Assembly: GCF_001580045.1 (NCBI RefSeq)
Contig: NZ_LSZP01000042.1
Coordinates: 1 to 64,000, forward strand
DNA: 64,000 nucleotides
From: Cephaloticoccus capnophilus
GTDB taxonomy: Bacteria > Verrucomicrobiota > Verrucomicrobiia > Opitutales > Opitutaceae
Reading direction: 5' to 3'
Shown here: piece after piece, positions 1 through 64,000 of the stretch
Layout of the letters: every line of letters begins with the position of its first letter
Position numbering within the stretch: position 1 is the stretch's first letter
Position numbers and translations under genes: made by a program
The notes under the pieces: generated by a model
Databases searched by the model: none
Seen by the model: only the letters and a program-made list of their open reading frames with translations
What the model was told of the DNA's origin: nothing

Positions 1-63
1 TGCCAGATTTGCGTCAAGCTATTTATTTAAAGTAGCTTACGTTATTAGGGAATCACTTTTTCC

Positions 64-99
64 AGCCAGTTACGGCCTGTATCCGTGACTGGCTTTTTT
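64..99 (+). terminator. Rho-independent terminator of a gene upstream of the window
   Basis: A 12-bp stem (64-75 with 83-94, one G-U pair) and a 7-nt loop run straight into six T residues. It belongs to a plus-strand gene that ends before the window. It also argues against any start codon of the next gene lying inside it, such as the one at 85. Confidence 0.8.
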
Positions 100-201
100 G
101 CGCCTACACTTTCGGGTGCTCCAATAAACAACCCCAAGCCCCGTACTATGAACAACCCCAATATCTGTACACCCAAGAAGCACCCCAAGACCTATACTCC
201 A

Positions 202-2466
202 ATGAAGCCCCCAAAATTACTCCCTCTCGCATTGAGCCTGTTTACTTTCTTGTTGGGCTCGCTCCACGCCCAACAATCCCCAGACCAAAGCGACGACGAT
301 ATCGTCCGACTCTCGCCCTTCGCAATCCAAGAGAGTGCTGACATGGGCCGTTACCAAGCGATCGAATCGACTTCGGGCAGCCGGGTTCGGATGGACTTGA
401 TGGACTCCACACAAAGCATCTCCGTCCTCACTAACGAATTCCTCAGTGACATCGGCACCGCCCAATTGCTGGATGCAGTCAAATATGTCGCGGGAATCGG
501 GAACGCTAGCAGCACCGACACCATGGACATCATGAACATCCGTGGCTTCCTAAACTGGGAAATGGTAACCGTCGATGGCTTTGGCCAAACCAGTTACATC
601 AACCTAGATCCAATCATTATTGAGCGCATTGAGATCGTAAAGGGCCCTAATGCTATTATTGCCCCTCAAGGACTGCCGGGGGGCTTGGTCAACAACGTGA
701 CTAAACGCCCGCTCTTTAAAAATAGTGGTTCCGTTTCCTATCAAGTCGGCCGCTATGACTCCAATCGCGCCGAAATCGATGCGAACTATGTAGTAAAGGA
801 CGACAAGCTCGCCTTGCGTGTGGTCGGGGCCTTCACCGATGCCGATAAGTATTTGAAGGAAAAGTATTCCCAGAATCTTACGGTAATGCCGATGCTCACC
901 TATCGGATCAGCCCGACCACCGAGCTTACTGCCCAAGTTATAGTTTACAATGGGACGGCAACGCTGACGAACATCCCCCTGTCCATCTATGCAGTGGGCC
1001 GTAGAAACGTCCACATTCTGGAGGGGCTCCCGCGCGATTTCGCACTGTCAAACCGTGACGATAACCGCCACGAGAGTGGCCAAAGGGCACAGTTTCTTCT
1101 CACTTCTCAAATTACTGACAAACTCTCTATGCGACTGGCCGGTAAGTGGGCTCAGCAGTCTTCTCGCGCAAGTGAAATACATCCCAGCAGCCCCCGCGAT
1201 GTAAATGGTGACCTACTCGACCCCCAGCCAGTCCAGGTCAACCCCATCACTGGAGCGTGGGAGTGGGATGGGATCATCCGCAGTGACGAGGTACGCTTCA
1301 CCCTTGCCGGGGTTAAAGACATGACTGACCTCGACCACGCAAACCTACAAAGTGACTTCGTATTCGAGCACTTAGGCCAAGGCTGGAAGTCGCAAACTGT
1401 CGCCGGCTTCGCGATTAATTATAGAAGCACGGGCGGGGGCTATAAAATTGCGTTCGCGACACCCGTTAATGGCTCGAACCTCTTCGACTTGACTGACAGC
1501 AGCTACACCCCTGTGTCCTTCATAGTCGAGCCCGATTGGGCATTCCACAGTTCGTTGCGCAATCGCAGCAACCAAGTCTACCTCTACCAAGTATTCAACC
1601 TCTTTGATGACCGGCTGGTACTCAGTGGTAGCTTGTCTCAGAATCGTTACTTCAGCGGCGGGACTGACAATTTAAGTGGTACCAGCACCGATGATAGGGC
1701 CGAAGCAACGCTGCCCTCTGGCGGTTTCGTTTACAAACTTACCCCGGAGGTCTCTCTCTACTACGGCTATTCCAAACAAGAGATCTTGGGCATAGCCCAT
1801 CCGAAGGACCTTATTCCTACCCACACGAGCCCCAGTCGTCAACACGAGGGCGGCCTCCGTCTCCGGCTCTTCGATGGCCGGCTCTACACGACCTTTGCCT
1901 ACTTCGATATCCAACAAGACGGACTCTGGGAAGGGAGCCTTGCGAACTGGATTGATCCGACTGCGCCTAAAGAGCCTGCGATAACTAGCAATCGCACCTC
2001 TAAGGGCTTCGAGTTTGAATTCGCTTGGTCGCCCACCAAAAACTTCTCGTTAATCGGCAGCTTCACCGACTTCAAAAGTCGCGACCAGGGTAATAGGCGC
2101 TACTCGCATATCGCCGAGAGAATGGCCGGAATCTGGGGCAGCTACAGCTTCTCCGAAACAGGTTCACTGCGCGGCCTATCCTTCGGGCTCGGTGCCAACT
2201 ACGTCGGTGACCGCCCCAGCGATACTTTAGGCCAGTATACAACCCCGCCTCAAGGCTTCCAACCCGCTCGCTACCAGCCTCTATTTTGGATCCCCTCTTA
2301 TATCGAGGTCGAGGCCACTGCGACTTACCGCTTCAACAAGCACTGGAAGGCACAACTCGTCATCAAAAACCTCCTAGATAAAGACTACATCAAGGTGGCT
2401 ACTAATCGCACTATCTATCCAAGCACGCCCTTTAACCCAAAGCTCACTCTACGCTATGATTTCTGA
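202..2466 (+). CDS. TonB-dependent outer-membrane receptor
   Basis: Predicted outer-membrane beta-barrel receptor that takes up a ligand (siderophore or carbohydrate; substrate unknown) using TonB energy. From the ATG at 202 the protein has 754 residues and opens with a good signal peptide (KPPKLLPLALSLFTFLLG, then SLHA-QQ). An LSPF motif about 10 residues into the mature protein and a SISVLTNEFL plug motif near residue 72 are typical of verrucomicrobial receptors. The plug domain is followed by a barrel that ends in Phe (LTLRYDF), as outer-membrane proteins do. The open frame extends back to 85, but that lies inside a terminator; ATG 148 is another option. A strong hairpin follows the stop. 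No iron or sugar genes adjoin, so the substrate cannot be called. Confidence 0.88.
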   Translation: MKPPKLLPLALSLFTFLLGSLHAQQSPDQSDDDIVRLSPFAIQESADMGRYQAIESTSGSRVRMDLMDSTQSISVLTNEFLSDIGTAQLLDAVKYVAGIGNASSTDTMDIMNIRGFLNWEMVTVDGFGQTSYINLDPIIIERIEIVKGPNAIIAPQGLPGGLVNNVTKRPLFKNSGSVSYQVGRYDSNRAEIDANYVVKDDKLALRVVGAFTDADKYLKEKYSQNLTVMPMLTYRISPTTELTAQVIVYNGTATLTNIPLSIYAVGRRNVHILEGLPRDFALSNRDDNRHESGQRAQFLLTSQITDKLSMRLAGKWAQQSSRASEIHPSSPRDVNGDLLDPQPVQVNPITGAWEWDGIIRSDEVRFTLAGVKDMTDLDHANLQSDFVFEHLGQGWKSQTVAGFAINYRSTGGGYKIAFATPVNGSNLFDLTDSSYTPVSFIVEPDWAFHSSLRNRSNQVYLYQVFNLFDDRLVLSGSLSQNRYFSGGTDNLSGTSTDDRAEATLPSGGFVYKLTPEVSLYYGYSKQEILGIAHPKDLIPTHTSPSRQHEGGLRLRLFDGRLYTTFAYFDIQQDGLWEGSLANWIDPTAPKEPAITSNRTSKGFEFEFAWSPTKNFSLIGSFTDFKSRDQGNRRYSHIAERMAGIWGSYSFSETGSLRGLSFGLGANYVGDRPSDTLGQYTTPPQGFQPARYQPLFWIPSYIEVEATATYRFNKHWKAQLVIKNLLDKDYIKVATNRTIYPSTPFNPKLTLRYDF

Positions 2467-2482
2467 GTAAGGGAGTTAAGCG

Positions 2483-2517
2483 CCCTCACTTACGGTGCGC
2501 TCCACCGTAAGTGAGGG
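2483..2517. terminator. Perfect 15-bp hairpin after the TonB receptor
   Basis: Positions 2483-2497 pair perfectly with 2503-2517 around a 5-nt loop, 17 bases after the receptor stop. There is no U-tract, so it is either a 3'-end stabiliser or a terminator of non-classical form. Confidence 0.6.
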
Positions 2518-2707
2518 TCGGCTTTATCTGAAAGAAGGCGGAGGCAGCCTCGTAGGCAACGCAACTTGTCTATTCCGCTGTAGAGTACGAAACATACGGC
2601 CACCCGTACCAAGACTGGAACTGGGTGCGATCCAAGCTTGGTTTGGTCAGTCGCGTAGCCAGTAGTGGAGCAGAGGAACTAGCCCGGATTTTATTTAAGG
2701 GGCTTAG

Positions 2708-2732
2708 GGTCTGTTCGCGTTTCAAACGTGAG
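2708..2732 (+). repeat. Family-2 repeat arm (GGTCTGTTC type)
   Basis: The sequence GGTCTGTTCGCGTTTCAAAC begins here. Close relatives occur at 54561 and 58111. At 58111 the same sequence forms one arm of an inverted repeat; here no convincing partner arm is seen. Confidence 0.6.
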
Positions 2733-2751
2733 GCATCTGGCTCGCGGCTTG

Positions 2752-3114
2752 CCACTCACGTGTGCTGCGCACGCTCGCCGCCGCAGGCTGCTTTATTTGG
2801 CGGCGGGCTCGTTGGCGACAAGTGCGCTAGCCTTGGCGGCCCGCCGTCCATCGCTGCACCCATTCACAGAGCCGCTTGGTTGCCGTGCATTCGCACAGCA
2901 GCCAAGCGGCCCTGTGAAAAGGAACCCAAACTTGGAGCCGGGAGTTTACTGATGATTTTCCCCACCTCGCCCAAACGGGTTATCACTCTACTCCCTGTCG
3001 CAACGCGACAGGGAGAGTGTTTTCAAATTTGGGATTTCGCTTTCGCGCGATAGCGCGATGAGAAATCCCAAATTAAATGGAAGCGGTCACTGACCGCCGC
3101 CCCACGCGCAGTGG
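2752..3114 (+). repeat. Modular hairpin element, copy R1
   Basis: This 363-bp intergenic element fills most of the convergent gap between the TonB receptor and the minus-strand gene at 3200. Its ends carry inverted terminal motifs: CCACTCACGTGTG at 2752 and CCACGCGCAGTGG at 3102-3114. Inside are, in order, a module containing GCCGCAGGCTGCTTTATTTG, an imperfect 24-bp hairpin (2866-2916), a conserved linker (2931-2992), a 9-bp hairpin (2993-3013), a long hairpin of 13 bp plus an inner stem (3026-3074), and GCGGTCACTGACCGC. The same modules recur at 36720, 38780 and 43063. No protein-coding signal is seen; short frames here are artefacts of the repeat. Confidence 0.85.
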
Positions 3115-3115
3115 A

Positions 3116-3139
3116 AGGAAGCAAACCTGTTTGCTTCCT
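3116..3139. other. Hairpin between R1 and the next gene
   Basis: AGGAAGCAAA pairs with TTTGCTTCCT around a 4-nt loop (10 bp, perfect). It lies beyond the stop of the minus-strand gene at 3200, so it may end that transcript, although no U-tract follows. Confidence 0.5.
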
Positions 3140-3199
3140 AAGACCCCATGCAATTGCCGGCCGAGAGCCGGAGCGAGCCTTGTCGAGTCGAGTGCTGGA

Positions 3200-3580
3200 T
3201 TAGGAGGCAGCTCGCTCGGACAGCCAGAAGAACCAGATGCACCAGACCACGACGGCGACGATGACCAAGGGGATAAGGAGCGTGAGCGTCCATTTCAGCA
3301 TCCGAAAGCCGAGCCACAGTAGCCCAATCCCGAGCACACCCGCACAGCCGAGCACGAGCCAATGCGGATAAGTCGCCAGCACTTGTAGCCACTCAGGATG
3401 GCCCGCTTGCCCCGCCCATTCGCTCCAGCCGTCTTGGGTAAAAATCGCGGGGCTCAAGCCCACCGGTTCTGGCGCGGGCTGCGGTTTTTGAAAAATCGCG
3501 CCGAGCTGCTCGCCGAGTGCCTCGACTTGCCCCCTCACAGTCTCCAGTTTCTCCTCCAGTGGCTGCGCTTGTTTACTCAT
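3200..3580 (-). CDS. Small membrane protein with N-terminal coiled coil
   Basis: Hypothetical protein of 126 residues from the ATG at 3580 (MSKQAQPLEEKL); the frame is open back to 3649. Residues of roughly 5-35 are heptad-like and Glu/Gln-rich, suggesting a short coiled coil. Two adjacent hydrophobic segments occupy the C-terminal third (LVLGCAGVLGIGLLWLG and LLIPLVIVAVVVW). It is divergent from the gene at 3723. No family was recognised. The coiled coil plus membrane anchor suggests an envelope-associated role, which is inference only. Confidence 0.6.
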   Translation of the reverse strand: MSKQAQPLEEKLETVRGQVEALGEQLGAIFQKPQPAPEPVGLSPAIFTQDGWSEWAGQAGHPEWLQVLATYPHWLVLGCAGVLGIGLLWLGFRMLKWTLTLLIPLVIVAVVVWCIWFFWLSERAAS

Positions 3581-3722
3581 AAGCGCATCTGCTGGAGAGA
3601 GCCCGCTTAAGTCGAGCGGAAATGGAATGGCCCCACTCCCAGGGTGCACACTCGACGCGTGGGGCGGTGGCTCCTTTGGCTCTTGCTCGCTACCGGCCCC
3701 GCTTCATCCCTCTTTCACCTTT

Positions 3723-4106
3723 ATGCAATCGAAACCTCAACTGCTCGCTTGGATCACCTGCGACGGCGTCCACATCGACCCCTCCACCGGCAAGCACACC
3801 ATCCTCGGGGCCTTCTCCAACATCCAGGCCAAGCACTTCCCCGCCACGCACCCGCACATGGTCTGGTTTATGACGCTGACCGACTGCGCGGTCGGCGAGC
3901 ATCAAGTCCAGATCTCGCTCGGCCAAGACCCCACCGCGATGCGGCCGCTCATCCAGCGCGGCTTCGAGTCGCCCTCGCCTCTGCAGCGGATCAACCTCAT
4001 CAACGAAATCCGCAACCTCTCCTTCCCCGAGCCTGGCGAATACTCGATCCTCATCGAGGTAGATGAAGAGCCCATCCTCGCCACCAGTATCCACGTCCTA
4101 GACTAA
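3723..4106 (+). CDS. Conserved hypothetical protein, DUF6941-like
   Basis: Soluble protein of 127 residues from ATG 3723 (MQSKPQLLAWITCDG). The pattern CDGVHIDPSTGKHTILGAFS near the N-terminus resembles small bacterial proteins grouped as DUF6941, which have no assigned function. The rest reads as a compact beta-rich domain (MVWFMTLTDCAVGEHQVQIS) ending in LATSIHVLD. Earlier in-frame ATGs at 3627 would add a low-complexity leader and are less likely. The family call is from memory and should be treated as tentative. Confidence 0.65.
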   Translation: MQSKPQLLAWITCDGVHIDPSTGKHTILGAFSNIQAKHFPATHPHMVWFMTLTDCAVGEHQVQISLGQDPTAMRPLIQRGFESPSPLQRINLINEIRNLSFPEPGEYSILIEVDEEPILATSIHVLD

Positions 4107-4179
4107 ACGGCGACCGCGCCCCGCGCACACGCTCTCCATTTCTCCTCCTTTTTATCTCCCACCTTTAAGTTTTCAACCC

Positions 4180-5334
4180 ATGCCGACCGCCACCGCTCAA
4201 AACGCCACAACCACCGCAGCCTCCTCGCCCAACCCGACGCGTGCCAACGCGCACGCGCCCGATAAACAAGTCGAGGGCCTCGACCTCATTGGCGTGGGCA
4301 GCCCCATCATGGATTTACTCGCGCATGTGGACGACAGCTTCCTCCGCGAGCACGTTTCTGGGGAAAAAGGCGGCATGGTCCTCGTCGAGGACGCCGATAT
4401 CGCCGAACTCGTCGCCAAACTCCCATCGCTTGCCACGGTGCCCGGCGGAGCCGCGGCCAACACCACACTCGCCGCCGCGCGGCTCGGCCTCTCGACCGCC
4501 TTCCTTGGCAAAGTCGGCTCCGACGACACCGCCGCCCAATACCTCGCCAACTTCCGCGAACACGGCGCCGACACCGCCCGCTTTAAGCAGCACCCCGCGC
4601 TCCCCAACGCCCGCTGCCTCTCGCTCGTCACCTCCGACGGCCAGCGCACCATGCGCACCCACCTCGGCGCCGCCATGACGCTCGCCCCCGAGGAAATCAG
4701 CCCAAGCGACTTCGCCGGAGTGCGCCACGCCCACATCGAAGGGTACCTCCTCTTCAACCCCGCGCTCGCCGACGCCATCCTCAGCGCCGCCCGCGCCGCA
4801 GGCTGCACCCTCAGCCTCGACCTCGGCTCCTTTGAAGTGGTGAGCGTCGCCCGCAAATGGATTTTCCGCCAACTCGAAGCAGGCATCGACATCGTCTTTG
4901 CCAACGAAGACGAAGCCCGCGCGCTCTTTGCCGACAATCCCGAGCAAACCCAAAAGGGCAGTCCCGACGAAGGCTCTGCACTCGCCGCCAGCGAGAGCAC
5001 GCCCGATAAACAGGCCGAAGCCCTTGCCCGCTTCGGCGGTATCGCCGCCGTAAAAATCGGAGCCGAAGGCGCGTGGCTTGCCCAAGGCGACAGCCTCCAC
5101 CGGATCGCCCCCGCGCCCGTCTCCCAAGTCATCGACACCACAGGAGCGGGCGACGCTTGGGCAGGCGGCTTCCTCTACGCCCACCTGCGCGGTGCACCGC
5201 TCCCAAGCGCCGGCGCGCTCGGCTCGCTGCTCGGAGCCGAAACCGTGCAATGCCTCGGAGCCGCTATCCCCGCCGACCGCTGGCCCGAAATTCGGGCCAA
5301 GGCTACCGAGTTGCTCACACAACACAGCGCGTAA
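4180..5334 (+). CDS. PfkB-family carbohydrate/adenosine kinase
   Basis: Ribokinase/PfkB-fold kinase of 384 residues that transfers ATP phosphate to a sugar or nucleoside. Seen in the sequence: the N-terminal substrate signature GVGSPIMDLLAHVDD, the glycine motif VPGGAAANT, and the C-terminal PfkB signature DTTGAGDAWAGGF, whose Asp is the catalytic base. The overall style is closest to the adenosine-kinase-like branch. A stretch near residues 250-275 (rich in Ser, Glu and Ala) looks like a non-conserved surface loop. The first 35 residues are low complexity, so the true start might be later. Its stop lies 11 bases before proA, suggesting co-transcription, though no pathway link is evident. Confidence 0.85.
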   Translation: MPTATAQNATTTAASSPNPTRANAHAPDKQVEGLDLIGVGSPIMDLLAHVDDSFLREHVSGEKGGMVLVEDADIAELVAKLPSLATVPGGAAANTTLAAARLGLSTAFLGKVGSDDTAAQYLANFREHGADTARFKQHPALPNARCLSLVTSDGQRTMRTHLGAAMTLAPEEISPSDFAGVRHAHIEGYLLFNPALADAILSAARAAGCTLSLDLGSFEVVSVARKWIFRQLEAGIDIVFANEDEARALFADNPEQTQKGSPDEGSALAASESTPDKQAEALARFGGIAAVKIGAEGAWLAQGDSLHRIAPAPVSQVIDTTGAGDAWAGGFLYAHLRGAPLPSAGALGSLLGAETVQCLGAAIPADRWPEIRAKATELLTQHSA

Positions 5335-5345
5335 TAGTCCTGCCC

Positions 5346-6623
5346 ATGCCCGCTCCCCTCGAAGCCCAAATCCTCGAAATAGCGCAAAACGCCCGCGCCG
5401 CCTCGCTCGCGCTCGCGACGGTGCCCACCGACGCGAAAAACGCCGCGCTCCACGAACTCGCCCGCCTGCTCGAAACACACAGCGACGCGCTCCTCGCGGC
5501 TAACGCTCGCGACCTCGCAGCGGCCACCGAAAACGGCCTCACTCACGCGCAAATCGACCGCCTCACCCTCACCACCGACCGCCTCGCTAAACTCGCGCAA
5601 AGCGTCCGCGAAGTCGCCGCGCTACCCGACCCCGTTGGTGAGCTTTTAGACGAAACTACCCGCCCCAACGGCCTGCACCTGCGCCGTGTCCGCGTGCCCA
5701 TCGGCGTCATAGCAATCGTCTACGAAGCCCGACCCAACGTCACAATCGACTGCGCCATCCTCTGTCTTAAAAGTGGAAACGCCGCCATCCTCCGCGGCGG
5801 CAAAGAGTGTTTTCATACCAACACCGCATTCGCCGCGCTCATCACCCGCGCACTCGCCACGAGTGGACTCCCGCCCGCCGCCGCCCAACTCATCCCCACC
5901 ACCGACCGCAGCGCGCTCACCCACCTCCTCCGACTCGACGCCCTCGTCCACTGCATCATCCCACGCGGCGGCGAAAGCCTCATCCGCTTCGTCAGCGAAA
6001 ACAGCACCATCCCCGTCATCAAACACTACAACGGCATCTGCTTCGTCACCATCGACCAAGCCGCAAACCTGGACATGGCCGAGCAGATAATCGTCAACGC
6101 CAAGACCTCGCGCCCCGGCGTTTGCAACGCCGCCGAGCAACTCCTCGTCCACCGCGCAATCGCCGAAACCTTCCTCCCCCGCGCGGCGCAAGCCCTCATC
6201 AAAGCAGCCAACGTAGAGCTGCGATGCGATCCGGCGAGTGCGGCCATCCTTGCCTCAGCCAACATCCCCCACACCGCCGCGACCGAAGCCGACTACCGCA
6301 CCGAATTCCTCGCGCAAACCCTCGCCATCCGCATCGTCGATTCGCTCGAAGACGCCATTGCCACCATCAACCGCGACAGCTCCGGCCACACCGAGACAAT
6401 CGTCACTGCTGACAAAGCCGCCGCAGAAAAATTCCTCGCCGCCGTCGATAGTGCCGCCGTCCTCTGGAACGCCAGCACCCGCTTTAGCGACGGCTACGAG
6501 TTTGGCCTAGGAGCCGAAATCGGCATCTCCACCGACCGCCTTCACGCCCGCGGCCCGATGGGCCTGCGCGAACTGTGCACCTACAAATGGATCGGCACCG
6601 GCACCGGACAAATCCGTGACTAA
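5346..6623 (+). CDS. proA: Gamma-glutamyl phosphate reductase
   Basis: Second enzyme of proline synthesis: NADPH-dependent reduction of gamma-glutamyl phosphate to glutamate semialdehyde. The 425-residue length fits the family. Diagnostic features are the aldehyde-dehydrogenase-type segment KTSRPGVCNAAEQLLVHRA with the catalytic Cys near residue 260, the nucleotide-binding region VPIGVIAIVYEARPNVT, and the C-terminal RGPMGLRELCTYKW. ATG 5346 was chosen because homology begins there; the longer frame from 5073 overlaps the kinase gene. proB is not in the window. Confidence 0.95.
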   Translation: MPAPLEAQILEIAQNARAASLALATVPTDAKNAALHELARLLETHSDALLAANARDLAAATENGLTHAQIDRLTLTTDRLAKLAQSVREVAALPDPVGELLDETTRPNGLHLRRVRVPIGVIAIVYEARPNVTIDCAILCLKSGNAAILRGGKECFHTNTAFAALITRALATSGLPPAAAQLIPTTDRSALTHLLRLDALVHCIIPRGGESLIRFVSENSTIPVIKHYNGICFVTIDQAANLDMAEQIIVNAKTSRPGVCNAAEQLLVHRAIAETFLPRAAQALIKAANVELRCDPASAAILASANIPHTAATEADYRTEFLAQTLAIRIVDSLEDAIATINRDSSGHTETIVTADKAAAEKFLAAVDSAAVLWNASTRFSDGYEFGLGAEIGISTDRLHARGPMGLRELCTYKWIGTGTGQIRD

Positions 6624-6697
6624 CCGCTAACGAGCGCAAGCGAGCAAAACACCCGAGCGCACCGACCCCCGTGTCACCCCCAAAAAAAATGCGAGCC

Positions 6698-7678
6698 ATG
6701 AACACCCCCAAACGCCTCTCCCTGCTTCTCCTCCTCGCGCTCCTCGCTTTCGGGCTCACCACACAGGCCGACGCGCAGTCGGCGAACCCCGCGCAGAATA
6801 AAAAGGGCGAAGAGCTCGTGCGGGCAAATCGCTCCGAAGCATCGGAAAACGCGACACAGCCCGACTCAGAGCCCCAGTCTGACCACGCACCAAAGCGCGC
6901 ACCTCGCCGTGAACGGCGAGGTCAAGCGGGGTCATCGTCATATGGAGCCGAAGGCTCCCCTAGCTTGTGGAGGAGAAGCTCCGACCTCAGGGGCGGAGTT
7001 CTTCACTCGGAGCCAACAGGCTCCGCGCAAAATAATGGAGCCCTCGACTCCTTCGACGCGTTTCCCGCCGCCGCGGCCAAGCGCCCCATCCCACCTCGGG
7101 CCGTCTCCGAAAACGTCGCCGCGCAACTCGCCGCCCGCATGCCCCAGTACACCCCGCCCCCCGAGCCAAAGCCGAAGCCCGACGATCAAGACGCTCCAGA
7201 TGGGGAACTCGCTGACATGCGCGATACCGATAGGCCGAAGAACCAAATCCTCCGACTCCCCGACTACGTCGTTCGCGAAAAGAAATCCCCCATCCTCCGC
7301 GAGCGCGACATTCACAGCCCCAGCGGCCTAGCCGCTCTCGCCGCGAACCGCTACCTCTCCGAGACTGGCCAAGCCCTCAACCGCTTTCGCCTCCCCCTCA
7401 TCGGCAGCGCGGCCCAAGCCTACGCGCTCGCCCGCTACGAAGAAGACGAACGCCTCCGCAACATCCGCGACCTAAACGACACCGCCCGCGACCTCGGCCA
7501 ACTGCAAAACGCCCAAGCCAGCTCCTCGGGCGATGCGGTCCCCACCTGGGGCACTCTCCCCGCTTCGCACGGTGCTTCTGCGCGACGCGCCACCGACGCC
7601 GAAGCGAGCCTACGCCGCCTCATCCGCGACACCACCTCGCGCCGCGCCACCGAGCCCCCCTCAAAACTCGCGCAGTGA
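6698..7678 (+). CDS. Exported low-complexity protein, function unknown
   Basis: Protein of 326 residues from ATG 6698 with a signal peptide (NTPKRLSLLLLLALLAFGL, then ADAQ). The mature part is rich in Ala, Pro, Arg and Glu with no recognised domain. The segment between about residues 65 and 115 is encoded by a cluster of small palindromes (see 6901-7050), so part of the protein seems to come from a repeat insertion that kept the frame. The C-terminal third (LAALAANRYLSETGQALNRF and following) looks more like a conserved helical domain. The gene converges with tolB, 14 bases away. Confidence 0.6.
   Translation: MNTPKRLSLLLLLALLAFGLTTQADAQSANPAQNKKGEELVRANRSEASENATQPDSEPQSDHAPKRAPRRERRGQAGSSSYGAEGSPSLWRRSSDLRGGVLHSEPTGSAQNNGALDSFDAFPAAAAKRPIPPRAVSENVAAQLAARMPQYTPPPEPKPKPDDQDAPDGELADMRDTDRPKNQILRLPDYVVREKKSPILRERDIHSPSGLAALAANRYLSETGQALNRFRLPLIGSAAQAYALARYEEDERLRNIRDLNDTARDLGQLQNAQASSSGDAVPTWGTLPASHGASARRATDAEASLRRLIRDTTSRRATEPPSKLAQ
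6901..7050 (+). repeat. Cluster of palindromes inside a coding sequence
   Basis: Within the reading frame are ACCTCGCCG/CGGCGAGGT (6901-6922, loop TGAA), GGAGCC/GGCTCC (6944-6958, loop GAA) and GGAGCC/GGCTCC again (7009-7024, loop AACA). The following CGCAAAATAATGGAG resembles CGCAAAATAATAGGGG in the intergenic region at 49300. This looks like hairpin-element material inserted in frame. Confidence 0.6.
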
Positions 7679-7692
7679 CGAGTTGTTAAGCC

Positions 7693-8904
7693 TCAGCGCA
7701 GCAGGGCATTTGCTTGGAGCGCGGCACCGAGCGCAGCAGGGCTGATGGTCGTTGAGCGGCCTGTCTCGGTGTCGAGAATGCATAGACGGCTGGTTTGCCG
7801 GTCGCGCGCCGTGTAAATCAGGTGCCGCCCGTCGGCCAGCCAGCAGGGCTCGATCGCATCGAAGGGCGCATTCGATACTTGGCGGGCGGGCTCGCCGCTT
7901 TTTGAGAAATCGTAGGTGGCGATTTGGAAGCCACTGCCAATCCGCATCGTGAAGGCGATTTTATTGGCATCGGCTCGGCTCCAGTCCGGCTCCGAGCAAT
8001 AACGGCTAATGTTGGTCGGTACGCGCCGCGCTGCACCACCGGCAACCGACATCACGTAAAGCTGCGGGCCGCCCGCCGAGTCGGAGGTGTAGATGATCCG
8101 AGAGCCATCGGGCGAAAAGCAGGGCGAGGCCTCGACGGCATCCGTCCGTGTGAGACGGCGAATTTGGCGGCCTTGGGCGTTGCCCACGTAAATCTCGGCG
8201 TTGCCCTCGCCGCTCAAGACCATCGCGACTTGCCGCCCATCGGGGCTGAAGCGCGCCCCGCTGTTGGTGCCTTTAAAGCTCACGAAACTCGTGCGCTGCG
8301 TGCTGCGCAGGTCGATTTGGAAAATGTCGGGAAAGCCGGAGCGAAAGTAGCTCGTGTAAATGATGCGCGAGCCATCGGGCGACCAGCGCGGGGTGAGCGA
8401 CTGGGAGTTGTCACGCGTAAGCTGGCGCAGCTCGCCGAAAAACAGGTCGGAGATGTAAACCTCCTTACGCCCCGTGCGCTCGGCGACAAAGGTGAGCTTC
8501 GAAGCGAAGAACCCGCGCAGCCCCACTTCGTTCGTTCGCTCAACGGCGACATCGGCGGCGCGCAAGAGCGCGTGCCGGAGCGTGTCACCCGAGAGCGTCT
8601 GCGAGTGGACGAGCCCGCCCGAAGCATTGGCGATCTCAACGCGCACCTGGGCGGCCCCCGCCTGCGCAAAACGAATGTCGTAACGATGGCCGCTGCCCAC
8701 CACCCGATAGCGGCCATGCACGCCAAAGGCCTGCTGCGCGAGCGCGCCCAGTTCCGAAGTCGTCGACGACACCCGCACCGGCACCACCTGCACGTCCGAA
8801 GCGATGACGACATCGCCCACGTTACGCTGCGCCTGCACGACCAAGGGCAGCACGCCAAGTAGCGTAACGAGCGAAAAGAGGAAGCGAGAGAGTGAAAGAA
8901 TCAT
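7693..8904 (-). CDS. tolB: TolB-like periplasmic beta-propeller protein
   Basis: Periplasmic protein of the Tol-Pal envelope system, which keeps the outer membrane attached during division. The 403 residues start with a signal peptide (LSRFLFSLVTLLGVLPLVVQA). An N-terminal alpha/beta domain is followed by repeated TolB propeller blades, visible as SPDGSRIIYTS (twice), FSPDGRQVAMVLS and ADGRHLIYTA. Length and domain order match TolB. No tolQRA or pal gene adjoins, so the symbol rests on the protein alone; a general WD40-like propeller protein is the alternative. It is divergent from the Mrp gene at 9048. Confidence 0.85.
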   Translation of the reverse strand: MILSLSRFLFSLVTLLGVLPLVVQAQRNVGDVVIASDVQVVPVRVSSTTSELGALAQQAFGVHGRYRVVGSGHRYDIRFAQAGAAQVRVEIANASGGLVHSQTLSGDTLRHALLRAADVAVERTNEVGLRGFFASKLTFVAERTGRKEVYISDLFFGELRQLTRDNSQSLTPRWSPDGSRIIYTSYFRSGFPDIFQIDLRSTQRTSFVSFKGTNSGARFSPDGRQVAMVLSGEGNAEIYVGNAQGRQIRRLTRTDAVEASPCFSPDGSRIIYTSDSAGGPQLYVMSVAGGAARRVPTNISRYCSEPDWSRADANKIAFTMRIGSGFQIATYDFSKSGEPARQVSNAPFDAIEPCWLADGRHLIYTARDRQTSRLCILDTETGRSTTISPAALGAALQANALLR

Positions 8905-9047
8905 GAGGCGAAAAACTTAGAAAAACGAAGAAGAAGGGCGGCCGCTTTGGTTTTGCCCAACGGCAAACCAGAAAGGCACGCGAAGCCCATTTCTATTTGC
9001 AGCGCACAGAACCATAACAACTTAATTCCCGACGCATTTTTACCGCC

Positions 9048-10178
9048 GTGACCTCTGACGACATCAAAGCCCAGCTCGCCCAAGTAAAATACCCCGGCTT
9101 TAGCCGCGACATCGTCTCCTTCGGACTCGTGCGCTCGGCAGCCTTTTTGGAGGAAAGCGGCACGGCTAAAGTCTCGCTCGCGCTCACGACCAGCGACCCG
9201 CAAATGCCCTTGCAAATCAAGACCGCGGTCGAGGCGCAGCTTCGCGGCCTGCCCGGCGTGCGCGAAGTCATCGTCGACCTCGCCGTCACTTCGGTAAAGC
9301 CCCCCGTAACGGGCGGCGCAAGCGGCACCGCAGGAGTCGGCGGCAACCTCGCGGGCGGCGCCGCGCTCCCCGAAGGCATGGCGCACGCGGTCGCAATCGC
9401 CTCGGGCAAAGGCGGAGTGGGCAAAAGCACCTTCGCGGTGAACCTAGCCTGTGCCGCCGCCCAAGTCATCGCCGCGAGCCAAGGCCGCCTGTGGGGCCGC
9501 CAACGCAGCCCACGAGTTGGCTTGATGGATTGCGATATTTACGGGCCCAGCGTCCCGCTGATGATGGGCCTCAGCGGGCGCCCCGAAATCGAGGGCGACG
9601 GCGCAGGCGCGATGATTATCCCGATGGTACACCACGGCGTGAAGGTCATGAGCATGGGCTTCCTAGTAGACGATAATACGCCCGTCATCTGGCGCGGGCC
9701 GATGATCATGAAGACCGTCCAGCAGTTCATCCAAAACGTAAAGTGGGGCGAGCTCGATCTCCTCCTCATCGACCTGCCCCCCGGCACCGGCGACGCGCAA
9801 CTCTCACTCGTGCAAACCATCCCACTCGACGGCGCGATCCTCGTCACCACGCCCCAAGCCGCCGCCACCCAAGTTGCGCGCAAAGGCGGACTCATGTTTC
9901 AAAAGGTCAACGTACCGCTCCTCGGTGTCGCCGAAAACATGAGCGACTTCGTCGACTCCTCCGGCCAACATCACGCGCTCTTTGGTAGCGGCGGTGGAGC
10001 CGCGACCGCCGAGCAACTCGGCACCGTGCTCTTGGGAAAAGTCCCGCTGCTCTCCGCAATCCGTGAAGGCGGCGACCTCGGCCAACCCATCGTCGTTCGC
10101 GAACCGCAGAGCGAAACTGCACAACTCTTCCGCGACATGGCCGAGGGCCTCCTCAAAGGGCTAAAAAAACGGTCATAA
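9048..10178 (+). CDS. Mrp/NBP35-type P-loop ATPase (Fe-S carrier family)
   Basis: Protein of 376 residues from a GTG start at 9048. An N-terminal DUF59/MIP18-like domain (about residues 1-90) is joined by a Gly/Ala linker to a deviant-Walker ATPase with ASGKGGVGKST near residue 117, and DLLLIDLPPGTGDAQLS further on. These define Mrp/ApbC proteins, cytosolic ATPases that hold and deliver Fe-S clusters. The odd feature is the region after AENMSDFV: where Mrp proteins normally carry CxxC for the bridging cluster, this one has DSSGQ. It may therefore bind clusters differently or have another cargo. The gene stands alone, divergent from tolB. Confidence 0.9.
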   Translation: MTSDDIKAQLAQVKYPGFSRDIVSFGLVRSAAFLEESGTAKVSLALTTSDPQMPLQIKTAVEAQLRGLPGVREVIVDLAVTSVKPPVTGGASGTAGVGGNLAGGAALPEGMAHAVAIASGKGGVGKSTFAVNLACAAAQVIAASQGRLWGRQRSPRVGLMDCDIYGPSVPLMMGLSGRPEIEGDGAGAMIIPMVHHGVKVMSMGFLVDDNTPVIWRGPMIMKTVQQFIQNVKWGELDLLLIDLPPGTGDAQLSLVQTIPLDGAILVTTPQAAATQVARKGGLMFQKVNVPLLGVAENMSDFVDSSGQHHALFGSGGGAATAEQLGTVLLGKVPLLSAIREGGDLGQPIVVREPQSETAQLFRDMAEGLLKGLKKRS

Positions 10179-10442
10179 AAGGGGACCGTTTATAACACGT
10201 CGCGGGAGCCAGCACACGGCTGTGATTTCGCCCGTATGGCGGTTCACCCAGCCTACAGCTTCCGGAGGTAATTCCTGCAAAAACTATCCGCAGGGCCCCA
10301 CCCTCTTCGAGCATAAATCCGCGCCCAAAACAGGAGCAGCGATCTTATTAGCGGCTTTGTTGTGACGCACGCAGGACATTTCGGAGCGTTGACAGCCCCC
10401 AGTCCGCCACTCGGAATCGCGACCCGACCTGACCTGTTTGGA

Positions 10443-10676
10443 ATGACACGCACCACCTCCACCACGACACCCAGCAAAACGACCGATGCCCCCTCTCGCG
10501 ATTTTGTTAAAAAATCCAGCCTCTACCAAGAGTTTCTCGCCGAGCGCGAAGAAATCTTAAAACACAAATGGCTCGAATCTGAACGCCTCGGCTACGACAT
10601 CGGCTTCGAGCACGCGCTGCTCGACTGGATTCGCAAACACCGCGAAAGCTGGCGCGCCACCCGCCGAAAAGGATGA
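10443..10676 (+). CDS. Small basic helical protein, unknown function
   Basis: A 77-residue protein from ATG 10443. A Thr/Ser-rich start leads into a helical stretch SSLYQEFLAEREEILKHKW and FEHALLDWIRKHRESW, ending in a basic tail. Similar small proteins may occur in related genomes, but no domain was recognised. The helical core is compositionally protein-like, which supports it as a real gene. An extension to ATG 10362 is possible but has no such signal. Confidence 0.55.
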   Translation: MTRTTSTTTPSKTTDAPSRDFVKKSSLYQEFLAEREEILKHKWLESERLGYDIGFEHALLDWIRKHRESWRATRRKG

Positions 10677-11120
10677 CGTCGCGTGGAAGCAGAGTGCTTC
10701 TAGCGTGACTCGGCTCGCGCACAAGTCGCTGCACAGTCAGAAGTAAAGAAGCCGCGCAGACGGTCGCATTAAGTGCGTTTAATGACTACTTTTGCATAGT
10801 CACTGCATACGGCGTGAGCATGAAACCTCCGCTGATAAATACCAACCCGACTTGCTAAAAAACTGCGATAGTTTTGCTCTGATATAGCAAGCAGCGGAAT
10901 AAAAAGACATCGCAGCTAAAACATGCGCCAAGATAGTCATTATATTACTCGCTGGGAAAATCCCAACAAAGCGTGCTAATTGACCTCCCGCCCAATAGAG
11001 TATCCTTTCAGTTCTAGGAAAATCATTTACCTAGCCCACAAAAGGAGCACCTAGGGAGAATTACGGCTGTGGGTAGAGCCTTTGCCTGCCTATCCATCAA
11101 GGACATTGCCGGTTTAGGGC
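10677..11120. other. Intergenic region without recognised genes
   Basis: About 440 bases, more A/T-rich than the flanks. A weak hairpin (TGACTA with TAGTCA, around 10782-10801) is present. No coding signal, tRNA or known RNA motif was recognised. An unannotated small RNA cannot be excluded. Confidence 0.4.
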
Positions 11121-11152
11121 GCAAAAAAGCCAGACCGTTAACAGGTCTGGCT
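11121..11152 (-). terminator. Rho-independent terminator of rpmG
   Basis: On the minus strand AGCCAGACC pairs with GGTCTGGCT around a 7-nt loop (11128-11152) and is followed by six T residues. It lies 31 bases past the rpmG stop. The 16 bases CTGGCTTTTTTGCGCC also occur in the terminator at 64-99. Confidence 0.85.
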
Positions 11153-11183
11153 GGGAGGGAGTAGGAATTAGCCGCGCGCCCGC

Positions 11184-11348
11184 TTACTTAATCTCTTTGT
11201 GGAGAGTGTGCCGCTTGAGGTGCGGGTTGTATTTCTTTTTCTCGATGCGCTCGGTCACGGTCTTTTTGTTGCGCGTAGAGAGGTAGCGGGACACGGGTTT
11301 ACCTTCTTTGCGGGCTTCCGTGCATTCGAGGATGATCTGGTCTTGCAT
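11184..11348 (-). CDS. rpmG: 50S ribosomal protein L33
   Basis: Large-subunit protein of 54 residues beginning [18 protein letters not shown]. The motifs [20 protein letters not shown] and [15 protein letters not shown] are characteristic of L33. The frame is open to 11459, but ATG 11348 gives the standard length. The usual N-terminal zinc-ribbon cysteines are absent except one (LECTE), so this is the zinc-independent (C-minus) form. A terminator follows. It lies downstream of the diadenylate cyclase gene on the same strand. Confidence 0.93.
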
Positions 11349-11455
11349 GTATTTGAAAGGGTTTGGGAGACGGGACAGCAAAGCCCACGGCTCGGGCACG
11401 GCAACCGTAAAGTTTCCGGTAGCTTTGCGAGCCCATATAAGTCGGTCGAAGGCCG

Positions 11456-12802
11456 TCACTGACTCCGCCGATCCATAAGCGGGAGCATCACGCCACGCCG
11501 GAAGAGCGTCACTTGACCGGAGCTAGAAACGACGATGGCGATGCACTGCGCTTTTAGGCTAATCGCCGCCGCCGCCGCGTGCCGACTCCCCAAGCCACCC
11601 GGCAATGAGTGCTCGGGATCGACCGCTTGAATGAGGCTGCCTGCGGACTCGAGCACGCCATCGCCACCAATCAAGAAGGCTCCGTCAATTGAGGAAAACT
11701 CCTTCACCGTCTCATCCATAAAGGGGTTCAGGATGTTGCGATCTTCTTCCTTATAGCCGTAGAAGGGATTGAGGACGAGGGGTTTGGAGAGTTTTTCGAC
11801 TTTATTGATATCGCCCACGACGAAGAGCGAGCCAACCGGCTTGCCCTCGCGGCCTTCAATCGCGAGTTCGGTCGCGACGGCGATTACACGCTCCAATACC
11901 TCGGGTTTTACATCGACCGGCAGCAGGTCGTTGCGCCCCGTGAGCAGCGTCTGAAACTCGCGCTCGATTTCGACCACGCTCAGCGTGTCAAACTGGTTGC
12001 TCCCCGCCACGCCGCCTATGCAGCAGATGCGGTCAGTGAAGTTGAGCGCACCGTGAGTCAGGGCCATCAGGATCGCGCTGCGCAGCTGCGACATGCGCTG
12101 GTTGGAGAAGGCGCGAACCTGGAGGGTGACATTAAAGTCTTCTTTATCCTCGCTCGCGGGCTGCTCCACCGCGTTTCGCGACACGAGGATCGTCTTGATT
12201 TTCGAGCGCAAGATGCCCGCCGGAATCCCGCCAATAAAGGTATCGCCAAAAACCATAATTGCGCTGCATGCCGCGCCGCTGGCGACACGCTGCGCCTCGC
12301 GAAAAAGGAGCCGGTTGGTCCGGTTTTGCTGTGCTTGGACCGGGCGAATGCCATCGAACCCACCCACAAGCCGCTCGTAGAGCGTGTCGAGGTCGGGTGC
12401 GTTCGCGAGGTTTTGCACGAGTTCGGGCTCACGCACTTGGCGCGCGATCGAGGCGAGAACTTGCAGGTAGTTGGGCGCGCGGTCGCCCGCCAGCAGCATG
12501 AAGATGAGGTTCACACGCTCCTCGTCGTTTGTCCCCTCGTGGCGGATACCGGTGCGGCTGCGGCCGATTGCGAGGATGTAGCGGCGCTTCATTTTTACGC
12601 GGACGTGAGGCAGCGACACACCGTGGCCGAGATAGGTGGTCATCGTGCTCTCGCGCGCGAGTAGGCCGCGCAAGAGCGACTCGGGCTTTAGATCGTCAAA
12701 CTTCTCTGCGCAAACGCTCAACAGCTCCTCAAGCGCGCCGCGCAAGGTCGAGCTGTGCAGGTCGATGATGCGGCTGCGCGCGATGATTTTTTCCAGCCGC
12801 AT
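11456..12802 (-). CDS. PTS EIIA domain fused to a diadenylate cyclase domain
   Basis: Protein of 448 residues with an unusual architecture. Residues 1-150 resemble a PtsN-type EIIA domain, with the phospho-acceptor context [12 protein letters not shown] (His about 66) and [19 protein letters not shown]. Residues of roughly 155-290 ([19 protein letters not shown] and LVSRNA) look like an alpha/beta domain similar to the C-terminal part of pyruvate kinase. The C-terminal part resembles a DAC (DisA_N) domain: [11 protein letters not shown] near 370 and [14 protein letters not shown] near 405, matching the DGA and RHR motifs that bind ATP, with RHA replacing RHR. The expected role is c-di-AMP synthesis gated by phosphorylation or sugar/nitrogen state; this is inference. 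No transmembrane segment is seen, unlike CdaA. Confidence 0.8.
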
Positions 12803-12876
12803 AATAGTTCGTTATCCTCGTACAGGGGAATCCGTTTAGCCCGTTCTGGCTCTGGTGCGCACAGCTAACGACGCGC

Positions 12877-13245
12877 TCACTTCTCCCACTCTAGCGCGCC
12901 CTTCTTTAGCTCGTAAAAGAGCCCGAGGACGAGCACGCCGATGAAAAACATCATGGGTGCGAAAATCGTGATGTGGTTCGCCAAAAACTCGCGGTAGACG
13001 AAGCACAGCGGGATGAGAAACACGACCTCGATATCGAAGAGGATAAAGAGCATCACGGTGACGTAAAATTTTACCGAAAAGCGCGAGTGCGGCGCGCCCT
13101 CGGAGGGGACACCGCATTCGTAGGCCGAGTCCTTAATCTTGTTCTTCGCAGCGCGCTGACCGAGCAGGTGAGTCGCCGCGATGAGCAGCGCAGCGATTGC
13201 CGCTGCCAAGGCGGCTTGGATGAAAAACGGCAGATACGGGGTCAT
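12877..13245 (-). CDS. nuoA: NADH-quinone oxidoreductase subunit A
   Basis: Small membrane subunit of respiratory complex I, 122 residues, with three transmembrane segments (FFIQAALAAAIAALLIAAT, FYVTVMLFILFDIEVVFLI, IFAPMMFFIGVLVLGLFYE). The loop motif SAYECGVPSEG and the FDIEVVFL segment are diagnostic of NuoA/NdhC. ATG 13245 gives the normal length; the longer frame overlaps the neighbouring gene. No nuoB or other complex I gene follows, which is unusual because nuoA normally leads the operon. Confidence 0.93.
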   Translation of the reverse strand: MTPYLPFFIQAALAAAIAALLIAATHLLGQRAAKNKIKDSAYECGVPSEGAPHSRFSVKFYVTVMLFILFDIEVVFLIPLCFVYREFLANHITIFAPMMFFIGVLVLGLFYELKKGALEWEK

Positions 13246-13288
13246 CGTGCCGACAAAATCGCCCGCGCAACCGCCACTGACAAGCGGT

Positions 13289-14383
13289 TTATTCTGAGAG
13301 CTTAATGATAGTCGCCGACGCCGTTTCGGTCGAGCCCACGCCGAGCATTTCGGCAAACTCGAGTGTGCGAATCTCCTCCGAAACCGGCGCAAAGCCCGAG
13401 AGCTTCCGCCACTGATTAATCCGCTCCAGCATCAGCGAGTCGAGCATCACGGGATCGCGCGAGAGCCACAAGCGCGGCTCCGATACGCTGTAAAGCGAGT
13501 TAAAGAAAGGCCCACCGATGAATTGGTAGTGCTGGAGGCTTACAAGCGTGAATGCCCAAGTCTCGCGCAACTCGGGTATGGCACTCATCTCGGCAACGGC
13601 CGCGGGCGCATTGGCCGGGCTCCGAAAGAAGCGCGCCGTGTTCGAGGCATTCCAGAGCGTCGCATTTACCAGTGCGCCGTTTACGCCGAGCGTCGCGTGG
13701 TCAGTGTAGACAGGCAGGTTTATCCAAAAATCCGCATCGAGAAACAGCGGCGTAGCGAGAAAGCTCTTGCGGTCTTCGTCAGGCGAGGTGTCGGCACTCA
13801 CTCCCCGCGTCTGCGATTCGGCGAAAATCGGGTCAAAACGCTGCGGCAGCGGGCTATCGTAAAACCACACCGGATCGTAGAAACGGCCCGACTCCAGCAC
13901 GTAAACCTTGTGCCCGGGAAAGGCCGACTGACCGGTCGCCAGCGAGGGCAAGTAGCCCGTCATCCGCAGCCGTAGTTGGTTTAGCCCTACTAAAAAAATA
14001 TCCTCCTTTGCAAAACCGCGCCGCTCAAGCGCAGCGATTACTGCGCGCACGAGCGGGACAGGCGTCGCCATGCCCGGGCCCGAGTCGGCGTAGATTTTTA
14101 GGCCCACTTTCTTCTTCTCGCCCGGGACGAGTGCCCAGCCGCTCTGTCCCTCGAAGTCGTGAATCACCCGCTCCACTGCGCGGTCATAGCTCGCTTGACT
14201 AAAGTCGCCAAGCGCGACCTCCCAAATCGGCGCGGGCCCGGCGGCAGGCACAGCCTGTGTTTGCGCTGCGCTTGCATCCGCGGCCTGCTCGGCTGTGCGA
14301 GTATCGGGAACTTCTTGCGCCCAAAGCCCACAGAGCCCACAAGCGGAACTAAGTAAAAACGTGGCAAAAAGCAGTAAACGCAT
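13289..14383 (-). CDS. Exported DUF362-type protein
   Basis: Protein of 364 residues from ATG 14383 with a signal peptide (RLLLFATFLLSSACGLCGLW, then AQE). The body carries KKVGLKIYADSGPG, LVRAVIAALERRGF and DADFWINLPVYTDHATLGV, which fits the DUF362 family, proteins with a LarA/uroporphyrin-like fold of unknown role. Many DUF362 proteins also carry ferredoxin domains; this one does not. Its stop lies 43 bases before the nuoA start on the same strand, so the two may be co-transcribed. Confidence 0.7.
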   Translation of the reverse strand: MRLLLFATFLLSSACGLCGLWAQEVPDTRTAEQAADASAAQTQAVPAAGPAPIWEVALGDFSQASYDRAVERVIHDFEGQSGWALVPGEKKKVGLKIYADSGPGMATPVPLVRAVIAALERRGFAKEDIFLVGLNQLRLRMTGYLPSLATGQSAFPGHKVYVLESGRFYDPVWFYDSPLPQRFDPIFAESQTRGVSADTSPDEDRKSFLATPLFLDADFWINLPVYTDHATLGVNGALVNATLWNASNTARFFRSPANAPAAVAEMSAIPELRETWAFTLVSLQHYQFIGGPFFNSLYSVSEPRLWLSRDPVMLDSLMLERINQWRKLSGFAPVSEEIRTLEFAEMLGVGSTETASATIIKLSE

Positions 14384-14555
14384 GGGCAAGAAGAAGAGCG
14401 GCAAAGCGGGCGAGATGTTTCCTCGTTTGAGCGGAAGGGCGCAACCCTTGACAGCCCAAAGTCGCCCTTGAAAGTGCATTCTCCTAAGACCGCGCCGAAC
14501 TCAGCTCCGCTCTCCTGCCTTTCCGATTCGCCGCAGCCGCCCACTCTCCCGCTCA

Positions 14556-16529
14556 ATGCCCGTCATCAAGCCAAGCTGCGTGCGCGACCTCAAGTTGCGC
14601 GTCCCAATCGCCGACGTCGTCTCCCGCGTGGTGACACTGCGCGGCACAGGCGGCCGCCGGATGAAGGGCCTATGCCCCTTCCACAATGAGAAGACGCCCT
14701 CCTTCCACGTCGATACGGATAAGGGCTTTTATAAGTGCTTCGGCTGCGGCCAAGCGGGCGACATCATCAGCTTTGTCCGCGAGACCGAGCAGCTCGGCTT
14801 TAGCGAAGCGGTCGAGACGATTGGCCAACGTTTCGGCATCGAAATCGAATACGAAGAAGGCAGCGGCGGCCCCAGCCGCGAAGAACGCTCGCTGCGCAGC
14901 GAACTCTTTGAGCTCCACGAACTCGCCGCCGATCACTACCACCAAGCCTTTCGTGTGAGTAGCCCGCTCGGCGACTTCATGCGCCACTACTGGAGCGACT
15001 CACGACACTTCGACCTCGCGATTGCCGAAGAGTTTAGAATCGGCGCGGCAGGCGCAGACGGGGCCGACACACTCGCCGCACTCCTCCTCAAAAAACGCTT
15101 CAGCGAAGACGCCCTCCGCCACTGCGGCCTTTTCTTTATAAGAGACGGCACACCGATTTCGCCCGCCACGCTGCGCCCACGGTTTCGCGGACGACTCATG
15201 ATTCCCATCCGCGACCACCAAGGCCGCGTCGTCGCCTTCACCGCGCGCCAGACCGCGCTCACCCCGAGCGACGACCCCGCGCGCGACGCCAAATACACCA
15301 ACTCCCCCGAAACCCCCATCTTCACCAAGGGCAACCTCCTCTTTAATCTCGACCGCGCCCGCAGCGCTGTCGGCGAAGGCCGCCCCTTCGTCCTCGTCGA
15401 AGGACAACTCGACGCTATTCGCTGCTGGAGCATCGGGCTAAAAACCGCCGTCGCCCCGCAAGGCACCGCCATCACCGACACGCAACTCCGACTCCTGCGT
15501 CGCTACCACGCGCAAATCGAGTGCTTCTTCGACGGCGACAGTGCCGGGCAAAAGGCCGCGCTTCGCTTCCTGCCACTCGCGCTCCGCGCCGGACTCGAAG
15601 CCCGCTTCCTCGTCGCCCCCGATTCTGGCAACATCGGCGACAACAGCGCCGCGACCGCCAACACGCCTCCCCCACTCGACGACCCCGACTCGCTCTTCCT
15701 CGCCCAAGGACTCGCCGCTTACGACGCACTCCACCAAGGCTCGCTCTCGGCCATGCACTACGCCGCACGCGCCCTCCTCCCAGTGCCGACCCACGCGACC
15801 GCCGAAGAAAAATCCCGCGCGGCGCACGCGCTCATGGAGATAATCGCCAACGCAGAGTCCCAAGTCGCCCAAAGTGAATTCGTAGCCGAAGCCGCCGCCC
15901 ACCTCCGCATCGCACCGCACGCCATGCAGCGCGACTTTCACCGGCTTAAACTCCGGCGCGGACGCGGCACAGCGGCGCGAGCTGCACTAGGTGAGCGCGC
16001 CCCCAACCCCTTGTCCGCCGACACGCGACCAGCACTCGACGGCGAGCCCACGACTCGCCGCCAAGAAAAAGAGCCGAAGACTCCGCCCGAAGAACACTTG
16101 CTACTCGTCTGCCTGCACTTTGAGCAAATCGGCCCCGCCCTCGCTCAAACTCTCCCCCACGACTGGATCGACACCCGCCACACCGCCGGGGCACTCCTTA
16201 ACCGCTTCCTTGCCGAGTTTGAGCAAGCCAACTGGCCCGGTCGCGACCACCTAGACCCGCTCCTCGAAACCGACGCCGAGCGAGCACTCGTCACTACGCT
16301 CCTCTTCGACCCGCCCGCCTTTGAAGACCCGCACAAAATCGCCAGCGAAGCCCTGCGCCTCCTCCGCGCTCGCGCCCTAGAGCCACGCCTCCACCAAATC
16401 GCTCTTGATTTAGCTCGACACGATGCGGACAGTCCCGCCCCCCCAAATCTAGGGGCTCTCTTGCAAGAACAGTTAGAAATCAAACGCCAGCTCCTAAGGC
16501 CGCTCCTCCTCTCAACCGCTGCCGCCTGA
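14556..16529 (+). CDS. dnaG: DNA primase
   Basis: Primase that makes RNA primers at the replication fork; 657 residues. The N-terminal CHC2 zinc-binding domain shows C40-x2-H43 and C61-x2-C64 ([23 protein letters not shown]). The catalytic RNAP core and TOPRIM domain follow, with [10 protein letters not shown] near residue 280 and [12 protein letters not shown] near 325 carrying the acidic metal ligands. The C-terminal helicase-interacting region is poorly conserved, as usual. rpoD follows after 22 bases, the classic macromolecular-synthesis pairing. A TTGACA box lies about 105 bases upstream, but no good -10 box was found. Confidence 0.96.
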
Positions 16530-16551
16530 CTTCCCTTTTTCCCAAACACAC

Positions 16552-18411
16552 ATGCCTCGTAAGACCAAGTCCTCCAAGTCTGCCAAAGCCGCTGCTGCGA
16601 ACACCCACGCCGACGCCGTCGAGTCCGCTATCGAGACCGCCGAAGCCGCCGCCAGCACCGGCGCAGTAGCCAACTCCGCCGACCTCGCCGCCACCGGCAT
16701 CAACGAGAAAATCCGCCAGCTCATCCGCCTCTCCAAAGAGCAAGGCTATCTCACCTTCGACGACATCAACGAGGCACTCCCCGAGTCGGTCGAAAATCAG
16801 GAAGAGATCGATAACATCCTCTCGATTCTCCAGAACCTCGAAATCGAGATCCTCGAGCCCGACCAAGTCGAGGAATACAAACAACGCATGGAAGAGGCCG
16901 AGGAGGAGGAAAGCCGCTCCTCCCAAAACGACATCCTCGACGACCCCGTGCGCATGTACCTGAAGCAGATGGGCCAAGTCCCCCTGCTCACCCGCGAACA
17001 AGAAGTCGAAATCTCCAAACGCATCGAGACCGCCGAACTCAAAGCCCAAGAAGCCCTCTTCCAAGCCACCGTCATCGGCGCACACATCGCCAACCTCGGC
17101 CAACGCCTCATCAACCGCGAAGAACGCTTCGATCGCATCGTCATCGATAAAAAAATCGAAAGCCGCGAAGCCTACTTCAAAAACCTCCCCAAACTCGTCG
17201 AGGCCACCGAGAAAGCCGAAAAGGGCGTCGCTGCCGCGTGGGACGAGTACCTAAAAGCGCGCACTGATGCCGACCGCAAACGCATCCTCACCAAACTCCA
17301 CAAACGCGAAGCCCTGCTCCGCCCCTGTTTCGGCAAATTCTTCTTCAAGCTCAAAGTCTACGAAGAGTATTTAGAGCAACTCAGCCCCACTCTCGAAACC
17401 ATTGAGCTGCTCCTCGCCCAACTCGAACGCGCCAAAAAACCCAAGACCAAGAAAGACGCCGCGATCGACACCAAGGCCATTAAAGCCCAGCTAAAAGAAA
17501 TCGCCGCCGCCCAGCGCATCGAGCCCGAAGAACTCCTCAAAGTCATCGCGCAAACCCGCGTCCACGTCCGCGAAGCCCACCAAGCCAAGACAGAAATGGT
17601 CGAGGCCAACCTGCGCCTCGTCATCTCCATTGCCAAAAAATACACCAACCGCGGCCTCTCCTTCCTCGACCTCATCCAAGAAGGCAACATGGGCCTCATG
17701 AAAGCGGTGGAGAAATTCGAATACCGACGCGGCTACAAATTCTCCACCTACGCCACTTGGTGGATTCGCCAAGCCATCACCCGCTCCATCGCCGACCAAG
17801 CCCGCACCATCCGCATCCCGGTCCACATGATCGAGACCCTTAACAAGGTCATGCAGGTGCAAAAACAACTCCTCCAAGAATTCGGCCAAGAGCCCACCCC
17901 CGAGGAAGTCGCCGACGAGATGAACCTGCCCGTCGACCGCGTGCAGCAAATCATGAAGATGGCGCGCCAACCCATCTCGCTCCAATCCCCCGTAGGCGAT
18001 GGCGACGACACCAGCTTCGGCGACTTCATCGAAGACAAGTCCGCCGAAAACCCCTACGACATGACCGCCTTCTCGCTCCTGCGCGAAAAGATCGTCGACG
18101 TCCTCGACTCGCTCACCGAACGCGAACGCCGCGTCCTCTCCCTACGCTTCGGCCTCGCCGATGGCTACAGCCGCACCCTCGAAGAAGTCGGCAAACAATT
18201 CAAAGTCACCCGCGAACGCATCCGCCAAATCGAAGCCAAGGCACTGCGCAAAATGCGCCACCCCACCCGCATTCGCCAGCTCCACGGCTTCTTCAACGCC
18301 GAGCAAGTCGACAACGCCCAAAACCTCATGAAAGCCGCCGCCGAAGCCAAATCCTCCGGCGTCAGCCTTGGAACCGGCCTCAAGACCATCTCGCCCTTCT
18401 CACGCCGCTGA
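16552..18411 (+). CDS. rpoD: Primary sigma factor (sigma-70)
   Basis: Housekeeping sigma subunit of RNA polymerase, 619 residues. Region 1.1 is near residues 55-100 ([20 protein letters not shown]). Region 1.2 is [21 protein letters not shown] Lys/Ala-rich non-conserved insert follows. Region 2 contains [20 protein letters not shown] and [15 protein letters not shown] near 375-400, and region 4 has the helix-turn-helix [20 protein letters not shown] near 545. An Ala/Ser/Lys-rich N-terminal tail of about 40 residues precedes region 1.1. The gene follows dnaG. Confidence 0.97.
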
Positions 18412-18572
18412 TTGCAGTAACCCGCTTGGGCGCGCCGAAAAATTCACCGCGTTCACACAGCGCACGGCGCACTCATCGAGTCGAACGCACAGCCGCGCAC
18501 TGACGCCTAAAAAACGCACAGGCCTTAAGCTTTCTTTACTAAAAACGCCCAAGCCACAGACTCCCTCCCCTC

Positions 18573-18836
18573 ATGGAAACCCTCGTCACTGCCGCCACAA
18601 CGCCGCCCTTCGCGCCCCTCGCAGTCTTCGGAATCGGCGTCCCCGAACTCCTCCTCATCTTCGGCGTACTCATCCTCCTCTTTGGCGCGACGAAACTCCC
18701 CTCGCTCGCGAAGGGCTTAGGCCAATCCATCAAAGAATTCAAAAAAGCCACCCAAGACGACGAGACGCCTCCAGCCCCGAAGTCCGAGCAAAAACCAACC
18801 GCCACACCCAAAGACGACAGCAATTCGGCCGCTTAA
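18573..18836 (+). CDS. tatA: Twin-arginine translocase subunit TatA/TatE
   Basis: Pore-forming component of the Tat pathway, which exports folded proteins. The 87 residues have the expected plan: one N-terminal membrane helix ([16 protein letters not shown]), the conserved hinge [20 protein letters not shown] as an amphipathic helix, and a charged, disordered tail. tatB and tatC are not in the window. Assignment between TatA, TatB and TatE is not firm, but the FGATKLP motif favours TatA. Confidence 0.92.
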
Positions 18837-18896
18837 GAGTGGCGCGAGTCGCTGTGCGTACCGCTCATCCCCAATACCCCACCCCGCCCGCAACCC

Positions 18897-20504
18897 ATGT
18901 CGGACTGCGCTCGAAGCGCTAAGCGGTTCCGTGCGTGGGCCTCACTGCTCGCCCTATTGGGCCTCGTCGGCTGTAAACCACGCGAGACCGCAGTCGAGAT
19001 CGCCACTCGCTCCGGCACGCTCCTGCTCGGCAATGCTGCCGAGCCCAGCGACCTTGACCCGCACCTCGCCTCAACACTCACAGGGCAAGTAATCATCAAC
19101 AGCCTTTTTGAGGGACTCACCGTGCTCGACGAGGCGAGCATGAGCCCCCTGCCCGCTGCGGCCGAGTCGTGGGAAGTCTCTCCCGATGGGCTCACTTGGA
19201 CTTTTCAGCTCCGGCCCGGCCTGCACTGGTCAAACGGCGACTCACTCACTGCCGCCGACTTCGTCCGCTCGTGGCAACGCGCCCTCACTCCGGCCCTCGC
19301 CGCCTATAACGCGTGGTATCTCTTCGTCCTCAAAAATGCAGCCGCCTATAACGCAGGCGAACTCGATAACCCCGACGAAATCGGCGCGAGTGCCCCCGAT
19401 GCGCTCACCCTGATCCTCACGCTCGAACACCCCGCCCCCTACCTCCCCGCACTCCTCTCGCTCCCCGCTTGGTTTCCGCTCCACTCGGGTAATTTAGAAA
19501 AGTTTGGCGCACTCACGCAGCGAGGCCGCCCGTGGACGCGGCCCGGCGAACTCGTCAGCAACGGCCCCTACACCCTCGCCGCTTGGGAGCCCAACGCCCG
19601 CATCGTTTTAGAAAAAAACCCGCAACACCGCGACGCCTCCCAAACACAAATCGAGCGCATCGTCTTCCTACCAATCGAAAACGCTGACGACGAAGAGCGC
19701 GCCTACCGCGCCGGCCAACTCCACGCGACCTTTACTCTCCCCGTCACGAAAGTCGCCACTTGGCAAAAAAACGCCTCCTCCGAACTCCACATCGACCCAA
19801 TCCTGCAAAGCTACTTCCTGCGCATCAACGCTGCAGCCCACCCCGCGCTTGCTGATGCCTCCACACGCCGCGCGCTCTCGCGCTCAATCGACCGCGACCT
19901 TCTCGCACGCAGCGTCCTCCAAGCCAGTCGCTCCCCCGCCACCTCGCTCGTCCCGCCAATCGACGATTACCGCCCCGCCACTATCCAGTCCGAAGTAGCG
20001 GCTCATGAAAATAGGAGTGGTAGCCTACCTCCCAAGCTCGAACTCATCGTCCGCAACGATGCACTCATGCCGCGTGTTGCCGAAGCCCTGCAAGCCATGT
20101 GGAAAACCCAACTCGGTATCGAGGTTTCCATTACCCAGCTCGAACAAAAAACCTGGGTTCAACGCCAACAGACAGGCGACTACCAACTCTGCCTCTCTGC
20201 GTGGACCGCCGACTACCCCGACCCGCTCAGCTTTCTCGAGCTGTTCCTTAGCGACAGTCCCTACAACTGGACCGGCTGGGCCAGCCGCGACTACGACACG
20301 CTCCTCACCCGCGCTGCACACACGAGCAACCCCACCGCACGCTTCACGCTCCTTCGCGAAGCCGAAACCCTCCTCCTCGAGGAAGCCCCCATCGCTCCGC
20401 TCTACTTCGGCGCAGAAACCCGCCTCGTCCACCCCAGCATTAGAAACTGGACACCCGCGCCACTCGGCTTTCGCCGCTTCCAATTACTCCAGTTTGCCGA
20501 CTAG
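18897..20504 (+). CDS. Oligopeptide ABC transporter binding lipoprotein
   Basis: Extracytoplasmic solute-binding protein of family 5 (OppA/DppA type), 535 residues, that captures peptides for an ABC importer. The N-terminus is a lipoprotein signal (LLALLGLVGC), with lipid attachment on that Cys. Family signatures are EPSDLDPHLASTLTGQVI, FEGLTVLD, LRPGLHWSNGDSLTAADFV and LVSNGPYTLAAWEPN. No permease or ATPase gene adjoins, so it either works with subunits encoded elsewhere or has another role such as murein-peptide recycling. A small exported protein gene follows by 43 bases. Confidence 0.9.
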   Translation: MSDCARSAKRFRAWASLLALLGLVGCKPRETAVEIATRSGTLLLGNAAEPSDLDPHLASTLTGQVIINSLFEGLTVLDEASMSPLPAAAESWEVSPDGLTWTFQLRPGLHWSNGDSLTAADFVRSWQRALTPALAAYNAWYLFVLKNAAAYNAGELDNPDEIGASAPDALTLILTLEHPAPYLPALLSLPAWFPLHSGNLEKFGALTQRGRPWTRPGELVSNGPYTLAAWEPNARIVLEKNPQHRDASQTQIERIVFLPIENADDEERAYRAGQLHATFTLPVTKVATWQKNASSELHIDPILQSYFLRINAAAHPALADASTRRALSRSIDRDLLARSVLQASRSPATSLVPPIDDYRPATIQSEVAAHENRSGSLPPKLELIVRNDALMPRVAEALQAMWKTQLGIEVSITQLEQKTWVQRQQTGDYQLCLSAWTADYPDPLSFLELFLSDSPYNWTGWASRDYDTLLTRAAHTSNPTARFTLLREAETLLLEEAPIAPLYFGAETRLVHPSIRNWTPAPLGFRRFQLLQFAD

Positions 20505-20547
20505 CTCGGACTAGCCAAAGCCTCGCCCGTCCGCCCTGCACACCACC

Positions 20548-21042
20548 ATGCGCCGCATCACCACGCTCCTCGCCTCGCTCCTCCTCGCTCTCTCCGCGCC
20601 AGCGACGGAAAGCACGGTAAGCCTAGTCCGGATTTGGCCGAGCTGGCGCAGTGCCGATTCCTTTTTGCGCATCAGCGAATATTTCGGCGGCAGCGAAGCC
20701 CGCAGCGCTCAGACAATCCTCCGCAGCCAAACGAGCGAGCGCGCCGGCTTCTATTTCCTGACTCGCATCAAAAACTCGGCCTCCCCCCTGACCGACGCCC
20801 ACTTTGAGCTCCAAGTCATCCGGCCCGACTCGCCGCACGCCGTGACCTACACGTTTCCCGCGACCATCCCCACCGGCAGCCACGTCTACCTGCTCGGACT
20901 CACCGGCAGCGATTGGCTAGGCTTCGACGGCAAAGCTGCCGAAGACACCCACCCCGTGTCGTGGCGACTCCGACTCCTTGATTCGCAAGCTCGAGAACTC
21001 CTGCACCGCGAAAGCTACCTCTGGGCCAACCCGCAAGAATAG
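20548..21042 (+). CDS. Small exported protein, unknown
   Basis: Protein of 164 residues with a signal peptide (RRITTLLASLLLALSAPA, then TES). The mature part reads as a single beta-rich domain (SGSHVYLLGLTG-like stretches, FYFLTRIKNSASPLTDAHF), consistent with a soluble periplasmic protein. No family recognised. It is probably co-transcribed with the binding lipoprotein upstream, so a shared role is possible but unproven. Confidence 0.6.
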   Translation: MRRITTLLASLLLALSAPATESTVSLVRIWPSWRSADSFLRISEYFGGSEARSAQTILRSQTSERAGFYFLTRIKNSASPLTDAHFELQVIRPDSPHAVTYTFPATIPTGSHVYLLGLTGSDWLGFDGKAAEDTHPVSWRLRLLDSQARELLHRESYLWANPQE

Positions 21043-21125
21043 CCGTGTGAGAACAAAGCCATAGCGCTCTGACATACAGCTCTACCTGTGGCCGCAAAAG
21101 ACGCCCCCTCCAAGTTGACCGTTTT

Positions 21126-21142
21126 CCTCTAAAAGAGGTTTT
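21126..21142 (+). terminator. Weak hairpin with short T-run
   Basis: CCTCT pairs with AGAGG around AAA and is followed by four T residues, 84 bases after the preceding stop. The stem is short, so this is a low-confidence terminator. Confidence 0.35.
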
Positions 21143-21155
21143 CCTGGCCTCATTA

Positions 21156-23314
21156 GCAGGGGGCGACTTGCGACATTCTACCTGCTATCCGTCAACGCGC
21201 TGGTACTCGACCAGCACGCTGCTGCGTGTTTGGGCAATGGTCACGACCATCTCCTTGAGTGCCGCTCCGGAGAGCTGGGTTGCGGGCGACTGACGGTAGT
21301 CGTCCCACCGAATCACCTGATAGGTGGCGTTGGCATCAATATGCTCCGGGTGCAGGGTGACGGAATCCGTGTCCGCCCCCGGTCCCCGCAACGCGACGAT
21401 GATTCCGCTCGAATCAGAATGGCGATGATGCTGGTAGGCCGTCCAAGCCTCCTTCTCCAAGTCCGGCGCGATCAGGCCGATCCGCTCTTCGGCCACGAAA
21501 GACCGAAGGCGCTTCATTTCGGAAACTGCCGCGATAGCATCGGCATACTCGGGATCTTGATCGTTTTCTGGCAGCACGCGGTAGGCCATGAATCCCGCAC
21601 AGAGAGCGCCGCGGATGGCATAGGCATCAAAGGTGGCGTTCAGTCCCGAATGGACCACAAGCCAGTGTCCAAGCCCCCAGCATTGGATCTGGTTGACGAT
21701 ATCCATCTCGGAGGCCCCTTCTTCGCCCACGTCAACTGCATCACTACGCGTGAGCATCACCGCGCGGCGCAGGGTTTCCAAGTCAATCCTGCGTCCACCC
21801 GAGGCGCAATTGTCGATCATTATGCCGGGGTGCGCAGCCCGTATCCGGTCCCATAGTGCGTAAAGCCCTTCGACATGTCGAATCTCCGTTATCCCTACCC
21901 GATCAGGAGCATCAGCAGCGTACCAAGCTTCAAGCGGAGCCATGTTGAAGTCCTGGCGATAAATGTCCGCGTTAAACTCGGTGATTAGAGAGGAGATCTT
22001 CTCAAAGGCCAGATCGACCGCGCGCGGATCGCCGAGGTTCAGAAGGATGCCTCTTCGCGTATACGGATCAGGGCTGTTTGGGTCGGGATAGCTGAGGAAC
22101 AACTCAGGGTGGGTACGCGGCCATTCGGTGTTCGGTCTAGCCCGCTCCGGATCCATCCAGATGATGAACTTCATCCCGAGCTCATGCGCACGGTCACTGA
22201 TCGGGCGCAGCCCACGCGGGAAATCGCTGCGCCGGATATTCCAATTGCCCACCTCATTATCCCAGTCGGTCGTGTTCCCATACCAACAGGCATCCACCCA
22301 ATGCGCTTCAAAACCCAGTGCGGCAGCACGCTCCATCGCTTCGATCTCAATCTGTTCGCTGACAACCCGGGTCACATGGTACTGATGCATCGTTCCGTGT
22401 GAGATTAAATTGAAGATATTCCCATCCGGCCCCCTTGGCACGACGTGCTTCATCAAGTGCGCACGTACTAGACGACGAGCTTGGTCGGCGGTCGCCTCGG
22501 GTGCCTGCGCCAACAGGATCGAAGGCAGCCTCACCGACTCCCCGGGTCGCAGCACGAACCCGACCTGCGGCAACCCGATTTCAATCTCAAGGGTTCCGGA
22601 AGCATGACGCAGCGTGGCATCCCAGCGCCCGCTCCAGCCAATACCGATAGCCAAGGAGTCATGCCTGTCTGTCAGCGCGAAGAAGGGGAAAATCCCGTCT
22701 GATGAGCGCCCGCCATTCGGCATCAGTGTAATGGTGTCAATATCGAGCTCTGTACGGTCGAGAAAGTCATCAAGACGTGCTTCCGAGCCTTTGTTTCCGT
22801 AAAAATCCACCGGGCCACGCGTCGGCCATGATGCCGCGAGCGAGCGCACCCCGGTCACCCGCTCCGAGGGTTTTGCGCTGTTATTGATGAGCGTGGGGAT
22901 CCACTCCGTAACCGCACCAATCGTTCGCCACTGCGCACGGATTTGCAGTTCCGGGGCTGTAGTGGACTGGAACACCCGCACCGTCCACCCTGCCTCCTGG
23001 GACGGCTCTTCTGCGATGGCAACAAAGTCATCAAGCGTCTTACCGCCGACGATCAAGCGCCCCGGCCATCGCTTATCAGGCAGGGCAGCGAAATCTAACG
23101 TTTTCTCGGTTTTGGAGGACATAGCTACAGTATTTTAGGGGTTGGAGGTGAAGCACTTCACCGCCAAAAGGCGGCGAATGAAAAATCGCGGAGTCTAAGT
23201 TAGCCTAGGGGAGCTGGAAAAGCCTAGCTGTGTGTCATTAGATTGGAGTCCCACAAGAGTAAAATCCAGGGGGCCGCCAACACCTAATCTTGGTCTCTTA
23301 GCCTTTTCCGTTCG
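21156..23314 (-). repeat. Tandem duplication, unit A (GH36 gene plus flanks)
   Basis: This unit of about 2.16 kb is repeated at 23575-25742. Homology starts at GCAGGGGGCGACTTGCGACA, just past the gene's 3' end, and runs through the gene and about 190 bases of its 5' flank to CTTTTCCGTTCG. A spacer of 260 bases (23315-23574), A/T-richer and without a recognised gene, separates the two units. Confidence 0.85.
21185..23122 (-). CDS. GH36 family alpha-galactosidase (copy A)
   Basis: Glycoside hydrolase of 645 residues that removes alpha-linked galactose (or a related sugar) from oligosaccharides. An N-terminal beta-domain is followed by a (beta/alpha)8 barrel. The family-36 features are WVDACWYGN, GLRPISDRAHELGMKFIIWM, the nucleophile region DIYRQDFN (Asp near 389; the usual KWD is RQD here) and the acid/base region NCASGGRRIDLETLRR with LTRSDAVD (Asp near 461). 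No signal peptide, so probably cytoplasmic. The GTGAAG/CTTCAC palindrome and the CCGCC/GGCGG hairpin lie 25-55 bases upstream of the ATG. This is the intact copy of a tandem pair. Confidence 0.88.
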   Translation of the reverse strand: MSSKTEKTLDFAALPDKRWPGRLIVGGKTLDDFVAIAEEPSQEAGWTVRVFQSTTAPELQIRAQWRTIGAVTEWIPTLINNSAKPSERVTGVRSLAASWPTRGPVDFYGNKGSEARLDDFLDRTELDIDTITLMPNGGRSSDGIFPFFALTDRHDSLAIGIGWSGRWDATLRHASGTLEIEIGLPQVGFVLRPGESVRLPSILLAQAPEATADQARRLVRAHLMKHVVPRGPDGNIFNLISHGTMHQYHVTRVVSEQIEIEAMERAAALGFEAHWVDACWYGNTTDWDNEVGNWNIRRSDFPRGLRPISDRAHELGMKFIIWMDPERARPNTEWPRTHPELFLSYPDPNSPDPYTRRGILLNLGDPRAVDLAFEKISSLITEFNADIYRQDFNMAPLEAWYAADAPDRVGITEIRHVEGLYALWDRIRAAHPGIMIDNCASGGRRIDLETLRRAVMLTRSDAVDVGEEGASEMDIVNQIQCWGLGHWLVVHSGLNATFDAYAIRGALCAGFMAYRVLPENDQDPEYADAIAAVSEMKRLRSFVAEERIGLIAPDLEKEAWTAYQHHRHSDSSGIIVALRGPGADTDSVTLHPEHIDANATYQVIRWDDYRQSPATQLSGAALKEMVVTIAQTRSSVLVEYQRVDG

Positions 23315-23574
23315 GCAACCAATATGCTGGATATTCAGCACAATACGGCGGCGCTGTTCTATAAAAAAGCCCGACAGGTAATTACCTATCATTTGCAACA
23401 GGAGAGCAGCGAAATGTTTGAAGATTGTATTAAATGGGATGAAAGCGATTTTTGGAGAAAAACGTAAAGGTAAGCGCGCTCGCGGAGCGGCAGGCCCCCG
23501 CCAGCTTTTTCACAATCTCCCTAAAATATTTCTTCCAAGCAGAACGCTTTCTGTCTCCGCCTACAGTATATACT

Positions 23575-25742
23575 GCAGGGGGCGACTTGCGACACTCTAC
23601 CTACTATCCGGAAACCCGATGATATTCAACCAGCACGCTGCTGCGTCTCTGGGCGATGGTCATAGCCAGTTCTTTAAGTGCCGCGCCGGAGATCCGGGTT
23701 GCGGGCAACTGACGGTAGTCATTCCATTTTGTCACCTGATACGTGCCCCCGACATCAATATACTCCGGGTGCAGGGTGACGGAATCTGCATTCGCCTCCG
23801 GCCCGCGCAAGGCCACGATAATCCCGCTTGCGTCGGAATGACGATGGTGCTGGAACGCCGCCAAGGCTTCTTTGTCCAAATCCGGCGCGATCAGGCCAAT
23901 GCGTTCCTCATCCATGAAAGGCCGCAGACGCTTGAGCTCGGCCAACGTCGCAATAAGATCGGCATATTCGGGATCTTGCTCGTTTTCCGGCAGATCGCGG
24001 TAGGCCATGAACCCCGTGCACAGTGCACTGCGGGTGGCGTAGGCATCAAAGGCATTGTTCAGCCCGGCATGGTCTGCGAGCCATTGCCCAAGCCCCCAGC
24101 ATTGGATCTGGTTGACTATATTCACTTTATCGCCCGCTTTGCCGCCCTCGTCGTCCACGTCCACGATATCACTGCGCGTAAGCACCGTCGCACGGCGCAA
24201 AGTTTCCAGATCAATCCTGCGCCCGCCGCCTGCGCAATTGTCGATCAGAATGCCAGGATGAGCGGCACGTATTCGATCCCACAGCGCGTAAAGCCCTTCG
24301 ATATGCCGGATTTCCGTGATCCCCACCCGGTCAGGGGCATCCGCTGCGTACCAGGCATCGAGCGGATACCCGCTGAAGTCCTGGCGATAGATATCCGTAT
24401 TGAATTCGGTGATTAGAGAGGAAACCGTCTCGAAAGCCAGATCCACCGCACGCGGGTCGCCAAGGTTCAGAAGCATGTCCCCCCTGTACCAAGGGTGCCG
24501 TTTATCATCATTAGGATAGTGAAGGAGGAGGTCCGGATAGGTGCGCGCCCATTCGGTGTCCGGTCGCACCCGTTCCGGCTCCATCCAGAAGATGAACTTC
24601 ATGCCCAGTTCATGTGCACGATCACTGATCGGGCGCAGCCCACGCGGGAAATCGCTGCGCCGTGCGTACCAGTTGCCAACCTCCTTGGCCCAATCAGGCA
24701 AGTTCCCATACCAGCAGGCATCAACCCAGTAGGCTTCAATGCCCATTGCCGCCGCGCGCTCCAGTGCCTCAATCTCGCCTTGTTCATTGGCAATGCGGGT
24801 GACGTGAAACCGATACATCGTTCCATGTGAGGTAAAAAGAGGGCTTTTCCCGTCGGGCGCCTTCGGCCTGACATGGTGAGTCAGATGCGAGCGCACCACG
24901 CGGCGGGCCTGGTCGGCGCTCGCACCAGGTGCCCGCGCCAGCAGAACCGAAGGCAACCTCACCGATTCCTGCGGACGAAGTACGAATCCGACCTGTGGCA
25001 ACCCGACTTCAACCTGCAAAGCCCCGGCTGCATGCCGCAGCTTGGCACACCAGCGCCCGCTCCAGCCAATACCGATGGCAAAGGCGTCATGCTGGTCGGT
25101 CAGGGCGAAGAAGGGAAAAATTCCATCTGACGAGCGTCCTCCGTGCGGTATCAGCTCAATTTCATCAATATCGAGTTCGATACGGTCTTCAAAGTCATGA
25201 ATACTTTCATGCGAGCCGTTGTTTCCGTAAAAATCCACTGGACCTCGTGTCGGCCATGCTGTCGCGAGCGAGCGCACTTCGGTTACCCGCTCCGAGGATT
25301 TTGCGCTGTTATTGATGAGCGTGGGGATCCACTCCGTAACCGCACCAATCGTTCGCCACTGGGCGCGGATTTGCAGCGTTGCACTAAAACGGACTGGAAC
25401 ACCCGCACCGTCCACGAGGCATCCGAGGACGGCTCTTCTGCGATGGCAACAAAGTCATCAAGCGTCTTACCGCCGACGATCAAGCGCCCCGGCCATCGCT
25501 TATCAGGCAGGGCAGCAAAATCTAACGTTTTCCCGGTTTTGGAGGGCATAGCTACAGTATTTTAGGGGGGTGGAGGTGGAGCACTTCACCGACAAAAGGC
25601 GGCGAACGAGAAATCGCGGAGTCTAAGTTAGCCTAGGGGAGGCGGAAAATCCTAGCTGTGTGTCATTAGGCTGGAATCGCACAATGGCAAAACCCAGGGA
25701 GACTCCTACACCTAATTTTGGTCTCTCAGTCTTTTCCGTTCG
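23575..25742 (-). repeat. Tandem duplication, unit B
   Basis: Second copy of unit A, in the same orientation. The 5' flank and first 40-odd codons are nearly identical to unit A, while the rest has drifted more. This uneven divergence suggests gene conversion at the 5' end. Confidence 0.85.
23604..25549 (-). pseudogene. GH36 alpha-galactosidase copy B, frameshifted
   Basis: Paralogue of the gene at 21185, roughly 80% alike in protein. The frame that begins at ATG 25549 (MPSKTGKTLDFAALP) matches copy A for about 50 codons and then leaves the homologous frame near 25380-25395. Between shared flanking words copy A has 15 bases and copy B 14, so one base is missing. The homologous frame continues from there to the stop at 23604 with the catalytic region intact (YRQDFSGYP, LTRSDIVD). 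Possibilities are a true frameshift mutation, a sequencing error, or translation of a shortened protein from an internal start. The loss would remove the start of the N-terminal domain. Confidence 0.75.
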
Positions 25743-26003
25743 CCGTCCGTTAGTGCGCCCGAAATAAGGGCACAATCCATCGCAAATTAATCGGCGATCC
25801 CCACCAGTCGCCATCTTCCTAATCGAGGAAATCAATCCTCACTGAGTGCTCGCAGTGCAGCTCATAACGACCAGTTCTCATCCGAGGCCACAGCCAGACT
25901 GCGCTAACTCGCTCCAAGTCGATGCTAAAGCCCCACTGGATGAGTTTCCCATCGAGTTACATGATTTTAGGAAAAATCCATTTAGCTATTTGGAAGGGCA
26001 CAT
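25743..26003. other. Spacer between GH36 duplication and sugar island
   Basis: About 260 bases (454 without a gene if the duplicated 5' flank at 25550-25742 is counted). No convincing hairpin, promoter or reading frame was seen. Base composition begins to shift toward A/T here. Confidence 0.4.
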
Positions 26004-26933
26004 TTAAAAATTGATGCGTTCGGCCTCAACTACGTGCGGCAAGTTTCTCACATGGGTTTGAATTGATCCAATATACTCGCCAAGAATTCCTAAAAAAACC
26101 ATCTGAACGGAGGTAAAGAAAAAGAAACCGATAACAATCGGTGCAACCCCAAGTGCAAATGCATGCCAAAAAAAGAGTTTAGCCAGAAGGTAACCCAGTG
26201 CCGCGAGAAAACTGAGACAAGCCAGCGCAAATCCGAAAAATATCATCAATCGCAAGGGGATCTTAGAATGCTTCGTTATCCCTAACATCGCGAAGTCATA
26301 CAAAGTATAGAAGTTATGACTCGTCACTCCCCTGGTGCGACGAGGCTGCTTAAAGGGAACAGTTGCGATCGGGTGGCTAACCTCGCAAACGAGCCCTCTG
26401 AAGTAAGGATAGGGGTCACTCAATCCTTTCAATATGGCGATCACCTCTTTATCGAAGAGACCACAGCCTGTCGCATTAGGAATCAAGGGCACTTCCGAAA
26501 TTTTGCCGATTATTTTATAATAAACGCAGCGGATAAAATACATCACCGGCGACTCTTCGCTTTCAGGTTTAGTCGCCATAACCGTCTTAAAACCCTCCTC
26601 CCACTTTTTCACAAAATCCTCAATCATCTCAGGTGGATCTTGGAGGTCGGCCGCAATTAAAACAACCGCATCTCCAGTGGCTTGGAGCATAGCATGATAA
26701 GGCGAGCGAATGTGCCCAAAATTCCGCACGTTCACTATGATTTTTAAACTCTTATCCCCCGCTGCTCGCTTTCTCAAAACAGAAACGGTTTTGTCGGTTG
26801 AGCAATTGTCTATACAAATATGCTCGTAGTCATAGGGCAGATTTTTCATAACTGCCGCAACCCGATCACAAAGCTCGGTTACATTGTCCTCCTCATTAAA
26901 CATGGGAGTAACGACAGTGATTTTCTTTTTCAT
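26004..26933 (-). CDS. GT2 glycosyltransferase with C-terminal membrane anchor
   Basis: Family-2 glycosyltransferase of 309 residues, similar to dolichol-phosphate mannosyltransferase/GtrB enzymes that load a sugar on a lipid carrier. The catalytic domain shows VVTPMFNEEDNV, the nucleotide-binding CIDNCSTDKTV and the metal site LIAADLQDPPEM. Two C-terminal membrane helices follow (FGFALACLSFLAALGYLLA, VAPIVIGFFFFTSVQMVF). It has an AGGAG Shine-Dalgarno 7 bases before the ATG, unusual in this window. It lies 9 bases after the transketolase C gene, at the end of the island operon. Confidence 0.9.
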   Translation of the reverse strand: MKKKITVVTPMFNEEDNVTELCDRVAAVMKNLPYDYEHICIDNCSTDKTVSVLRKRAAGDKSLKIIVNVRNFGHIRSPYHAMLQATGDAVVLIAADLQDPPEMIEDFVKKWEEGFKTVMATKPESEESPVMYFIRCVYYKIIGKISEVPLIPNATGCGLFDKEVIAILKGLSDPYPYFRGLVCEVSHPIATVPFKQPRRTRGVTSHNFYTLYDFAMLGITKHSKIPLRLMIFFGFALACLSFLAALGYLLAKLFFWHAFALGVAPIVIGFFFFTSVQMVFLGILGEYIGSIQTHVRNLPHVVEAERINF

Positions 26934-26942
26934 AAAACGCTC

Positions 26943-27845
26943 CTAAATACGATCCAGTGTAAGGCCGGCCAGATTACGCAGATACTCTTGAGTTCCAGCC
27001 TTAGCGATAAAGCTATTGGGAATAGCCAAACGCCGCAGCTTAGGCATATGAGGCAGTTGTCCACTCGAATATAAGTCCCCTAACGCCTCTAAGAGGGAGC
27101 TCCCAAACCCTCCATTTAGTTGATGCTCCTCAACAGTCACAATCTGATTAAACCGTTTAGCTAAATCCACTAACAGAGCACTATCGTAATTTCCGATGAA
27201 AGGAACACTTGCCAAGGCCCAGTCAGGATGGCTTCGAGTCAACTCTAGGCAAATAGAATGAGTAATCGCCCCAGTGGTTAAAACAAGCACCTCCTGCCCC
27301 TCCTTGACCCATAGCACCTTTCCGGGCAGAAACTCATGAGGAACACAACTGTGCACGTTAGGCTCTCCTGACTTATTAATGCGGACATACCCAGGCCCGT
27401 TTCTCCGAACCATAAAATCGGCGGCCAAGCGAGCTTCTATCGCATCCGCAGGTGAGCAAAGGAGCATTCCGGGAAGTGCACGCAGCATAGCAATATCCTC
27501 AGTCGTGTGGTGCGAGACCCCAAGTGCTCCATAAGCATAACCCGCTCCCACAGCAACAACCTTAACATTCGCCTTGTGATAGCACACATCATAACGAATC
27601 TGCTCTATGCAACGCAGCGTTGGGAAATTTCCTATCGAATAACAAAAAACATTGTAGCCCTCAGCAGATAGCCCAGAGGCTACCGCAATCATGTTTTGCT
27701 CTGCAACACCGACATTTAAAAAACGCTCGGGGAATTTTTCAGCAAAAGGCTCCAAAACCGAGTACCCGAGATCCCCACAGAGAAGGAAAACATCCTGATT
27801 TTCCTCGGCCAAATCGCACAAAGTGTTAATAAAGGTATTTCTCAT
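26943..27845 (-). CDS. Transketolase-like subunit, C-terminal half
   Basis: Protein of 300 residues equal to the pyrimidine-binding and C-terminal domains of transketolase. Features: VGVAEQNMIAVASGLSAEGY with the ThDP-activating Glu, and HHTTEDIAMLRALPGMLLCS. Together with the partner gene it would transfer a two-carbon unit with thiamine diphosphate. The start overlaps the end of the N-terminal gene by 4 bases, so translation is coupled. In an island that makes CDP-deoxysugars, a split transketolase is more likely to act on a nucleotide sugar or its precursor than in central metabolism; this is inference. Confidence 0.9.
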   Translation of the reverse strand: MRNTFINTLCDLAEENQDVFLLCGDLGYSVLEPFAEKFPERFLNVGVAEQNMIAVASGLSAEGYNVFCYSIGNFPTLRCIEQIRYDVCYHKANVKVVAVGAGYAYGALGVSHHTTEDIAMLRALPGMLLCSPADAIEARLAADFMVRRNGPGYVRINKSGEPNVHSCVPHEFLPGKVLWVKEGQEVLVLTTGAITHSICLELTRSHPDWALASVPFIGNYDSALLVDLAKRFNQIVTVEEHQLNGGFGSSLLEALGDLYSSGQLPHMPKLRRLAIPNSFIAKAGTQEYLRNLAGLTLDRI

Positions 27846-28666
27846 AGTGTCCCTTTCAGCTCAGAGCACGCCTTCAAGAACTCGTTTTCTGACGGAGGGC
27901 GATAATGCCACTCTATCTTATTTTCCATAAAGCTTACGCCTTTACCCTTCACGGTATTCGCAATTACACATTTTGGTCGGCCGGAACGCTCCACTTTCAG
28001 ACGCTCCAATGTTTCGTGAATCGAAAAAACAGAATGACCATCGATCACATCCACACTCCAGTTAAAGGCTCGAAACTTATCCACCAACGGCTCAAGAGTC
28101 ATCACGTCCGAGACGTTTCCAAAACTCTGAATTTTGTTATAATCCACAATACATATTAAATTATCCAACTGGTGGTGGGCGGCGAATAAAATCGCTTCCC
28201 AGTTAGAGCCTTCGTCGAGTTCACCATCACTCACTATTGTGACGATGATATTGGATCGCGCTAAGCGTTTAGACGCTATCGCACTGCCGCAGGAAACTCC
28301 CAGCGCATGGCCGAGACTCCCTGTAGAAAGCTCGATTCCCGGCAAATGGTGATTCACATGCGAGGTAAAGTAGGCTCCATCCCTCGTAAATTTATCAAGG
28401 AGTTCTTCTCTATCAAAAAATGCTCTCAATGCTAGGGCAGCATACAACGCCACACACGCATGCCCCTTGCTATAATAAAGCCGATCACGCCCTGAGTCGC
28501 TTATTGTCTCAGGCGCAATATTGAGAGTTTTTCCGTAAAGAACAGCGAGGACATCCGCGATCGATAAAGCTCCTCCAATATGGGAACTTCGCTTTCTATA
28601 ACACAGCTCCAGTGCGAGCAAGCGAATGTCATTTGCATAAGATAGTATATTAGATAGAACAGGCAT
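27842..28666 (-). CDS. Transketolase-like subunit, N-terminal half
   Basis: Protein of 274 residues equal to the ThDP diphosphate-binding domain. The ThDP motif is seen as VSDGELDEGSNWEAILFAA followed by DNLICIVDYNKIQSFG, and the N-terminal SSHIGGALSIADVLAVLYG and YYSKGHACVALYAAL are typical. Split transketolases are found in surface-polysaccharide clusters and in some archaea and anaerobes. The downstream partner overlaps by 4 bases. Confidence 0.9.
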   Translation of the reverse strand: MPVLSNILSYANDIRLLALELCYRKRSSHIGGALSIADVLAVLYGKTLNIAPETISDSGRDRLYYSKGHACVALYAALALRAFFDREELLDKFTRDGAYFTSHVNHHLPGIELSTGSLGHALGVSCGSAIASKRLARSNIIVTIVSDGELDEGSNWEAILFAAHHQLDNLICIVDYNKIQSFGNVSDVMTLEPLVDKFRAFNWSVDVIDGHSVFSIHETLERLKVERSGRPKCVIANTVKGKGVSFMENKIEWHYRPPSENEFLKACSELKGTL

Positions 28667-28670
28667 TTAA

Positions 28671-28790
28671 TTATCTCCGGCGCCAATTGAGGGTACGCTC
28701 AATAGCTTCTTTTAATGGGACTGTAATTGAAAGGTCTAGCTCGCGACGGGCCAAGGTGATTTCTAATTTAATTTCCAAGAAGGCAGTCAT
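28671..28790 (-). pseudogene. Remnant C-terminus of a sugar-nucleotide epimerase/dehydratase
   Basis: A 39-codon frame whose last two-thirds, LARRELDLSITVPLKEAIER followed by TLNWRRR, resembles the end of short-chain NAD-dependent epimerases (the ARRELGW..SLEEGL.RTI.W pattern). It ends 4 bases before the transketolase N start, where a full operon gene should end, and an A/T-rich 58-base stretch separates it from rfbG. The likely reading is a gene lost by deletion apart from its tail. Being so short, this stays an inference. Confidence 0.55.
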
Positions 28791-28848
28791 CACTCTTCTT
28801 TATTATATATTAATAATTAAAAAATAATTTATAGATAAGGCATGATAA

Positions 28849-29916
28849 TCAAAGCTCCATGTAGCGTTGGATTTGCCTCAAGGTCAAATCGCATGCGCAT
28901 CCGCCTTTTTCGAATTCCTTATTCCACTCCACAATATAATCAAGAGCCTGCGCCAGGCTTAGTTTTGGCTCCCAAGACAGGTAGCTTCGGGCTTTCGAAA
29001 TATCTAACTTTAAAAAGTGGGCTTCGTGAGCGTGTGGCCCATTATCGATCGTCCAAGTCCCTCCCTCGCCCCAGAGATCAACGAGGTGAGTCACAATCCA
29101 AGAGACGGGCTTAGCATCGGCATCATTGGGGCCAAAGTTCCAAGCCTCGGAATACTTTGGGCCATCGGTATATAGTTTTTCGCTAAGCAGAAGGTAACCC
29201 CGAAGAGGCTCCAGAACATGCTGCCAAGGGCGTATAGAGTAAGGGCTCCGTATTAAAACAGGCTCTCCCAAACTGAAAGACTTAATGATATCGGGGACGA
29301 GCCGATCCATCGCCCAGTCACCGCCACCGATAACATTTCCCGCGCGCGCAGTCGCGACTGCGACTCCGTGCTCAGCGTAGTTACTCGGATTAAAGAAAGA
29401 GGCGCGATACGCAGCTGTCACCAACTCGGCACAGCCCTTGCTACTACTGTAGGGGTCGTAACCGCCCATTGCCTCGTTTTCTCGGTACCCCCAAGCCCAT
29501 TCACGGTTCTCATAGCATTTATCCGTGGTGATATTCAAAACAGTGCGAATGCCCTTGGAGGCGCGCACTGCTTCAAAGAGATTTACCACTCCCATAACAT
29601 TGGTCGAGTAGGTCTCGGAAGGATTCTTATACGACTCGCGGACAAGCGGCTGGGCCGCCATATGAATAACCACTTCCGCACGGCTAGAGGCTAGTGCTTC
29701 GCGCAAAGCAAGCGGATCACGGATATCGCCGATAATTGACCTCATCCCATCGGCCACTCGTGCCTGCTCAAAAAGCGATGGCGTGAAGGGCGGAGGCAGC
29801 GAAAAGCCGGTAAGCTCTGCGCTAAGACTTTGCAGCCAAAGAGACAGCCAGCTCCCCTTGAAGCCAGTATGACCGGTGAGAAAAACGCGCTTCCCGCGCC
29901 AGAAATCTAAATTCAT
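28849..29916 (-). CDS. rfbG: CDP-glucose 4,6-dehydratase
   Basis: Short-chain dehydrogenase/reductase of 355 residues that converts CDP-glucose to CDP-4-keto-6-deoxyglucose, the first committed step of CDP-dideoxysugar synthesis. Seen: the NAD-binding VFLTGHTGFKGSWLSLWLQS, catalytic Tyr/Lys in GGYDPYSSSKGCAEL, and family features such as ITTDKCYENREWAWGYRE and IRPWQHVLEPLRGYLLL. Product goes to later enzymes (dehydrase, reductase or branching enzymes) not found here. rfbF lies upstream but not directly adjacent. Confidence 0.95.
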   Translation of the reverse strand: MNLDFWRGKRVFLTGHTGFKGSWLSLWLQSLSAELTGFSLPPPFTPSLFEQARVADGMRSIIGDIRDPLALREALASSRAEVVIHMAAQPLVRESYKNPSETYSTNVMGVVNLFEAVRASKGIRTVLNITTDKCYENREWAWGYRENEAMGGYDPYSSSKGCAELVTAAYRASFFNPSNYAEHGVAVATARAGNVIGGGDWAMDRLVPDIIKSFSLGEPVLIRSPYSIRPWQHVLEPLRGYLLLSEKLYTDGPKYSEAWNFGPNDADAKPVSWIVTHLVDLWGEGGTWTIDNGPHAHEAHFLKLDISKARSYLSWEPKLSLAQALDYIVEWNKEFEKGGCACDLTLRQIQRYMEL

Positions 29917-29940
29917 TACGGGACTGTAGTAAAGCAGGGT

Positions 29941-30045
29941 TTACAGTTGGCACCAGTCACGCAGGATTTTGAGTTCCTTGTTTTGGCCATAGTTATTGTA
30001 TATCATAGTGTTATGATAGTTCATTGCTGTTTTAGAATGAGTCAT
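29941..30045 (-). pseudogene. Possible gene-end remnant upstream of rfbG
   Basis: A 34-codon frame ending 24 bases before the rfbG start. Its end (NNYGQNKELKILRDWCQL) reads as a protein C-terminus and sits where an operon gene would finish. No family recognised, so it could also be a chance frame. Confidence 0.3.
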
Positions 30046-30410
30046 TCCACCTGAGATAGGCAGATGTAGTGCGCGTTCCCTTACGCCTTATTTATGACAT
30101 TATTAATTTCCCCATTCCTCAAATAAGGGAAAACTGAAGAGGCGAAACTGTCTTAATGATCCCCTAGCTCATTTATAATATAAGACTAAGTAATTTACTA
30201 AAGCGATCTTGACTAATATGTATTTCACTTCTTCTCCCCATCGCTTGTTTGCTAGGGGAAAGCCCCCACCCGCGCTTTCTGACCTGCGATGAGTGCCGCC
30301 CGCTGCGGCCTTTTCCAAACCAGCCCCCCTAAACCCAGAGGATTATGCCCCCTAATAAATTAGGGGCTATACTAGATTAGCTGCTATGCTAGTCTAGTAC
30401 AGCCTCTTCA
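30046..30410. other. A/T-rich gap between rfbF and rfbG
   Basis: With the remnant above, about 490 bases separate two genes that usually adjoin. Contents: hairpins at 30349-30366 (CCCCTAA/TTAGGGG) and 30371-30398 (11-bp stem, one mismatch), both just past the rfbF stop and possibly its transcript end; elsewhere no gene was recognised. Confidence 0.5.
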
Positions 30411-31184
30411 TTACCATACCTTCCACGGGGCTTTCCCTTCATTCCAAAGGGTTTCAAGAAGCGTTTTCTCACGCAAAGTATCCATCGGTTGCCAGAAGCC
30501 ACGATGGGGATACGCAAAGAGTTTCCCTTGTTGAGCGAGTGCTTCCATGGGCCCGCGCTCCCAGACGCAGGCATCATCCTCAAGTAGTTCGAGCACTTTC
30601 GGAGATAGCACAAAAAAACCGCCGTTAATCGTTCGTTCTTCCTCTTTGGGCTTCTCCTTAAAGTGGCCGATTTGATGATTGGGTAAAATATCCAAAGCAC
30701 CAAAGCGAGCCGGCGGATAGGTCGCGGTAAGGGTCGCCAAGCCGCCATGTGCCTTGTGGAAGGCGACAAGTTTATTTATATCAACATCACTTACGCCATC
30801 GCCATATGTAAAACAAAAGTCCTCGGTTTTATCTAAATACGGCTCTACGCGCTTTAGACGGCCACCCGTCATTGTTGACTCTCCGGTGTCCACTAAAGTA
30901 ACGCGCCAAGGCTCTGCGTGCTCTTGATGTACTTCCATCTGATTCTCTTTCATATCGAAAGTAATATCAGACATATGAAGGAAGTAATTTGAGAAATATT
31001 CTTTTATTAAATACCCCTTGTAGCCGAGGCAGATTACGAAATCGTTCACCCCGTAGGCTGAGTAGATTTTCATAATATGCCAGAGGATCGGCCGCCCCCC
31101 AATTTCAATCATGGGTTTTGGCTTTAGATGGCTTTCCTCAGATATCCGAGTTCCGAATCCACCTGCGAGAATGACAGCTTTCAT
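30411..31184 (-). CDS. rfbF: Glucose-1-phosphate cytidylyltransferase
   Basis: Nucleotidyltransferase of 257 residues that joins CTP and glucose-1-phosphate to CDP-glucose. The signature is KAVILAGGFGTRISEESHLK with PKPMIEIGGRPILWHIMKIY, and the family-specific FVICLGYKGYLIKEYF and FCFTYGDGVSDVDI follow. Length is standard. It is the most upstream gene of the island on this strand. Two hairpins follow its stop. Confidence 0.96.
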   Translation of the reverse strand: MKAVILAGGFGTRISEESHLKPKPMIEIGGRPILWHIMKIYSAYGVNDFVICLGYKGYLIKEYFSNYFLHMSDITFDMKENQMEVHQEHAEPWRVTLVDTGESTMTGGRLKRVEPYLDKTEDFCFTYGDGVSDVDINKLVAFHKAHGGLATLTATYPPARFGALDILPNHQIGHFKEKPKEEERTINGGFFVLSPKVLELLEDDACVWERGPMEALAQQGKLFAYPHRGFWQPMDTLREKTLLETLWNEGKAPWKVW

Positions 31185-31277
31185 GTAGCAACGCGGAGGG
31201 AACGAAGGGCCGCCAGCTGCGTCAATCGGAGGAATTACTTACTCCGACACAGCGCCCAGACCCCAGGCGGTGCCAGC

Positions 31278-31991
31278 TCACCTCGCAAAGTGCAGGAGGA
31301 ATTTTTCGGCGAAGAAGGGCCTAGGGATCCACTTGTCGAGCGGCCATAATGAGCTTGGTTGCCATGTCCCGCCTGCCAACTCTTCGCGCCAAAGTGTGCC
31401 TTTGAAGTAATACACACCACCGTTCGCGCTCGGCTCAGCCTCCGTGCGCGCGCGCGAATCCTTTTTTAACAGCGGACGCGCCCAGCCGAGAAAGGTCGGC
31501 AGAGCGGTAACAGCGCGGCCCGTCACGTAGTCAAATTTTTGGGAAATCGTCTCTGCCCGTTGTACACGAGCATCCACGTTTTTTAGCCCAAGCTCGCGGG
31601 CGATTTCCCCCACAGCGGCGATTTTTTTTCCCACCGAGTCCACGAGTGTAAACCGGCACTGCGGGTAACAAATCGCCAAAACGAGCCCGGGAAAGCCACC
31701 GCCGGTTCCCAGATCGGCAAAGCTCGCGCTCGGCGCACTGCCCCCCTCGCTCGCCACCGCGGGCGGCGGTCGCAACACCTTGGTCAGCGTGAGCGCGTGC
31801 AGGATGTGGTGTTCCTCGATGTGCGCAGCGTCCTTCCGCGAGATGAGGTTTATCCGTGTATTCCAATCGAGGATACAGCGGGCAAGCTCCACGAGTTGCC
31901 CGACAACGCCTTCGCCCAACTCAGGGAAATACTCCCGCACAAGCGGCAAATCGACCGGAAAAGGAATGGGCGCGGCGGCGGCAGGGTTCAT
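31278..31991 (-). CDS. rsmG: 16S rRNA (guanine527-N7)-methyltransferase
   Basis: Methylates G527 of 16S rRNA with SAM; 237 residues from ATG 31991. The SAM-binding motif is [17 protein letters not shown], followed by [13 protein letters not shown] and the [12 protein letters not shown] segment near the active site; [12 protein letters not shown] is also typical. The longer frame to 32072 overlaps the upstream region of the divergent GTPase gene and is unlikely. Often found with gidA or parAB, but here stands beside the rfb island. Confidence 0.92.
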
Positions 31992-32080
31992 CTTGCGCGG
32001 ATTTAAGGACGGTCCCTGCGCACGCGTCGAAGCAGAATTGCAAAACACGCGCAGCCGCATTGCCTCTCGCATTTCTTACC

Positions 32081-33631
32081 ATGCCCAACTCCTCGCCCAC
32101 TAAGCCCACCGCCGCCGTTTCCGACAACCGCATCCCCGTCACCGTCCTCACGGGCTTTCTCGGCGCGGGCAAAACGACCTTGCTCAACCGCATCCTCAGT
32201 GAACAGCACGGCAAGAAAATCGCCGTCATCGAAAACGAGTTTGGCGAGGTGGGCGTCGATAACCAGCTCGTCATTCAGTCCGACGAGGAGATTTTCGAAA
32301 TGAACAACGGCTGCATTTGCTGCACCGTGCGCGGCGACCTGATCCGCATCCTCGGACGGCTGCTCAAGCGCAAGGATCGGCTCGACGCCATTCTCATCGA
32401 GACCACCGGCATGGCCAACCCCGCACCCGTCGCGCAGACCTTTTTCACCGACGAGGAGATGCGCGAAAAATTCCGTATCGACGCTATTGTTACTGTCGTG
32501 GACGCCAAGCACATCCTCGAGCACCTCGGGCGCGAAGACGAAGCGCAAAGCCAAGTCGCCTTTGCCGATGTGATTTTGCTCAACAAGGCCGACCTCGTCG
32601 CCCCCGCCGAACTGGATGCGCTCGAAACACGACTGCGCAACATCAACGCCGTGGCCAAGCTTCACCGCACGCAAAACTGCGACTTGCCGCTCGCCCACGT
32701 CCTCAACGTCGGCGGCTTCAATCTCTCGCGCGCGACCGAGCTCGACCCGAAGTTTTTGGAAATCGAGTACCCCTTTGAGTGGGCCGGAGCCTACGCGCTT
32801 GAAGCGGGCACGCACGAACTCGTCGTCGGCCATTGCGAACACCATGACCACCACGACGCGGGACACGAGGCACACGAGCATGGCGACGCACATGCCCCCC
32901 ATCACGACCACGCACACGGAGATCACCACCATCATCACCACGGCGACGAAAACGAGCTAGACCTGCTCGTGCTGCCGCTCGCAGCGGTCGCCGCACCGAA
33001 CCAACGCGCCACCGATCACGCAGCGACTGCCGCCGCAATCGAAGTCGCCATCGCCAGCTTTTCGGATTGGGAAACCGTTTTAAAGGCAGGCGAAGCGATT
33101 CTCCCCGGCACCGCCCTTCAACGGCTCGCGCTCGACGATGGCCACGGCCACTTCCCGCTGAAAATCCCTAAGAGTGGGAACTACCTCGTCGTCGAGCAGC
33201 ACGGCGAAATCCCGCTACACATTTACAAAACGGCCAACGCAAACGACGCCTCGGGGGGCACTGATCACGCCGCGCCTCGCGCGCTCGTCAAACCCGTGTG
33301 GAGCCAAGATTTTCACGCCGCACATACGCACAACGACGCAGTTAGCTCCGTCGGCATCACGGCGGTGGGCGATCTCGACGGCAAGCGACTCAACCAATGG
33401 GTCAGCGAGCTACTCCGCATCAAGGGCGGCGACATCTACCGAATGAAAGGCGTGCTCGCGGTGAAGGGCGCAGACAAGCGACTCGTCTTCCAAGGCGTGC
33501 ATATGCTCTTCGACGCAAAGTTTGATCGAGCATGGGCAAGTGGCGAAGCCCGCCAAAACACGCTCGTCTTTATTGGCCGCAACCTCGACCGCGCTGCCCT
33601 CACCGCCGACTTCCACGCGTGTATGGTGTAG
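32081..33631 (+). CDS. CobW/G3E-family GTPase with His-rich region
   Basis: Metal-chaperone GTPase of 516 residues. The P-loop is [19 protein letters not shown] near 22-40, the G3E metal site [10 protein letters not shown] near 80, and LLNKADLV is the guanine motif. A His/Asp-rich stretch near residues 250-290 (of the type [15 protein letters not shown]) is a likely metal store. The C-terminal CobW_C domain carries [18 protein letters not shown] and the end motif. At 516 residues it is long for the family; an extra 60-90 residues lie between the His region and the C-terminal domain. Probable Zn or Co delivery; the target is not shown by context. Confidence 0.9.
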
Positions 33632-33865
33632 GTGGGGCCAGCAGCCCCAATCCATTCACGCTCGGGCGACGTGGCGCCATTAAACTGCATTGGCGCGCTC
33701 GGCGATGCGGCGCGGTGTTCTGCGCGACAAGCATTTGAGCCGCATTTTTGCGGTAAATAAGTAGTCCAGCGGAGAGCCGAGCGTAGTCTTTCGTAGATTT
33801 CCTTGCGTGCGCAAAACGTCGAGCAAGCGTGATCGTCAGAGCTGACACAGCTCCCTGCCCCTTAA

Positions 33866-35128
33866 ATGAAAACCCTGTTGCGCGACTTTCGGATACGACG
33901 GCTGATTATCGCCAACATCTTAAGCTCGATGGGCGTGGGGATTACCCTCATCACCATCCCTTGGCTCATCGTCCAGCGCGAGGGCGGGGCCGAGCTCTAC
34001 GGCTGGAACAATATCGCCGCGACCATCGTGCTGCTGATCTTCGCGCCCTATTATGGGAGCTGGCTCGATAAACACTCGCGCAAAACCGCACTCGTCGCGG
34101 GCGAAGCCTTTGGGGCGCTGACAGCCGCAGCGATGACTGCGTGGATCCTCGCCACCGGCGTCTCAGAAAACTGGCAACTGCTGCTGCTCTTCTTCTGCGG
34201 CGTGCTCTACTACTCGCTGCATTTCCCCGCGAAGTTTGCCTTCATCCAACAAGTCTTCGACCGACGGCATTACCAATCACTCCTCGGCCTCATGGAAGTG
34301 CAGGGGCAAATCGCCACGATGCTCGCCGGCGGACTGGCGAGCGTGCTGATCGACCGATTGCCCTTCGGCCTCATCCTGCTGTTCAACGCAGCGACCTACG
34401 CGGCGAGCTTCTTTATCCTGCGCACGCTGCCGTATCGCGCGACGCATTTGGCGGCGGACGATAGCGCAAATCACGACCACCCAGACCCAACTACGGCGGC
34501 CCCCACCCCGCCCGAGAGCCCAGTCATGTCGTTCATCACCGGGCTGCGCTGGATGATGGGCGAGCGGCTTGCGTTTAGCGTATTTCTCATCTGCACGCTC
34601 GCGCCGTTTATCGCCGTAATGGTCGGCGGCTACATGTTCCCCGTTTACGTGCAAACCGTGCTCGAAGCCTCCGCCAGCGTCTACGGGCGCGGCGAAGTCG
34701 CGCTCGCTATCGGCGCGATCTTGGCCGGACTCGCGCTGCCGCGACTCATCACAGGCCACAGCCAAGCCGGGTTAGCGATTGGACTCATGGGCCTCTTCCT
34801 CGCCGGACTCGGGCTCCTAAGCCTAGTCCCGGGAACGGGCGCCTTTTACGTCGCACTGCTAATGCTCGGGCTCGGCAACGCAGGTGCGCGAGTCGTGCGC
34901 GGCAGCGTCATGCTGCACTCCGTGCCCAACGCGCTCATGGGGCGCGTAAACGTCGTCATGGCGACAGCAGAGCGACTCATCCGCACGCTGCTCATGCTCG
35001 GCGCGATCGCCCTCATCTCGCGCGGACTCTCGCCCACCCTCGGCTTTGCAGGACTCATCCTCTTTATGCTGCTGTCGGTCGGGCTCGCTTGGGCCACACG
35101 CCGCGCCGTGAGTCCCGCGCAAAGTTAA
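33866..35128 (+). CDS. MFS transporter (MFS_3/EntS-like)
   Basis: Major-facilitator permease of 420 residues with about 12 membrane helices. The start RRLIIANILSSMGVGITLI and the loop YGSWLDKHSRKTALVAGE (DxxxRK-type motif A) fit drug or siderophore exporters of the MFS_3 type. A charged loop near 200-215 lies between the two halves. Substrate unknown. It ends 3 bases before the convergent exonuclease gene. The 234-base gap before it holds a short GGGGC/GCCCC hairpin (33634-33648). Confidence 0.85.
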   Translation: MKTLLRDFRIRRLIIANILSSMGVGITLITIPWLIVQREGGAELYGWNNIAATIVLLIFAPYYGSWLDKHSRKTALVAGEAFGALTAAAMTAWILATGVSENWQLLLLFFCGVLYYSLHFPAKFAFIQQVFDRRHYQSLLGLMEVQGQIATMLAGGLASVLIDRLPFGLILLFNAATYAASFFILRTLPYRATHLAADDSANHDHPDPTTAAPTPPESPVMSFITGLRWMMGERLAFSVFLICTLAPFIAVMVGGYMFPVYVQTVLEASASVYGRGEVALAIGAILAGLALPRLITGHSQAGLAIGLMGLFLAGLGLLSLVPGTGAFYVALLMLGLGNAGARVVRGSVMLHSVPNALMGRVNVVMATAERLIRTLLMLGAIALISRGLSPTLGFAGLILFMLLSVGLAWATRRAVSPAQS

Positions 35129-35131
35129 GTC

Positions 35132-35830
35132 TCACAGAAAACTCGTCTGCTGGATCGCGTCTCGCTTCGCGCCATCGAGCGTCGAAAGCGCCAAGAGTTG
35201 CAGCGTCGAAAGCGCAGCGACTTGGGGCTCGTGCGCCAGCGCGCACAAAAGCAAGGCCCCGGCCAGCGCGTCGTAGGGCGCAGCGTGATACCGACAACGC
35301 TCGCTCGGGCAAAGCTGCGCCGCGAGCGCGTCGAGCTCCGCTTGCAGACCGCAACGGCTCACCAACTCGGCCAGCTTATACGACCCGAGCTGCGGATAGA
35401 GCTGCCGATAAAGCGCACCTGTATCCACCCACGGCCCCCACTCCGCGCACGCCCCGGCCGCCCCTGCCGCCCCGCCCGAGCCCACACCACCGCGCGTAAA
35501 ATCCGGCGAAGCACGCGAGTAAGGCCACACCGACTTGAGCAAAGTGTTTTCCGTTCCGGCAAAATGCGCCGCGAGCGGGCCCGACTGCCGCCACGCCGCG
35601 AAACGCGCGAAATCCTCCGCCACCGGCGCAGCCCCCGCCAACTCGCCCTCCCCCAAGCCGTGCACCGCAATGTCTGCCTGGCGCAACCGCCCGCGCGGCG
35701 CGCAAAGCCGCGTGTGCAGCTCGCGCACTTCGCCCGCGATGAGCGTGACCACGCCATACTCCACGATCCCCGAAGCGAGGCTTCCCTCGAAGTCCACAAA
35801 GTGAATCGGCTGCGCAGTCCAGTTACTCAT
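35132..35830 (-). CDS. DEDDh-type 3'-5' exonuclease
   Basis: Exonuclease-fold protein of 232 residues similar to the DNA polymerase III epsilon/RNase T group. Seen: the first acidic pair IHFVDFEGSLA (DxE), and the third motif YHAAPYDALAGALLL with His and Asp spaced as in the DEDDh subclass. The Gly/Ala-rich middle (SGGAAGAAGAC) is poorly conserved. Role in DNA repair or RNA trimming cannot be told apart. ATG 35830 is chosen because the DxE motif then lies near residue 14; an alternative start is at 35878. Confidence 0.8.
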   Translation of the reverse strand: MSNWTAQPIHFVDFEGSLASGIVEYGVVTLIAGEVRELHTRLCAPRGRLRQADIAVHGLGEGELAGAAPVAEDFARFAAWRQSGPLAAHFAGTENTLLKSVWPYSRASPDFTRGGVGSGGAAGAAGACAEWGPWVDTGALYRQLYPQLGSYKLAELVSRCGLQAELDALAAQLCPSERCRYHAAPYDALAGALLLCALAHEPQVAALSTLQLLALSTLDGAKRDAIQQTSFL

Positions 35831-35908
35831 AAAAAAGGAAACGCGAGAGCAGATAGGGCAGGAATAGCGTTTGTCCACGCCCCAGAAACCCGCTTTGAGT
35901 CCCGCACT

Positions 35909-36691
35909 GTGGATTTAAGCGTTTATCGAAATTTTCTGGCTGAGCTCGCCTACGCGAGCGGCAAGTTCCTCAAACCCTACTTCGCGCGCGGACTCGCCAA
36001 CGACCTCTCCGCACTCGCCGTTGAGCACAAAGCAGACCAAAGCCCCGTAACGGAAGCCGACCGCGACGCCGAAGCGCTCCTGCGCCAAAAAATCAAAACC
36101 CAATTCCCCGCGCACGGCATTATCGGCGAAGAACACGGCACCGAACGCGACGGCGCAGACTTCGTGTGGGTGCTCGACCCCATCGATGGGACGAAAAGTT
36201 TCATTAGCGGCGTGCCACTCTGGGGCACGCTCATCGCACTCCTGCACAACGGCGCGCCCATCCTCGGTGCCATTCACCAACCCACCCTCGGCCAACTCCT
36301 CATCGGCGACGGCCAAAGCGCCGAGCTCAATGGCCGCCGCGTCCGCACACGCACGACCACCACGCTAGCCGAGGCGACGCTGCTCACGAGCGACACCGTA
36401 AACCTCGACGCACGGATGGGAGCCGCGCGCGCCAGTGCCCTTTTGGGCCGTGCGCGAATCGCACGGACTTGGGGCGATTGCTACGGCTACCTCCTAGTCG
36501 CCACCGGCCAAGCCGACGCGATGCTCGACCCCATCATGAACCCTTGGGATATCGCTGCACTCGTGCCGATTATTCGCGGCGCAGGCGGCGTAATCAGCGA
36601 CTGGACCGGCGGCGCCGCCCACCGCGCAGACACCACCGTCGCAGCAGCCACCGCCGAACTCCACGCCACGCTGCTCACCGCGCTTTCCTAA
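35909..36691 (+). CDS. hisN: Inositol-monophosphatase family, probable histidinol-phosphatase
   Basis: Mg-dependent phosphatase of 260 residues starting at a GTG at 35909 (VDLSVYRNFLAEL). Metal-binding motifs: GIIGEEHGTE, WVLDPIDGTKSFISG (IMPase signature) and NPWDIAALVPIIRGAGG. The wording around VPLWGTLIALLHNGAP favours the HisN branch that releases phosphate from histidinol phosphate, over inositol phosphatase. No other his gene adjoins. A larger frame runs back to 35198 but overlaps the opposite-strand exonuclease and is rejected. Confidence 0.85.
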   Translation: MDLSVYRNFLAELAYASGKFLKPYFARGLANDLSALAVEHKADQSPVTEADRDAEALLRQKIKTQFPAHGIIGEEHGTERDGADFVWVLDPIDGTKSFISGVPLWGTLIALLHNGAPILGAIHQPTLGQLLIGDGQSAELNGRRVRTRTTTTLAEATLLTSDTVNLDARMGAARASALLGRARIARTWGDCYGYLLVATGQADAMLDPIMNPWDIAALVPIIRGAGGVISDWTGGAAHRADTTVAAATAELHATLLTALS

Positions 36692-36719
36692 CTACAGACC
36701 ACCAGTGAGCGGCACTTTT

Positions 36720-37053
36720 CCACTACGCATGGGGCGGCAGGCTGTGCCTGCACCCGTTTACCGAACGCTTGGCTGCCGTGCTTATGCACGGCAGCCAAGC
36801 GTTCGGTAGAAAGGATCCCAAACTTGGAGGCGGGAGTTTACTGGTGATTTTTCCCACCTCGCCCAAACGGGTTATCACTCTACTTTTCCCTTTTACTATT
36901 CTCCCTGTCGCAACGCGACAGGGGGAGTGCTTTCAAATTTGGGATTTCGCTTTCGCGCGATAGCGCGTTGCGAAATCCCAAATTGAATGGGCGGCGGGCC
37001 AACGAGCCCGCCGCCAAATAAAACAGCCTGCGGCTGCGCCCCACGCGTAGTGG
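36720..37053 (+). repeat. Modular hairpin element, copy R2
   Basis: A 334-bp element between the convergent hisN-like gene and rny. Terminal motifs CCACTACGCATGG (36720) and CCACGCGTAGTGG (37041-37053) are inverted. Contents: GGCAGGCTGTGCCTGC, a 22-bp perfect hairpin with a 4-nt loop (36760-36781 with 36786-36807), the shared linker (36823-36883), a 9-bp hairpin (36903-36923), the long AATTTGGGATTTCG hairpin (36936-36984) and a GCGGCGGGC/GCCCGCCGC hairpin ending in CAAATAAAACAGCCTGCGGC. A GGTCACTGACC palindrome follows just outside. Confidence 0.88.
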
Positions 37054-37085
37054 AGGCTCAGAGAGAACGGTCACTGACCGCCGCC

Positions 37086-38666
37086 TCACTCAGCGGTTTC
37101 GGTGAAGCGTTTCTCGCGGATGACTGTGATTTTAATCGTGCTCGGGTAGTCCAGCTCGGTCTCCACTTTTTGGCGCAACTCGCGGGCGATTTCGCGCGCG
37201 CGGTCGTCGTCCACTGCGTCGGGCGAAACCACAACGCGGATTTCGCGCCCGGCTTGAATCGCAAAGGATTGCTGCACGCCGTCGATCGCGTTCGCCAGTG
37301 CCTCCAGTCGTTCTAGGCGCTGGATGTAGTTGGTTACACTTTCGGCGCGCGCACCGGGCCGCACCGCCGAGATGGTATCCGCTAGAATAACGATGCCCGC
37401 GTAAATGGTCTCGGGCTTGACCTCCTCGTGGTGCGCCTCGACGGCGTTCACGACGATGGGCGTCTCGCCGTAGCGTTTGATAAAGGCTGCGCCGACTCGC
37501 GCGTGGCTGCCTTCGTAACCGGCGGGCGCGGCTTTACCGATGTCGTGGAGGAGCGCGGCGCGTTTGGCGACATTGGCATCGAGGCCGAGCTCGCTCGCAA
37601 TCATTGAGGCGAGGTAGGCGCACTCGATTAGGTGGTCGAGGACGTTTTGGTTGTAGGCGAAGCGATACTTGAGCTTGCCGAGCAGGCTAATGACCTCGGG
37701 GTGCAAGCCGTTGATGCTGAGGCGCGTAACCGCCTCCTCGCCGGCGAGGTCGGCACTGGAGTCGATTTCGCTCTGGGCGGTTTTTACAAATTCCTCAATG
37801 GTCGCGGGGTGGATGCGACCGTCCTTGACGAGGGCTTCGAGCGCGAGGCGGGCGACTTCGCGGCGCACCGGGTCGAAGGAGGAGATGAGGACGGTTTGCG
37901 GGGTCTCGTCGATTAGCAGCGTAACGCCAGTGGCGGCCTCGAAAGTCTTAATATTGCGGCCTTCGCGACCAATGATGCGGCCCTTCATCTCCTCGCTGGG
38001 AAGCTGAACGATGGTCGCGGAGAGGTCGTGGCTTTGGCGAACGGCGATCCGCTGCATGACGGTCACGAGTTTGTCGCGCGCCTGCATTTCGAGCTCTTGC
38101 TCGGAGCGCTCCATGATCTCGCGGCGCAGCTGGCGGAGCTCGTCTTGGCATTCGAGGATGACTTCCTCGCGCAGCGCACGCTTCATCGCCTCGGTGTCCA
38201 TCTTGGAGATGCCTTCGAGGCGTTCGCGGACGTTGGCAGAGAGCGCAGTGATGGTTTCGCGGGTCTGGCGAACGGCGGCGAGCTCACGGTTGAGCCGCTC
38301 GGTGCGTTGTTCGAGTTGGTGGTCGAGTAGCGCGAGCGATTCTTCGTGGGCGCGAATCTCGCGCAGCCGCACCTCGGCATCCACCTCTTTGGCGGCAAAC
38401 TCCTCGACTAGGGCAGCGCGTTTTTTACGAATGCGCTCGGCGGCCTTTTGGCGGACTTCTTCGGCAGCGACGGCGGCTTCGCGTTTGGCAACCTGTAGAA
38501 TCGTCTCCGCACTTTTGCGCGCTTCGCGGCGAATCGAGCGGGTGACCGCCCAAATCGACCAAAAGCCGATGCCCATGCCGACGAGGACGTAGACCGCCAA
38601 GCTCCAGTCGAGCCGCATAGCGGCGGCCAAGAAGACTAAGGTTAGGCTGATGGAAAGCGCGGGCAT
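37086..38666 (-). CDS. rny: Ribonuclease Y
   Basis: Membrane-bound endoribonuclease that starts mRNA decay; 526 residues. An N-terminal membrane helix (LAVYVLVGMGIGFWSIWAV) leads into a long coiled coil (about 45-205), then a KH domain near 215-275 (SEEMKGRIIGREGRNIKTFE), an HD domain with LLHDIGKAAP near 375 and EAHHEEVKPET, and the C-terminal domain. Length and order match RNase Y. ATG 38618 is an alternative start. The gene lies between two copies of the hairpin element (R2 and R3). Confidence 0.96.
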   Translation of the reverse strand: MPALSISLTLVFLAAAMRLDWSLAVYVLVGMGIGFWSIWAVTRSIRREARKSAETILQVAKREAAVAAEEVRQKAAERIRKKRAALVEEFAAKEVDAEVRLREIRAHEESLALLDHQLEQRTERLNRELAAVRQTRETITALSANVRERLEGISKMDTEAMKRALREEVILECQDELRQLRREIMERSEQELEMQARDKLVTVMQRIAVRQSHDLSATIVQLPSEEMKGRIIGREGRNIKTFEAATGVTLLIDETPQTVLISSFDPVRREVARLALEALVKDGRIHPATIEEFVKTAQSEIDSSADLAGEEAVTRLSINGLHPEVISLLGKLKYRFAYNQNVLDHLIECAYLASMIASELGLDANVAKRAALLHDIGKAAPAGYEGSHARVGAAFIKRYGETPIVVNAVEAHHEEVKPETIYAGIVILADTISAVRPGARAESVTNYIQRLERLEALANAIDGVQQSFAIQAGREIRVVVSPDAVDDDRAREIARELRQKVETELDYPSTIKITVIREKRFTETAE

Positions 38667-38779
38667 TATTAGGCGTAGCGAGCGAATCTAGGCCGTTATG
38701 ACAGCGATTCGAGTCAATTATTGGGAACCTCTTCAAAACACCCCCCAATACTCCGCAGGTCTCGCAGCCCACTCCTTTT

Positions 38780-39073
38780 CCACTCCGCGTGGAGCGGCAG
38801 GCTGTGCCTGCACCCGTTCAATTTGGGATTTCGCCGCGCGCTGTAGCGCGAAAGCGAAATCCCAAATTTGAAAGCATTCCCCCTGTGCGTTGCACAGGGA
38901 GGGAAAAGTAGAGTGATAACCCGTTTGGGCGAAGTGGGGAAAATCACCAGTAAACTCCCGCTTCCAAGTTTGGGTTCCTTTCTACAGAGCCGCTTGCTTG
39001 CTGTGCGAATGCACAGCAAGCAAGCGGCTCTGTAAATGGGTGCAGCGACACGCTGCCGCACCACGCGCAGTGG
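38780..39073 (-). repeat. Modular hairpin element, copy R3 (inverted)
   Basis: A 294-bp copy with its linker in the opposite orientation to R1, R2 and R4 (38908-38968), lying in the divergent gap between rny and rodA. Terminal motifs: CCACTCCGCGTGG and CCACGCGCAGTGG. The AATTTGGGATTTCG hairpin (38820-38868), a CCCTGTGC/GCACAGGG stem (38881-38899) and a 23-bp perfect hairpin with a 4-nt loop (38984-39033) are present. Stem sequences differ from R2 but still pair. The promoters of rny and rodA must lie around or inside it. With its flanks this explains the gap 38667-39164. Confidence 0.88.
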
Positions 39074-39164
39074 AATAAAGTATCGCGCGAGCGTGAGCGG
39101 CGGTGGCAGCCTGCCGCCCGTCTTCACATCTCCGTCCGCCCTAGCCCATCCTCCTTCTATTTCT

Positions 39165-40394
39165 GTGAATCTCGTCGAGCGACTCGAAAGCCTCTTGCCT
39201 TTCCGCCCCCACACCCGGTCGCGGTGGGATTGGCTGAGTCCGCTCGCGTGCGCGGGGCTCGCGCTCATCGGCGTCTTCTTTATCTACAGTGCGCAGTTAC
39301 CGGTACATGGGCGTAACTGGATTACGCAACTGGTGTGGCTGGCGATGGGCGGGGCGATTTATCTGGGTGTATCGCTGATTGATTACCGGTTTTGGCTGAG
39401 TGTCGCGCACTGGTTTTATGGGCTGGCGCTGGTGCCTCTGCTGTTGGTGCTCGTACCGGGCGTAGGCAGCGAGCGGTTTGGCGCGCAACGGTGGCTCGAA
39501 ATAGGGCCTTTTACCTACCAACCCTCTGAAACAGCGAAGGTTGCGGTGCTCATCATGGCGGCGAGCTTACTCGTGCGCGAGCGGATCGGCACGGTGCGCG
39601 ACTCGCTCGGGGTGTTGGGAAAATTGGCTCTTGCGGTGGGTTTGCCGCTCATCCTTATCCTGCTCCAGCCGGACTTAAAGTCGGCTATTGTGCTGCCCCC
39701 GATGGTCTTTGCGATGTTGTTCGTCTCCAAGCTCTCTGCCCGCTTTTTCGCGGGGGCTTTGGCGGCGTTTTTAGTCATCGTGGCTCTGGTGAGCTGGGAC
39801 ACATGGCGGTATGCGAGCTTTATGGAGGCACACGGCTACTCCTACTTACGCGACCGCGGGAAGTTTGAGGCGCAGACCTGGGTGCCGCTCCACGATTATC
39901 AGCGCAACCGGATCATCTCCTTCGTCGCCCCCGACAAAATCGACCCGATGGGCATCGGCTGGAACCAGCGCCAATCGCTCATCTCGGTCGGCAGCGGCGG
40001 GCTCACCGGCAAAGGCTGGACGCAGGGCACACAAGCGCAGCTCGGCTACTTGCCGCGCTCGGTCGCGCACAACGATTTTATCTTTTCGGTCATCGCCGAA
40101 GAGAAAGGTTTATTGGGAAGTTTTACGGTTCTGAGTCTGTTTGGACTGGTCTTGTTTAACGGCATCCGCATCGCCGGGCTCGCCCGCGACCGCCTCGGCA
40201 CGCTGATCGCCGTAGGCGTCACCGTGCTCTTCACGGTGCACGTGTTTGTAAACATCGCTATGACCATCGGACTGGTGCCCATCACGGGCATACCGCTTCC
40301 CTTTATCAGTTACGGAGGCTCCTTCGTGCTCAGTTGCTGCCTGCTGCAAGGACTGGTCCAGAGCGTCTATCGATTCCGCAAAGACTTTGCTTAA
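39165..40394 (+). CDS. rodA: Rod-shape/peptidoglycan polymerase RodA (SEDS family)
   Basis: SEDS glycosyltransferase of 409 residues from a GTG start, polymerising peptidoglycan for elongation. About ten membrane helices; family marks are GVFFIYSAQLP, QRWLEIGPFTYQPSETAKVA, the catalytic region NDFIFSVIAEEKGLLGS and the end motif IGLVPITGIPLPFISYGGS. These favour RodA over FtsW (LPFISYGGS shared by both, chain ends soon after). The start at 39165 removes a leader that would lie in R3. rng follows after 101 bases on the same strand. Confidence 0.92.
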   Translation: MNLVERLESLLPFRPHTRSRWDWLSPLACAGLALIGVFFIYSAQLPVHGRNWITQLVWLAMGGAIYLGVSLIDYRFWLSVAHWFYGLALVPLLLVLVPGVGSERFGAQRWLEIGPFTYQPSETAKVAVLIMAASLLVRERIGTVRDSLGVLGKLALAVGLPLILILLQPDLKSAIVLPPMVFAMLFVSKLSARFFAGALAAFLVIVALVSWDTWRYASFMEAHGYSYLRDRGKFEAQTWVPLHDYQRNRIISFVAPDKIDPMGIGWNQRQSLISVGSGGLTGKGWTQGTQAQLGYLPRSVAHNDFIFSVIAEEKGLLGSFTVLSLFGLVLFNGIRIAGLARDRLGTLIAVGVTVLFTVHVFVNIAMTIGLVPITGIPLPFISYGGSFVLSCCLLQGLVQSVYRFRKDFA

Positions 40395-40495
40395 CACCCA
40401 AATGATCGCCTGCCCCGATATTGACCGCCCTGCCAGAATTTCCTGCGCCGCAACGCCCGACGCACCCCGGAGCTCCGCGCAAACGACACGGTATA

Positions 40496-42304
40496 ATGAG
40501 CGTTCCTCCTCCTCCCTCCTCCTCCTCCAATCCTCCCACATCGGGCAAATCACCTAGCCAACAAAAGCACGCGGCACCCACCACCGCCGCTAAAGACCTG
40601 CGCGACTACGACGAAGAACTGGCCAACCCGCCGCCCATCGTCGATGCGCCGCACGTCTCCTCCGACGAGCTAAAAGCCGAAGCGGCCAAACGCGCCAAAG
40701 ACCGCCCCTTCATCCAACGCGTGCTCTCCACCTTTAAAAAAGAGAAGCCGAGCTACCGCGAACTCATCATCAACGCCGAGCCGCTCGAGCGCCGCGTCGC
40801 GCTCCTCGTCGATGGTCGCCTCGAAAAATTCGAAATCGAGCGCGACTCCGACACCCGCATGGTCGGCGGCATCTACAAAGGCCGGATCAAAAACCTAGAT
40901 CCCGGCCTAAAGGCCGCCTTCGTCGACATCGGCTACACGAAAAACGCGTTCCTGCACTACTGGGATATGCTCCCCGCCGCCGCCGACTCGTCGGTCGAAG
41001 TCGTCCGCGTAAACAAACGCAAAAACGCGCCCGCCCGCCCCGCCGCCGAACCCACCGTCAAAGACATCCCCCGCCTCTACCCGCCCGGCTCGGAAATCGT
41101 CATCCAAGTCACCAAAGGCCCCATCGGCACCAAAGGCCCGCGCACCACGACCAACCTCTCCATCCCCGGCCGCTACCTCATCCTCATGCCCTTTAGCGAC
41201 GGCTGCGGCATCTCGCGCAAAATCGAAGATCCCGCCGAGCGCAAACGCCTCAAGCAAATGCTCAACGAGCTCACCATCCCCGAAGGCATGGGAGTGATCG
41301 TGCGCACCGCCGGCGAGGGCAAGAAGACGCGCTACTTCGTGCGCGACCTGCACCTCCTGCTCAAACAGTGGGAAAAGATTACCGCCAAGACCCAGACCGA
41401 GCGCTCCCCCGCCTCCCTCTACCAAGAGCCCGACCTGCTCGAACGCACCGTGCGCGACTTCCTCACCGAAGAAGTCGACCGCGTCCTCATCGACGACCCC
41501 ACCGGCTTCGAGCGCACCCAAGACCTTGTTGGGCAAATCTCGAAACGCTCCCGCTCGAAAATCTCCCTCTACAACGATACCATCCCGATCTTCGAACGCT
41601 TCAACATCGAGCGCCAAATCGAGCAGACCTTTCAGCGCAAAGTCCCCCTGCCCTCCGGCGGCGAAATCATCATCGATGAGACCGAAGCCCTCATCTCAAT
41701 CGACGTAAACACCGGCTCGCACAAAAACAGCGGCGGCGACGAGAAAAACACCATCTACGCCGTCAACCTCGAAGCCGCCGTCGAAGCCGCCCGCCAAATC
41801 CGCCTACGCAACCTCGGCGGCCTCATCATCATCGACTTCATCGACATGAAGGAGCGCCGCCACCGCAACGCCATCTACGAAAAGATGGTCAGCGGCATGG
41901 CCCTCGATAAAGCGAAGAGCCACATCCTGCCCATCTCCACGCTCGGCATCCTCCAGATGACCCGCCAGCGGCAGCAAGAGTCGCTCTCCTCGAACCTCTA
42001 CAGCCCCTGCCCTTACTGCCGAGGGCGCGGCATCGTGAAAAGTGCCACGACCATGTCGGTCGAGCTCCAGCGCAAACTCTCCTCAGTCATCCGCCGCCTC
42101 ACCGCGCGCGACGCCAAGAGCCAGCACTCGCTGCGAGTCCTCGTGCACCCAAGCATCCTCGAGCGCATCCGCAGCGAAGACGCCGACCTACTCATCCGCA
42201 TGGAGACGCTCTACGGCGTGAAACTCGCCTTCCGCGCCGACCCCAACTACCACGTCGAAAACTACAAAATCCTCAACGCCACCACCGGCGAGGAGTATCG
42301 CTAA
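40496..42304 (+). CDS. rng: Ribonuclease E/G family endoribonuclease
   Basis: Endoribonuclease of about 602 residues that cuts single-stranded RNA in rRNA maturation and mRNA decay. A disordered Pro/Ser-rich N-terminus (1-60) precedes an S1-like domain ([31 protein letters not shown]). Catalytic Asp residues are in [13 protein letters not shown] near 401 and LIIIDFIDM near 447, and the zinc-link Cys pair is in PCPYCRGRG near 504. Having both RNase Y and RNase E/G is not typical of E. coli-like species but occurs in other phyla. A good terminator follows. Confidence 0.94.
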
Positions 42305-42366
42305 ACAGCGCCCACCCCAAGACGACGGCACGACGCACGAACCTCATACCCGCCTCCCGGCCTCCC

Positions 42367-42401
42367 AGCGGGCTGCTCTCCCGAGCCGCCCGCTTTTTTT
42401 T
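42367..42401 (+). terminator. Rho-independent terminator of rng
   Basis: AGCGGGC pairs with GCCCGCT, with an inner GCTC/GAGC stem, directly followed by eight T residues, 62 bases after the rng stop. Confidence 0.9.
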
Positions 42402-42423
42402 GGGGTTTAAATAGTGAGACCTA

Positions 42424-42924
42424 CTAAAGCGCGCCTCCTGATTCACGGATTTTCTGGATCAGCGCGGTCGTGCTAAAGCCCTCCCAAAATGGCAAAAACT
42501 GGATGTCTGCGCCACAGGCTTCCAGTGCGGCGCGCTCCTCGGGATTTAGCGTTTCGAGCGTGTAGTCCCCCGCCTTCGCGTAAACATCGGGCGCGAGGGC
42601 GCGAATCTCCGCAGTCAGTCGCTCGGTATTGAAAACCACAATACCGCTCACGCATTCCAATGCGCCGAGCGCATAAGCGCGCTCGGTTTCGCTTAAGATG
42701 GGACGAGTCGGGCCTTTAAGGGCCCGCACGCTCGCGTCGCTATTGATCGCGACAAAGAGCGCGTCGCCCAAGGCCCGCGCCGCCGCCAACGAGTAAAGGT
42801 GCCCCGGGTGCAGCAGATCGAAAACACCATTGGTCAAAACGAGCCGCCGCCCAGTCCTGCGAAGGGCAGCTCGCGCCTCAACCGCGTCTTCGAGCGTAAG
42901 GAGTTTCGGGTTTTCAGGCTGCAT
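42424..42924 (-). CDS. rfaE2: Heptose-1-phosphate adenylyltransferase domain protein
   Basis: Nucleotidyltransferase of 166 residues that makes ADP-heptose for the LPS core. HIGH-type motif in GVFDLLHPGHLYSLAAARAL, and a second conserved part KGPTRPILSETERAYALGAL; the end SGIVVFNTERLTAEI and PDVYAKAGDYTLE also fit the HldE C-terminal domain. It is the free-standing adenylyltransferase type (RfaE domain II); the kinase half is not in the window. ATG 42924 removes a 44-residue leader in the open frame. Presence of heptose synthesis supports an LPS-bearing cell. Confidence 0.9.
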   Translation of the reverse strand: MQPENPKLLTLEDAVEARAALRRTGRRLVLTNGVFDLLHPGHLYSLAAARALGDALFVAINSDASVRALKGPTRPILSETERAYALGALECVSGIVVFNTERLTAEIRALAPDVYAKAGDYTLETLNPEERAALEACGADIQFLPFWEGFSTTALIQKIRESGGAL

Positions 42925-43062
42925 CCACACACAGCCCAAGCCGTCCAGCCCAAGTCCGCAATCCCCGTTAGGCCGCACTTTTACCTGCCGACCAAGACGA
43001 GCCGCCAACGAATGGCCGTGCGCCTCGCACCGGCTCGCCAAAATGGCTGCACTCACTGAGTG

Positions 43063-43448
43063 CCACTACGCGTGGAGCGGCAGCGTGTCGCTGCACCCAT
43101 TCAATTTGGGGATTGGCCCCGTCGCTTCGCGACGAAACCAATCCCCAAATTTGAAGTCCCTTCCCTTGTCGCGTTGCGACAAGGGAGGGGGAAGGAAATG
43201 AGGAGAGCCCTCGGGCTTCCCGAGACGGGAAGAATCACGAATAAATCCACGTCCCAAACTTGGAGGCGGGAGTTTACTGGTGATTTTTCCCACCTCGCCC
43301 AAATGGGTTATCACTCTACGCTCCCTTTTACTACTCGCCCTGTCGCAACGCGACAGGGGAGAGTGCTTTCAAATTTGGGATTTCGCTTTCGCACGATAGC
43401 GCGATGCGAAATCCCAAATTAAATGGAAGCGGTCACTGACCGCCGCCC
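43063..43448 (+). repeat. Modular hairpin element, composite copy R4
   Basis: About 386 bp from CCACTACGCGTGG (43063) to the dnaJ stop. It holds two sets of the A and B hairpins. The first set has altered stems: CAATTTGGGGATTGG with CCAATCCCCAAATTTG (43102-43153) and CCCTTGTCGC with GCGACAAGGG (43163-43185). The second set (43338-43420) has the standard stems. The linker is at 43257-43319. It ends with GCGGTCACTGACCGC (43429-43443) and lacks the second terminal motif. It fills the gap between rfaE2 and dnaJ. Confidence 0.85.
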
Positions 43449-44642
43449 TCAAAAGAATTTTTTGGCTTTTTCGAAAAAGCTCTTTGAGGCGGGTTCGGTC
43501 GGGGCGTCGCCGCTAAGCGTTGCAAACTCTTCCAAGACCTTGCGCTGCTCGTTCGAAAGCGAAGTCGGCACTTCCACATGCACGCGCACGAGTTGGTCGC
43601 CTTGGCGGCGTCCGCGCAGCGAGGGCATGCCCTTTTCGCGCAGCCGAAAGGTCGTACCGCTCTGCGTGCCTGCGGGGATTTTCAGCGTGGCCTTGCCAAA
43701 GAGCGTCGGTGCCTCAATCGAGCCGCCGAGCGTCGCCAGTGTGAATTTTATCGGAATCTCGCAAAACAGATCGTCGCCGTGACGCTCGAACAGCTCGTGC
43801 TCTTTGACCGCAAGGACGATGTAGAGGTCGCCCGTTTGGCCGCCCTGCACGCCTGCCTCGCCGTTACCCGCCGAGCGCAGTCGCGAGCCCGTATCCACGC
43901 CCGCCGGGATGTTGACCTTGAGCTTCGTGGTCTGCTGCACGCGGCCTTCGCCGTGACACTTGGTGCAGGGCTTTTCGATTTTTTGCCCCGTGCCACCGCA
44001 GGTCGGGCACACTTGGGTAAAGGTAATAATCCCGCCCGAGCGGCGGACTTGGCCCGCGCCGCCGCAAGTCGGGCAGGTCACGGTTTTAGAGCCCGGCTCC
44101 GCACCACTGCCGCTGCAACGCTCGCAGCTCACGAGTCGCCGGTAGGAGATCTCCTTCTCCACGCCGCGCGCGGCCTCTTCGAGCGTGATCTCTAGGTCAT
44201 AGCGCAGGTCGGCTCCGTCGCGGACCGCCGAAGCGCGCCCGCCACCACCGCCGCCAAACATCTCATCAAAAAATCCCCCGCCACCGGCTCCGCCCGCGCG
44301 CGAAAAGCCGCCAGCCTGCCGGCCAAAGACTTCCCTAAAAATATCAAAGGGATCATGAAAGCCGCCGCCACCGGCTCCGCCAAAGCCACCCGCGCCTGCG
44401 CCACCCATCCCGCCTTGAAACGCAGCATGGCCGTAACGGTCGTAGGCGGCGCGCTTATCGGCATCGCTGAGCACGTCGTAGGCTTCGGAGACTTTTTTAA
44501 ACATCTCCTCCGCCTCTTTATTCCCCGGGTTTTTGTCCGGGTGGTATTGGACGGCTTTCTTACGGTAAGCCTTCTTTAACTCATCGGCAGTCGCGGTTTT
44601 GCCGACGCCGAGCAGCGCGTAGTAATCTTCCTTTGCAGCCAT
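43449..44642 (-). CDS. dnaJ: Chaperone DnaJ (Hsp40)
   Basis: Co-chaperone of DnaK, 397 residues. J domain with the HPD tripeptide ([13 protein letters not shown]), a Gly/Phe-rich linker (about 75-130), and four CxxCxGxG zinc motifs ([32 protein letters not shown]), then the client-binding domains ([20 protein letters not shown]). Standard type-I DnaJ. It starts 9 bases after the grpE stop, so they form an operon; dnaK is elsewhere. Confidence 0.97.
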
Positions 44643-44651
44643 ACGCGTGTG

Positions 44652-45287
44652 TTATTTCTCCCCCTCGGAATGGGTGGTGCTGGGCGCGCCACTCGACACG
44701 ACGACTGACGCCGCGCGCAAGAGCCGCCCATTTAACGAATAGCCGACGCGGATGACTTGCAGCACGTCGCCCTCGGCCACCTCGGTGCTCGGAGCCTGCG
44801 AAAGGGCTTCGTGCTGATGCGCGTCAAAAGGCTGTCCCGCCGGGTTAATCTCCTTCAGCCCGTGCTGTTCGAGTGCAGTCTTAAGCTGCGTCTGCACCAT
44901 CGCCACGCCCTCGCGCAGCGACTTGACGCTGGCGTTGGGCTGCTCGGCCGCAGCGAGCCCGAGCCCCAAATTATCGAGCACCGGCAGCAAATCCTCCAAG
45001 ACCCGCGAGGCCGCGTATTGGCGCAGTTCGTCCTTCTCGCGGGCGACGCGCTTACGAAAGTTTTCGTGGTCGGCGACCGCCCGCAAATAACGGTCGTGAA
45101 TCGCCGCCGCCTCGGCCTTGGCCGCAGCAATCGGGTCAGCGGAAGCCGCCGCGTGCTCGGTTTCATCGACAGGCGCAGCGGCAGCAGCGCTCGCCGCCTC
45201 CGCGTCCCCGGCGGCACTGCCGCTCGAGTCTGTGCTGGGTGGGGTGTGAGTAGTCTGCCTAAGGTCGTCAGGATTCGGTCTGCTCAT
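44652..45287 (-). CDS. grpE: Nucleotide exchange factor GrpE
   Basis: Exchange factor for DnaK, 211 residues. A disordered, acidic N-terminus (to about 55) is followed by the long helical region (HDRYLRAVADHENFRKRVAR) and the C-terminal beta-domain (INPAGQPFDAHQHEALSQAP, GYSLNGRLLRAASVVVS). Length and motifs fit GrpE. No CIRCE element was seen upstream, so heat-shock control is not shown here. Precedes dnaJ. Confidence 0.94.
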   Translation of the reverse strand: MSRPNPDDLRQTTHTPPSTDSSGSAAGDAEAASAAAAAPVDETEHAAASADPIAAAKAEAAAIHDRYLRAVADHENFRKRVAREKDELRQYAASRVLEDLLPVLDNLGLGLAAAEQPNASVKSLREGVAMVQTQLKTALEQHGLKEINPAGQPFDAHQHEALSQAPSTEVAEGDVLQVIRVGYSLNGRLLRAASVVVSSGAPSTTHSEGEK

Positions 45288-45339
45288 AGTAAGCGGCCAT
45301 TACATTCACGGCTTTCGCATTTCTTCAAGGCCCTCGCAG

Positions 45340-45515
45340 CGGGTTTTTTATTTGGCGACGCCCGCGGTGGCGCGCCGCCCCTTGGGGCGACCCATGATAG
45401 GCACAATAGTCCGCGAAAATCGCTCGGGCGCGGCGCAGACGAGAGAGCCCCTCGCACGCCTCACCCTGTCCGCGAGGCGGCCGCAGGCTGTTTTATTTTG
45501 CCCGCGGTGGCTCAG
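45340..45515. repeat. Repeat-rich spacer between grpE and manA
   Basis: Contains GCCCGCGGTGGC twice (near 45360 and 45500), a CGCCCC/GGGGCG hairpin (45376-45389) and GCCGCAGGCTGTTTTATTTTG, a module shared with R1 and R2. It seems to be partial or decayed hairpin-element material. Confidence 0.55.
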
Positions 45516-45516
45516 C

Positions 45517-46479
45517 TCACACGAAGTTTTCCGTTACGAGCACGATGCCGAACTCGCCCGCCTCCGCCTCAAAGCCCGCGCTGTAAGGCACGAGCGCGTG
45601 GTCGCCACGCACGAGCTCGCCGCCAAGACTGCCGCCCTCGTCCACGCGCAGCCGTCCGCTCACCACGCTCAAGATGCGCGGCTGTTCACCTGCTGCGAAG
45701 CTAAGCCGCTCACCCGGCCCGAGCACGAGCCGCCGAATCCGAAACTCGTCGCAGTCAGCAATCACTTCCGAAGTCGGCGCGGCACGCACGGGCGCGGGTT
45801 CGTAGTCGTCCCATTGGATGCATTTGAGCGACTCGTGGACGTGCAGTTCGCGCGGCCGCCCATCGAGCCCCACACGCCCCCAGTCGCAGACCCGATACGT
45901 CGAGTCCGAGTTTTGTTGAATTTCCAAAATCAGATTCCCGGGGCCAATCGCATGCACCTGCCCGCTGTGCACGAGTATCGAGTCGCCCTCCGCCACGCGA
46001 AACGTGTGCACGCAGTCCTCAACGCGCTGCTCGATAATCGCCCGCTCAAAGCCCTCGCGCGTGACGCCTTTTTTTAGCCCCACGGTCAACTCCGCGCCGC
46101 CCTCTGCCGTGTCGGCGATATACCAATTCTCCGTCTTCGGCTCGCCGCCCAACTCGCGCGCCTGCTCCGCAGGCGGATGCACTTGCAGGCTCAACCGCTC
46201 GCGACAATCCAGCCACTTTACCAAAATCGGGAAGGCCCGATCGCTCGGCCACTGCGGCCCGAGCAACTCAGCGGCCTGCGTTTTTACCAGCTCGCCCAGA
46301 GTGCGCCCTGCCTGCGGCCCACTCGCGACGACCGACTGCGCCTCAGGCCGGTCAACGATCTCCCAACTCTCGCCAATCACCTCGCCCGCCGGGAGCTGCC
46401 GGCCAAACGCGGTCTCAATCGCCCGCCCGCCCCAGACGCGCTGTTGGTACACGGGGTGAAAACGCAGGATGTCCTTCAT
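45517..46479 (-). CDS. manA: Class I mannose-6-phosphate isomerase
   Basis: Zinc enzyme interconverting mannose-6-phosphate and fructose-6-phosphate; 320 residues, like the short Bacillus-type form. Zinc-site motifs: LSLQVHPPAEQARELGGEPK followed by TENWYI, and VHSGQVHAIGPGNLILEIQ. The N-terminal VYQQRVWGG is also typical. Feeds GDP-mannose or heptose pathways. Divergent from ftsK; the gap between them holds short hairpins only. Confidence 0.93.
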   Translation of the reverse strand: MKDILRFHPVYQQRVWGGRAIETAFGRQLPAGEVIGESWEIVDRPEAQSVVASGPQAGRTLGELVKTQAAELLGPQWPSDRAFPILVKWLDCRERLSLQVHPPAEQARELGGEPKTENWYIADTAEGGAELTVGLKKGVTREGFERAIIEQRVEDCVHTFRVAEGDSILVHSGQVHAIGPGNLILEIQQNSDSTYRVCDWGRVGLDGRPRELHVHESLKCIQWDDYEPAPVRAAPTSEVIADCDEFRIRRLVLGPGERLSFAAGEQPRILSVVSGRLRVDEGGSLGGELVRGDHALVPYSAGFEAEAGEFGIVLVTENFV

Positions 46480-46615
46480 AAAAAAAGACGCAGCACTACC
46501 CTAGAAAGGGCGCAGCAGGCAAGCCTGCGCATGCGGCCCACGTGCGCCGACAGGCCTAAGGCCAGGCTCGCTTGGCCTCGCTTAACGAGTGGAAGACCGT
46601 TGACCCTCCGAAACG

Positions 46616-49264
46616 ATGGCCTCCAGTTTCGACGCTTTTCGCCGAAGGGCCCACGCACAAATGTCCAAGCCGCCGATTCCCAACTCAACCCGCGCCCGCA
46701 GCGCCGCCGCCAGCTCCGCCTCACCCGCCTTTACGCAAACCCCACGTTACCGGCCAAATTGGATCGCAGCGGCGACCTGCTTCGTCGCGGGCCTGTGGCT
46801 TCTCGTCGCCCTCCTCGACTACGCGCCCGCGCAAAGCAGCTGCGCCACCACCGACCCCATCGGCGCAAACCTCGCGGGCCGCTGGGGCGCAAACACCACC
46901 TGGGTGCTCCTCTACACGCTCGGCGCGAGCACTTGGCTCGTCCCGCTCTTCCTGCTCTGGATGCTCTACGTGTCACTGCGCAACGCCCGCCACCTCGCCG
47001 CCACACGCCTCACTGCGATCGCCCTGTGCCTGCTCTCGCTCTCGGGCCTCGCCGCCATGCTCCAGTCCATCTCGCCCAGCGACTACTTCCCCGAAGGCCC
47101 CGGCGGCTGGGTCGGCGCACTGCTCTACACGCGTGCGCTCCACGGCACGCTCGGCCCCTTCGGCGCCGCCCTGCTCCTCGGCACGCTCTACCTCGGCGGC
47201 CTCCTCTTCATCTTCACCAAAGACGTCGGAGCCGAGATAAACCGCTACCTCGCCGCTTTCCAAATCTGGCGCGAAACTGCCGCGCTGCGCCGCGCCGAAC
47301 GAGCCGAAGCCCGCCGCCTCCTAAAAGAAGACCGCGCCAAGGAAAAAGCCGCTGCGGCCGAGGCCAAAGCCGAACTCAAAGCGCAAATCGCCGCGCTAAA
47401 AAAAGGCAGCACCAAGCCCAAAGCCGCGGCCTCGTCCGCGATTGATTCGGACGAAGCCGACAGCGAGCAAAAAGCCAGAATCGCCGACCAAGTCAGTGCC
47501 GCCGTCGCCGCCGCGACCAAGACCTCCTCCGCTCCGGAGACGAAAGGTAACGACGCCCCACCCGCGCTGGCGCGTGGTAAAAAATCAGCCCTTGAAAACG
47601 GCGCAGCCGCAAGCTCAGCGACAAACCTCGATCTAAAAATCGTCCAAGCCGAGGAGATCAAAAAAGTCCCCGTCTCCATCCCCCAAAGTGACGACGCCGA
47701 CTACCGCTTCCCCGATATCGCGCTACTCAGCGAGCAAGTCACCGACACCCCCGGCAACAGCCGCGAAGAACACCAACAAAACGCCGAAAACCTACTACGT
47801 ATTCTGGGCGATTTTGGCGTAACCGTGCGCCTCGGCGAAATCCACGTCGGCCCCGTTATCACGCGCTACGAAGTCGAGCCGGGAACCGGCGTCCGCGTCG
47901 AAAAAATCGCTGGCCTCGACAAAAACATCGCACTCGGCATGCGCGCCCAATCCGTGCGCATCCTCGCGCCCATCCCCGGCAAAGCCGCCGTCGGCGTCGA
48001 AGTGCCCAATAAGCACGCCACGCCCGTCGGCATTCGCGAAATCATCGAGAGCGAAGACTGGGCACGCGTGAAAGCCGAGCTGCCCATCGCGCTCGGCAAA
48101 GACGTCTCCGGCAAGCCACTCATCTCCGACCTCACCAAGATGCCCCACCTCCTAATCGCCGGCGCGACCGGCTCGGGAAAATCCGTGTGCATCAACGCCA
48201 TCGTCGCCTCCATCCTCTACTCGAAAAGCCCGCGCGACGTGCGGCTCCTCATGGTCGACCCCAAAGTCGTGGAGCTCAAAATCTTCAACACGCTCCCACA
48301 CATGCTCATCCCCGTCGTCACCGAGCCCAAGAAAGTGCCCGCCGCACTCAAGTGGCTCTTGGGCGAGATGGAGCAACGCTACCAACTCTTCGCCAAGTGC
48401 AACGTGCGAAACATCCTCGGCTTTAATAACCGCAAAAAAGACGCCCCGCTCGACCCCGTCGAAGCCGCCGCCCGCGCACAAATGGAAGCGATTCAAAACG
48501 GCAACGGAGCAGACGAAGCTGCCGAGATAAGCGTCCCCCGCGAGCCCTCCGCTGAAGAACAAAACCGCGAAGAGTTGCCAGAAAAACTCCCCTACATCGT
48601 CGCGATCGTCGACGAATTGGCCGACCTCATGATGGTCGCCCCTGCCGAGATTGAGACCTCGATCGCCCGCCTCGCACAGCTCGCGCGCGCAGCAGGCATC
48701 CACCTCATCATCGCCACGCAGCGGCCCTCGGTAAACGTCATCACCGGCGTCATCAAAGCCAACCTGCCCTCGCGCATCGCCTTCCAAGTCGCCTCGCAAG
48801 TCGACTCACGCACCATCCTCGACACCAAGGGAGCGGACAACCTCATCGGTCGCGGCGACATGCTCTTCTCGCCGCCCGGCTCCTCGCGCCTCGTCCGCGC
48901 CCAAGGCGCCTTCGTCTCCGACGACGAAGTGATCGCCATTGTCGACGCCCTCAAGGTCAACGGGCCACCGCGCTACGCGACCTCCGTGCAGCAACAAATC
49001 GACCGCGCCGCCAGCGATGGCGACGACGACGGCGAGAGCGATTACGGCGACCTCGGCGAAGACTCCGAACTCTTTGCCCAAGCACTCGACGTCCTGCGAT
49101 CCACCAAACGCGCCTCCACCTCCATGATTCAGCGGCGCCTGCGCATCGGCTACAACCGCGCCGCCCGCATCATGGACCTCATGGAAGACAAAGGCATCAT
49201 CGGCCCCGAAAACGGCTCCTCTCCGCGCGACATCCTGGTCGATTTGGATTCATATGAGGGCTGA
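46616..49264 (+). CDS. ftsK: DNA translocase FtsK/SpoIIIE
   Basis: DNA pump at the division septum, 882 residues. Four N-terminal membrane helices (about 50-190), a helical Ala/Lys-rich linker (210-335), the alpha-beta motor with Walker A LLIAGATGSGKSVCINAI and Walker B YIVAIVDELADLMMV, and the C-terminal gamma winged helix (STKRASTSMIQRRLRIGYNR) that reads KOPS. The linker is short compared with E. coli FtsK. ATG 46661 is an alternative start. Followed by a RodZ-like gene. Confidence 0.95.
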   Translation: MASSFDAFRRRAHAQMSKPPIPNSTRARSAAASSASPAFTQTPRYRPNWIAAATCFVAGLWLLVALLDYAPAQSSCATTDPIGANLAGRWGANTTWVLLYTLGASTWLVPLFLLWMLYVSLRNARHLAATRLTAIALCLLSLSGLAAMLQSISPSDYFPEGPGGWVGALLYTRALHGTLGPFGAALLLGTLYLGGLLFIFTKDVGAEINRYLAAFQIWRETAALRRAERAEARRLLKEDRAKEKAAAAEAKAELKAQIAALKKGSTKPKAAASSAIDSDEADSEQKARIADQVSAAVAAATKTSSAPETKGNDAPPALARGKKSALENGAAASSATNLDLKIVQAEEIKKVPVSIPQSDDADYRFPDIALLSEQVTDTPGNSREEHQQNAENLLRILGDFGVTVRLGEIHVGPVITRYEVEPGTGVRVEKIAGLDKNIALGMRAQSVRILAPIPGKAAVGVEVPNKHATPVGIREIIESEDWARVKAELPIALGKDVSGKPLISDLTKMPHLLIAGATGSGKSVCINAIVASILYSKSPRDVRLLMVDPKVVELKIFNTLPHMLIPVVTEPKKVPAALKWLLGEMEQRYQLFAKCNVRNILGFNNRKKDAPLDPVEAAARAQMEAIQNGNGADEAAEISVPREPSAEEQNREELPEKLPYIVAIVDELADLMMVAPAEIETSIARLAQLARAAGIHLIIATQRPSVNVITGVIKANLPSRIAFQVASQVDSRTILDTKGADNLIGRGDMLFSPPGSSRLVRAQGAFVSDDEVIAIVDALKVNGPPRYATSVQQQIDRAASDGDDDGESDYGDLGEDSELFAQALDVLRSTKRASTSMIQRRLRIGYNRAARIMDLMEDKGIIGPENGSSPRDILVDLDSYEG

Positions 49265-49309
49265 AAACGCTTCACCGCCGGGCCGCAAACGAGCAGCCCG
49301 CAAAATAAT

Positions 49310-49325
49310 AGGGGCTGAGGCCCCT
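49310..49325 (+). terminator. Short hairpin after ftsK
   Basis: AGGGGC pairs with GCCCCT around TGAG, 45 bases after the ftsK stop; no real T-run. The preceding CGCAAAATAATA is shared with the palindrome cluster at 7027. Confidence 0.4.
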
Positions 49326-49370
49326 TCTGCGCTTCCCCTCTCTCAGTAAACACCCTAGCTCACTCTCCTC

Positions 49371-50219
49371 ATGCAGACCATTGGTGAACGACTCGAAGAA
49401 GCCCGCAAAAATAAAGGCATCTCCATCCGCGACGCTGCCGAAGCCACCAAGATTCGCAGCGACTACCTCCACAAATTCGAGAGCAACCAGTTCGACATCG
49501 GCCTAGCCGAGATTTACCGACGCGGCTTCCTGCGCACTTACGCGCTCTACCTGCAACTCCCCGCCGAGAAAATTTTAAGCGATTACACCGCGCTCGCCCG
49601 CACCCAAGGCACGAGTAACAATAATGGCCGCGGCAACCGCTCGCTCAGCCGCGAAGTCTTCGTGCGGATGGACCTTTCCTCCTCTACGACCGGGGAAGAC
49701 GCCACCACCGCCCCCCCGCACCCCGCGGCGGGAGACGGCGCATCAACGAATGCGCCGCCAAGTAAACGAGCCGAAGCCTCTCGCAGCGGCACAAACCTTC
49801 CGAAGCTTCCCGCAATCCCCCCGCAGTGGATTTTTCGCGGCGGCATCGCGCTCGGCTCGCTCGTCGCCCTGCTCCTCCTCTACTGGGTAGGTAGCGCACT
49901 CTTTGGCTCGGGCAAAAGTGAAGGCCAAAGCACGGGCACCGGTGCTGGAACGCCGACCTTGGGCGCGGTAGCCGATACGACTTTTTCGCTCATCGCGACC
50001 AACACCGTTCGCGTAAAAGTCACCCGCCGAAACGCCGATGACTCGGCGGGCGAAGTCCTCCTCGACGACATCACTCTCAATCGCGGCGACCGGCGCACGC
50101 TCAGCGCCCCCGGCCCCGTCTACATCTGGGCCTCCGAAGGCGGGAACCTGAAAATCGAAAAGGCGGGCCGCGAATACCCGATGCCCTTCAGCGGCTACAA
50201 CCGCGCCAAACTCAACTAA
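49371..50219 (+). CDS. RodZ-like helix-turn-helix membrane protein
   Basis: Protein of 282 residues: an N-terminal HTH_25 domain (TIGERLEEARKNKGISIRDA and KIRSDYLHKFESNQFD), a disordered Ser/Pro/Ala linker, one membrane helix near 150-175 (IALGSLVALLLLYWVGSAL), and a C-terminal domain like DUF4115 (RVKVTRRNADDSAGEVLLDD). This is the layout of RodZ, which links MreB to the cell wall machinery. Fits with the rodA nearby in the genome section. Alternatively a transcription regulator of the same domain type. Confidence 0.85.
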   Translation: MQTIGERLEEARKNKGISIRDAAEATKIRSDYLHKFESNQFDIGLAEIYRRGFLRTYALYLQLPAEKILSDYTALARTQGTSNNNGRGNRSLSREVFVRMDLSSSTTGEDATTAPPHPAAGDGASTNAPPSKRAEASRSGTNLPKLPAIPPQWIFRGGIALGSLVALLLLYWVGSALFGSGKSEGQSTGTGAGTPTLGAVADTTFSLIATNTVRVKVTRRNADDSAGEVLLDDITLNRGDRRTLSAPGPVYIWASEGGNLKIEKAGREYPMPFSGYNRAKLN

Positions 50220-50409
50220 AGGGGCACAGACCTCATTATTTTTGAGGGCTGCGCGGTAGCCCTGCGTCACTTCGGCTAATCATGGCGATACATCATAGCT
50301 CGTTTTCCTTTCGGGCTGCTTGTTGCCGGCCCGTATAGATCGGCCACGCCGGTTTCCGGTTGCGGCCCGCGCCTCGCTTAAGGTTGAAATCGCTATTCCA
50401 ACGATCATC

Positions 50410-52148
50410 ACACCCTCAGTACCCGATGCTTCCTAGTCCCCGATAAATGCAAACAAAAATACCTGCCAACACTAGTGGGAGATTCCCTTTAAGAGCCATC
50501 TTTCTCGCGTCGCTATTTCCTGCACTCCTCGGGCTATGCTGCGGGCTATTTATTATGCCGCCATATATAGATCATGATACCGAGGTTGGCTTGACGGCTT
50601 GGGGTAATTATAAGAACGGCGGCACTTGGAACACTGTGGTAAGAGCCGATCCTGAAAATATCGCAAACAGTATCGAACAAAGTCTCACTTGGTGGCCTCC
50701 TGGACAATACCTACCATTGGGACTTTTATACTCTGCGGGACTATCGGTCGGCATGGCCGCGATAGCTATAGCTTTTCTTTCTACCCTCTCACTGGGGGCC
50801 GGTGGCGCATTGTTAGTAAAAGAACTTAGTCAGGAGAGCGATATATGTATCCTGCCTTGGGTTTCCGCTGCGCTTGCCTCCTCCCATTATGCACTGATAA
50901 ACTTCCATCACTTTTGGGGAGGGGAAACTGGGCTAATGGCCGTGCTCCCTTGGATAGTTCTTGCTGCTTATAAATTACGGCATCGCACTCTCGCTTTAAT
51001 CCTATTCCTCCCCCCGCTTTTTCTGCTAGGATCCTTTATCAAACACGCCTTTGCAATTCACTCTTTTTGTATACTCGCATTTCTTTGGCTAGAAAAGAGC
51101 AGAGAGGAATTAAGCCTCTCAGATAAAAAAATAACAACCCTCAAAAAGACTCTAAAAATAGTAGCCCCTCTATTCGCAGTAGGATTGCTCTATCTCGGTC
51201 TCAGGCACTATTTTATCGAGACGACAGTTACTCCGCTGCGTTTAGGTGAGCCCTTATTTGGCTTCACCACCTATCTGGGGTATAGTGCATGGGCCCCACT
51301 TATGGCCCCGTGGGGAATCGGCTCACTCGCAGACAGATTCGCTCCACGCCTTTTTGAACTTAACGGGACTAGGATATGGGAACATATAGGACTGGCTCTA
51401 TCTATTCTCTCGCCCTTGGCGATCGGATTTTACACTTGGCTCTCATTTCGAAAAAGTCCGCTAATTTCGCTAACGGGATTAGCTGCTTTACTCACAGCTC
51501 TAATCCATCTTTATATCTATCACTCGGGAGGAGTAATTGAGCTTCGAGATAGGTATTATCAATTCCCAGCATTCCTATTTTTAGCAGTCGTTGCCACCTA
51601 CATATATCAAATTGGCTGGAAAATGCGCACGGCTAGACTTCTCCTTGGGTTATGTATTTTAATCGGGTCAGTAAATGTCGTCAAATCAGGATTTGCTTCA
51701 AAAAGATGGATTCCTATTAATTATAGGATGGGCGTAGCAAGCTTTGTTCCCGACTCAGTCATTGAAGATATTCATACCCTATTAAGCGAAGCACCAGATT
51801 CTGTTTTGGTTATTCCGCATCCATCCCTAGATGTTAATTTATCTTTATACCCGCTGTCTTCAACTCGTATCCTAGCTACCTATGGCGAAAGCAGAGAGTT
51901 ACCTATGCCGAAATCACTTCATGGGCGCTCCCCTCTAATTGTGATTGCCTCCCCTAAAAGGGACATTCTAGGGGCAAAATCCGCGGCATCACGCTTCGCA
52001 GACTACTCTGCAGATGAGTGGGAAAGTCATGAGTCAGGAGGCTGGCTTTTTCTAAAAACAAAACAGCCGCTGACTCACTAAATAGCCCAAGCGCGACTAC
52101 TGCTCCCGCTACTCGCCTCAGTGCCAGATACTGCGCTCGGCGAGCGGG
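50410..52148 (+). repeat. Tandem duplication, unit 1 (1739 bp)
   Basis: First of two direct repeats (second at 52149-53895). Both run from ACACCCTCAGTA through a whole membrane-protein gene to the end of the nitroreductase gene. The two units differ by 8 bases: one codon-triple insertion (9 bases) less one base upstream. Confidence 0.9.
50447..52081 (+). CDS. Polytopic membrane protein, possible GT-C type glycosyltransferase (copy 1)
   Basis: Protein of 544 residues with about ten membrane helices and a soluble C-terminal part. After the first helix comes PPYIDHDTEVGLTAWGNYK, an acidic first loop as in GT-C glycosyltransferases, then LTWWPPGQYLPLGLL, like their PPG motif. HFWGGETGLMAVLPWIVLAA and ELRDRYYQFPAFLFL follow. 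The resemblance is to lipid-sugar-using enzymes (ArnT/PMT type), but no family was firmly recognised. Codon and base use is clearly more A/T-rich than the neighbours, suggesting transfer. A nearly identical copy follows at 52185. Confidence 0.75.
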   Translation: MQTKIPANTSGRFPLRAIFLASLFPALLGLCCGLFIMPPYIDHDTEVGLTAWGNYKNGGTWNTVVRADPENIANSIEQSLTWWPPGQYLPLGLLYSAGLSVGMAAIAIAFLSTLSLGAGGALLVKELSQESDICILPWVSAALASSHYALINFHHFWGGETGLMAVLPWIVLAAYKLRHRTLALILFLPPLFLLGSFIKHAFAIHSFCILAFLWLEKSREELSLSDKKITTLKKTLKIVAPLFAVGLLYLGLRHYFIETTVTPLRLGEPLFGFTTYLGYSAWAPLMAPWGIGSLADRFAPRLFELNGTRIWEHIGLALSILSPLAIGFYTWLSFRKSPLISLTGLAALLTALIHLYIYHSGGVIELRDRYYQFPAFLFLAVVATYIYQIGWKMRTARLLLGLCILIGSVNVVKSGFASKRWIPINYRMGVASFVPDSVIEDIHTLLSEAPDSVLVIPHPSLDVNLSLYPLSSTRILATYGESRELPMPKSLHGRSPLIVIASPKRDILGAKSAASRFADYSADEWESHESGGWLFLKTKQPLTH

Positions 52149-52152
52149 ACAC
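52118..52152 (-). pseudogene. Relict tail of the nitroreductase gene
   Basis: Duplicate of the last 12 codons of the gene at 53865 (VPLAERSIWH then stop, against VPLAERIIWH). It is left between the two membrane-protein copies and shows where the duplication break lies. Confidence 0.85.
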
Positions 52153-52184
52153 CCTCAGTAACCGATGCTTCCTAGTCCCGATAA

Positions 52185-53828
52185 ATGCAAACAAAAACAC
52201 CTGCCAACACTAGTGGGAGACTTCCTTTAAGAGCCATCTTTCTCGCGTCGCTATTTCCTGCACTCCTCGGGCTATGCTGCGGGTTATTTATTATACCGCC
52301 ATATATAGATTTTGATACCGATGTTGGCTTAACGGCTTGGGGTAATTATAAGAACGGCGGCACTTGGAACACTGTAGTAAGAGCCGATCCTGAAAATATC
52401 GCAAACAGTATCGAAGAAAGTCTCACTTGGTGGCCTCCTGGGCAATACCTACCACTGGGACTTTTGCACTCTGCGGGACTATCGGTCGGCATGGCCGCGA
52501 TAACCGTAACTTTTCTTTCTACCCTCTCACTGGGGATAGGGGGAGCATTATTAGTAAAAGAACTTAGCCGGGGGGGGAGGGGGGGGGATATACGTACCCT
52601 GCCTTGGGTTTCCGCTGCGTTTACCTCCTCTCATTATGCACTGATAAACTTCCATCACTTTTGGGGAGGGGAAACTGGGCTAATGGCCGTGCTCCCTTGG
52701 ATAGTTCTTGCTGCTTATAAACTACGGCATCGCACTCTCTCTTTAATTCTATGCCTCCCCCCTCTTTTTTTGCTAGGATCCTTTATCAAACACGCCTTTG
52801 CAATTCACTCGATCTGCATAATCACATTTCTTTGGCTAGAAAAGAGCAGAGAAGAATTAAGCCTCTCAGATAAAAAAATAACAACCCTTAAAAAGACTCT
52901 AAAAATAGTAGCCCCTCTATTCGCAGTAGGATTGATCTATCTCGGTCTCAGGCACTACTTTATCGAGACGACAGTTACTCCGCTGCGTTTAGGTGAGCCC
53001 TTATTTAGCGTCACAGCCTATCTGGGGTATACTGCATGGGCCCCACTTATGGCCCCGTGGGGAATCGCTTCACTCGCGGACGGATTCGCCCCACTTCTTT
53101 TTGAACTTAACGGGATTAGGATATGGGAACATATAGGACCGGTTCTATCTATTCTCTCGCCCTTGGCGATCGGATTTTACACTTGGCTCTCAGTTAGGAA
53201 AAGTCCGCTACTTTCCCTAACGGGCGTAGCTGCTTTACTCACAGCCCTAATCCATTTCTATATCTATCACTCGGGAGGAGTGATTGAGCTTCGGGATAGG
53301 TATTATCAATTCCCAGCGTTCCTATTTTTAGCAGTCGCTGCCACCTATATATATCAAAGTGGCTGGAAAATGCGCACGGCTAGACTCCTCCTTGGAGTAA
53401 GTATTTTAATCGGGTCAGCAAATGTCGTCCTAACAGGGCGTACTGCAAGAAAATGGATTCCTATTAATCATAAGATGGGCGTCGCAAGCTTCGTCCCCGA
53501 CTCAGTAGTTGAAGATATTCATGCCCTATTAAGTGAAGTAACTGATTCTGTCTTGGTTATTCCGTATCCATCCCTAGATGCTTATTTATCTTTATACCCG
53601 CTGCATTCAACTCGCATCCTAACTAACTATGGAGAGGAAAGAGCGTTGAGTTTGCCAAAATCATTTAATGGGCGCTCCCCTCTAGTTGTGATTGCCTTCC
53701 CTAAAAGGGAAATTCTAGCGGCAAAAGAATTTGCATCACGCTTCGTCGACTACTCTGCAGATGAGTGGGAAAGCCATGAGTCAGGGAGCATGTTTTTTCT
53801 AAAAACAAAACAGCCGCTGACTCATTAA
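52185..53828 (+). CDS. Polytopic membrane protein, possible GT-C type glycosyltransferase (copy 2)
   Basis: Paralogue (547 residues) of the gene at 50447, about 90% alike by eye. Main differences: the acidic loop reads PPYIDFDTDVGL, and a three-residue insertion makes SRGGRGGDIRT where copy 1 has SQESDICI. The insertion is encoded by a G tract (52570-52587), giving a site where slippage would change frame. Substitutions are spread through the gene with the frame intact, so both copies seem to be maintained. Function as for copy 1. Confidence 0.75.
   Translation: MQTKTPANTSGRLPLRAIFLASLFPALLGLCCGLFIIPPYIDFDTDVGLTAWGNYKNGGTWNTVVRADPENIANSIEESLTWWPPGQYLPLGLLHSAGLSVGMAAITVTFLSTLSLGIGGALLVKELSRGGRGGDIRTLPWVSAAFTSSHYALINFHHFWGGETGLMAVLPWIVLAAYKLRHRTLSLILCLPPLFLLGSFIKHAFAIHSICIITFLWLEKSREELSLSDKKITTLKKTLKIVAPLFAVGLIYLGLRHYFIETTVTPLRLGEPLFSVTAYLGYTAWAPLMAPWGIASLADGFAPLLFELNGIRIWEHIGPVLSILSPLAIGFYTWLSVRKSPLLSLTGVAALLTALIHFYIYHSGGVIELRDRYYQFPAFLFLAVAATYIYQSGWKMRTARLLLGVSILIGSANVVLTGRTARKWIPINHKMGVASFVPDSVVEDIHALLSEVTDSVLVIPYPSLDAYLSLYPLHSTRILTNYGEERALSLPKSFNGRSPLVVIAFPKREILAAKEFASRFVDYSADEWESHESGSMFFLKTKQPLTH
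52570..52587 (+). repeat. G8-A-G9 homopolymer tract inside a gene
   Basis: Eight G, one A and nine G in a row, in frame as Arg-Gly-Gly-Arg-Gly-Gly (about residues 129-134). Copy 1 has CAGGAGAGC at this place. Such tracts are prone to slipped-strand mutation and could switch the gene on and off. Confidence 0.85.
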
Positions 53829-53864
53829 ATATATCAAGCGCAACTACTACTCCCGCTACTCGCC

Positions 53865-54440
53865 TCAGTGCCAGATAATGCGCTCGGCGAGCGGGACACG
53901 CGTTGAGCTGAGTTTCTCGCGGGCTCCGTCTTTCGGCCAACCCAAATAAATAATCCCGAGTGAGCGATGCAGCTCCGGCTCCGCCCCGAGCCAATGGACA
54001 AACTCGGGCCTCGTAGTCGTCGGCGTCGTGCTCCAAAACGCACCTAGGCCCTGCGTGTGCGCGCTCAGCATCAAGTTCTGCGCTGCACAACACACCGCCG
54101 CGACCTCTTCCCATTCGGGGATGCGTGACTTAGCGGGCACATGCACGAGCAGCGCGACTGCCGCCGCAGAGCCCGCCGGATACTGGGCCAACTTATTCAA
54201 AGTGCCCTCGTCTTGCTGTTCAGCAGGCACGGAAGCGCAAAAGACCGCTTGGAGTCCTTCGCTCAAGTCCAGCAATTTGCGCCGACCGTGAAACACATGA
54301 AAGCGCCACGGCTGCGTAAGCCCATGCGTCGGTGCCCAGTGCGCGTCCTCCAAAATCGTGTCTAGGAGCGCAAGCGGCACCTCGCGCGAAGCATCCATGA
54401 AAGCGGGCTTAATCGTCCGGCGAGTTTTAAAGAGCGACAT
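53865..54440 (-). CDS. Nitroreductase-family FMN protein
   Basis: FMN-dependent oxidoreductase of 191 residues. Family features: FKTRRTIKPAFMD at the N-terminus (FMN-phosphate Arg residues), WAPTHGLTQPWRFHVF, CCAAQNLMLSAHTQGLGAFW, and the C-terminal SLGIIYLGWP. The YdjA-like single-domain type seems closest. Substrate unknown. ATG 54440 is preferred to the TTG at 54446. Its 3' end has been duplicated along with the membrane protein next door. Confidence 0.9.
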   Translation of the reverse strand: MSLFKTRRTIKPAFMDASREVPLALLDTILEDAHWAPTHGLTQPWRFHVFHGRRKLLDLSEGLQAVFCASVPAEQQDEGTLNKLAQYPAGSAAAVALLVHVPAKSRIPEWEEVAAVCCAAQNLMLSAHTQGLGAFWSTTPTTTRPEFVHWLGAEPELHRSLGIIYLGWPKDGAREKLSSTRVPLAERIIWH

Positions 54441-54560
54441 GGGCAAAGGGCCTAGCCAGAATCCCTGATTTCACAATCCCCAGAGCGCTTTATTAGAAAG
54501 CGCAAAAATAGACGATTCCGCCAAAACGGAATGTTATTGGGAAATCCGCTGCCGCCCTAG

Positions 54561-54585
54561 GGTCTTTTCCCGTTTCAAACGCGAG
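54561..54585 (+). repeat. Family-2 repeat arm
   Basis: GGTCTTTTCCCGTTTCAAAC and the following GCGAG match the arm at 58111 with one change. CCCTAG occurs on both sides (54555 and 54590), so a short inverted repeat encloses it. A GCGCTTT/AAAGCGC hairpin lies nearby at 54487-54505. Confidence 0.6.
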
Positions 54586-54626
54586 CAGGCCCTAGCTCCT
54601 CCCGCCTTAATCCGCAGGAAGAGCGA

Positions 54627-56024
54627 TCAAAGATCGCCCAATCCGAGTTGAGCGGCAATCCACGCCATCTCGACCGCGAGCTGTTCGGGGATCGGCAATA
54701 CATGGCCTGTTTCCAACGCGAGCAGGAGTTGCTTGGGTGCGGTGATCACGTTGTAGGCCGCATACATCGAAGTCGGTGGGCAGATTTCGTCGTTGTAGCC
54801 CCAAGCGTAGTGACCGGGAACCTTCAGGCGGCGCGCGAAGTTGACGACGTCGTAGTAGCTCGTCGTGCGCAGTTTGGGGCCGGTCGCGTGAAGCGAGGGC
54901 GAGCCGTCTTCGTTGGCCCGCATCATGTGCGGCCAGCCGCCGGCGCGGCCATGCAAGTAGCCTGTCACATCGCAGTAGGCCGGGTAGTAGGCTGAGAGCG
55001 CAGTGACTCGCGGGTCGAGGGCCGCAGTTACGATTGAGAGCTGACCGCCTTGGCTACCGCCCATGACGAGTAGGTTTTTCCCGTCAAACTCTGGCAGCGA
55101 GACGAGATAGTCGTTGGCACGCACGCAGCCGAGGTAGACGCGGCGGTAGTAGTAGTTCTCACGACTATCGAGCTGGATTAGCGGATACCCGCCACTGCCC
55201 CAGTCGAGTGCTCCAGCGCCGAGTTGGTCATACACTTCGTTCGACAGGTTTACTGGAATCCCGTGAATCCCGATCTCCAAGGTAATCACGCCGCGCGCGG
55301 CGAGTTCTATGGCACCACCATAGGGCCGAATACCGGCCCCCGGAACCTGTAAGACCGCAGGGAAAGGGCCATCCCCTTTTGGCACACAGAGGATGCCGTA
55401 GATTCGCGAGTTGCGTCCGCCCGCATCGCGTAAACTGACTTGGTACACGTCAACCGTCGATGTGCAGCGTTCGGGGAGTAGGGTGCGCCGCGCCTCCATC
55501 GGCACTTTCGCTAGCTCTGCTTTGGCGGCAGCCCAAAACGCATCAAAGTCCTCCGGCTCAGTCTGGGTCGGCAGGATCTCGCCCGGAGAAAGCCCCGCCG
55601 TGCCCACCGCACGATAGGAGCGCCCACCGACATCAAGCGTCACCACGCAGCGGATGAAGCCAGGCTCGTTGAGCGTGCCGCCCTCGATAAGGAGCGGCTC
55701 AGCGTTTGTGGGAGTCGTCGCCGACTTTTCCTCGGCGGGCAGCATTTCGGGGCCGACTTGGTAGCGGATCGTTACGCCAGCGAGTGGCTGCGCATCCGCA
55801 GTCACATTCACGCGAAACTTCACCTGCTCGCCGACGCGGTAAGTCCACCCCGCACGCTCGGGTGCGACCTCTACACGGATGGCCGCCACCCGAGCGTAAG
55901 CCTGCAAGCCCGCGCTAGGTTTCGGAAGCGGATACCCGGATTGGCCGAGCAGGGCGGGCGACAAGCCGAGCCAAAGCGCAGCCAGCAGGCCACGCGAAAA
56001 CAGAGGGGAGACGAACGCTTTCAT
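54627..56024 (-). CDS. Exported alpha/beta-hydrolase, acetyl xylan esterase (CE7)-like
   Basis: Protein of 465 residues with a signal peptide (FSRGLLAALWLGLSPALLG) and an N-terminal beta-domain of about 130 residues before the hydrolase domain. Catalytic features: nucleophile VMGGSQGGQLSIV, Asp in AWGYNDEICPP and His in LETGHVLPIPEQ. The AXE1/cephalosporin-C deacetylase family removes acetyl groups from plant polysaccharides or related esters. ATG 56024 is supported by the signal peptide; the longer frame has none. With the GH36 genes it points to use of polysaccharides. Confidence 0.85.
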   Translation of the reverse strand: MKAFVSPLFSRGLLAALWLGLSPALLGQSGYPLPKPSAGLQAYARVAAIRVEVAPERAGWTYRVGEQVKFRVNVTADAQPLAGVTIRYQVGPEMLPAEEKSATTPTNAEPLLIEGGTLNEPGFIRCVVTLDVGGRSYRAVGTAGLSPGEILPTQTEPEDFDAFWAAAKAELAKVPMEARRTLLPERCTSTVDVYQVSLRDAGGRNSRIYGILCVPKGDGPFPAVLQVPGAGIRPYGGAIELAARGVITLEIGIHGIPVNLSNEVYDQLGAGALDWGSGGYPLIQLDSRENYYYRRVYLGCVRANDYLVSLPEFDGKNLLVMGGSQGGQLSIVTAALDPRVTALSAYYPAYCDVTGYLHGRAGGWPHMMRANEDGSPSLHATGPKLRTTSYYDVVNFARRLKVPGHYAWGYNDEICPPTSMYAAYNVITAPKQLLLALETGHVLPIPEQLAVEMAWIAAQLGLGDL

Positions 56025-56159
56025 AAGGGAGGGGAGGAACCGTTGTGGGTGTGGGGAAAACTGATCGGAAGCAGCACTCAAGGAAAAGGGTGCCTCCGCG
56101 TCAAAGACCGTTGCCAGAGAGAATCCCGCCCAGCAAGACTCGCTCGCATGTGGGCGCAT

Positions 56160-57008
56160 ATGAGTGACCGCGAGTGGCTGTGGATCGCAGGCGAGCTTTA
56201 CCTCGTCGGCTTCCTGCTGGGCACTTGGTCGCTGTGGCGTGGGGGCCGCCCATCCACCGTCCTCATCCATTGCCTGATCGCGGGGGGCTATGTCTTGCAA
56301 CTCGTCGGGCTCTACTTGCGCGGCGTCGCGGTGGGCGGTTGCCCACTGGGAAACACCTTCGAGCTTTTCCAGTTTACCGCGTGGTCAGCGACGACCTTCT
56401 ACCTCATTACGGGAGTGAGCTTTCGCTCAAGTATCCTCGGCTACTTCACCGCCTGCCTCGCAGCGGTGTTAACGCTGAGCTCGCTGGCGATTCCCACTTG
56501 GGACGCGGTGCGCCGCGCAAACCTATTTGGCGGCAACCCGTGGATTGAGTTTCACGCCGCACTCGCGCTCTTCAGCTACGGCGCCTTCGCCCTGCTGACC
56601 TTGACCGCGTTCATGCTCTTGCTGCGCGACCACTCGCTCAAACACAAGCACCTCGGCGGTTGGTTTTCCTTTCTGCCCCCCCTGACCGATCTCGACCAAA
56701 TCAGCACGCGGCTACTCGCAGTCGGCACTGCCCTCATGACTGCCTCGCTCGCAGTCGGCGCAGTTTACTGGGTGAGTGCGCCCCATACGGTCAATCTCGC
56801 TAAGCTAATGATGACCGTCGGTGTCTGGGCCGCCTATTGCGTCACTTCTTTATTACGTGCCAAGGGGTTGCTGGTCTCGCGCCGCTTTGCTTGGGCGTGC
56901 ATTGTGGTATTCGTTATCGCGCTACTCTCACTCGGCCCAGTCGACTCCAGTCGGCACGCGCTCCCACCCAAACCACAGGGGCCAACAACCGAAGCTTCTG
57001 CGCGATGA
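56160..57008 (+). CDS. CcsA/HemX-like membrane protein
   Basis: Eight-helix membrane protein of 282 residues in the cytochrome-c assembly (CcsA/ResC/HemX) family. Starts MSDREWLWIAGELYLVGFLL; other features are GNTFELFQFTAWS and GGNPWIEFHAALALFSYGAF, with conserved His residues. The Trp-rich heme-handling motif of CcsA/CcmC (WGxxWxWD) is absent, which together with the overlapping hemA favours HemX, thought to influence glutamyl-tRNA reductase level. The last four bases overlap the hemA start (ATGA). Confidence 0.8.
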   Translation: MSDREWLWIAGELYLVGFLLGTWSLWRGGRPSTVLIHCLIAGGYVLQLVGLYLRGVAVGGCPLGNTFELFQFTAWSATTFYLITGVSFRSSILGYFTACLAAVLTLSSLAIPTWDAVRRANLFGGNPWIEFHAALALFSYGAFALLTLTAFMLLLRDHSLKHKHLGGWFSFLPPLTDLDQISTRLLAVGTALMTASLAVGAVYWVSAPHTVNLAKLMMTVGVWAAYCVTSLLRAKGLLVSRRFAWACIVVFVIALLSLGPVDSSRHALPPKPQGPTTEASAR

Positions 57009-58093
57009 CTCTGGTGGCAACGCCCCCGCAGCCTTCTTTGGCCGCAACAGTGCAGCAAACGCTCTTCGTCCTAGGAGCGACGCATCACCGCACCCCCATC
57101 CAAGTGCGAGAAAAACTCTCGCTGGATCCCGGCGCGCTCGCCGCGCTGCACGAAACGCTCAGTACGATTGAGGGGCTCGACGAGTTCACCATGCTCAGCA
57201 CCTGCAACCGCACCGAGTTTTACGGCGTGGCCTCGAGTGCCGACACAGTGCCCCGACTGCGACGCGCATTTTGTGAGCGGCAAAACTTTTCCGAAACCGA
57301 ATTCACCCGCTACGCGCTCCAGCTAGAAGGGCCGCGCGCACTACAACACCTCTTTGAAGTCGCCTCGGGACTCGACTCACAACTCGTCGGCGAAACCGAG
57401 ATTTTTGGGCAACTCAAAGACGCCTACGCGGCCGCTCACGCCCGCCGCAGCACGGGCCCCATCCTCAACCGCGTTTTTCAAAAAGCCTTTCAAGCCGCCA
57501 AACACGTCCGCACGCACACCGCGATTACTGAAGGGCAAGTGAGCGTCGCCAATGTCGCCGTCGAGCTGGCACGCGACATCTTTGGGCAGCTCAATCGCAC
57601 CCGAGTGCTCCTACTCGGTGCGGGCGAAATCGGCGAGAAAACCGCCAAGGCCTTCCAAAGCCGCGGCGTCACCTCCCTCTCCGTATCCAGTCGGCGACTT
57701 GGGCGCGCGATGGAGCTCGCCAGCGAACTGCGAGCCTTCGCGCTGCCCTTCTGGCTCGCCCCAGCTAAACTCCCCGAGTTCGACATCGTAGTCTGCGCCA
57801 CTGCCGCCCCTTCCACCGTGGTCGCCACTGCCGCCGTGGCCGCCGCCATGCATCGCCGCGCCGCTCAGCCCCTTTTTTTAATCGACCTCGCACTCCCCCG
57901 AGATGTGGAGCCGCCCGTAGCCGACCTGCCCAACGTCTACCTTTATAACCTCGACGACCTCGCCACTATCGCCGAGGCAAACCGCCACTCCCGCGAAGCC
58001 GAGGTCGCCAAATGCCGCGAACTGCTGCGCAACCGCAGCGAAACGCTCTGGAGTCACCTGCGCCCGCGACTTGAGAGCCGATCCGCCGCCTAG
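57005..58093 (+). CDS. hemA: Glutamyl-tRNA reductase
   Basis: First enzyme of the C5 route to heme: reduces glutamyl-tRNA to glutamate semialdehyde with NADPH. The 362 residues include the catalytic Cys in LSTCNRTEFYG near 64, GLDSQLVGETEIFGQLK, VLLLGAGEIGEKTAKAF and FLIDLALPRDVEP. It is about 50 residues shorter than common HemA proteins, and the C-terminal dimerisation domain is largely missing. A repeat begins at the stop codon, so the end may have been changed by repeat insertion. Translation is coupled to the preceding gene. Confidence 0.93.
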   Translation: MTLVATPPQPSLAATVQQTLFVLGATHHRTPIQVREKLSLDPGALAALHETLSTIEGLDEFTMLSTCNRTEFYGVASSADTVPRLRRAFCERQNFSETEFTRYALQLEGPRALQHLFEVASGLDSQLVGETEIFGQLKDAYAAAHARRSTGPILNRVFQKAFQAAKHVRTHTAITEGQVSVANVAVELARDIFGQLNRTRVLLLGAGEIGEKTAKAFQSRGVTSLSVSSRRLGRAMELASELRAFALPFWLAPAKLPEFDIVVCATAAPSTVVATAAVAAAMHRRAAQPLFLIDLALPRDVEPPVADLPNVYLYNLDDLATIAEANRHSREAEVAKCRELLRNRSETLWSHLRPRLESRSAA

Positions 58094-58193
58094 GACTGAC
58101 TAAGTCCTAGGGTCTGTTCCCGTTTCAAACGCGAGCCGCGCCGGAGCCAGATTTTGTGCGCAACGCGGCGCTCGCTTGAAACCGGAACAGACC
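58091..58193. repeat. Family-2 inverted repeat beside hemA
   Basis: A TAGGACT/AGTCCTA hairpin (58091-58109) covers the hemA stop codon. Then GGTCTGTTCC at 58111 is matched in inverted form by GGAACAGACC at 58184-58193, with further pairing (CGTTTCAAACGCGAG against CTCGCTTGAAACCG). The gap to nrdA (58094-58310) is filled by it. Confidence 0.75.
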
Positions 58194-58310
58194 GGCTAGC
58201 AGCCGGCGAGCTTCGTAGAAGCGAGTAAAGTCGGCCCCAGCAACGGGACTGAGACCGACGCAAGCAGTTGCGACCGAAATAGGGCGCTTTCTTTGTGCGA
58301 CGCCTGCCGC

Positions 58311-61300
58311 TTATTGGCAGGCTTCGCATTCCTCGCCGTTGCGCATCGCCTCAATCGAGCAGGCGAGTTTCTCGGCGGCGCTGTAAACGCGCGGAGCAGC
58401 ACCGGCTCCACCGACTCCATTAACCGAGCTAGTCGCCCCAACGGGTGAGCCTACGGTCGCCCCAGCACCGACGCTTCCGGCAGCTCCCGCCACTGCGCCG
58501 CGGACTTCCTTTTTCACCGACACAGTTGCCTTCTCGATAGTCGAGGCCGCGGCACTGCGCAGGTAATAGGTCGTCTTGAGCCCAGTGTGCCAAGCGTGCC
58601 GATACATGTGGCTAAGGATCTTCAGGTCGGGCGTCTTTAGCCAGAGATTCACCGACTGGGATTGGTCGATCCACTTTTGGCGGCGCGCGGCAGCTTCGAT
58701 TATCCAGCGATACTCGATGTCGAAGGCAGTGCGGTATTTTTCCTTCAGGTCGGCAGGCAGGCCGGGGATGTCGCCGAGCTCGCCGTCGTAATACTTTAAG
58801 TGGTCGATCATCTGCCGGTTCCACAGCCCGCGCGCCTTGAGGTCGCGCACGAGGAAGGGGTTTAGCACGATGAACTCGCCCGAGAGGTTGCTCTTAACGA
58901 AGAGGTTTTTGTAGGTGGGCTCGATGCAGGGCGAGGTCGCCGTGATGTTCGAGATGGTCGCAGTGGGGGCGATCGCGAGCACGTTACTGTTGCGCATGCC
59001 TTGCTTGGCGATTTTCGCCCGCAGCGGCTCCCAATCCATCAAGCCGCCGCGCGGCACTTTGATTTGTAGGCCGCGCTCGCGCTCGAGCAGGTCGAGCGTG
59101 TCTTGCGGCAGGAGCCCGCGATCCCACTTCGACCCTTTGTAGCTGGAGTAGGTGCCGCGCTCGGCGGCGAGGTCGCTGGAGGCTTCGTAAGCGTAATAGG
59201 CGATCGCCTCCATCGCTTCGTCGTTGAACTCGACGGCGGCCTCCGAGGCGAAGGCGACGCCTTTTAGGTAGAGCGCATTGGCCAAGCCCATAACGCCCAT
59301 CCCGATCGGGCGGTGCCGCTGGTTGGAGCGCGCGGCGGCCTCCGTCGGGTAGAAGTTGATGTCGATGACGTTGTCGAGCGCGCGAATGGCGATGCGGATG
59401 GTCTCGCGCAGCTTTGCGTGGTCGAGCCCGCCATCGGGCAGCAGGTGGTTTTCGAGGATGATCGAGCCGAGGTTGCAGACGGCGGTCTCGTCGTTGCTCG
59501 TGTTAAGCGTAATCTCGGTGCACAGGTTCGAGGAGTGGACGACGCCGACGTGGTCTTGCGGCGAGCGCAAGTTGCATGGGTCTTTGAAGGTAATCCACGG
59601 ATGCCCCGTCTCGAAGAGCATCGAGAGTATCCGCTTCCATAGGTCGATGGCTTGGATTTTTTGACCGTAGATTTTCCCCGCCTCGGCGAGCTGCTCGTAG
59701 CGCAGGTAGGCGTCCTCAAACGCTTTCCCGTAAAGGTCATGCAGGTCGGGCACTTCGTTTGAGCGGAAGAGTGTCCACGATTCGCGCGCCTCCATCCGCT
59801 TCATGAACAGGTCGGGGATCCAGTTGGCCGTGTTCATGTCGTGAGTGCGGCGGCGGTCGTCGCCGGTGTTTTTGCGCAGTTCGAGGAACTCGAAGATATC
59901 GTTGTGCCAAGACTCGAGGTAGGCGCAGCCGGAGCCCTTGCGCTTACCGCCTTGGTTCACGGCGACGAGTTGGTCGTTGTGCAACTTGAGGAAGGGGATG
60001 ACGCCCTGCGACTCACCGTTTGTCCCGCCGATGTAGGCCCCCGTGCCGCGCACCGCCGTCCAAGAACCGCCGAGCCCGCCCGCCCATTTCGATAAAAACG
60101 CGTTTTCCGCGATACCGCGCAGCATGATGCCCTCAATCGAATCGTCCACATAGTAGAGGTAGCAGGAGCTGAGCTGTGAGTGCAGCGTGCCGGAGTTAAA
60201 GAGCGTGGGCGTCGAGCTGCAAAACCGACGGCCCTTATAGAGCCCGTAGAGCGCGGCGACCTTCGCCTCACGGGTTTCGGTCGGCTCGTCGAGCATCAAC
60301 CCCATCGCGACGCGCATCCAGAAAAACTGCGGCGTCTCGATGCGTCGCGCAGGCGTGCTCGTTTTATCGACGATGAGGTAGCGGTCGTAGAGCGTCTGGA
60401 TGCCGAGGAAGTCGAACTCTAGGTCGGCACTCGGGTCGAGCGCCGCCGCGAGCGCACCGAGGTCGTAGTCGAGCAGCCGGGGGTTGAGCCGCTTGATCGC
60501 TACGCCGTGCTCTAAGTAACGCTTAAACGCACGTTGGTGCGCCGTCTTTAGCGCGCCGATCCCATCGCGCAAAATGTCCCAGCCGAGCACCTCCTCGTAA
60601 AGGTAGCTGAGCTGGATGCGGCCCGCGAACTTCGCGAAATCGGCGTCCTGCTCGATGAGCGTCTTCGAGTTTAGGACGATGGTCGCGTCCAAGTCCTTTT
60701 GCGTAATCTGGTCGTAAACCGCGCGGCGCAGCTCGGCCTCGATCTCCTCCGCACTGAGGCACAGGTCGAGCCCGAGGCTCGCAAACTCGATCCGCTTTTT
60801 GAGGTCAGCACCGTCCCAAAAGACGTTCGATCCGTCCGGCTTTTTGACCATGACGAGCGTTTCCTGTCCGGCAGGAATCGTAGTCGGCACGCCATCCGCA
60901 TCCGTGCTCGCAGCACTCTCGCCCGTCGCAAGCCCAAGCCCCACGCCGTCGCCCGTATCCGCGCCGATACTACCGGCTGCACTCGCCGCGCCGCTCGCCG
61001 CAGCGCGCAGCGCAGCGGCACGCTCGCGAAACTGGATATACGCCTTGGCCACCTTGTAGTGGCCGGACTTCATCAACTCCTCTTCGACGATGTCCTGTAC
61101 CTCCTCGATGTGGATGAGGGCTTGCGACGACGCCTTCACGCGCTCGGTCACAGCGCGCGTAATCGCAGCGGCGGGCGCAGAGTCGGTTTCCAGCGAGAGG
61201 AAGGTCTTGCGCAGCGCGAGCTCCACCTTTTGCGCCCGCCAAGGCACGACTTGGTTATTGCGGCGGATGACGCGCAGGCCGCTGTTTGTCACAGCGGGAC

Positions 61301-61772
61301 TGGCCGCCGGACGGTCGATTAGCGAGAGCTTCCGCGAGCGGTTGAGCAGCAGGCTTTTCGCCACAGAATACTCGTCGTTATCGACAAGCGTTTTTTCGAT
61401 AAGCTCGTAAAGCTCGGCCAGCGTCAGCTTCAGCGGCCCTTGTTCGCGAGCGAGCGAAGCGAGGTTCTCCGAGAGCTCGCGGCAAATCCGCCGCACCCAC
61501 GCACGACTCTCGTCGTTGAAAATGTCTTTCTGGCCTTTGGCGAGGCGGACGTTGGTCAGTGCCTTGCCGAGTGTGTCAGCGACCTCCGCCAGCTCGAAAG
61601 GCTCCTCGCCATGCGGGCAAAGCAGCGTCACCGGCGGCGGCGGGAGCGAAAGCTCGGCGGCGGCCTCGCCCCCCTCCAAAGCCTCGCGCCACGGATAGTG
61701 CGGCTTTTGCTCAACGGGAGTGTGGACGGTTTTCTTGAGGGCGAGGTCGTATTCGAGAGTAGAAGTAGTCAT
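58311..61772 (-). CDS. nrdA: Ribonucleotide reductase class I alpha subunit
   Basis: Catalytic subunit (1153 residues) that reduces ribonucleotides to deoxyribonucleotides. N-terminal ATP-cone-type regions: one degenerate (about 45-135), one clear (VIRRNNQVVPWRAQKVELAL, about 165-250) and a third-like region (about 310-390). Active site: Cys in LSSCYLYYVDD near 535, NLCTE near 747 (Asn, Cys, Glu), Cys in AVCNLGSI near 765, Tyr-Tyr in TTYYLRS near 1068 and shuttle Cys 1149 and 1152 at the tail (CEACQ). A Gly/Ala-rich linker lies before the tail. Long, multi-cone alpha subunits also occur in Chlamydia. Two beta genes follow upstream on the map. Confidence 0.96.
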   Translation of the reverse strand: MTTSTLEYDLALKKTVHTPVEQKPHYPWREALEGGEAAAELSLPPPPVTLLCPHGEEPFELAEVADTLGKALTNVRLAKGQKDIFNDESRAWVRRICRELSENLASLAREQGPLKLTLAELYELIEKTLVDNDEYSVAKSLLLNRSRKLSLIDRPAASPAVTNSGLRVIRRNNQVVPWRAQKVELALRKTFLSLETDSAPAAAITRAVTERVKASSQALIHIEEVQDIVEEELMKSGHYKVAKAYIQFRERAAALRAAASGAASAAGSIGADTGDGVGLGLATGESAASTDADGVPTTIPAGQETLVMVKKPDGSNVFWDGADLKKRIEFASLGLDLCLSAEEIEAELRRAVYDQITQKDLDATIVLNSKTLIEQDADFAKFAGRIQLSYLYEEVLGWDILRDGIGALKTAHQRAFKRYLEHGVAIKRLNPRLLDYDLGALAAALDPSADLEFDFLGIQTLYDRYLIVDKTSTPARRIETPQFFWMRVAMGLMLDEPTETREAKVAALYGLYKGRRFCSSTPTLFNSGTLHSQLSSCYLYYVDDSIEGIMLRGIAENAFLSKWAGGLGGSWTAVRGTGAYIGGTNGESQGVIPFLKLHNDQLVAVNQGGKRKGSGCAYLESWHNDIFEFLELRKNTGDDRRRTHDMNTANWIPDLFMKRMEARESWTLFRSNEVPDLHDLYGKAFEDAYLRYEQLAEAGKIYGQKIQAIDLWKRILSMLFETGHPWITFKDPCNLRSPQDHVGVVHSSNLCTEITLNTSNDETAVCNLGSIILENHLLPDGGLDHAKLRETIRIAIRALDNVIDINFYPTEAAARSNQRHRPIGMGVMGLANALYLKGVAFASEAAVEFNDEAMEAIAYYAYEASSDLAAERGTYSSYKGSKWDRGLLPQDTLDLLERERGLQIKVPRGGLMDWEPLRAKIAKQGMRNSNVLAIAPTATISNITATSPCIEPTYKNLFVKSNLSGEFIVLNPFLVRDLKARGLWNRQMIDHLKYYDGELGDIPGLPADLKEKYRTAFDIEYRWIIEAAARRQKWIDQSQSVNLWLKTPDLKILSHMYRHAWHTGLKTTYYLRSAAASTIEKATVSVKKEVRGAVAGAAGSVGAGATVGSPVGATSSVNGVGGAGAAPRVYSAAEKLACSIEAMRNGEECEACQ

Positions 61773-61891
61773 TTAGCGGATACAGGATAGGTAGGTGAAC
61801 GAGGGGATGAGCAGGGCTACCGTTTTTTTTTGGGGGCAGTCCCTGTTCTGTTGGGTGGGCGGGCGCTTCGTTTGTGTGTTGTGTTAAAAAG

Positions 61892-62992
61892 TTAGAGGTC
61901 GTCGTCGCTGGATTGGTTGAGCGACGCCGTTTTTTGGTAGTCGTGGGAGCCACCATCTGCTGCGGCAGCAAGCCCGAGTAATTCATCGAGCCAGGGAAGC
62001 GGGTTCTGCGCCTTCGCGCCGCCGCCAGCGGAGAGCGAAGCGAGGTTACAGCCTTCGAGGCGGCGGTCGCCGACGGTGTCGAGGTAAGTGAGCAAGTCGT
62101 CGAGTCTGAGCCCCGCCGCCGCGACTGCATCGGCCCCGAGCCCATCGCGCACGAAGCGTTTTTCTTCCGCGATCGCCGTGGCCATCAGCCCGCGCAACTC
62201 CTCGCGAAACGCCTCCGTCCACAATTCGCCGTTTTCCTTAATCAGCTCCAAAAACAGGTTTCGGAAAAACTCAATGTGCTGGGCTTCGTCGCGCAGCGTG
62301 TTCCTAAAAATCTGGCCGACTGCCGGAAACTTCCCCTGCGCATAGAGCGAGAGCACAAGCGCATGCAGCCCAAAGAATTTCGTGCCCTCCACGCATTGGC
62401 TAAAGAGGAAAATCGTCTTGGCGAAAAGCTGCTTGTTTTCGTGCAGCGTGAGATCGAGCCCGCGGTGAAAGTCCGGCGAGATCTGCTCCGAAAGTTGCGG
62501 TGCGGGCCGACCCGCCGCACAGGCAGCACGAAACCGCGCCTCGCAGGTGTGCGGGTTTAGCCCCAGCCCGCCAGTCATATGCACGAGCGAATCGGTGTGG
62601 ACGTTTTCCTCGTGCGTGTGCCGCCCAAGGACGAGCTTTAGCTCCGGCGCAGTCACGAGCTCTCGCGTCGCATAACGCACCGCATAGCCATCAAAGGCCT
62701 CCGCCGCTGCGAAGTAGCCCACGCCCAGCCGCACGATGTCGCGCTCCGCGTCACTCACCACGCGCACATCACGCCAGTGCGCCACATCCCGCGCCATCGC
62801 GTGCTCTTCCGCGTCCCAGTGGTTCGCCTTCATCGTGCGATACAGGTCGTAAGCCCACTGATATTTGAGCGGCAGCAGGTTAAAGGTCATCGTCTCGTAG
62901 CCATTGATAACCCGTTTCCCCATAAAAACTTGCTCTGCTTTGGCTTGGTCGAGGGCAAAGGAACGCGGGCCGATTTGGAAAACTTTTTGCAT
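61892..62992 (-). CDS. nrdB: Ribonucleotide reductase beta subunit, class Ic-like (copy 1)
   Basis: Dimetal subunit of 366 residues. Predicted metal ligands are Glu98, Glu129, His132, Glu202, Glu236 and His239 (FAAAEAF, HEENVH, CVEGTKF, RDEAQHIEF). The residue that is the radical Tyr in most enzymes is Leu136. The ligand spacing equals that of the Chlamydia trachomatis class Ic protein (89, 120, 123, 193, 227, 230 with Phe127; numbering from memory) shifted by 9 at every position. A Mn/Fe cofactor with no tyrosyl radical is thus likely. The tail SDDDL would bind NrdA. Confidence 0.92.
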   Translation of the reverse strand: MQKVFQIGPRSFALDQAKAEQVFMGKRVINGYETMTFNLLPLKYQWAYDLYRTMKANHWDAEEHAMARDVAHWRDVRVVSDAERDIVRLGVGYFAAAEAFDGYAVRYATRELVTAPELKLVLGRHTHEENVHTDSLVHMTGGLGLNPHTCEARFRAACAAGRPAPQLSEQISPDFHRGLDLTLHENKQLFAKTIFLFSQCVEGTKFFGLHALVLSLYAQGKFPAVGQIFRNTLRDEAQHIEFFRNLFLELIKENGELWTEAFREELRGLMATAIAEEKRFVRDGLGADAVAAAGLRLDDLLTYLDTVGDRRLEGCNLASLSAGGGAKAQNPLPWLDELLGLAAAADGGSHDYQKTASLNQSSDDDL

Positions 62993-63129
62993 TGGGCGAA
63001 AGGGGGAAAAGGCGTATGAAGCGGGAAAGTGGAACAGGTCGGGGGCGAGCGGTGCGTAGGTGGAGAGCGATTTTCCGTGTGGGCGAGGAGGGCGGGAGGC
63101 GGGAGGGCGCGCGGTGAGCAGGAAAAACC

Positions 63130-64000
63130 TCAGAGATCGTCGTCACTCTCGAAGCTCAGCGAGGATGCCTTCTGGTATTCGGTAACGCGCCCTTCGAAGA
63201 AGTTTTGCTCCTTCTTGATATCCATCATCTCGGCCAACCACGGCAGCGGATTTTGGATTTCCGTTTTCGAAAACGGCTCCAAGCCACAACTCTCCAGCCG
63301 CCGGTCGGCGATATAGTCGATGTAGGTCAGGAAATCCTCCGCCACCAGCCCCACCGCGTTCATCGGCAGGCAGTCGCGGATGAAGTCCTTCTCCAGCGTA
63401 ACCGCCTCGTGCATCATCTCGCGCAGCTCCTCGCGAAGCTCGGGCGTCCAGATCACGCGGTTCTCCTCCACCAAGTCCATGAACAAGTTACGGTAGTTTT
63501 CGATGTGGTTCGACTCGTCGCGCAGCGTGTAGCGAAACATCTGCCCCACCCCGGGAAACTTGTTCTGCCGGTAAAGCGAAAGGATCATCCCAAACAGCCC
63601 GTAAAACTGCGTGCCCTCCATGCACTGGCCAAAGAGAAACATGTTTTTCGCGTAGAGCGCGATGTTCTCCGGCTGCGTGAAATCGAGCCCCACGCGCAAG
63701 TCCTTAGAGTTACGCGTCACGAACTCGTTCTTGCGCACAATCGTCGGGATGTCGTCGAACATCGCCTCGCACTCGTGCGGGTTAATCCCCAGCGACGCGA
63801 TCATGTACAGCAGCGAGTCCGCATGGATGTTCTCCTCGTGCGCGTGGCGGCTCGTCACCAACCTCAACTCCGGCGCGCTAATAAGCTGGCGCGTAACGTG
63901 TTGCACATTATCGCCCACAATCCCCTCCGCCGCCGAAAAGTAGCCCAAGCCCATCCGAATAATCCAGCGGTCAACGTCTGTCACCGCCAGCGGATCGCGC
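63130..64000 (-). CDS. Ribonucleotide reductase beta subunit, class Ic-like (copy 2, cut by window end)
   Basis: Partial gene; the N-terminus lies beyond 64000, and the GTG at 63984 is internal (RDPLAVTDVDRWI reads across it). Ligand pattern: SAAEGIV, HEENIH, CMEGTQF and RDESNHIEN, with Leu at the radical-Tyr place (ADSLLY), as in copy 1. The tail is also SDDDL. It shares roughly half its residues with copy 1, so the two are old paralogues rather than a fresh duplication, and may form a mixed beta dimer or serve different conditions. Confidence 0.9.
   Translation of the reverse strand, partial: RDPLAVTDVDRWIIRMGLGYFSAAEGIVGDNVQHVTRQLISAPELRLVTSRHAHEENIHADSLLYMIASLGINPHECEAMFDDIPTIVRKNEFVTRNSKDLRVGLDFTQPENIALYAKNMFLFGQCMEGTQFYGLFGMILSLYRQNKFPGVGQMFRYTLRDESNHIENYRNLFMDLVEENRVIWTPELREELREMMHEAVTLEKDFIRDCLPMNAVGLVAEDFLTYIDYIADRRLESCGLEPFSKTEIQNPLPWLAEMMDIKKEQNFFEGRVTEYQKASSLSFESDDDL

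Follow-up and report, generated by a model that had tools for sequence, protein, structure and literature searches.

Does a single protein of Cephaloticoccus capnophilus tie the synthesis of c-di-AMP to PTS phosphorylation? The question is raised by one gene in the window (the whole stretch of DNA that was analysed, 64,000 nucleotides in length), in which a sequence-only reading had recognised an EIIA-like domain with a phospho-acceptor His at about residue 66, a pyruvate-kinase-like middle part, and a diadenylate cyclase (DAC) domain carrying the motif DGA, but RHA rather than RHR. The gene is an uninterrupted ORF of 448 aa on the minus strand, with ATG as its start codon. The features discussed below are as follows:

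11456..12802, minus strand: EIIA-DacZ_P-DAC fusion, putative diadenylate cyclase, 448 aa (ORF and Pfam)
12371..12766, minus strand: PTS_EIIA_2 domain, residues 13-144 (Pfam; match to the PtsN fold 3urr, Z 20.5)
12605..12607, minus strand: codon of His66, predicted phospho-acceptor (alignment to the active-site His of PtsN; His in 119/121 members of the order)
11948..12325, minus strand: DacZ_P, probable sensor domain with a pyruvate kinase C-terminal fold, residues 160-285 (Pfam; fold matches)
11489..11863, minus strand: DAC diadenylate cyclase domain, residues 314-438 (Pfam; fold matches to CdaS, DisA and CdaA, Z 12-14)
11678..11686, minus strand: DGA active-site motif, residues 373-375 (D and G in 121/121, A in 118/121)
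11576..11584, minus strand: RHA motif at the canonical RHR position, residues 407-409 (R and H in 121/121, A in 120/121)
11184-11459 and 12877-13392, same strand as the cyclase gene: nuoA and rpmG (bL33), flanking it

Domain layout and genomic setting

Each of the three parts is recognised by Pfam: PTS_EIIA_2 (E 3.9e-18; 66.2 bits vs a cut-off of 27), DacZ_P (PF21755; E 7.9e-32, above the gathering cut-off) and DAC (PF02457; E 5.8e-16; 58.6 bits vs a cut-off of 27). The top NCBIfam match of the entire protein is archaeal DacZ (NF041371) and the second is PtsN; at 111 bits the DacZ match stays below the equivalog threshold of 430, so that the fusion is a relative of DacZ and, by that model, not an ortholog. 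In the PDB, the first part is matched in sequence by PtsN proteins and the last part, weakly, by CdaA-type cyclases. An AlphaFold2 model of the whole protein, built from 55 homologues, had a pLDDT of 74 and a low pTM of 0.45, and was used for the folds of the domains. Its EIIA end matches EIIA-Ntr (3urr) over 148 residues (Z 20.5, 2.0 A), and its DAC end matches 2fb5 (Z 14.0) and the DisA of M. tuberculosis (Z 13.8). When the DacZ_P region was folded separately (pLDDT 77, pTM 0.73), all 50 matches listed were pyruvate kinase C-terminal domains, the best with a Z of 13.3. Structure prediction, which had been proposed as the check, thus gives the EIIA-Ntr and DAC folds at the two ends and the pyruvate kinase C-domain in the middle; the acceptor lies exactly at residue 66, in GVSLPHVRV, where it aligns with the active-site PH of PtsN, and DGA and RHA stand within the DAC match. 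The three-domain reading of the protein is correct.

The setting of the gene is unusual but conserved. Its neighbours by Pfam are nuoA, rpmG, mrp and rpoD, accompanied by a dnaG-like ORF, and of 80 related loci (some ended by a contig edge) 78 contain nuoA and 63 contain rpmG. Between nuoA and the dnaG-like ORF lies a 396-aa ORF (13289-14479) without a Pfam match, which is present in 75 of these 80 loci. No PTS genes adjoin the fusion, and neither a c-di-AMP riboswitch nor any other Rfam element was found near the gene within positions 8000-17000.

The putative cyclase of an order

The distribution of the architecture was surveyed in 57 related genomes, the own genome included, and in a sample of 288 genomes from the phylum. 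The own genome has one DAC only; among the 57 a DAC is present in 52, and in none is there a second DAC above the cut-off. EIIA_2 and DAC lie within one ORF in 51 of the 52 DAC-positive relatives, the sole exception (G047) being an ORF broken by a contig end; in G007 the fusion gene contains an in-frame TAG. Conservation of the same ORF of about 450 aa throughout the order excludes chance, and misassembly is ruled out as the origin of the fusion because the identical ORF architecture recurs across tens of independent genomes.

In the phylum sample a DAC was found in 280 genomes and DacZ_P in 46, comprising 41 of the 43 Opitutales and five genomes elsewhere. For other Verrucomicrobiota, most of the DACs listed are CdaA-sized, at about 260-340 aa, and all 15 that were read from outside the order have DGA and RHR. 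Every one of the five DacZ_P genomes outside the order has a second DAC, which suggests that the DacZ_P-DAC supplements CdaA there, but replaces it within the Opitutales. In a tree of DACs, the fusions and haloarchaeal DacZ separate from CdaA with full support, on long branches. Exceptions inside the order are G264 and G216, which carry a second DAC. The survey that the sequence-only reading had called for therefore shows that the Opitutales as a rule have the fusion as their DAC, and hardly ever another one beside it.

Three further observations concern variants and origin. G216 encodes, besides the normal fusion, an extra DacZ_P-DAC protein that lacks EIIA and is about 300 aa long (L198, G216:C1:3445500-3449000). 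Phage records gave no DAC-like match, the matches there being to the EIIA part only, and in the plasmid records listed the matches were confined to haloarchaeal DacZ and to EIIAs of stand-alone or permease type; an origin by phage or other horizontal transfer was accordingly rejected.

Probable cyclase activity and the EIIA receiver

Conservation of the motifs was counted over 121 homologues of the Opitutales. The RHR expected of DACs is replaced by an RHA that is nearly invariant in the order. The altered motif had been named as a possible cause of missing c-di-AMP synthesis, but it does not argue for inactivity: GTRHH occurs in two plasmid-borne haloarchaeal proteins annotated as DacZ, and GTRHR in Verrucomicrobial CdaA, so the third residue varies between branches of DACs and RHA is no sign of decay. 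For the DacZ branch, the residue at this position does not look like a defining one. Haloferax volcanii DacZ has been shown to work as a diadenylate cyclase that depends on Mn (PMC6741144).

Evidence from outside the protein comes from the c-di-AMP riboswitch RF00379, which was detected in nine relatives. In eight of these no DAC besides the fusion was detected; the ninth, a genome of 50% completeness, yielded none at all. The genes next to eight riboswitch loci encode a KUP K+ transporter (1), TrkH (1), amino-acid-permease-type transporters (3), SPFH-domain proteins (2) and one unclear product, the K+ transporter genes lying downstream of the riboswitch. Such riboswitches are sensible only if c-di-AMP is made in the cell, which makes them the best indirect evidence for an active fusion. 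RF00379 was not detected in the own genome, where c-di-AMP would thus act via other receptors. The SPFH/Band_7 proteins downstream of the riboswitch in two Opitutaceae (L175, L180) are an unexpected target.

The riboswitches indirectly indicate that the fusion, as a putative cyclase, very probably makes c-di-AMP. It is hard to believe that its DAC domain is instead degenerate and makes none. Ligand binding is described as requiring the conserved RHR motif (PMC8573169), and the domain scores weakly against the general DAC model relative to CdaA, yet the near-invariance of RHA, the retained DGA, the RHH of annotated haloarchaeal DacZ and the presence of c-di-AMP riboswitches in genomes without another detected DAC all speak for a functional enzyme.

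In the EIIA domain, 119 of the 121 homologues retain His66 and 118 retain Arg50. The second catalytic His of EIIA (His120 of PtsN) is Tyr112 here, and Tyr in 115/121. This exchange may slow phosphotransfer. The same Tyr is found in stand-alone EIIAs of six genomes, the own genome among them, which makes it a lineage trait and not decay of the fusion copy; Tyr-type EIIAs would presumably accept phosphate without needing to pass it on. His occupies the position in the one EIIA that lies near EIIB and EIIC matches, in G014. In the locus concerned (L134, G014:C17:264390-268196), matches to HPr, EI and EIIA share one frame of 903 aa that adjoins EIIB and EIIC; the locus represents a rare transport PTS.

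These data bear on whether the EIIA domain has become a relic that no longer receives phosphate, with the cyclase regulated by DacZ_P alone. Replacement of the second catalytic His, the loss of His66 in two members and the 0.9 Mb relative G042, which retains the fusion with Arg50 changed and yielded no EI, HPr or HprK, would fit such a loss. The conservation of His66 and Arg50, an active-site loop conserved above the average of the EIIA domain (mean modal frequency 0.86 vs 0.67) and the same Tyr in stand-alone EIIAs of the family argue against it, and a vestigial receiver is improbable. His66 is likely to be phosphorylated. The natural variants at this residue, Tyr in L188 (G039) and Ser in L199 (G194), would be useful for probing the role of the EIIA domain.

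Potential donors of the phosphate are present. The PTS of the own genome consists of one EI, one HPr and one HprK, and its HPr has both phosphosites, GIHARPA (His15-type) and GKSIMGL (Ser46-type). It has two EIIA_2 domains: that of the fusion and that of a 160-aa protein adjoining a gyrA-like gene. PTS_EIIC and PTS_IIB, the two permease families searched, gave no match in the own genome, and among the 57 genomes PTS_EIIC was found in two and PTS_IIB in one. EI, HPr and HprK without PTS_EIIC and PTS_IIB is a pattern common to nearly all relatives. In Brucella, an incomplete, permease-less PTS with input from HprK serves as a regulatory phosphorelay (PMC2937029). With His66 conserved, EI, HPr and HprK encoded and EIIC and EIIB unmatched, a link of the cyclase to the PTS is plausible.

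Proposed mechanism and comparison with known systems

In the reading that we favour, a cytosolic DacZ-branch cyclase bears an EIIA-Ntr-like receiver, and the phosphorylation state of EIIA and a ligand of DacZ_P set the output and hence K+ and osmotic balance; on present evidence this is somewhat probable. Phosphate would pass from PEP to EI, to HPr and to His66 of the EIIA domain, while HprK, by phosphorylating the serine of HPr, would set the supply of HPr. Since EIIB and EIIC of the families searched are essentially missing, the phosphate on EIIA would be read rather than handed to a sugar. Two inputs would jointly determine the output of the DAC domain, namely whether EIIA is phosphorylated and a ligand, presumably a small metabolite, on the pyruvate-kinase-like DacZ_P; c-di-AMP would then act on K+ transport and osmotic balance. 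That phosphorylation of His66 controls catalysis, in either direction, is a fairly likely coupling. K+ uptake is controlled by EIIA-Ntr in E. coli and Rhizobium (PMC3665714), so both halves of the fusion point to the same physiology.

The same precedent, in which dephospho-PtsN binds TrkA or KdpD (PMC3665714), could be taken differently: the DAC would be active, and EIIA would serve mainly to dock it at proteins of K+ transport, with phosphorylation governing docking and not catalysis. The lost second His and the K+ transporters among the riboswitch targets of relatives are consistent with docking, but this EIIA never stands apart from the cyclase and forms one chain with it, a point in favour of intramolecular control. 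Docking as the main role is thus unlikely, and control of catalysis by the attached receiver is preferred.

If the favoured mechanism is true, it would join PTS-Ntr and c-di-AMP, each linked to potassium balance, and would account for the EI, HPr and HprK that the Opitutales have kept without the searched sugar permease families. A broader proposal, for which our confidence stops a little short of even, is that a whole order swapped the membrane-bound CdaA for a soluble cyclase under a permease-less PTS, by which the PEP/pyruvate state would act through c-di-AMP on K+, and that this is the first case of a c-di-AMP synthase that has a PTS phospho-domain in the same molecule. To our knowledge, the input signals of diadenylate cyclases are largely open. 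Here the receiver is physically attached and its phosphorylation chain is broadly known, which would open the signal input to direct tests on a handful of purified proteins.

The enzyme class itself is already known, since Pfam names DacZ_P as a probable sensor domain and the DacD class lists Opitutae proteins. DacZ_N-type domains were reportedly defined by Galperin in 2023 ('All DACs in a Row', J Bacteriol). Among open-licence papers, no description or test of an EIIA fused to a c-di-AMP synthase or to DisA_N was found. What is new here is the survey throughout the order, the permease-poor PTS, the link to riboswitches and the comparison of motifs.

The common DAC proteins had been given as DisA, CdaA and CdaS, none with EIIA; as a list of known DACs this is incomplete, as the DAC here belongs to the DacZ branch, and Opitutae proteins, including one of Lacunisphaera limnophila, are already placed in the class DacD (PMC6741144). 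The Opitutaceae genomes surveyed have the fusion as their only clear DAC (save for the second DAC of G264), and on grounds of taxonomy DacD is probably this fusion protein. DacZ (NF041371; Haloferax volcanii) shares with the fusion the branch of the DAC domain and the pyruvate-kinase-C-like domain before it, and two annotated DacZ proteins likewise depart from RHR in the third residue; however, DacZ is about 270 aa and has no EIIA. EIIA-Ntr (PtsN) shares the fold, the active-site Arg and His, and the company of EI, HPr and HprK without the searched permease families, whereas the EIIA of the fusion is attached to a cyclase and has Tyr for the second catalytic His. CdaA (DacA), which most other sampled Verrucomicrobiota likely have as their one DAC, shares the DAC fold and DGA, but has RHR, is about 290 aa and occupies a separate branch of the DAC tree.

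Follow-up and report, generated by a model that had tools for sequence, protein, structure and literature searches.

What is the palindromic sequence that lies between the inositol-monophosphatase gene (forward strand, ending at 36691) and the RNase Y gene (37086-38666, reverse strand) of Cephaloticoccus capnophilus, and how did it get there? The window analysed here, 64,000 nucleotides of one contig, belongs to a 2.09-Mb draft genome in 66 contigs. The first-pass annotation of this window had noticed four places that share a linker and several hairpins, and this combination is indeed present at all four sites, far beyond chance. Table 1 lists these copies together with the parts of the best-defined one.

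Table 1. Element copies in the window and anatomy of the copy at 36720-37053.
Feature	Position	Strand	Remark
Element copy with both terminal motifs	36720..37053	+	between convergent genes
Left terminal motif CCACTACGCATGG, consensus CCACTRCGCGTGG	36720..36732	+	
Left outer hairpin slot, filled by GCAGGCTGTGCCTGC	36737..36751	+	
Left inner hairpin slot, ACCGAACGCTTGG... type, 48 nt	36760..36807	+	
Linker and spacer, AGAAAGGATCCCAAACTTGGAGGCGGGAGTTTACTGGTGATTTTTCCCACCTCGCCCAAACGGGTTATCACTCTACTTTTCCC...	36808..36900	+	
Central hairpin CCCTGTCGCAACGCGACAGGG	36903..36923	+	well kept across both species
Right inner hairpin slot, AAATTTGGGATTTCGC... type	36935..36984	+	
Right outer hairpin slot, long form: GGCGGCGGGCC..., then CAGCCTGCGGCTG	36990..37037	+	
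Right terminal motif CCACGCGTAGTGG	37041..37053	+	
Element copy with both terminal motifs, inverted	38780..39073	-	
Element copy, alternative longer left end, canonical right end	2752..3114	+	
Rearranged element copy	43063..43448	+	junction of cytidylyltransferase-like gene and dnaJ

Linker, central hairpin and right inner hairpin are common to all four window copies. For the three that lie on the same strand, linker identity is about 83-100%. The remaining copy, 38780-39073, is inverted relative to the others, as had been stated, and occupies a rare divergent junction between the RNase Y gene (reverse) and an FtsW/RodA gene (forward). Inverted CCACT ends had been ascribed to all four copies; both ends are found at 36720-37053 and 38780-39073, but not at 2752-3114 and 43063-43448. 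The profile match of the 2752-3114 copy spans 2844-3114. The copy at 43063-43448 has a canonical left end and a left half that resembles an inverted right half; it is normal from the linker (43253) on, and is without the right terminal motif CCACGCGYAGTGG.

"At least four copies" proved to be a correct but very low estimate. Allowing up to 3 mismatches, the linker pattern matches 101 times in the genome (48 forward, 53 reverse), so it is not limited to the four places, and the reversed pattern, used as a control at the same tolerance, matches nowhere. A fifth copy lies just beyond the window, at contig position 64894. With a profile built from full copies, 60 elements were found in 815 kb of this genome, which extrapolates to about 150 in total; 778 kb of C. 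primus yielded 66. Some elements sit at contig ends, where the assembly stopped.

A full element has a modular layout: it begins with the terminal motif CCACTRCGCGTGG, an outer hairpin and an inner hairpin of about 50 nt, continues with the linker and the central hairpin CCCTGTCGCAACGCGACAGGG, and closes with a second inner hairpin, a second outer hairpin and the terminal motif CCACGCGYAGTGG. The terminal motifs, a CCACT end on the left and an AGTGG end on the right, are in inverted orientation and thus form terminal inverted repeats (CCACTRCGCGTGG...CCACGCGYAGTGG), often together with inverted outer hairpins. Among 80 copies with both ends recognised, the length is mostly 283-308 bp, with longer forms up to 402. 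Each slot accepts several hairpin types of largely unrelated sequence: at least four in the outer slots, at least three in the left inner and at least two in the right inner slot. The left outer slot of other copies, for example, carries GCAGCGTGTCGCTGC, GCGGTCAGTGACCGC, or a longer form of AGCCGCAGGCTG plus GGCGGGC, and the left inner slot carries types beginning with ACAGAGCCGCTTGG, AGATTTTGGTTTCG or AATTTGGG. In 75 complete copies we count 36 slot combinations; the mutual information between slots is near the level of shuffled labels, i.e., the combinations are nearly random. Outside CCACT, alternative tails recur (e.g., ATACGCTTTTTTC, TCAGAGGTCACAGACCT and CTCTCTGAGCTT). Left and right tails of one element are seldom alike (2 out of 19, not above chance). 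Owing to these variable tails, the true element ends are uncertain.

Some further repeats were observed along the way. Paired CCACT terminal motifs about 200 bp apart and without a linker (L274 394-600, G000:C33) possibly represent a shorter subtype. A second palindromic family, CTAGGGTCTGTTCCCGTTTCAAACGCGAGC with an inverted partner arm, occurs at window position 58105-58200, with single arms at 54556-54586 and 2703-2733; another 24 intergenic arms were found elsewhere in 440 kb (reversed control: 1), and this family doubles as the outer tail of some linker elements. The window also holds tandem duplications at 21156-25742 and 50439-52879, each of two copies that are 77-95% identical over the stretches compared.

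How far does the family reach beyond this genome? Among 141 relatives, the linker as a query finds only its own genome. The whole element finds more, namely 107 matches in C. primus CAG34, the best full-length ones about 70-74% identical and with the same layout; in the other seven genus members it yields only chance-level matches. With a C. primus element as the query, 2 of 372 Opitutales genomes match, and these are the same two Cephaloticoccus species. C. primus and C. capnophilus are the named species of the genus; C. primus CAG34 is the closest of the relatives searched, and the RNase Y gene of the window is 90% identical to that of C. primus (NZ_LSZQ01000048.1). Cultured Cephaloticoccus isolates, Cv41 and Cag34, come from Cephalotes turtle ants (PMC5840417). 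The family had not been recognised from the sequence. The Rfam searches gave no match in the window at the gathering score, and nothing credible for seven loci at a relaxed threshold. Neither the linker in IMG/VR nor the element in plasmid and phage records gave a match; the linker was also without a match in GTDB contigs, a set from which its own genome is possibly absent.

The spot downstream of the RNase Y gene was compared across the genus. In most other members, a queF-like gene, so labelled by position and sequence, lies between the inositol-monophosphatase and RNase Y genes, and in this genome and C. primus the element takes its place (window 36691-37086). Beside the queF-like gene, several relatives (L214, L216, L219) carry inverted repeats rich in GTAG/CTAC, e.g., AGTAGCGGGTAGCGAGTA...CTCGCTACCCGCTACTCACTAC, which look REP-like; those related genomes have Y1 transposases.

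The two species allow a comparison of orthologous sites. Neighbouring orthologous genes with an intergenic gap between them gave 79 junctions, and at 68 of these neither species has an element. Of the 11 occupied junctions, seven carry an element in C. primus only, one in this genome only, and three in both. Where the site is empty, the gap is about 170-460 nt shorter. Presence of copies varies between the two species, and mobility is supported by this presence and absence. It had been proposed to read element ends and target duplication from such empty sites; occupancy indeed differs, but divergence of the intergenic DNA between the species is too great to define either. Sharing at three of the 79 junctions is above chance (p=0.006), which means that some copies may predate the species split. 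Two more shared sites among selected loci bring the number to five, one of them downstream of the RNase Y gene, and at four of these five the core orientation is opposite. Elements of this genome share 84% identity on average and those of C. primus 75%, as against 64% for comparisons across the species; at four shared sites, the two copies resemble each other no more than cross-species pairs drawn at random. In a tree of 123 elements, the split follows the species with one species change (support 0.99). This pattern could result either from separate insertion bursts into similar permissive sites, or from older copies that were homogenised and sometimes inverted. Since shared sites are in the minority and mostly differ in orientation, we favour separate bursts.

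Placement relative to genes was determined on the draft assemblies with a simple home-made gene caller. None of 126 elements in 1.59 Mb of the two species overlaps a predicted gene by more than 60 nt, while predicted coding sequence makes up 82% of the DNA in this genome and 81% in C. primus. Elements are enriched in convergent junctions (41 of 114 elements vs. 154 of 885 junctions, p=2.4e-7) and depleted in divergent ones (8 of 114 vs. 177 of 885, p=8e-5). Their median distance from stop codons is 45 nt. Between tandem genes no orientation bias is seen, with 33 co-directional and 32 anti-directional elements. Intrinsic terminators are equally frequent at gene ends with and without an element, and the idea that elements replace such terminators was rejected on these grounds. 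The pneumococcal repeats BOX, RUP and SPRITE show a convergent bias as well, which has been interpreted as that of tolerated mobile elements (PMC3049150).

The elements fold strongly, with about -185 kcal/mol compared to -101 for random 300-nt genomic pieces. Mean energies are nearly equal on both strands, and strand asymmetry as a sign of RNA selection was rejected accordingly. Within a copy, the left inner arms are 94% complementary, vs. 82% when arms are swapped between copies; for C. primus the values are 93% and 80%. Such covariation of hairpin arms is by itself not a proof of RNA selection: the same outcome would be reached by template switching, or by conversion inside a palindrome. Both A-C and G-T mismatches are common in some hairpin pairs of this genome. 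The excess of G-T over A-C (63 to 38) is weak, comes from a subset of the hairpins in this genome, and is based on counts that are not independent; the C. primus counts are too few for this comparison.

A mobilising enzyme was sought with five Pfam families, covering Y1_Tnp, DDE_Tnp_1, rve, RVT_1 and tyrosine recombinases. Y1_Tnp has a single match in this genome, the tnpA of an IS605-like tnpA/tnpB remnant (L143 180-1930, G000:C59) that is unrelated to the element, has no element ends nearby, and has tnpA next to tnpB, with tnpA apparently frameshifted before its expected catalytic end. C. primus is without a Y1_Tnp match. Neither species has DDE_Tnp_1 or RVT_1; rve gives one fragment and one weak match here and none in C. 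primus. Tyrosine recombinases number two in this genome and three in C. primus, and two per species are probably XerC/XerD. The families searched yielded no intact candidate transposase, and hence none with element ends beside it. Insertion signatures were sought in 79 copies: direct repeats of 2-12 nt at the CCACT/AGTGG boundary are not above the level of shuffled pairs, and no longer shared word occurs within 60 nt of it. Possibly the actual boundary is located farther out than CCACT/AGTGG, within the variable tails.

Taking these facts together, we consider it probable that the element is a composite, non-coding mobile repeat of about 300 bp, similar to MITEs or BIMEs, which was amplified separately in each species and shuffled by recombination, and whose mobiliser has been lost or was not recognised. 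In such a course of events, the element would have multiplied in each of the two Cephaloticoccus species at about the time they separated or later, and copies would persist where they do least harm, a median 45 nt past stop codons. Hairpin modules would be exchanged by recombination between copies, and the two arms of each hairpin would be kept matched by recombination or template switching. The mobilising enzyme may be gone, or may belong to a type outside the families searched. Any effect on the host would presumably arise from the hairpins, which are strong and alike on both strands, either in the DNA or in 3' untranslated RNA, and not from an encoded product. The elements might instead be old, vertically inherited repeats that underwent little transposition, with gene conversion keeping them uniform in each species (concerted evolution). 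The five junctions occupied in both species, with sharing above chance, speak for this, as do species-specific sequence even at shared sites, modules near linkage equilibrium, and the lack of an intact transposase in the families searched. However, eight of the 11 occupied junctions are filled in a single species, and an opposite core at four of five shared sites is not predicted by simple inheritance, except if the core can flip between the inverted ends; on balance, we regard concerted evolution of old copies as unlikely. The same doubt, somewhat stronger, applies to a spread without any transposase, where both spread and uniformity would be due to host recombination or replication acting on the element's own hairpins, via cruciform cleavage or template switching, with cassettes moving between fixed slots.

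A selected RNA element, whose transcribed hairpins protect mRNA 3' ends or block transcription into a convergent neighbour, would fit the position shortly after stop codons and between convergent genes, the very strong folding and the covarying arms. It would hardly explain why neither folding energy nor orientation to genes shows a strand preference, why terminators are as frequent with an element as without, and why presence is mostly not conserved between the species; moreover, a like placement of pneumococcal repeats was interpreted as insertion tolerance (PMC3049150), so that we give such a function little credit, about as much as a spread without transposase. Much less probable still is a REP/BIME family mobilised by a RAYT (Y1) transposase. 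The intergenic, palindromic, high-copy mosaic resembles BIMEs as described in PMC2817692, and one Y1_Tnp match exists in this genome. This sole match, however, is the apparently frameshifted IS605-like remnant without element ends, C. primus holds more than 100 element matches and no Y1_Tnp match, and a GTAG tag is not conserved since the base after CCACT varies (CCACTA 93, CCACTG 71, CCACTC 12). Ordinary segmental duplication of flanking genes can practically be dismissed: apart from the repeats themselves nothing points to it, similarity goes no further than the element ends or short tails, the neighbouring genes of the window copies bear no relation to one another, and elements in one or the other orientation lie at about 100 places.

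The relation to known systems was judged accordingly. MITEs and REP/BIME elements had been named as possible classes; the likeness to a dispersed intergenic palindromic family stands, but the signs of a REP/RAYT system and of a MITE with target site duplication (TSD) were not found. Filing under REP/RAYT is unwarranted, membership among TSD-generating MITEs is not supported, and the most fitting description is that of a new family of intergenic repeats, composite and palindromic. BIMEs of REP units with RAYT, known from enterobacteria and pseudomonads, are likewise intergenic palindrome mosaics in more than 100 copies; the hairpins here, in contrast, are 15-50 nt long, unrelated in sequence and arranged in fixed slots around a linker, the GTAG tag is not conserved, and neither species yielded a working Y1 transposase. 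BOX of Streptococcus pneumoniae is similarly modular, abundant, strongly folded and enriched in convergent junctions (PMC3049150), a likeness in organisation and placement only. Unlike BOX, no boxB-like repeat array is seen here, the element is roughly symmetrical with hairpins at both ends, and no insertion sequence with matching ends was found. Neisserial Correia elements and NIMEs, compared by description, are also composite and intergenic, the former with terminal inverted repeats (PMC3049150), but here a slot can hold any of several hairpins, and there is no visible target duplication. CGTC-tagged palindromic repeats are high-copy palindromes, too, with no dedicated transposase known (PMC3733652); those are short REP-like units, whereas the element here has about 300 bp and a linker.

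From a practical point of view, the elements make up roughly a tenth of the non-coding DNA, and with this share and their occurrence at contig ends they affect assembly and the annotation of gene ends. From a biological point of view, culturable turtle-ant symbionts carry an abundant, modular, mobile-looking repeat despite few recognisable transposases. Two sister species with separately uniform families constitute a natural test of transposition bursts, gene conversion and hairpin-driven recombination.

Follow-up and report, generated by a model that had tools for sequence, protein, structure and literature searches.

The window analysed here is a stretch of 64,000 nucleotides of the Cephaloticoccus capnophilus genome, in which the region between dnaJ and a nucleotidyltransferase gene is occupied by R4, a compound copy of a repeated element (43063..43448, + strand). 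The nucleotidyltransferase gene starts at 43056, and the stop codon of dnaJ, whose closest named relative is that of Cephaloticoccus primus CAG34 (90%), lies at 43449-43451. R4 begins with a left terminal inverted repeat (TIR), CCACTACGCGTGG (43063..43075, +), one of 288 such ends genome-wide, followed by a D hairpin of the cagcg type, GCGGCAGCG TGT CGCTGCACC (43077..43097, +). Slot B holds an inverted C type-ii cassette, AATTTGGGGATTGG...CCAATCCCCAAATT (43103..43151, - strand), next to a short S hairpin in inverted-loop form, CCCTTGTCGCGTTGCGACAAGGG (43163..43185, -). The conserved core linker (43252..43330, +), with the core pattern GTTTACTGGTGATTTTTCCCACCTCGCCC at 43272, leads to a further short S hairpin, CCCTGTCGCAACGCGACAGGG (43338..43358, +), a C hairpin of type i with imperfect inner pairing, AATTTGGGATTTCG...CGAAATCCCAAATT (43372..43420, +), and a D hairpin of the ggtca type, GCGGTCACTGACCGC (43429..43443, +). 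The left half is thus made of an inverted C type ii and S, while the right TIR has been lost, so that the element abuts the dnaJ stop codon. Folded as DNA, R4 gives z -13.6. A longer left side of this kind was seen in four sampled copies, R4 included (offsets -204 to -213). In C. primus and in another Cephaloticoccus, dnaJ and its neighbouring gene are present at this site but are not separated by a TIR-bounded element, so the simplest reading is that the C. capnophilus lineage gained R4.

Three other copies lie in the window. In R1 (2853..3114, +) the left-hand D is a long variant and the right TIR lies at 3102-3114; in R2 (36720..37053, +), bounded by two TIRs, the right-hand D is a long variant; R3 (38780..39073, -) is a complete copy of 294 bp with both TIRs. 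The slot B hairpin of R2 (36759..36808, +) is of type II, with the loop TTAT, the inverse of the ATAA found in other copies, and that of R3 (38984..39033, -) is of type I. Both stems are perfect, as the original prediction had it, and both are 23 bp long rather than 22 and 23 bp. The other stems it quoted are likewise present: the long stem of R4 (CAATTTGGGGATTGG at 43102 with CCAATCCCC at 43138), the arm AATTTGGGATTTCG with which this stem was contrasted (at 3026, 36936, 38820 and 43372), and the three forms of the short stem (CCCTGTCGC/GCGACAGGG in R1, R2 and R4, CCCTGTGC/GCACAGGG in R3, and CCCTTGTCGC/GCGACAAGGG at 43163/43176). R2 and R3 flank an RNase Y-like gene with RNase_Y_N, KH and HD domains (37086-38666). 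The window also contains tandem gene duplications, at 50439-52879 (about 93-95% identical) and at 21156-25742 (77-95% identical).

R1 to R4 are copies of one dispersed, non-coding, modular intergenic element bounded by TIRs (CCACTRCGCGTGG), with a median length of 306 bp. The end motif CCACTNCGCGTGGNGCGGCAG occurs 288 times across the 2,092,503-base genome, and the core pattern has 99 genome-wide matches at up to three mismatches (48 forward, 51 reverse; none for the reversed control pattern). By our estimate there are 100 to 200 copies, making up as much as about 3% of the genome. The order of parts is end motif, D, slot B, core linker, short S, C, D, end motif, i.e. about five hairpin slots per element, each taking one of a few cassette types: cagcg, caggc, ggtca or a long form in slot D; I, II, III or inverted C types in slot B; and types i and ii in slot C, whose stems are nearly invariant inside each type. 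A diverged version with unchanged layout is present in C. primus, like C. capnophilus an ant-gut species, each of the two being represented in the comparisons by one genome. No element match was obtained in the seven other members of the genus searched or in 97 other Opitutaceae genomes (100 genomes of the family were drawn), and searches of phages and plasmids, and of GTDB contigs with the exact core pattern, were likewise negative.

The element was analysed on sequence stretches around its copies, drawn from a 66-contig assembly. Several contigs start within an element copy (e.g. C15:15, C46:65, C2:23, C47:28 and C64:10), which indicates that the assembly is broken by the repeats. Some TIR-bounded copies are shorter, at about 215-230 bp (L157:808-1036, L158:661-890, L159:626-854 and L162:688-915), the last three being assigned from TIR spacing alone. 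The first, examined over its full sequence, has C and S hairpins plus a AAAATCACGATT hairpin and no core, and R4 contains a similar stretch in degraded form at about 43220-43250. Outside the TIRs, the flanks of L014-L113 display modular, mirror-symmetric shells (GCGCTGATACGCTTTTTC / GAAAAAGCGTATCAGCGC; GTCAGAGGTCACAGAGCT / AGCTCTGTGACCTCTGAC) arranged in onion-like layers. A second dispersed repeat, CCTAGGGTCTGTTCCCGTTTCAAACGCGAGC, is found in the window at 2703-2733, 54556-54586 and 58106-58136, and elsewhere often adjoins element ends on their outer side.

The central claim of the original prediction, that stems change sequence between copies and keep their pairing, is borne out above chance, by arm-crossing in both species and by shuffling in C. 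primus, and on a larger scale than could be seen from the window. In an unselected alignment of 22 slot B hairpins from C. primus, 95.4% of cells are paired, versus 81.8 +/- 1.0 when shuffled, so that pairing is retained in the larger alignment in which its loss would have spoken against the claim. Two-sided changes affect 15 of 22 pairs and one-sided-only variation none, and the covariation score is 0.364, versus 0.123 for shuffled and 0.03-0.05 for slid controls; P values from the shuffles are not strict, the copies being related and recombining and their kinship uncorrected. These figures use the unselected C. primus set, 16 rows from the present genome having been hand-picked for variety in an earlier alignment; a joint alignment of all 73 slot B hairpins, with misplaced type II columns, was left out of the counts. 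Crossing arms between copies raised the number of non-Watson-Crick pairs from 60 to 125.7 (sd 6.9) in C. primus and, in the present genome, from 73 to 87.3 (sd 3.2) for B type I and from 26 to 47.8 (sd 3.8) for B type II. For distinct C arms of both species pooled, mismatches rose from 21 to 61.6. Pairing is not strictly kept in the present genome, where many inner pairs show no covariation: in type I, 25 of 49 copies have T-G at pair 14 and 33 of 49 have C-A at pair 18, and both positions are nearly free to vary.

The two arms of a hairpin agree in type almost without exception: 79:5 in slot B (the five being of mixed or partly unclear type), 109:0 with one unclear in slot C, and 128:1 in slot D. 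Types in different slots, on the other hand, are independent (B with C, V 0.20, p 0.95; B with the right-hand D, D2, p 0.95; the left-hand D, D1, with B, p 0.46), and C type is independent even of the linker base touching the hairpin (V 0.03, p 0.81). Linker type is associated with D2 (V 0.70). Each hairpin therefore acts as a unit, and these units are reshuffled between copies, although such unit-wise exchange could also mean selective loss of hybrid hairpins. D types at opposite ends of an element match in only 7 of 69 cases (D1 with D2, p 0.18), which indicates that pairing is kept only between close arms. Exchange of whole cassettes accounts for part of the apparent covariation, a third process besides the structural selection and template-switch copying originally offered. 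R4 illustrates this: its long-stem arms do differ from those of other copies and do pair, yet the contrast is mostly the swap of an inverted type ii cassette and not point-by-point compensation. The covariation might also simply record ordinary subfamilies, amplified from a small number of masters that differed in their perfect hairpins. Cassettes do sort into discrete types, with the near-invariance of C stems within each type noted above, but masters predict linkage between slots, which the independence of the B, C and D types contradicts, and the C. primus hairpins include many singleton perfect stems; we regard this explanation as very improbable.

Template switching at inverted repeats is marked by arm homogenisation and spacer inversion (PMC8604942), and compensatory changes of several bases can arise in one such event (PMC8794818). 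Eight of 10 distinct slot B tetraloops are also present as their reverse complement, with 1.5 expected under simple null models (P about 5e-5), giving the inverted pairs ATTC/GAAT, ATAA/TTAT, GCAA/TTGC and ATGA/TCAT; loop orientation was fixed by anchors flanking the hairpin on both sides. In C. primus, the perfect hairpin of copy L305 shares an identical left arm with the imperfect ones of L184 and L182, and its loop is GGAAC in place of GTTCC. Judged by sequence, L305 looks like L184 after its right arm was rewritten to pair fully with the left one and its loop was flipped. A second C. primus case of arm homogenisation plus loop inversion is given by L188 and L192. Perfect arms are associated with loop sequence, namely with GGAAC in C. 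primus (4/5 vs 2/16, p 0.011) and with loops other than ATTC in the present genome (p 0.0006); the latter association is weak within type II alone (p 0.14), types I and II differing in both traits. Such correction is infrequent, as the commonest type I cassette retains two mismatches, and the mismatch of D types between the far TIR ends is as expected if templating needs close arms.

An alternative cause of paired change is selection for RNA structure: elements would be transcribed as 3' untranslated regions, and compensatory mutation would keep hairpins that stabilise or process mRNA. According to codon-based gene calls made for this analysis, the median distance of an element to a gene 3' end is 30 nt, compared with 161 nt to a gene start, for 67 elements of which 25 sit in convergent, 31 in tandem and 11 in divergent settings. 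The elements are therefore probably transcribed and may affect mRNA. Folding is also very strong: intact R3 forms a closed multi-branch structure with z -15.9. The opposite strand of R3, however, folds equally well (z -15.5). C type ii has 89 G-T versus one A-C on the + strand, as an RNA would have it, but in slot B A-C exceeds G-T (37 vs 29 in type I, 21 vs 3 in type II, 24 vs 3 in C. primus). No strand is thus favoured throughout, and the G-U/A-C asymmetry was dropped as a strand test because it is contradictory between slots. Nor do the mismatches of the commonest slot B cassette fit RNA selection, which does not predict loop inversion either, and Rfam 15 covariance models gave no match at gathering score inside the window. 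The arm-homogenised perfect hairpins and the inverted loops favour template switching instead, so that of the two causes originally put forward, template-switch copying is the better supported. We consider RNA selection unlikely as the main cause; it may act in addition.

Alternatively, the hairpins could be recognised by a single-strand transposase of the RAYT or IS200-like kind, such that only paired copies spread, as in REPINs. The element is indeed a TIR-bounded, intergenic, high-copy unit with subterminal hairpins, compensatory changes are likewise known in REPIN stems (PMC3116915), and the R4 site is empty in C. primus and the other Cephaloticoccus compared. Against this, Y1_Tnp has no match in C. 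primus and one in the present genome, whose 3.3-kb locus has no TIR; DDE_Tnp_1 is absent from both genomes; and rve gives two weak or partial matches, in the present genome only. Flank matches in a search for target site duplications (TSDs) at 89 copies were no more frequent than in shuffles. Among 20 inspected loci whose ends were unpaired or oddly spaced, covering part of the 288 ends in the 66-contig assembly, no TIR-flanked transposase was recognised. The widest-spaced TIR ends listed, those of L156 and L157, belong to distinct shorter copies or end fragments that are close neighbours, with a reading frame between the two copies of L156. Overall, upkeep of the hairpins by such a transposase appears rather improbable.

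The element nevertheless works like a REPIN/BIME-type mosaic. With the REPINs and REP-BIMEs described in Pseudomonas (GI-GIII) and E. coli, it shares an intergenic location, high copy number, mosaic modules, inverted palindrome pairs as the unit, proximity to gene 3' ends and compensatory stem changes (PMC3116915). It differs in its length of about 300 bp, in its several distinct hairpin slots and conserved core, in the free assortment of cassettes between slots and in the lack of a RAYT in C. primus; with the single Y1_Tnp locus of the present genome devoid of TIRs, REPIN membership fails on the RAYT. The REP tag is a GTAG/CGTC tetranucleotide at the base of a 20-40 bp palindrome, and the letters GTAG occur in CCACGCGTAGTGG. 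GTAG-type REPs are reported to be abundant in the related verrucomicrobial genome of O. terrae (PMC3733652), so the group was already known to carry palindromic repeats. The element resembles bacterial MITEs in being short, non-coding, present in many copies and ended by TIRs, but membership fails on the TSD, none being detected above chance, and no autonomous partner was recognised at the 20 loci inspected. The BOX elements of Streptococcus pneumoniae are also modular intergenic repeats of stem-forming boxes, of other sequence and layout, whose modules vary in number and not in type per slot. Closest in process is quasipalindrome correction, in which arm homogenisation and spacer inversion (PMC8604942, PMC8794818) both appear as they do here. 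It has been reported at single gene loci, whereas the present case involves about 100 dispersed copies together with exchange of hairpins between copies. The process of template switching is thus known, but we found no genome-wide population of freely mixing hairpin cassettes in the open-licence papers searched.

Our favoured reading, held with moderate confidence, is that the hairpins remain paired while changing sequence mainly through template switching during DNA replication, combined with cassette exchange. A replication fork would reach a single-stranded hairpin and the nascent strand would switch template inside it, copying one arm off the other, which would homogenise the arms and sometimes flip the loop. 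Switching or gene conversion among the many dispersed copies would trade whole hairpins as cassettes. We infer polymerase template switching as the agent. It is tempting, if doubtful, to go further and propose that the family spreads and diversifies without a transposase, forks stalled at the hairpins switching to other copies and carrying whole hairpins over as cassettes, with break points at the base of hairpins. If true, a genome nearly free of the transposase types tested would hold palindromes that recombine as a population and maintain themselves.

Functional RNA structure is conventionally proven by covariation. In the natural collection described here, about 100 paralogous hairpins show strong covariation that apparently stems from DNA replication, which is a warning to covariation-based RNA discovery and provides a test bed for it. 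The unit of exchange is the hairpin and not the whole element, and the family, dispersed through the genome of a bacterium of the gut-symbiont type, offers a place to measure the rate of template switching.

Follow-up and report, generated by a model that had tools for sequence, protein, structure and literature searches.

Why would a gut bacterium keep two different genes for the beta subunit (NrdB, R2) of class I ribonucleotide reductase, neither of them coding for the radical tyrosine, in front of a single gene for the alpha subunit? The question is raised by one end of the window, as the whole 64,000-nucleotide stretch analysed here is called, which corresponds to positions 1-64000 of a 66,013-base contig (C42) in the 2.09 Mb genome of a turtle-ant gut bacterium. 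Two tandem NrdB genes next to one alpha had been described in the initial annotation, and this arrangement was borne out: both genes are full-length on the contig and lie ahead of nrdA, with nrdB copy 1 (B1), nrdB copy 2 (B2) and nrdA transcribed in this order from the minus strand.

63130..64000, minus strand: B1, nrdB copy 1, a class Ic-like R2 of the Leu type; it opens the operon and is clipped by the window end
61892..62992, minus strand: B2, nrdB copy 2, a diverged tandem paralog of 366 aa between B1 and nrdA
58311..61772, minus strand: nrdA, coding for an alpha subunit of 1153 aa that has an ATP-cone, a Tyr dyad and a CxxC at the C-terminus

The range 61892-64000 originally assigned to the pair takes in B1 only partly; the rest of B1 lies beyond the window, and on the contig the gene is complete (about C42:63130-64323; 397 aa counted from the MSQPS start). 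B1 and B2 are 50% identical to each other and both are included in Pfam PF00268, and against NCBIfam NF005550 (R2 equivalog, curated cut-off 309) B1 scores 311.9 and B2 175.5. As read from the locus, NrdA is the single alpha partner serving both betas. In most family members examined (loci L005 and L039 included), a palindrome, ACCACATCCTGTTGTGGT, is located about 125 nt upstream of nrdB. Here it stands before B1, at about 64400-64500 of C42 and just beyond the window, and no comparable palindrome was seen in the region upstream of B2, which indicates that B1 and B2 are probably co-transcribed. In Cephaloticoccus a second palindrome, CCACATCTTGTGG, lies 29 nt upstream of ACCACATCCTGTTGTGGT; by their resemblance both are possibly NrdR boxes.

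Alignment to the R2 of Chlamydia trachomatis (Ct), whose numbering is used below unless a B2 position is given, confirmed the six metal ligands proposed for both betas. They follow the pattern E, ExxH, E, ExxH, with Glu as the first ligand in both proteins, and align with Ct E89, E120, H123, E193, E227 and H230. The ligand spacings are 31/3/70/34/3 in Ct and in B2 and 31/3/69/34/3 in B1; the statement that copy 1 has the Chlamydia spacing is therefore correct for B2, the first copy in window coordinates, but not for B1, in which one gap is 69 instead of 70. The Ct F127 site, seven residues after the second Glu, is occupied by Leu in both proteins.

63811..63813, minus strand: B1 Leu codon (ctg) at the radical-tyrosine site (Ct F127)
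62585..62587, minus strand: B2 Leu136 codon (ctc) at the radical-tyrosine site

No Tyr is shifted onto the radical site in either copy, and the next Tyr (Ct Y129) is kept in B1 and replaced by His in B2, so the Tyr-less reading stands.

To what extent this Leu is peculiar to the pair can be judged from the R2s of related genomes. R2 sequences were gathered from 200 family genomes and 240 phylum genomes, and the distinct ones were aligned, in a sample that leans to the window's own family. Leu was found at the radical site of 70 aligned R2s besides the two B2s, invariably with Glu as ligand 1 and Tyr at 222 (70/70) and in the same surroundings as in B1 and B2; the replacement is thus confirmed and is not a chance occurrence. 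Phe occupies the site in seven R2s, C. trachomatis among them, all of which have Glu as ligand 1 and Y222, and the 20 R2s with Tyr at this site all have Asp as ligand 1. Judged from this sample, one R2 lineage across Verrucomicrobiota has Leu/Glu as its standard state, and the Leu-type, class Ic-like R2, which is not represented by the Chlamydia paradigm, is the commonest class I beta among the Verrucomicrobiota sampled. The earlier remark that Leu variants are known from surveys agrees with a passage in PMC3824934, citing Hogbom 2010, where R2c proteins with Leu, Ile and Val instead of Phe are documented. That Leu sets the B1-B2 pair apart is ruled out by its universal presence in Leu-type relatives, and being standard across the lineage it is uninformative on whether the two betas form a heterodimer.

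The class Ic-like character initially proposed for the two betas was upheld by their Glu first ligand and by their closest structure, the class Ic R2 of C. trachomatis (PDB 1syy/4d8g), which likewise has Glu as first ligand and no radical Tyr. This protein was the best match of both in a sequence search of the PDB, near full length, with E values of 1.6e-77 for B1 and 4e-37 for B2. It was also the best fold match of the B2 AlphaFold model (Z 26.0, rmsd 3.2 over 273 residues), which, like the model of B1 from Cephaloticoccus primus, was built from a four-sequence alignment (mean pLDDT 63 and 66, respectively) and speaks for the fold only, not for the active site or the dimer interface. Class Ic is usually defined by the Phe/Glu pairing (PMC8463856), and B1, with Leu at the site, is therefore best named a Leu-type, class Ic-like R2. 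By its residues B1 is an ordinary member of this type: in addition to Glu as first ligand, the five further ligands and the lack of a radical-site Tyr, it shares with the Ct protein W51 and Y222 of the activation relay, D226 and the C-terminal Y338. With the other Leu-type R2s of Verrucomicrobiota it has in common the Leu/Glu pairing, the position of nrdB before nrdA and the upstream palindromic box; it differs from them in having diverged on its own stem, most near the N-terminus, and in being accompanied by B2. Chlamydia, too, has a single R2 gene and Phe127, in contrast to the tandem pair with Leu described here. The new element is B2; Leu itself was already known.

Most genomes of the family (n = 200 searched) contain one R2, directly before nrdA where this was looked at, and these single R2s share about 57% identity with B2 and 73-79% with B1; for the single R2s of other species in the genus, identity to B1 is 76-79%. 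Among the genomes searched, B2 was found only in the window genome and in the ant-gut congener C. primus CAG34 (G045), which was also the sole match elsewhere in a contig search with B2. This distribution makes it most likely that the window belongs to C. capnophilus, the second named species from ant guts. No other tandem pair resembling B1-B2 was detected in the 240 phylum genomes. Seven genomes with more than one R2 match (G005, G022, G096, G165, G194, G076 and G393) proved to contain no such pair; their matches are distant R2s, fragmentary genes or copies located on different contigs. In G096 (C32:10628-11601) and G194 (C70:9245-10264) the R2 is split into overlapping frames, with an internal TGA as well in G194, and either sequencing-error frameshifts or true gene decay would account for this.

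In a tree of 45 R2s, B1 and B2 were both placed within the family clade (SH-aLRT 99), and in a more careful tree of 41 R2s the sequences nearest to B2 by path were those of same-genus species; a clade uniting B1 and B2 was not rejected by the AU test (p = 0.46). Based on these sequence comparisons, B2 originated by tandem duplication inside the family, in the ant-gut Cephaloticoccus lineage. Acquisition by horizontal transfer was rejected, the closest relatives of B2 being R2s of its own family; in plasmid and phage records identity to B2 was below 60%, and about 25-33% among the matches listed. The stem branch of B2 is very long, and that of B1 is also longer than those of its neighbours. NrdA was accelerated less than B1, its barrel being 85-90% identical to those of congeners versus 76-80% for B1. 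Between the window species and C. primus, dN/dS (NG86) is 0.109 for B2, 0.119 for B1 and 0.096 for the N-terminal part of NrdA; NG86 and LWL85 were the methods applied, and conservation is judged here on one species pair, as only two B2 sequences exist in the sample. The long stem together with the low present dN/dS points to a burst of divergence followed by strong purifying selection on B2. A pseudogene is ruled out by this dN/dS and by intact frames in two species.

What was changed and what was kept in B2 can be read residue by residue. Both B2s differ at 42 of the 110 positions common to Ct and 30 non-B2 R2s of the family, second-shell residues included, and both retain the six ligands, W51, D226, F197, the C-terminal Tyr (Y338) and the DDDL end. 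Three of the changes are located as follows.

62363..62365, minus strand: B2 His210 in place of Phe (Ct F201), which is Phe in 70/70 Leu-type relatives
62300..62302, minus strand: B2 Asn231 at the site of Ct Y222, the electron relay of activation, which is Tyr in 70/70 Leu-type relatives
61892..61978, minus strand: B2 C-terminal tail, with the NFFE.R segment deleted or replaced and the Tyr (Ct Y338) and SSDDDL end retained

The replacements of Y222 by Asn and of F201 by His occur in the B2 of both species, and further changes are Y129 to His and Y198 to Phe or Cys. In the activation of the Ct class Ic enzyme, Y222 is reported to act with W51 in reducing Mn(IV)/Fe(IV) by one electron, and it is said to be conserved among R2c (PMC4118035). 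B2 thus has the six ligands, the Tyr-less radical site and the C-terminal Tyr of class Ic and departs from it at Y222. The NFFE.R segment just before Y338 is retained by essentially all relatives. Six residues before the tail Tyr, nearly all Leu-type relatives have Glu, the window B2 has Asp and the C. primus B2 a non-acidic residue; this position would correspond to E350 of E. coli, which together with Y356 is essential in the beta tail of that species (PMC8463856). The Asp of the window B2 is, in these terms, a mild change, and the acid is gone only in C. primus.

The two copies have diverged in complementary parts. At 259 positions invariant in 28 other family R2s, 18 are changed in B1 alone, 77 in B2 alone and seven in both. 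Within the N-terminal 58 residues there are six B1-only changes and one B2-only change, versus 12 and 76 elsewhere (Fisher p = 1.3e-4, with the boundary at residue 58 picked after the divergence profile had been seen and two species only represented). B2 has the ancestral start and N-terminus, and B1 the ancestral core and tail. In class I enzymes the alpha-beta complex involves elements of the beta N-terminus as well as its C-terminus (PMC8463856), which makes the diverged regions plausible places for splitting one protein's job in two. This pattern can also be reconciled with a separation into two homodimers.

In yeast (Rnr2/Rnr4) and Plasmodium (PfR2/PfR4), too, R2 is duplicated, with rapid divergence and loss of functional residues in one copy, and the two copies form beta-beta' with one alpha (PMC3824934); unlike B1 and B2, they belong to Tyr-radical eukaryotic enzymes. 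Class I holoenzymes also engage one half at a time (PMC8463856). A heterodimer of B1 and B2 fits best with these two observations, and our preferred, still tentative reading (probability about 0.42) is that B1-B2 on NrdA is the working form, B1 acting as radical supplier and B2 as a non-firing structural or regulatory half. The heterodimerisation, the division of labour and the Mn/Fe chemistry of the two proteins are what we infer from their residues and from these analogies. B1 would store the oxidising equivalent on its metal pair and not on a tyrosine. B2 retains the R2 fold and the six ligands, would dock on NrdA by its tail, and would be ill-suited to activating its own cofactor (no Y222) and to gating radical transfer (no NFFE.R or E332), so that a modified, non-firing partner would sit beside the radical generator. 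For the initial suggestion that two Tyr-less betas form a heterodimer, the argument from Leu fell away, while the idea of two different betas gained independent, if indirect, support from the purifying selection on B2, its losses in activation and tail gating, its retained ligands and tail, and the complementary divergence. The stricter form, an obligate class Ic beta-beta' in which the half-at-a-time asymmetry is fixed, B1 firing and the B2 site holding, metallating or gating the complex while B2 itself cannot complete activation or radical transfer, is doubtful. What speaks most against B2 being purely structural is that all six ligands are retained, and B2 may still assemble a cofactor. Yeast Rnr4, a non-catalytic partner, has lost its metal ligands, and B2, with all six present, differs from it in this respect.

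The chief rival is an independent B2 homodimer that serves the same NrdA under other conditions (low oxygen, peroxide activation or a different metal supply) through a Y222-free activation. In its favour, B2 has the six ligands together with W51, D226, a C-terminal Tyr and the DDDL tail and is under purifying selection equal to that on B1, and the Ct R2c can be activated with H2O2 too (PMC8463856); but the loss of Y222, F201 and the NFFE.R segment, features present in essentially all relatives, and the lack of a palindrome-like element in front of B2 make this explanation unlikely. A role outside ribonucleotide reduction, as an R2-derived metal-dependent oxidase or regulator comparable to R2lox, would account for the many altered positions common to Ct and the family R2s, yet B2 sits inside the nrdBA operon and retains two features missing from R2lox, the C-terminal Tyr and the tail for docking on NrdA, and its best score with an R2lox model is 22.9 against a cut-off of 194, which renders such a role improbable.

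The fast divergence on the stem branch could be taken for that of a redundant or decaying duplicate, of dosage or neutral value and without a special role. This was already disfavoured by the intact frame in two species, the dN/dS of about 0.11 and the retained ligands and tail, and is very unlikely. That B1 and B2 are two ordinary class Ic betas and their Leu the sign of a novel type of radical site has the occurrence of Leu in both copies in its favour; given that Leu with Glu as ligand 1 is standard in 70 relatives and that Leu, Ile and Val are on record for R2c in the passage quoted above, this explanation is scarcely credible. At the radical site of the class O ferritin-like betas of marine phages and bacteria, Phe or Leu is likewise present (PMC9531940), but these betas are much shorter than B1 and B2 and have no alpha-docking extension. 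If the B1-B2 heterodimer is true, the pair would represent a naturally occurring separation of functions within a Tyr-less class I reductase, in which one half holds the activation relay and the tail gate and the other half the metal site only. The roles of Y222, of the tail segment and of half-of-sites behaviour, for which mutants are at present the main approach, could then be tested directly.

Several minor observations were made on the surroundings of this system. The reductases of the window genome comprise a single class I/II-type alpha and a single class III NrdD, the latter at L047 (G000:C44:40923-42737) and not found in five congeners tested. C. primus has a second class I nrdAB with an R2 of the Tyr/Asp type and an E. 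coli-like motif (L106, G045:C68:47500-52500); this Tyr-type enzyme is absent from the window genome, and conversely no NrdD match was obtained in C. primus. A highly divergent Leu-type R2 (L100, G243:C24) has His in place of Y129, as B2 does, and retains Y222. In the N-terminal region of NrdA (residues 1-430), a canonical ATP-cone at 167-250 is flanked by two segments that by eye resemble diverged ATP-cones, and a low-complexity Gly/Ala linker is also present.
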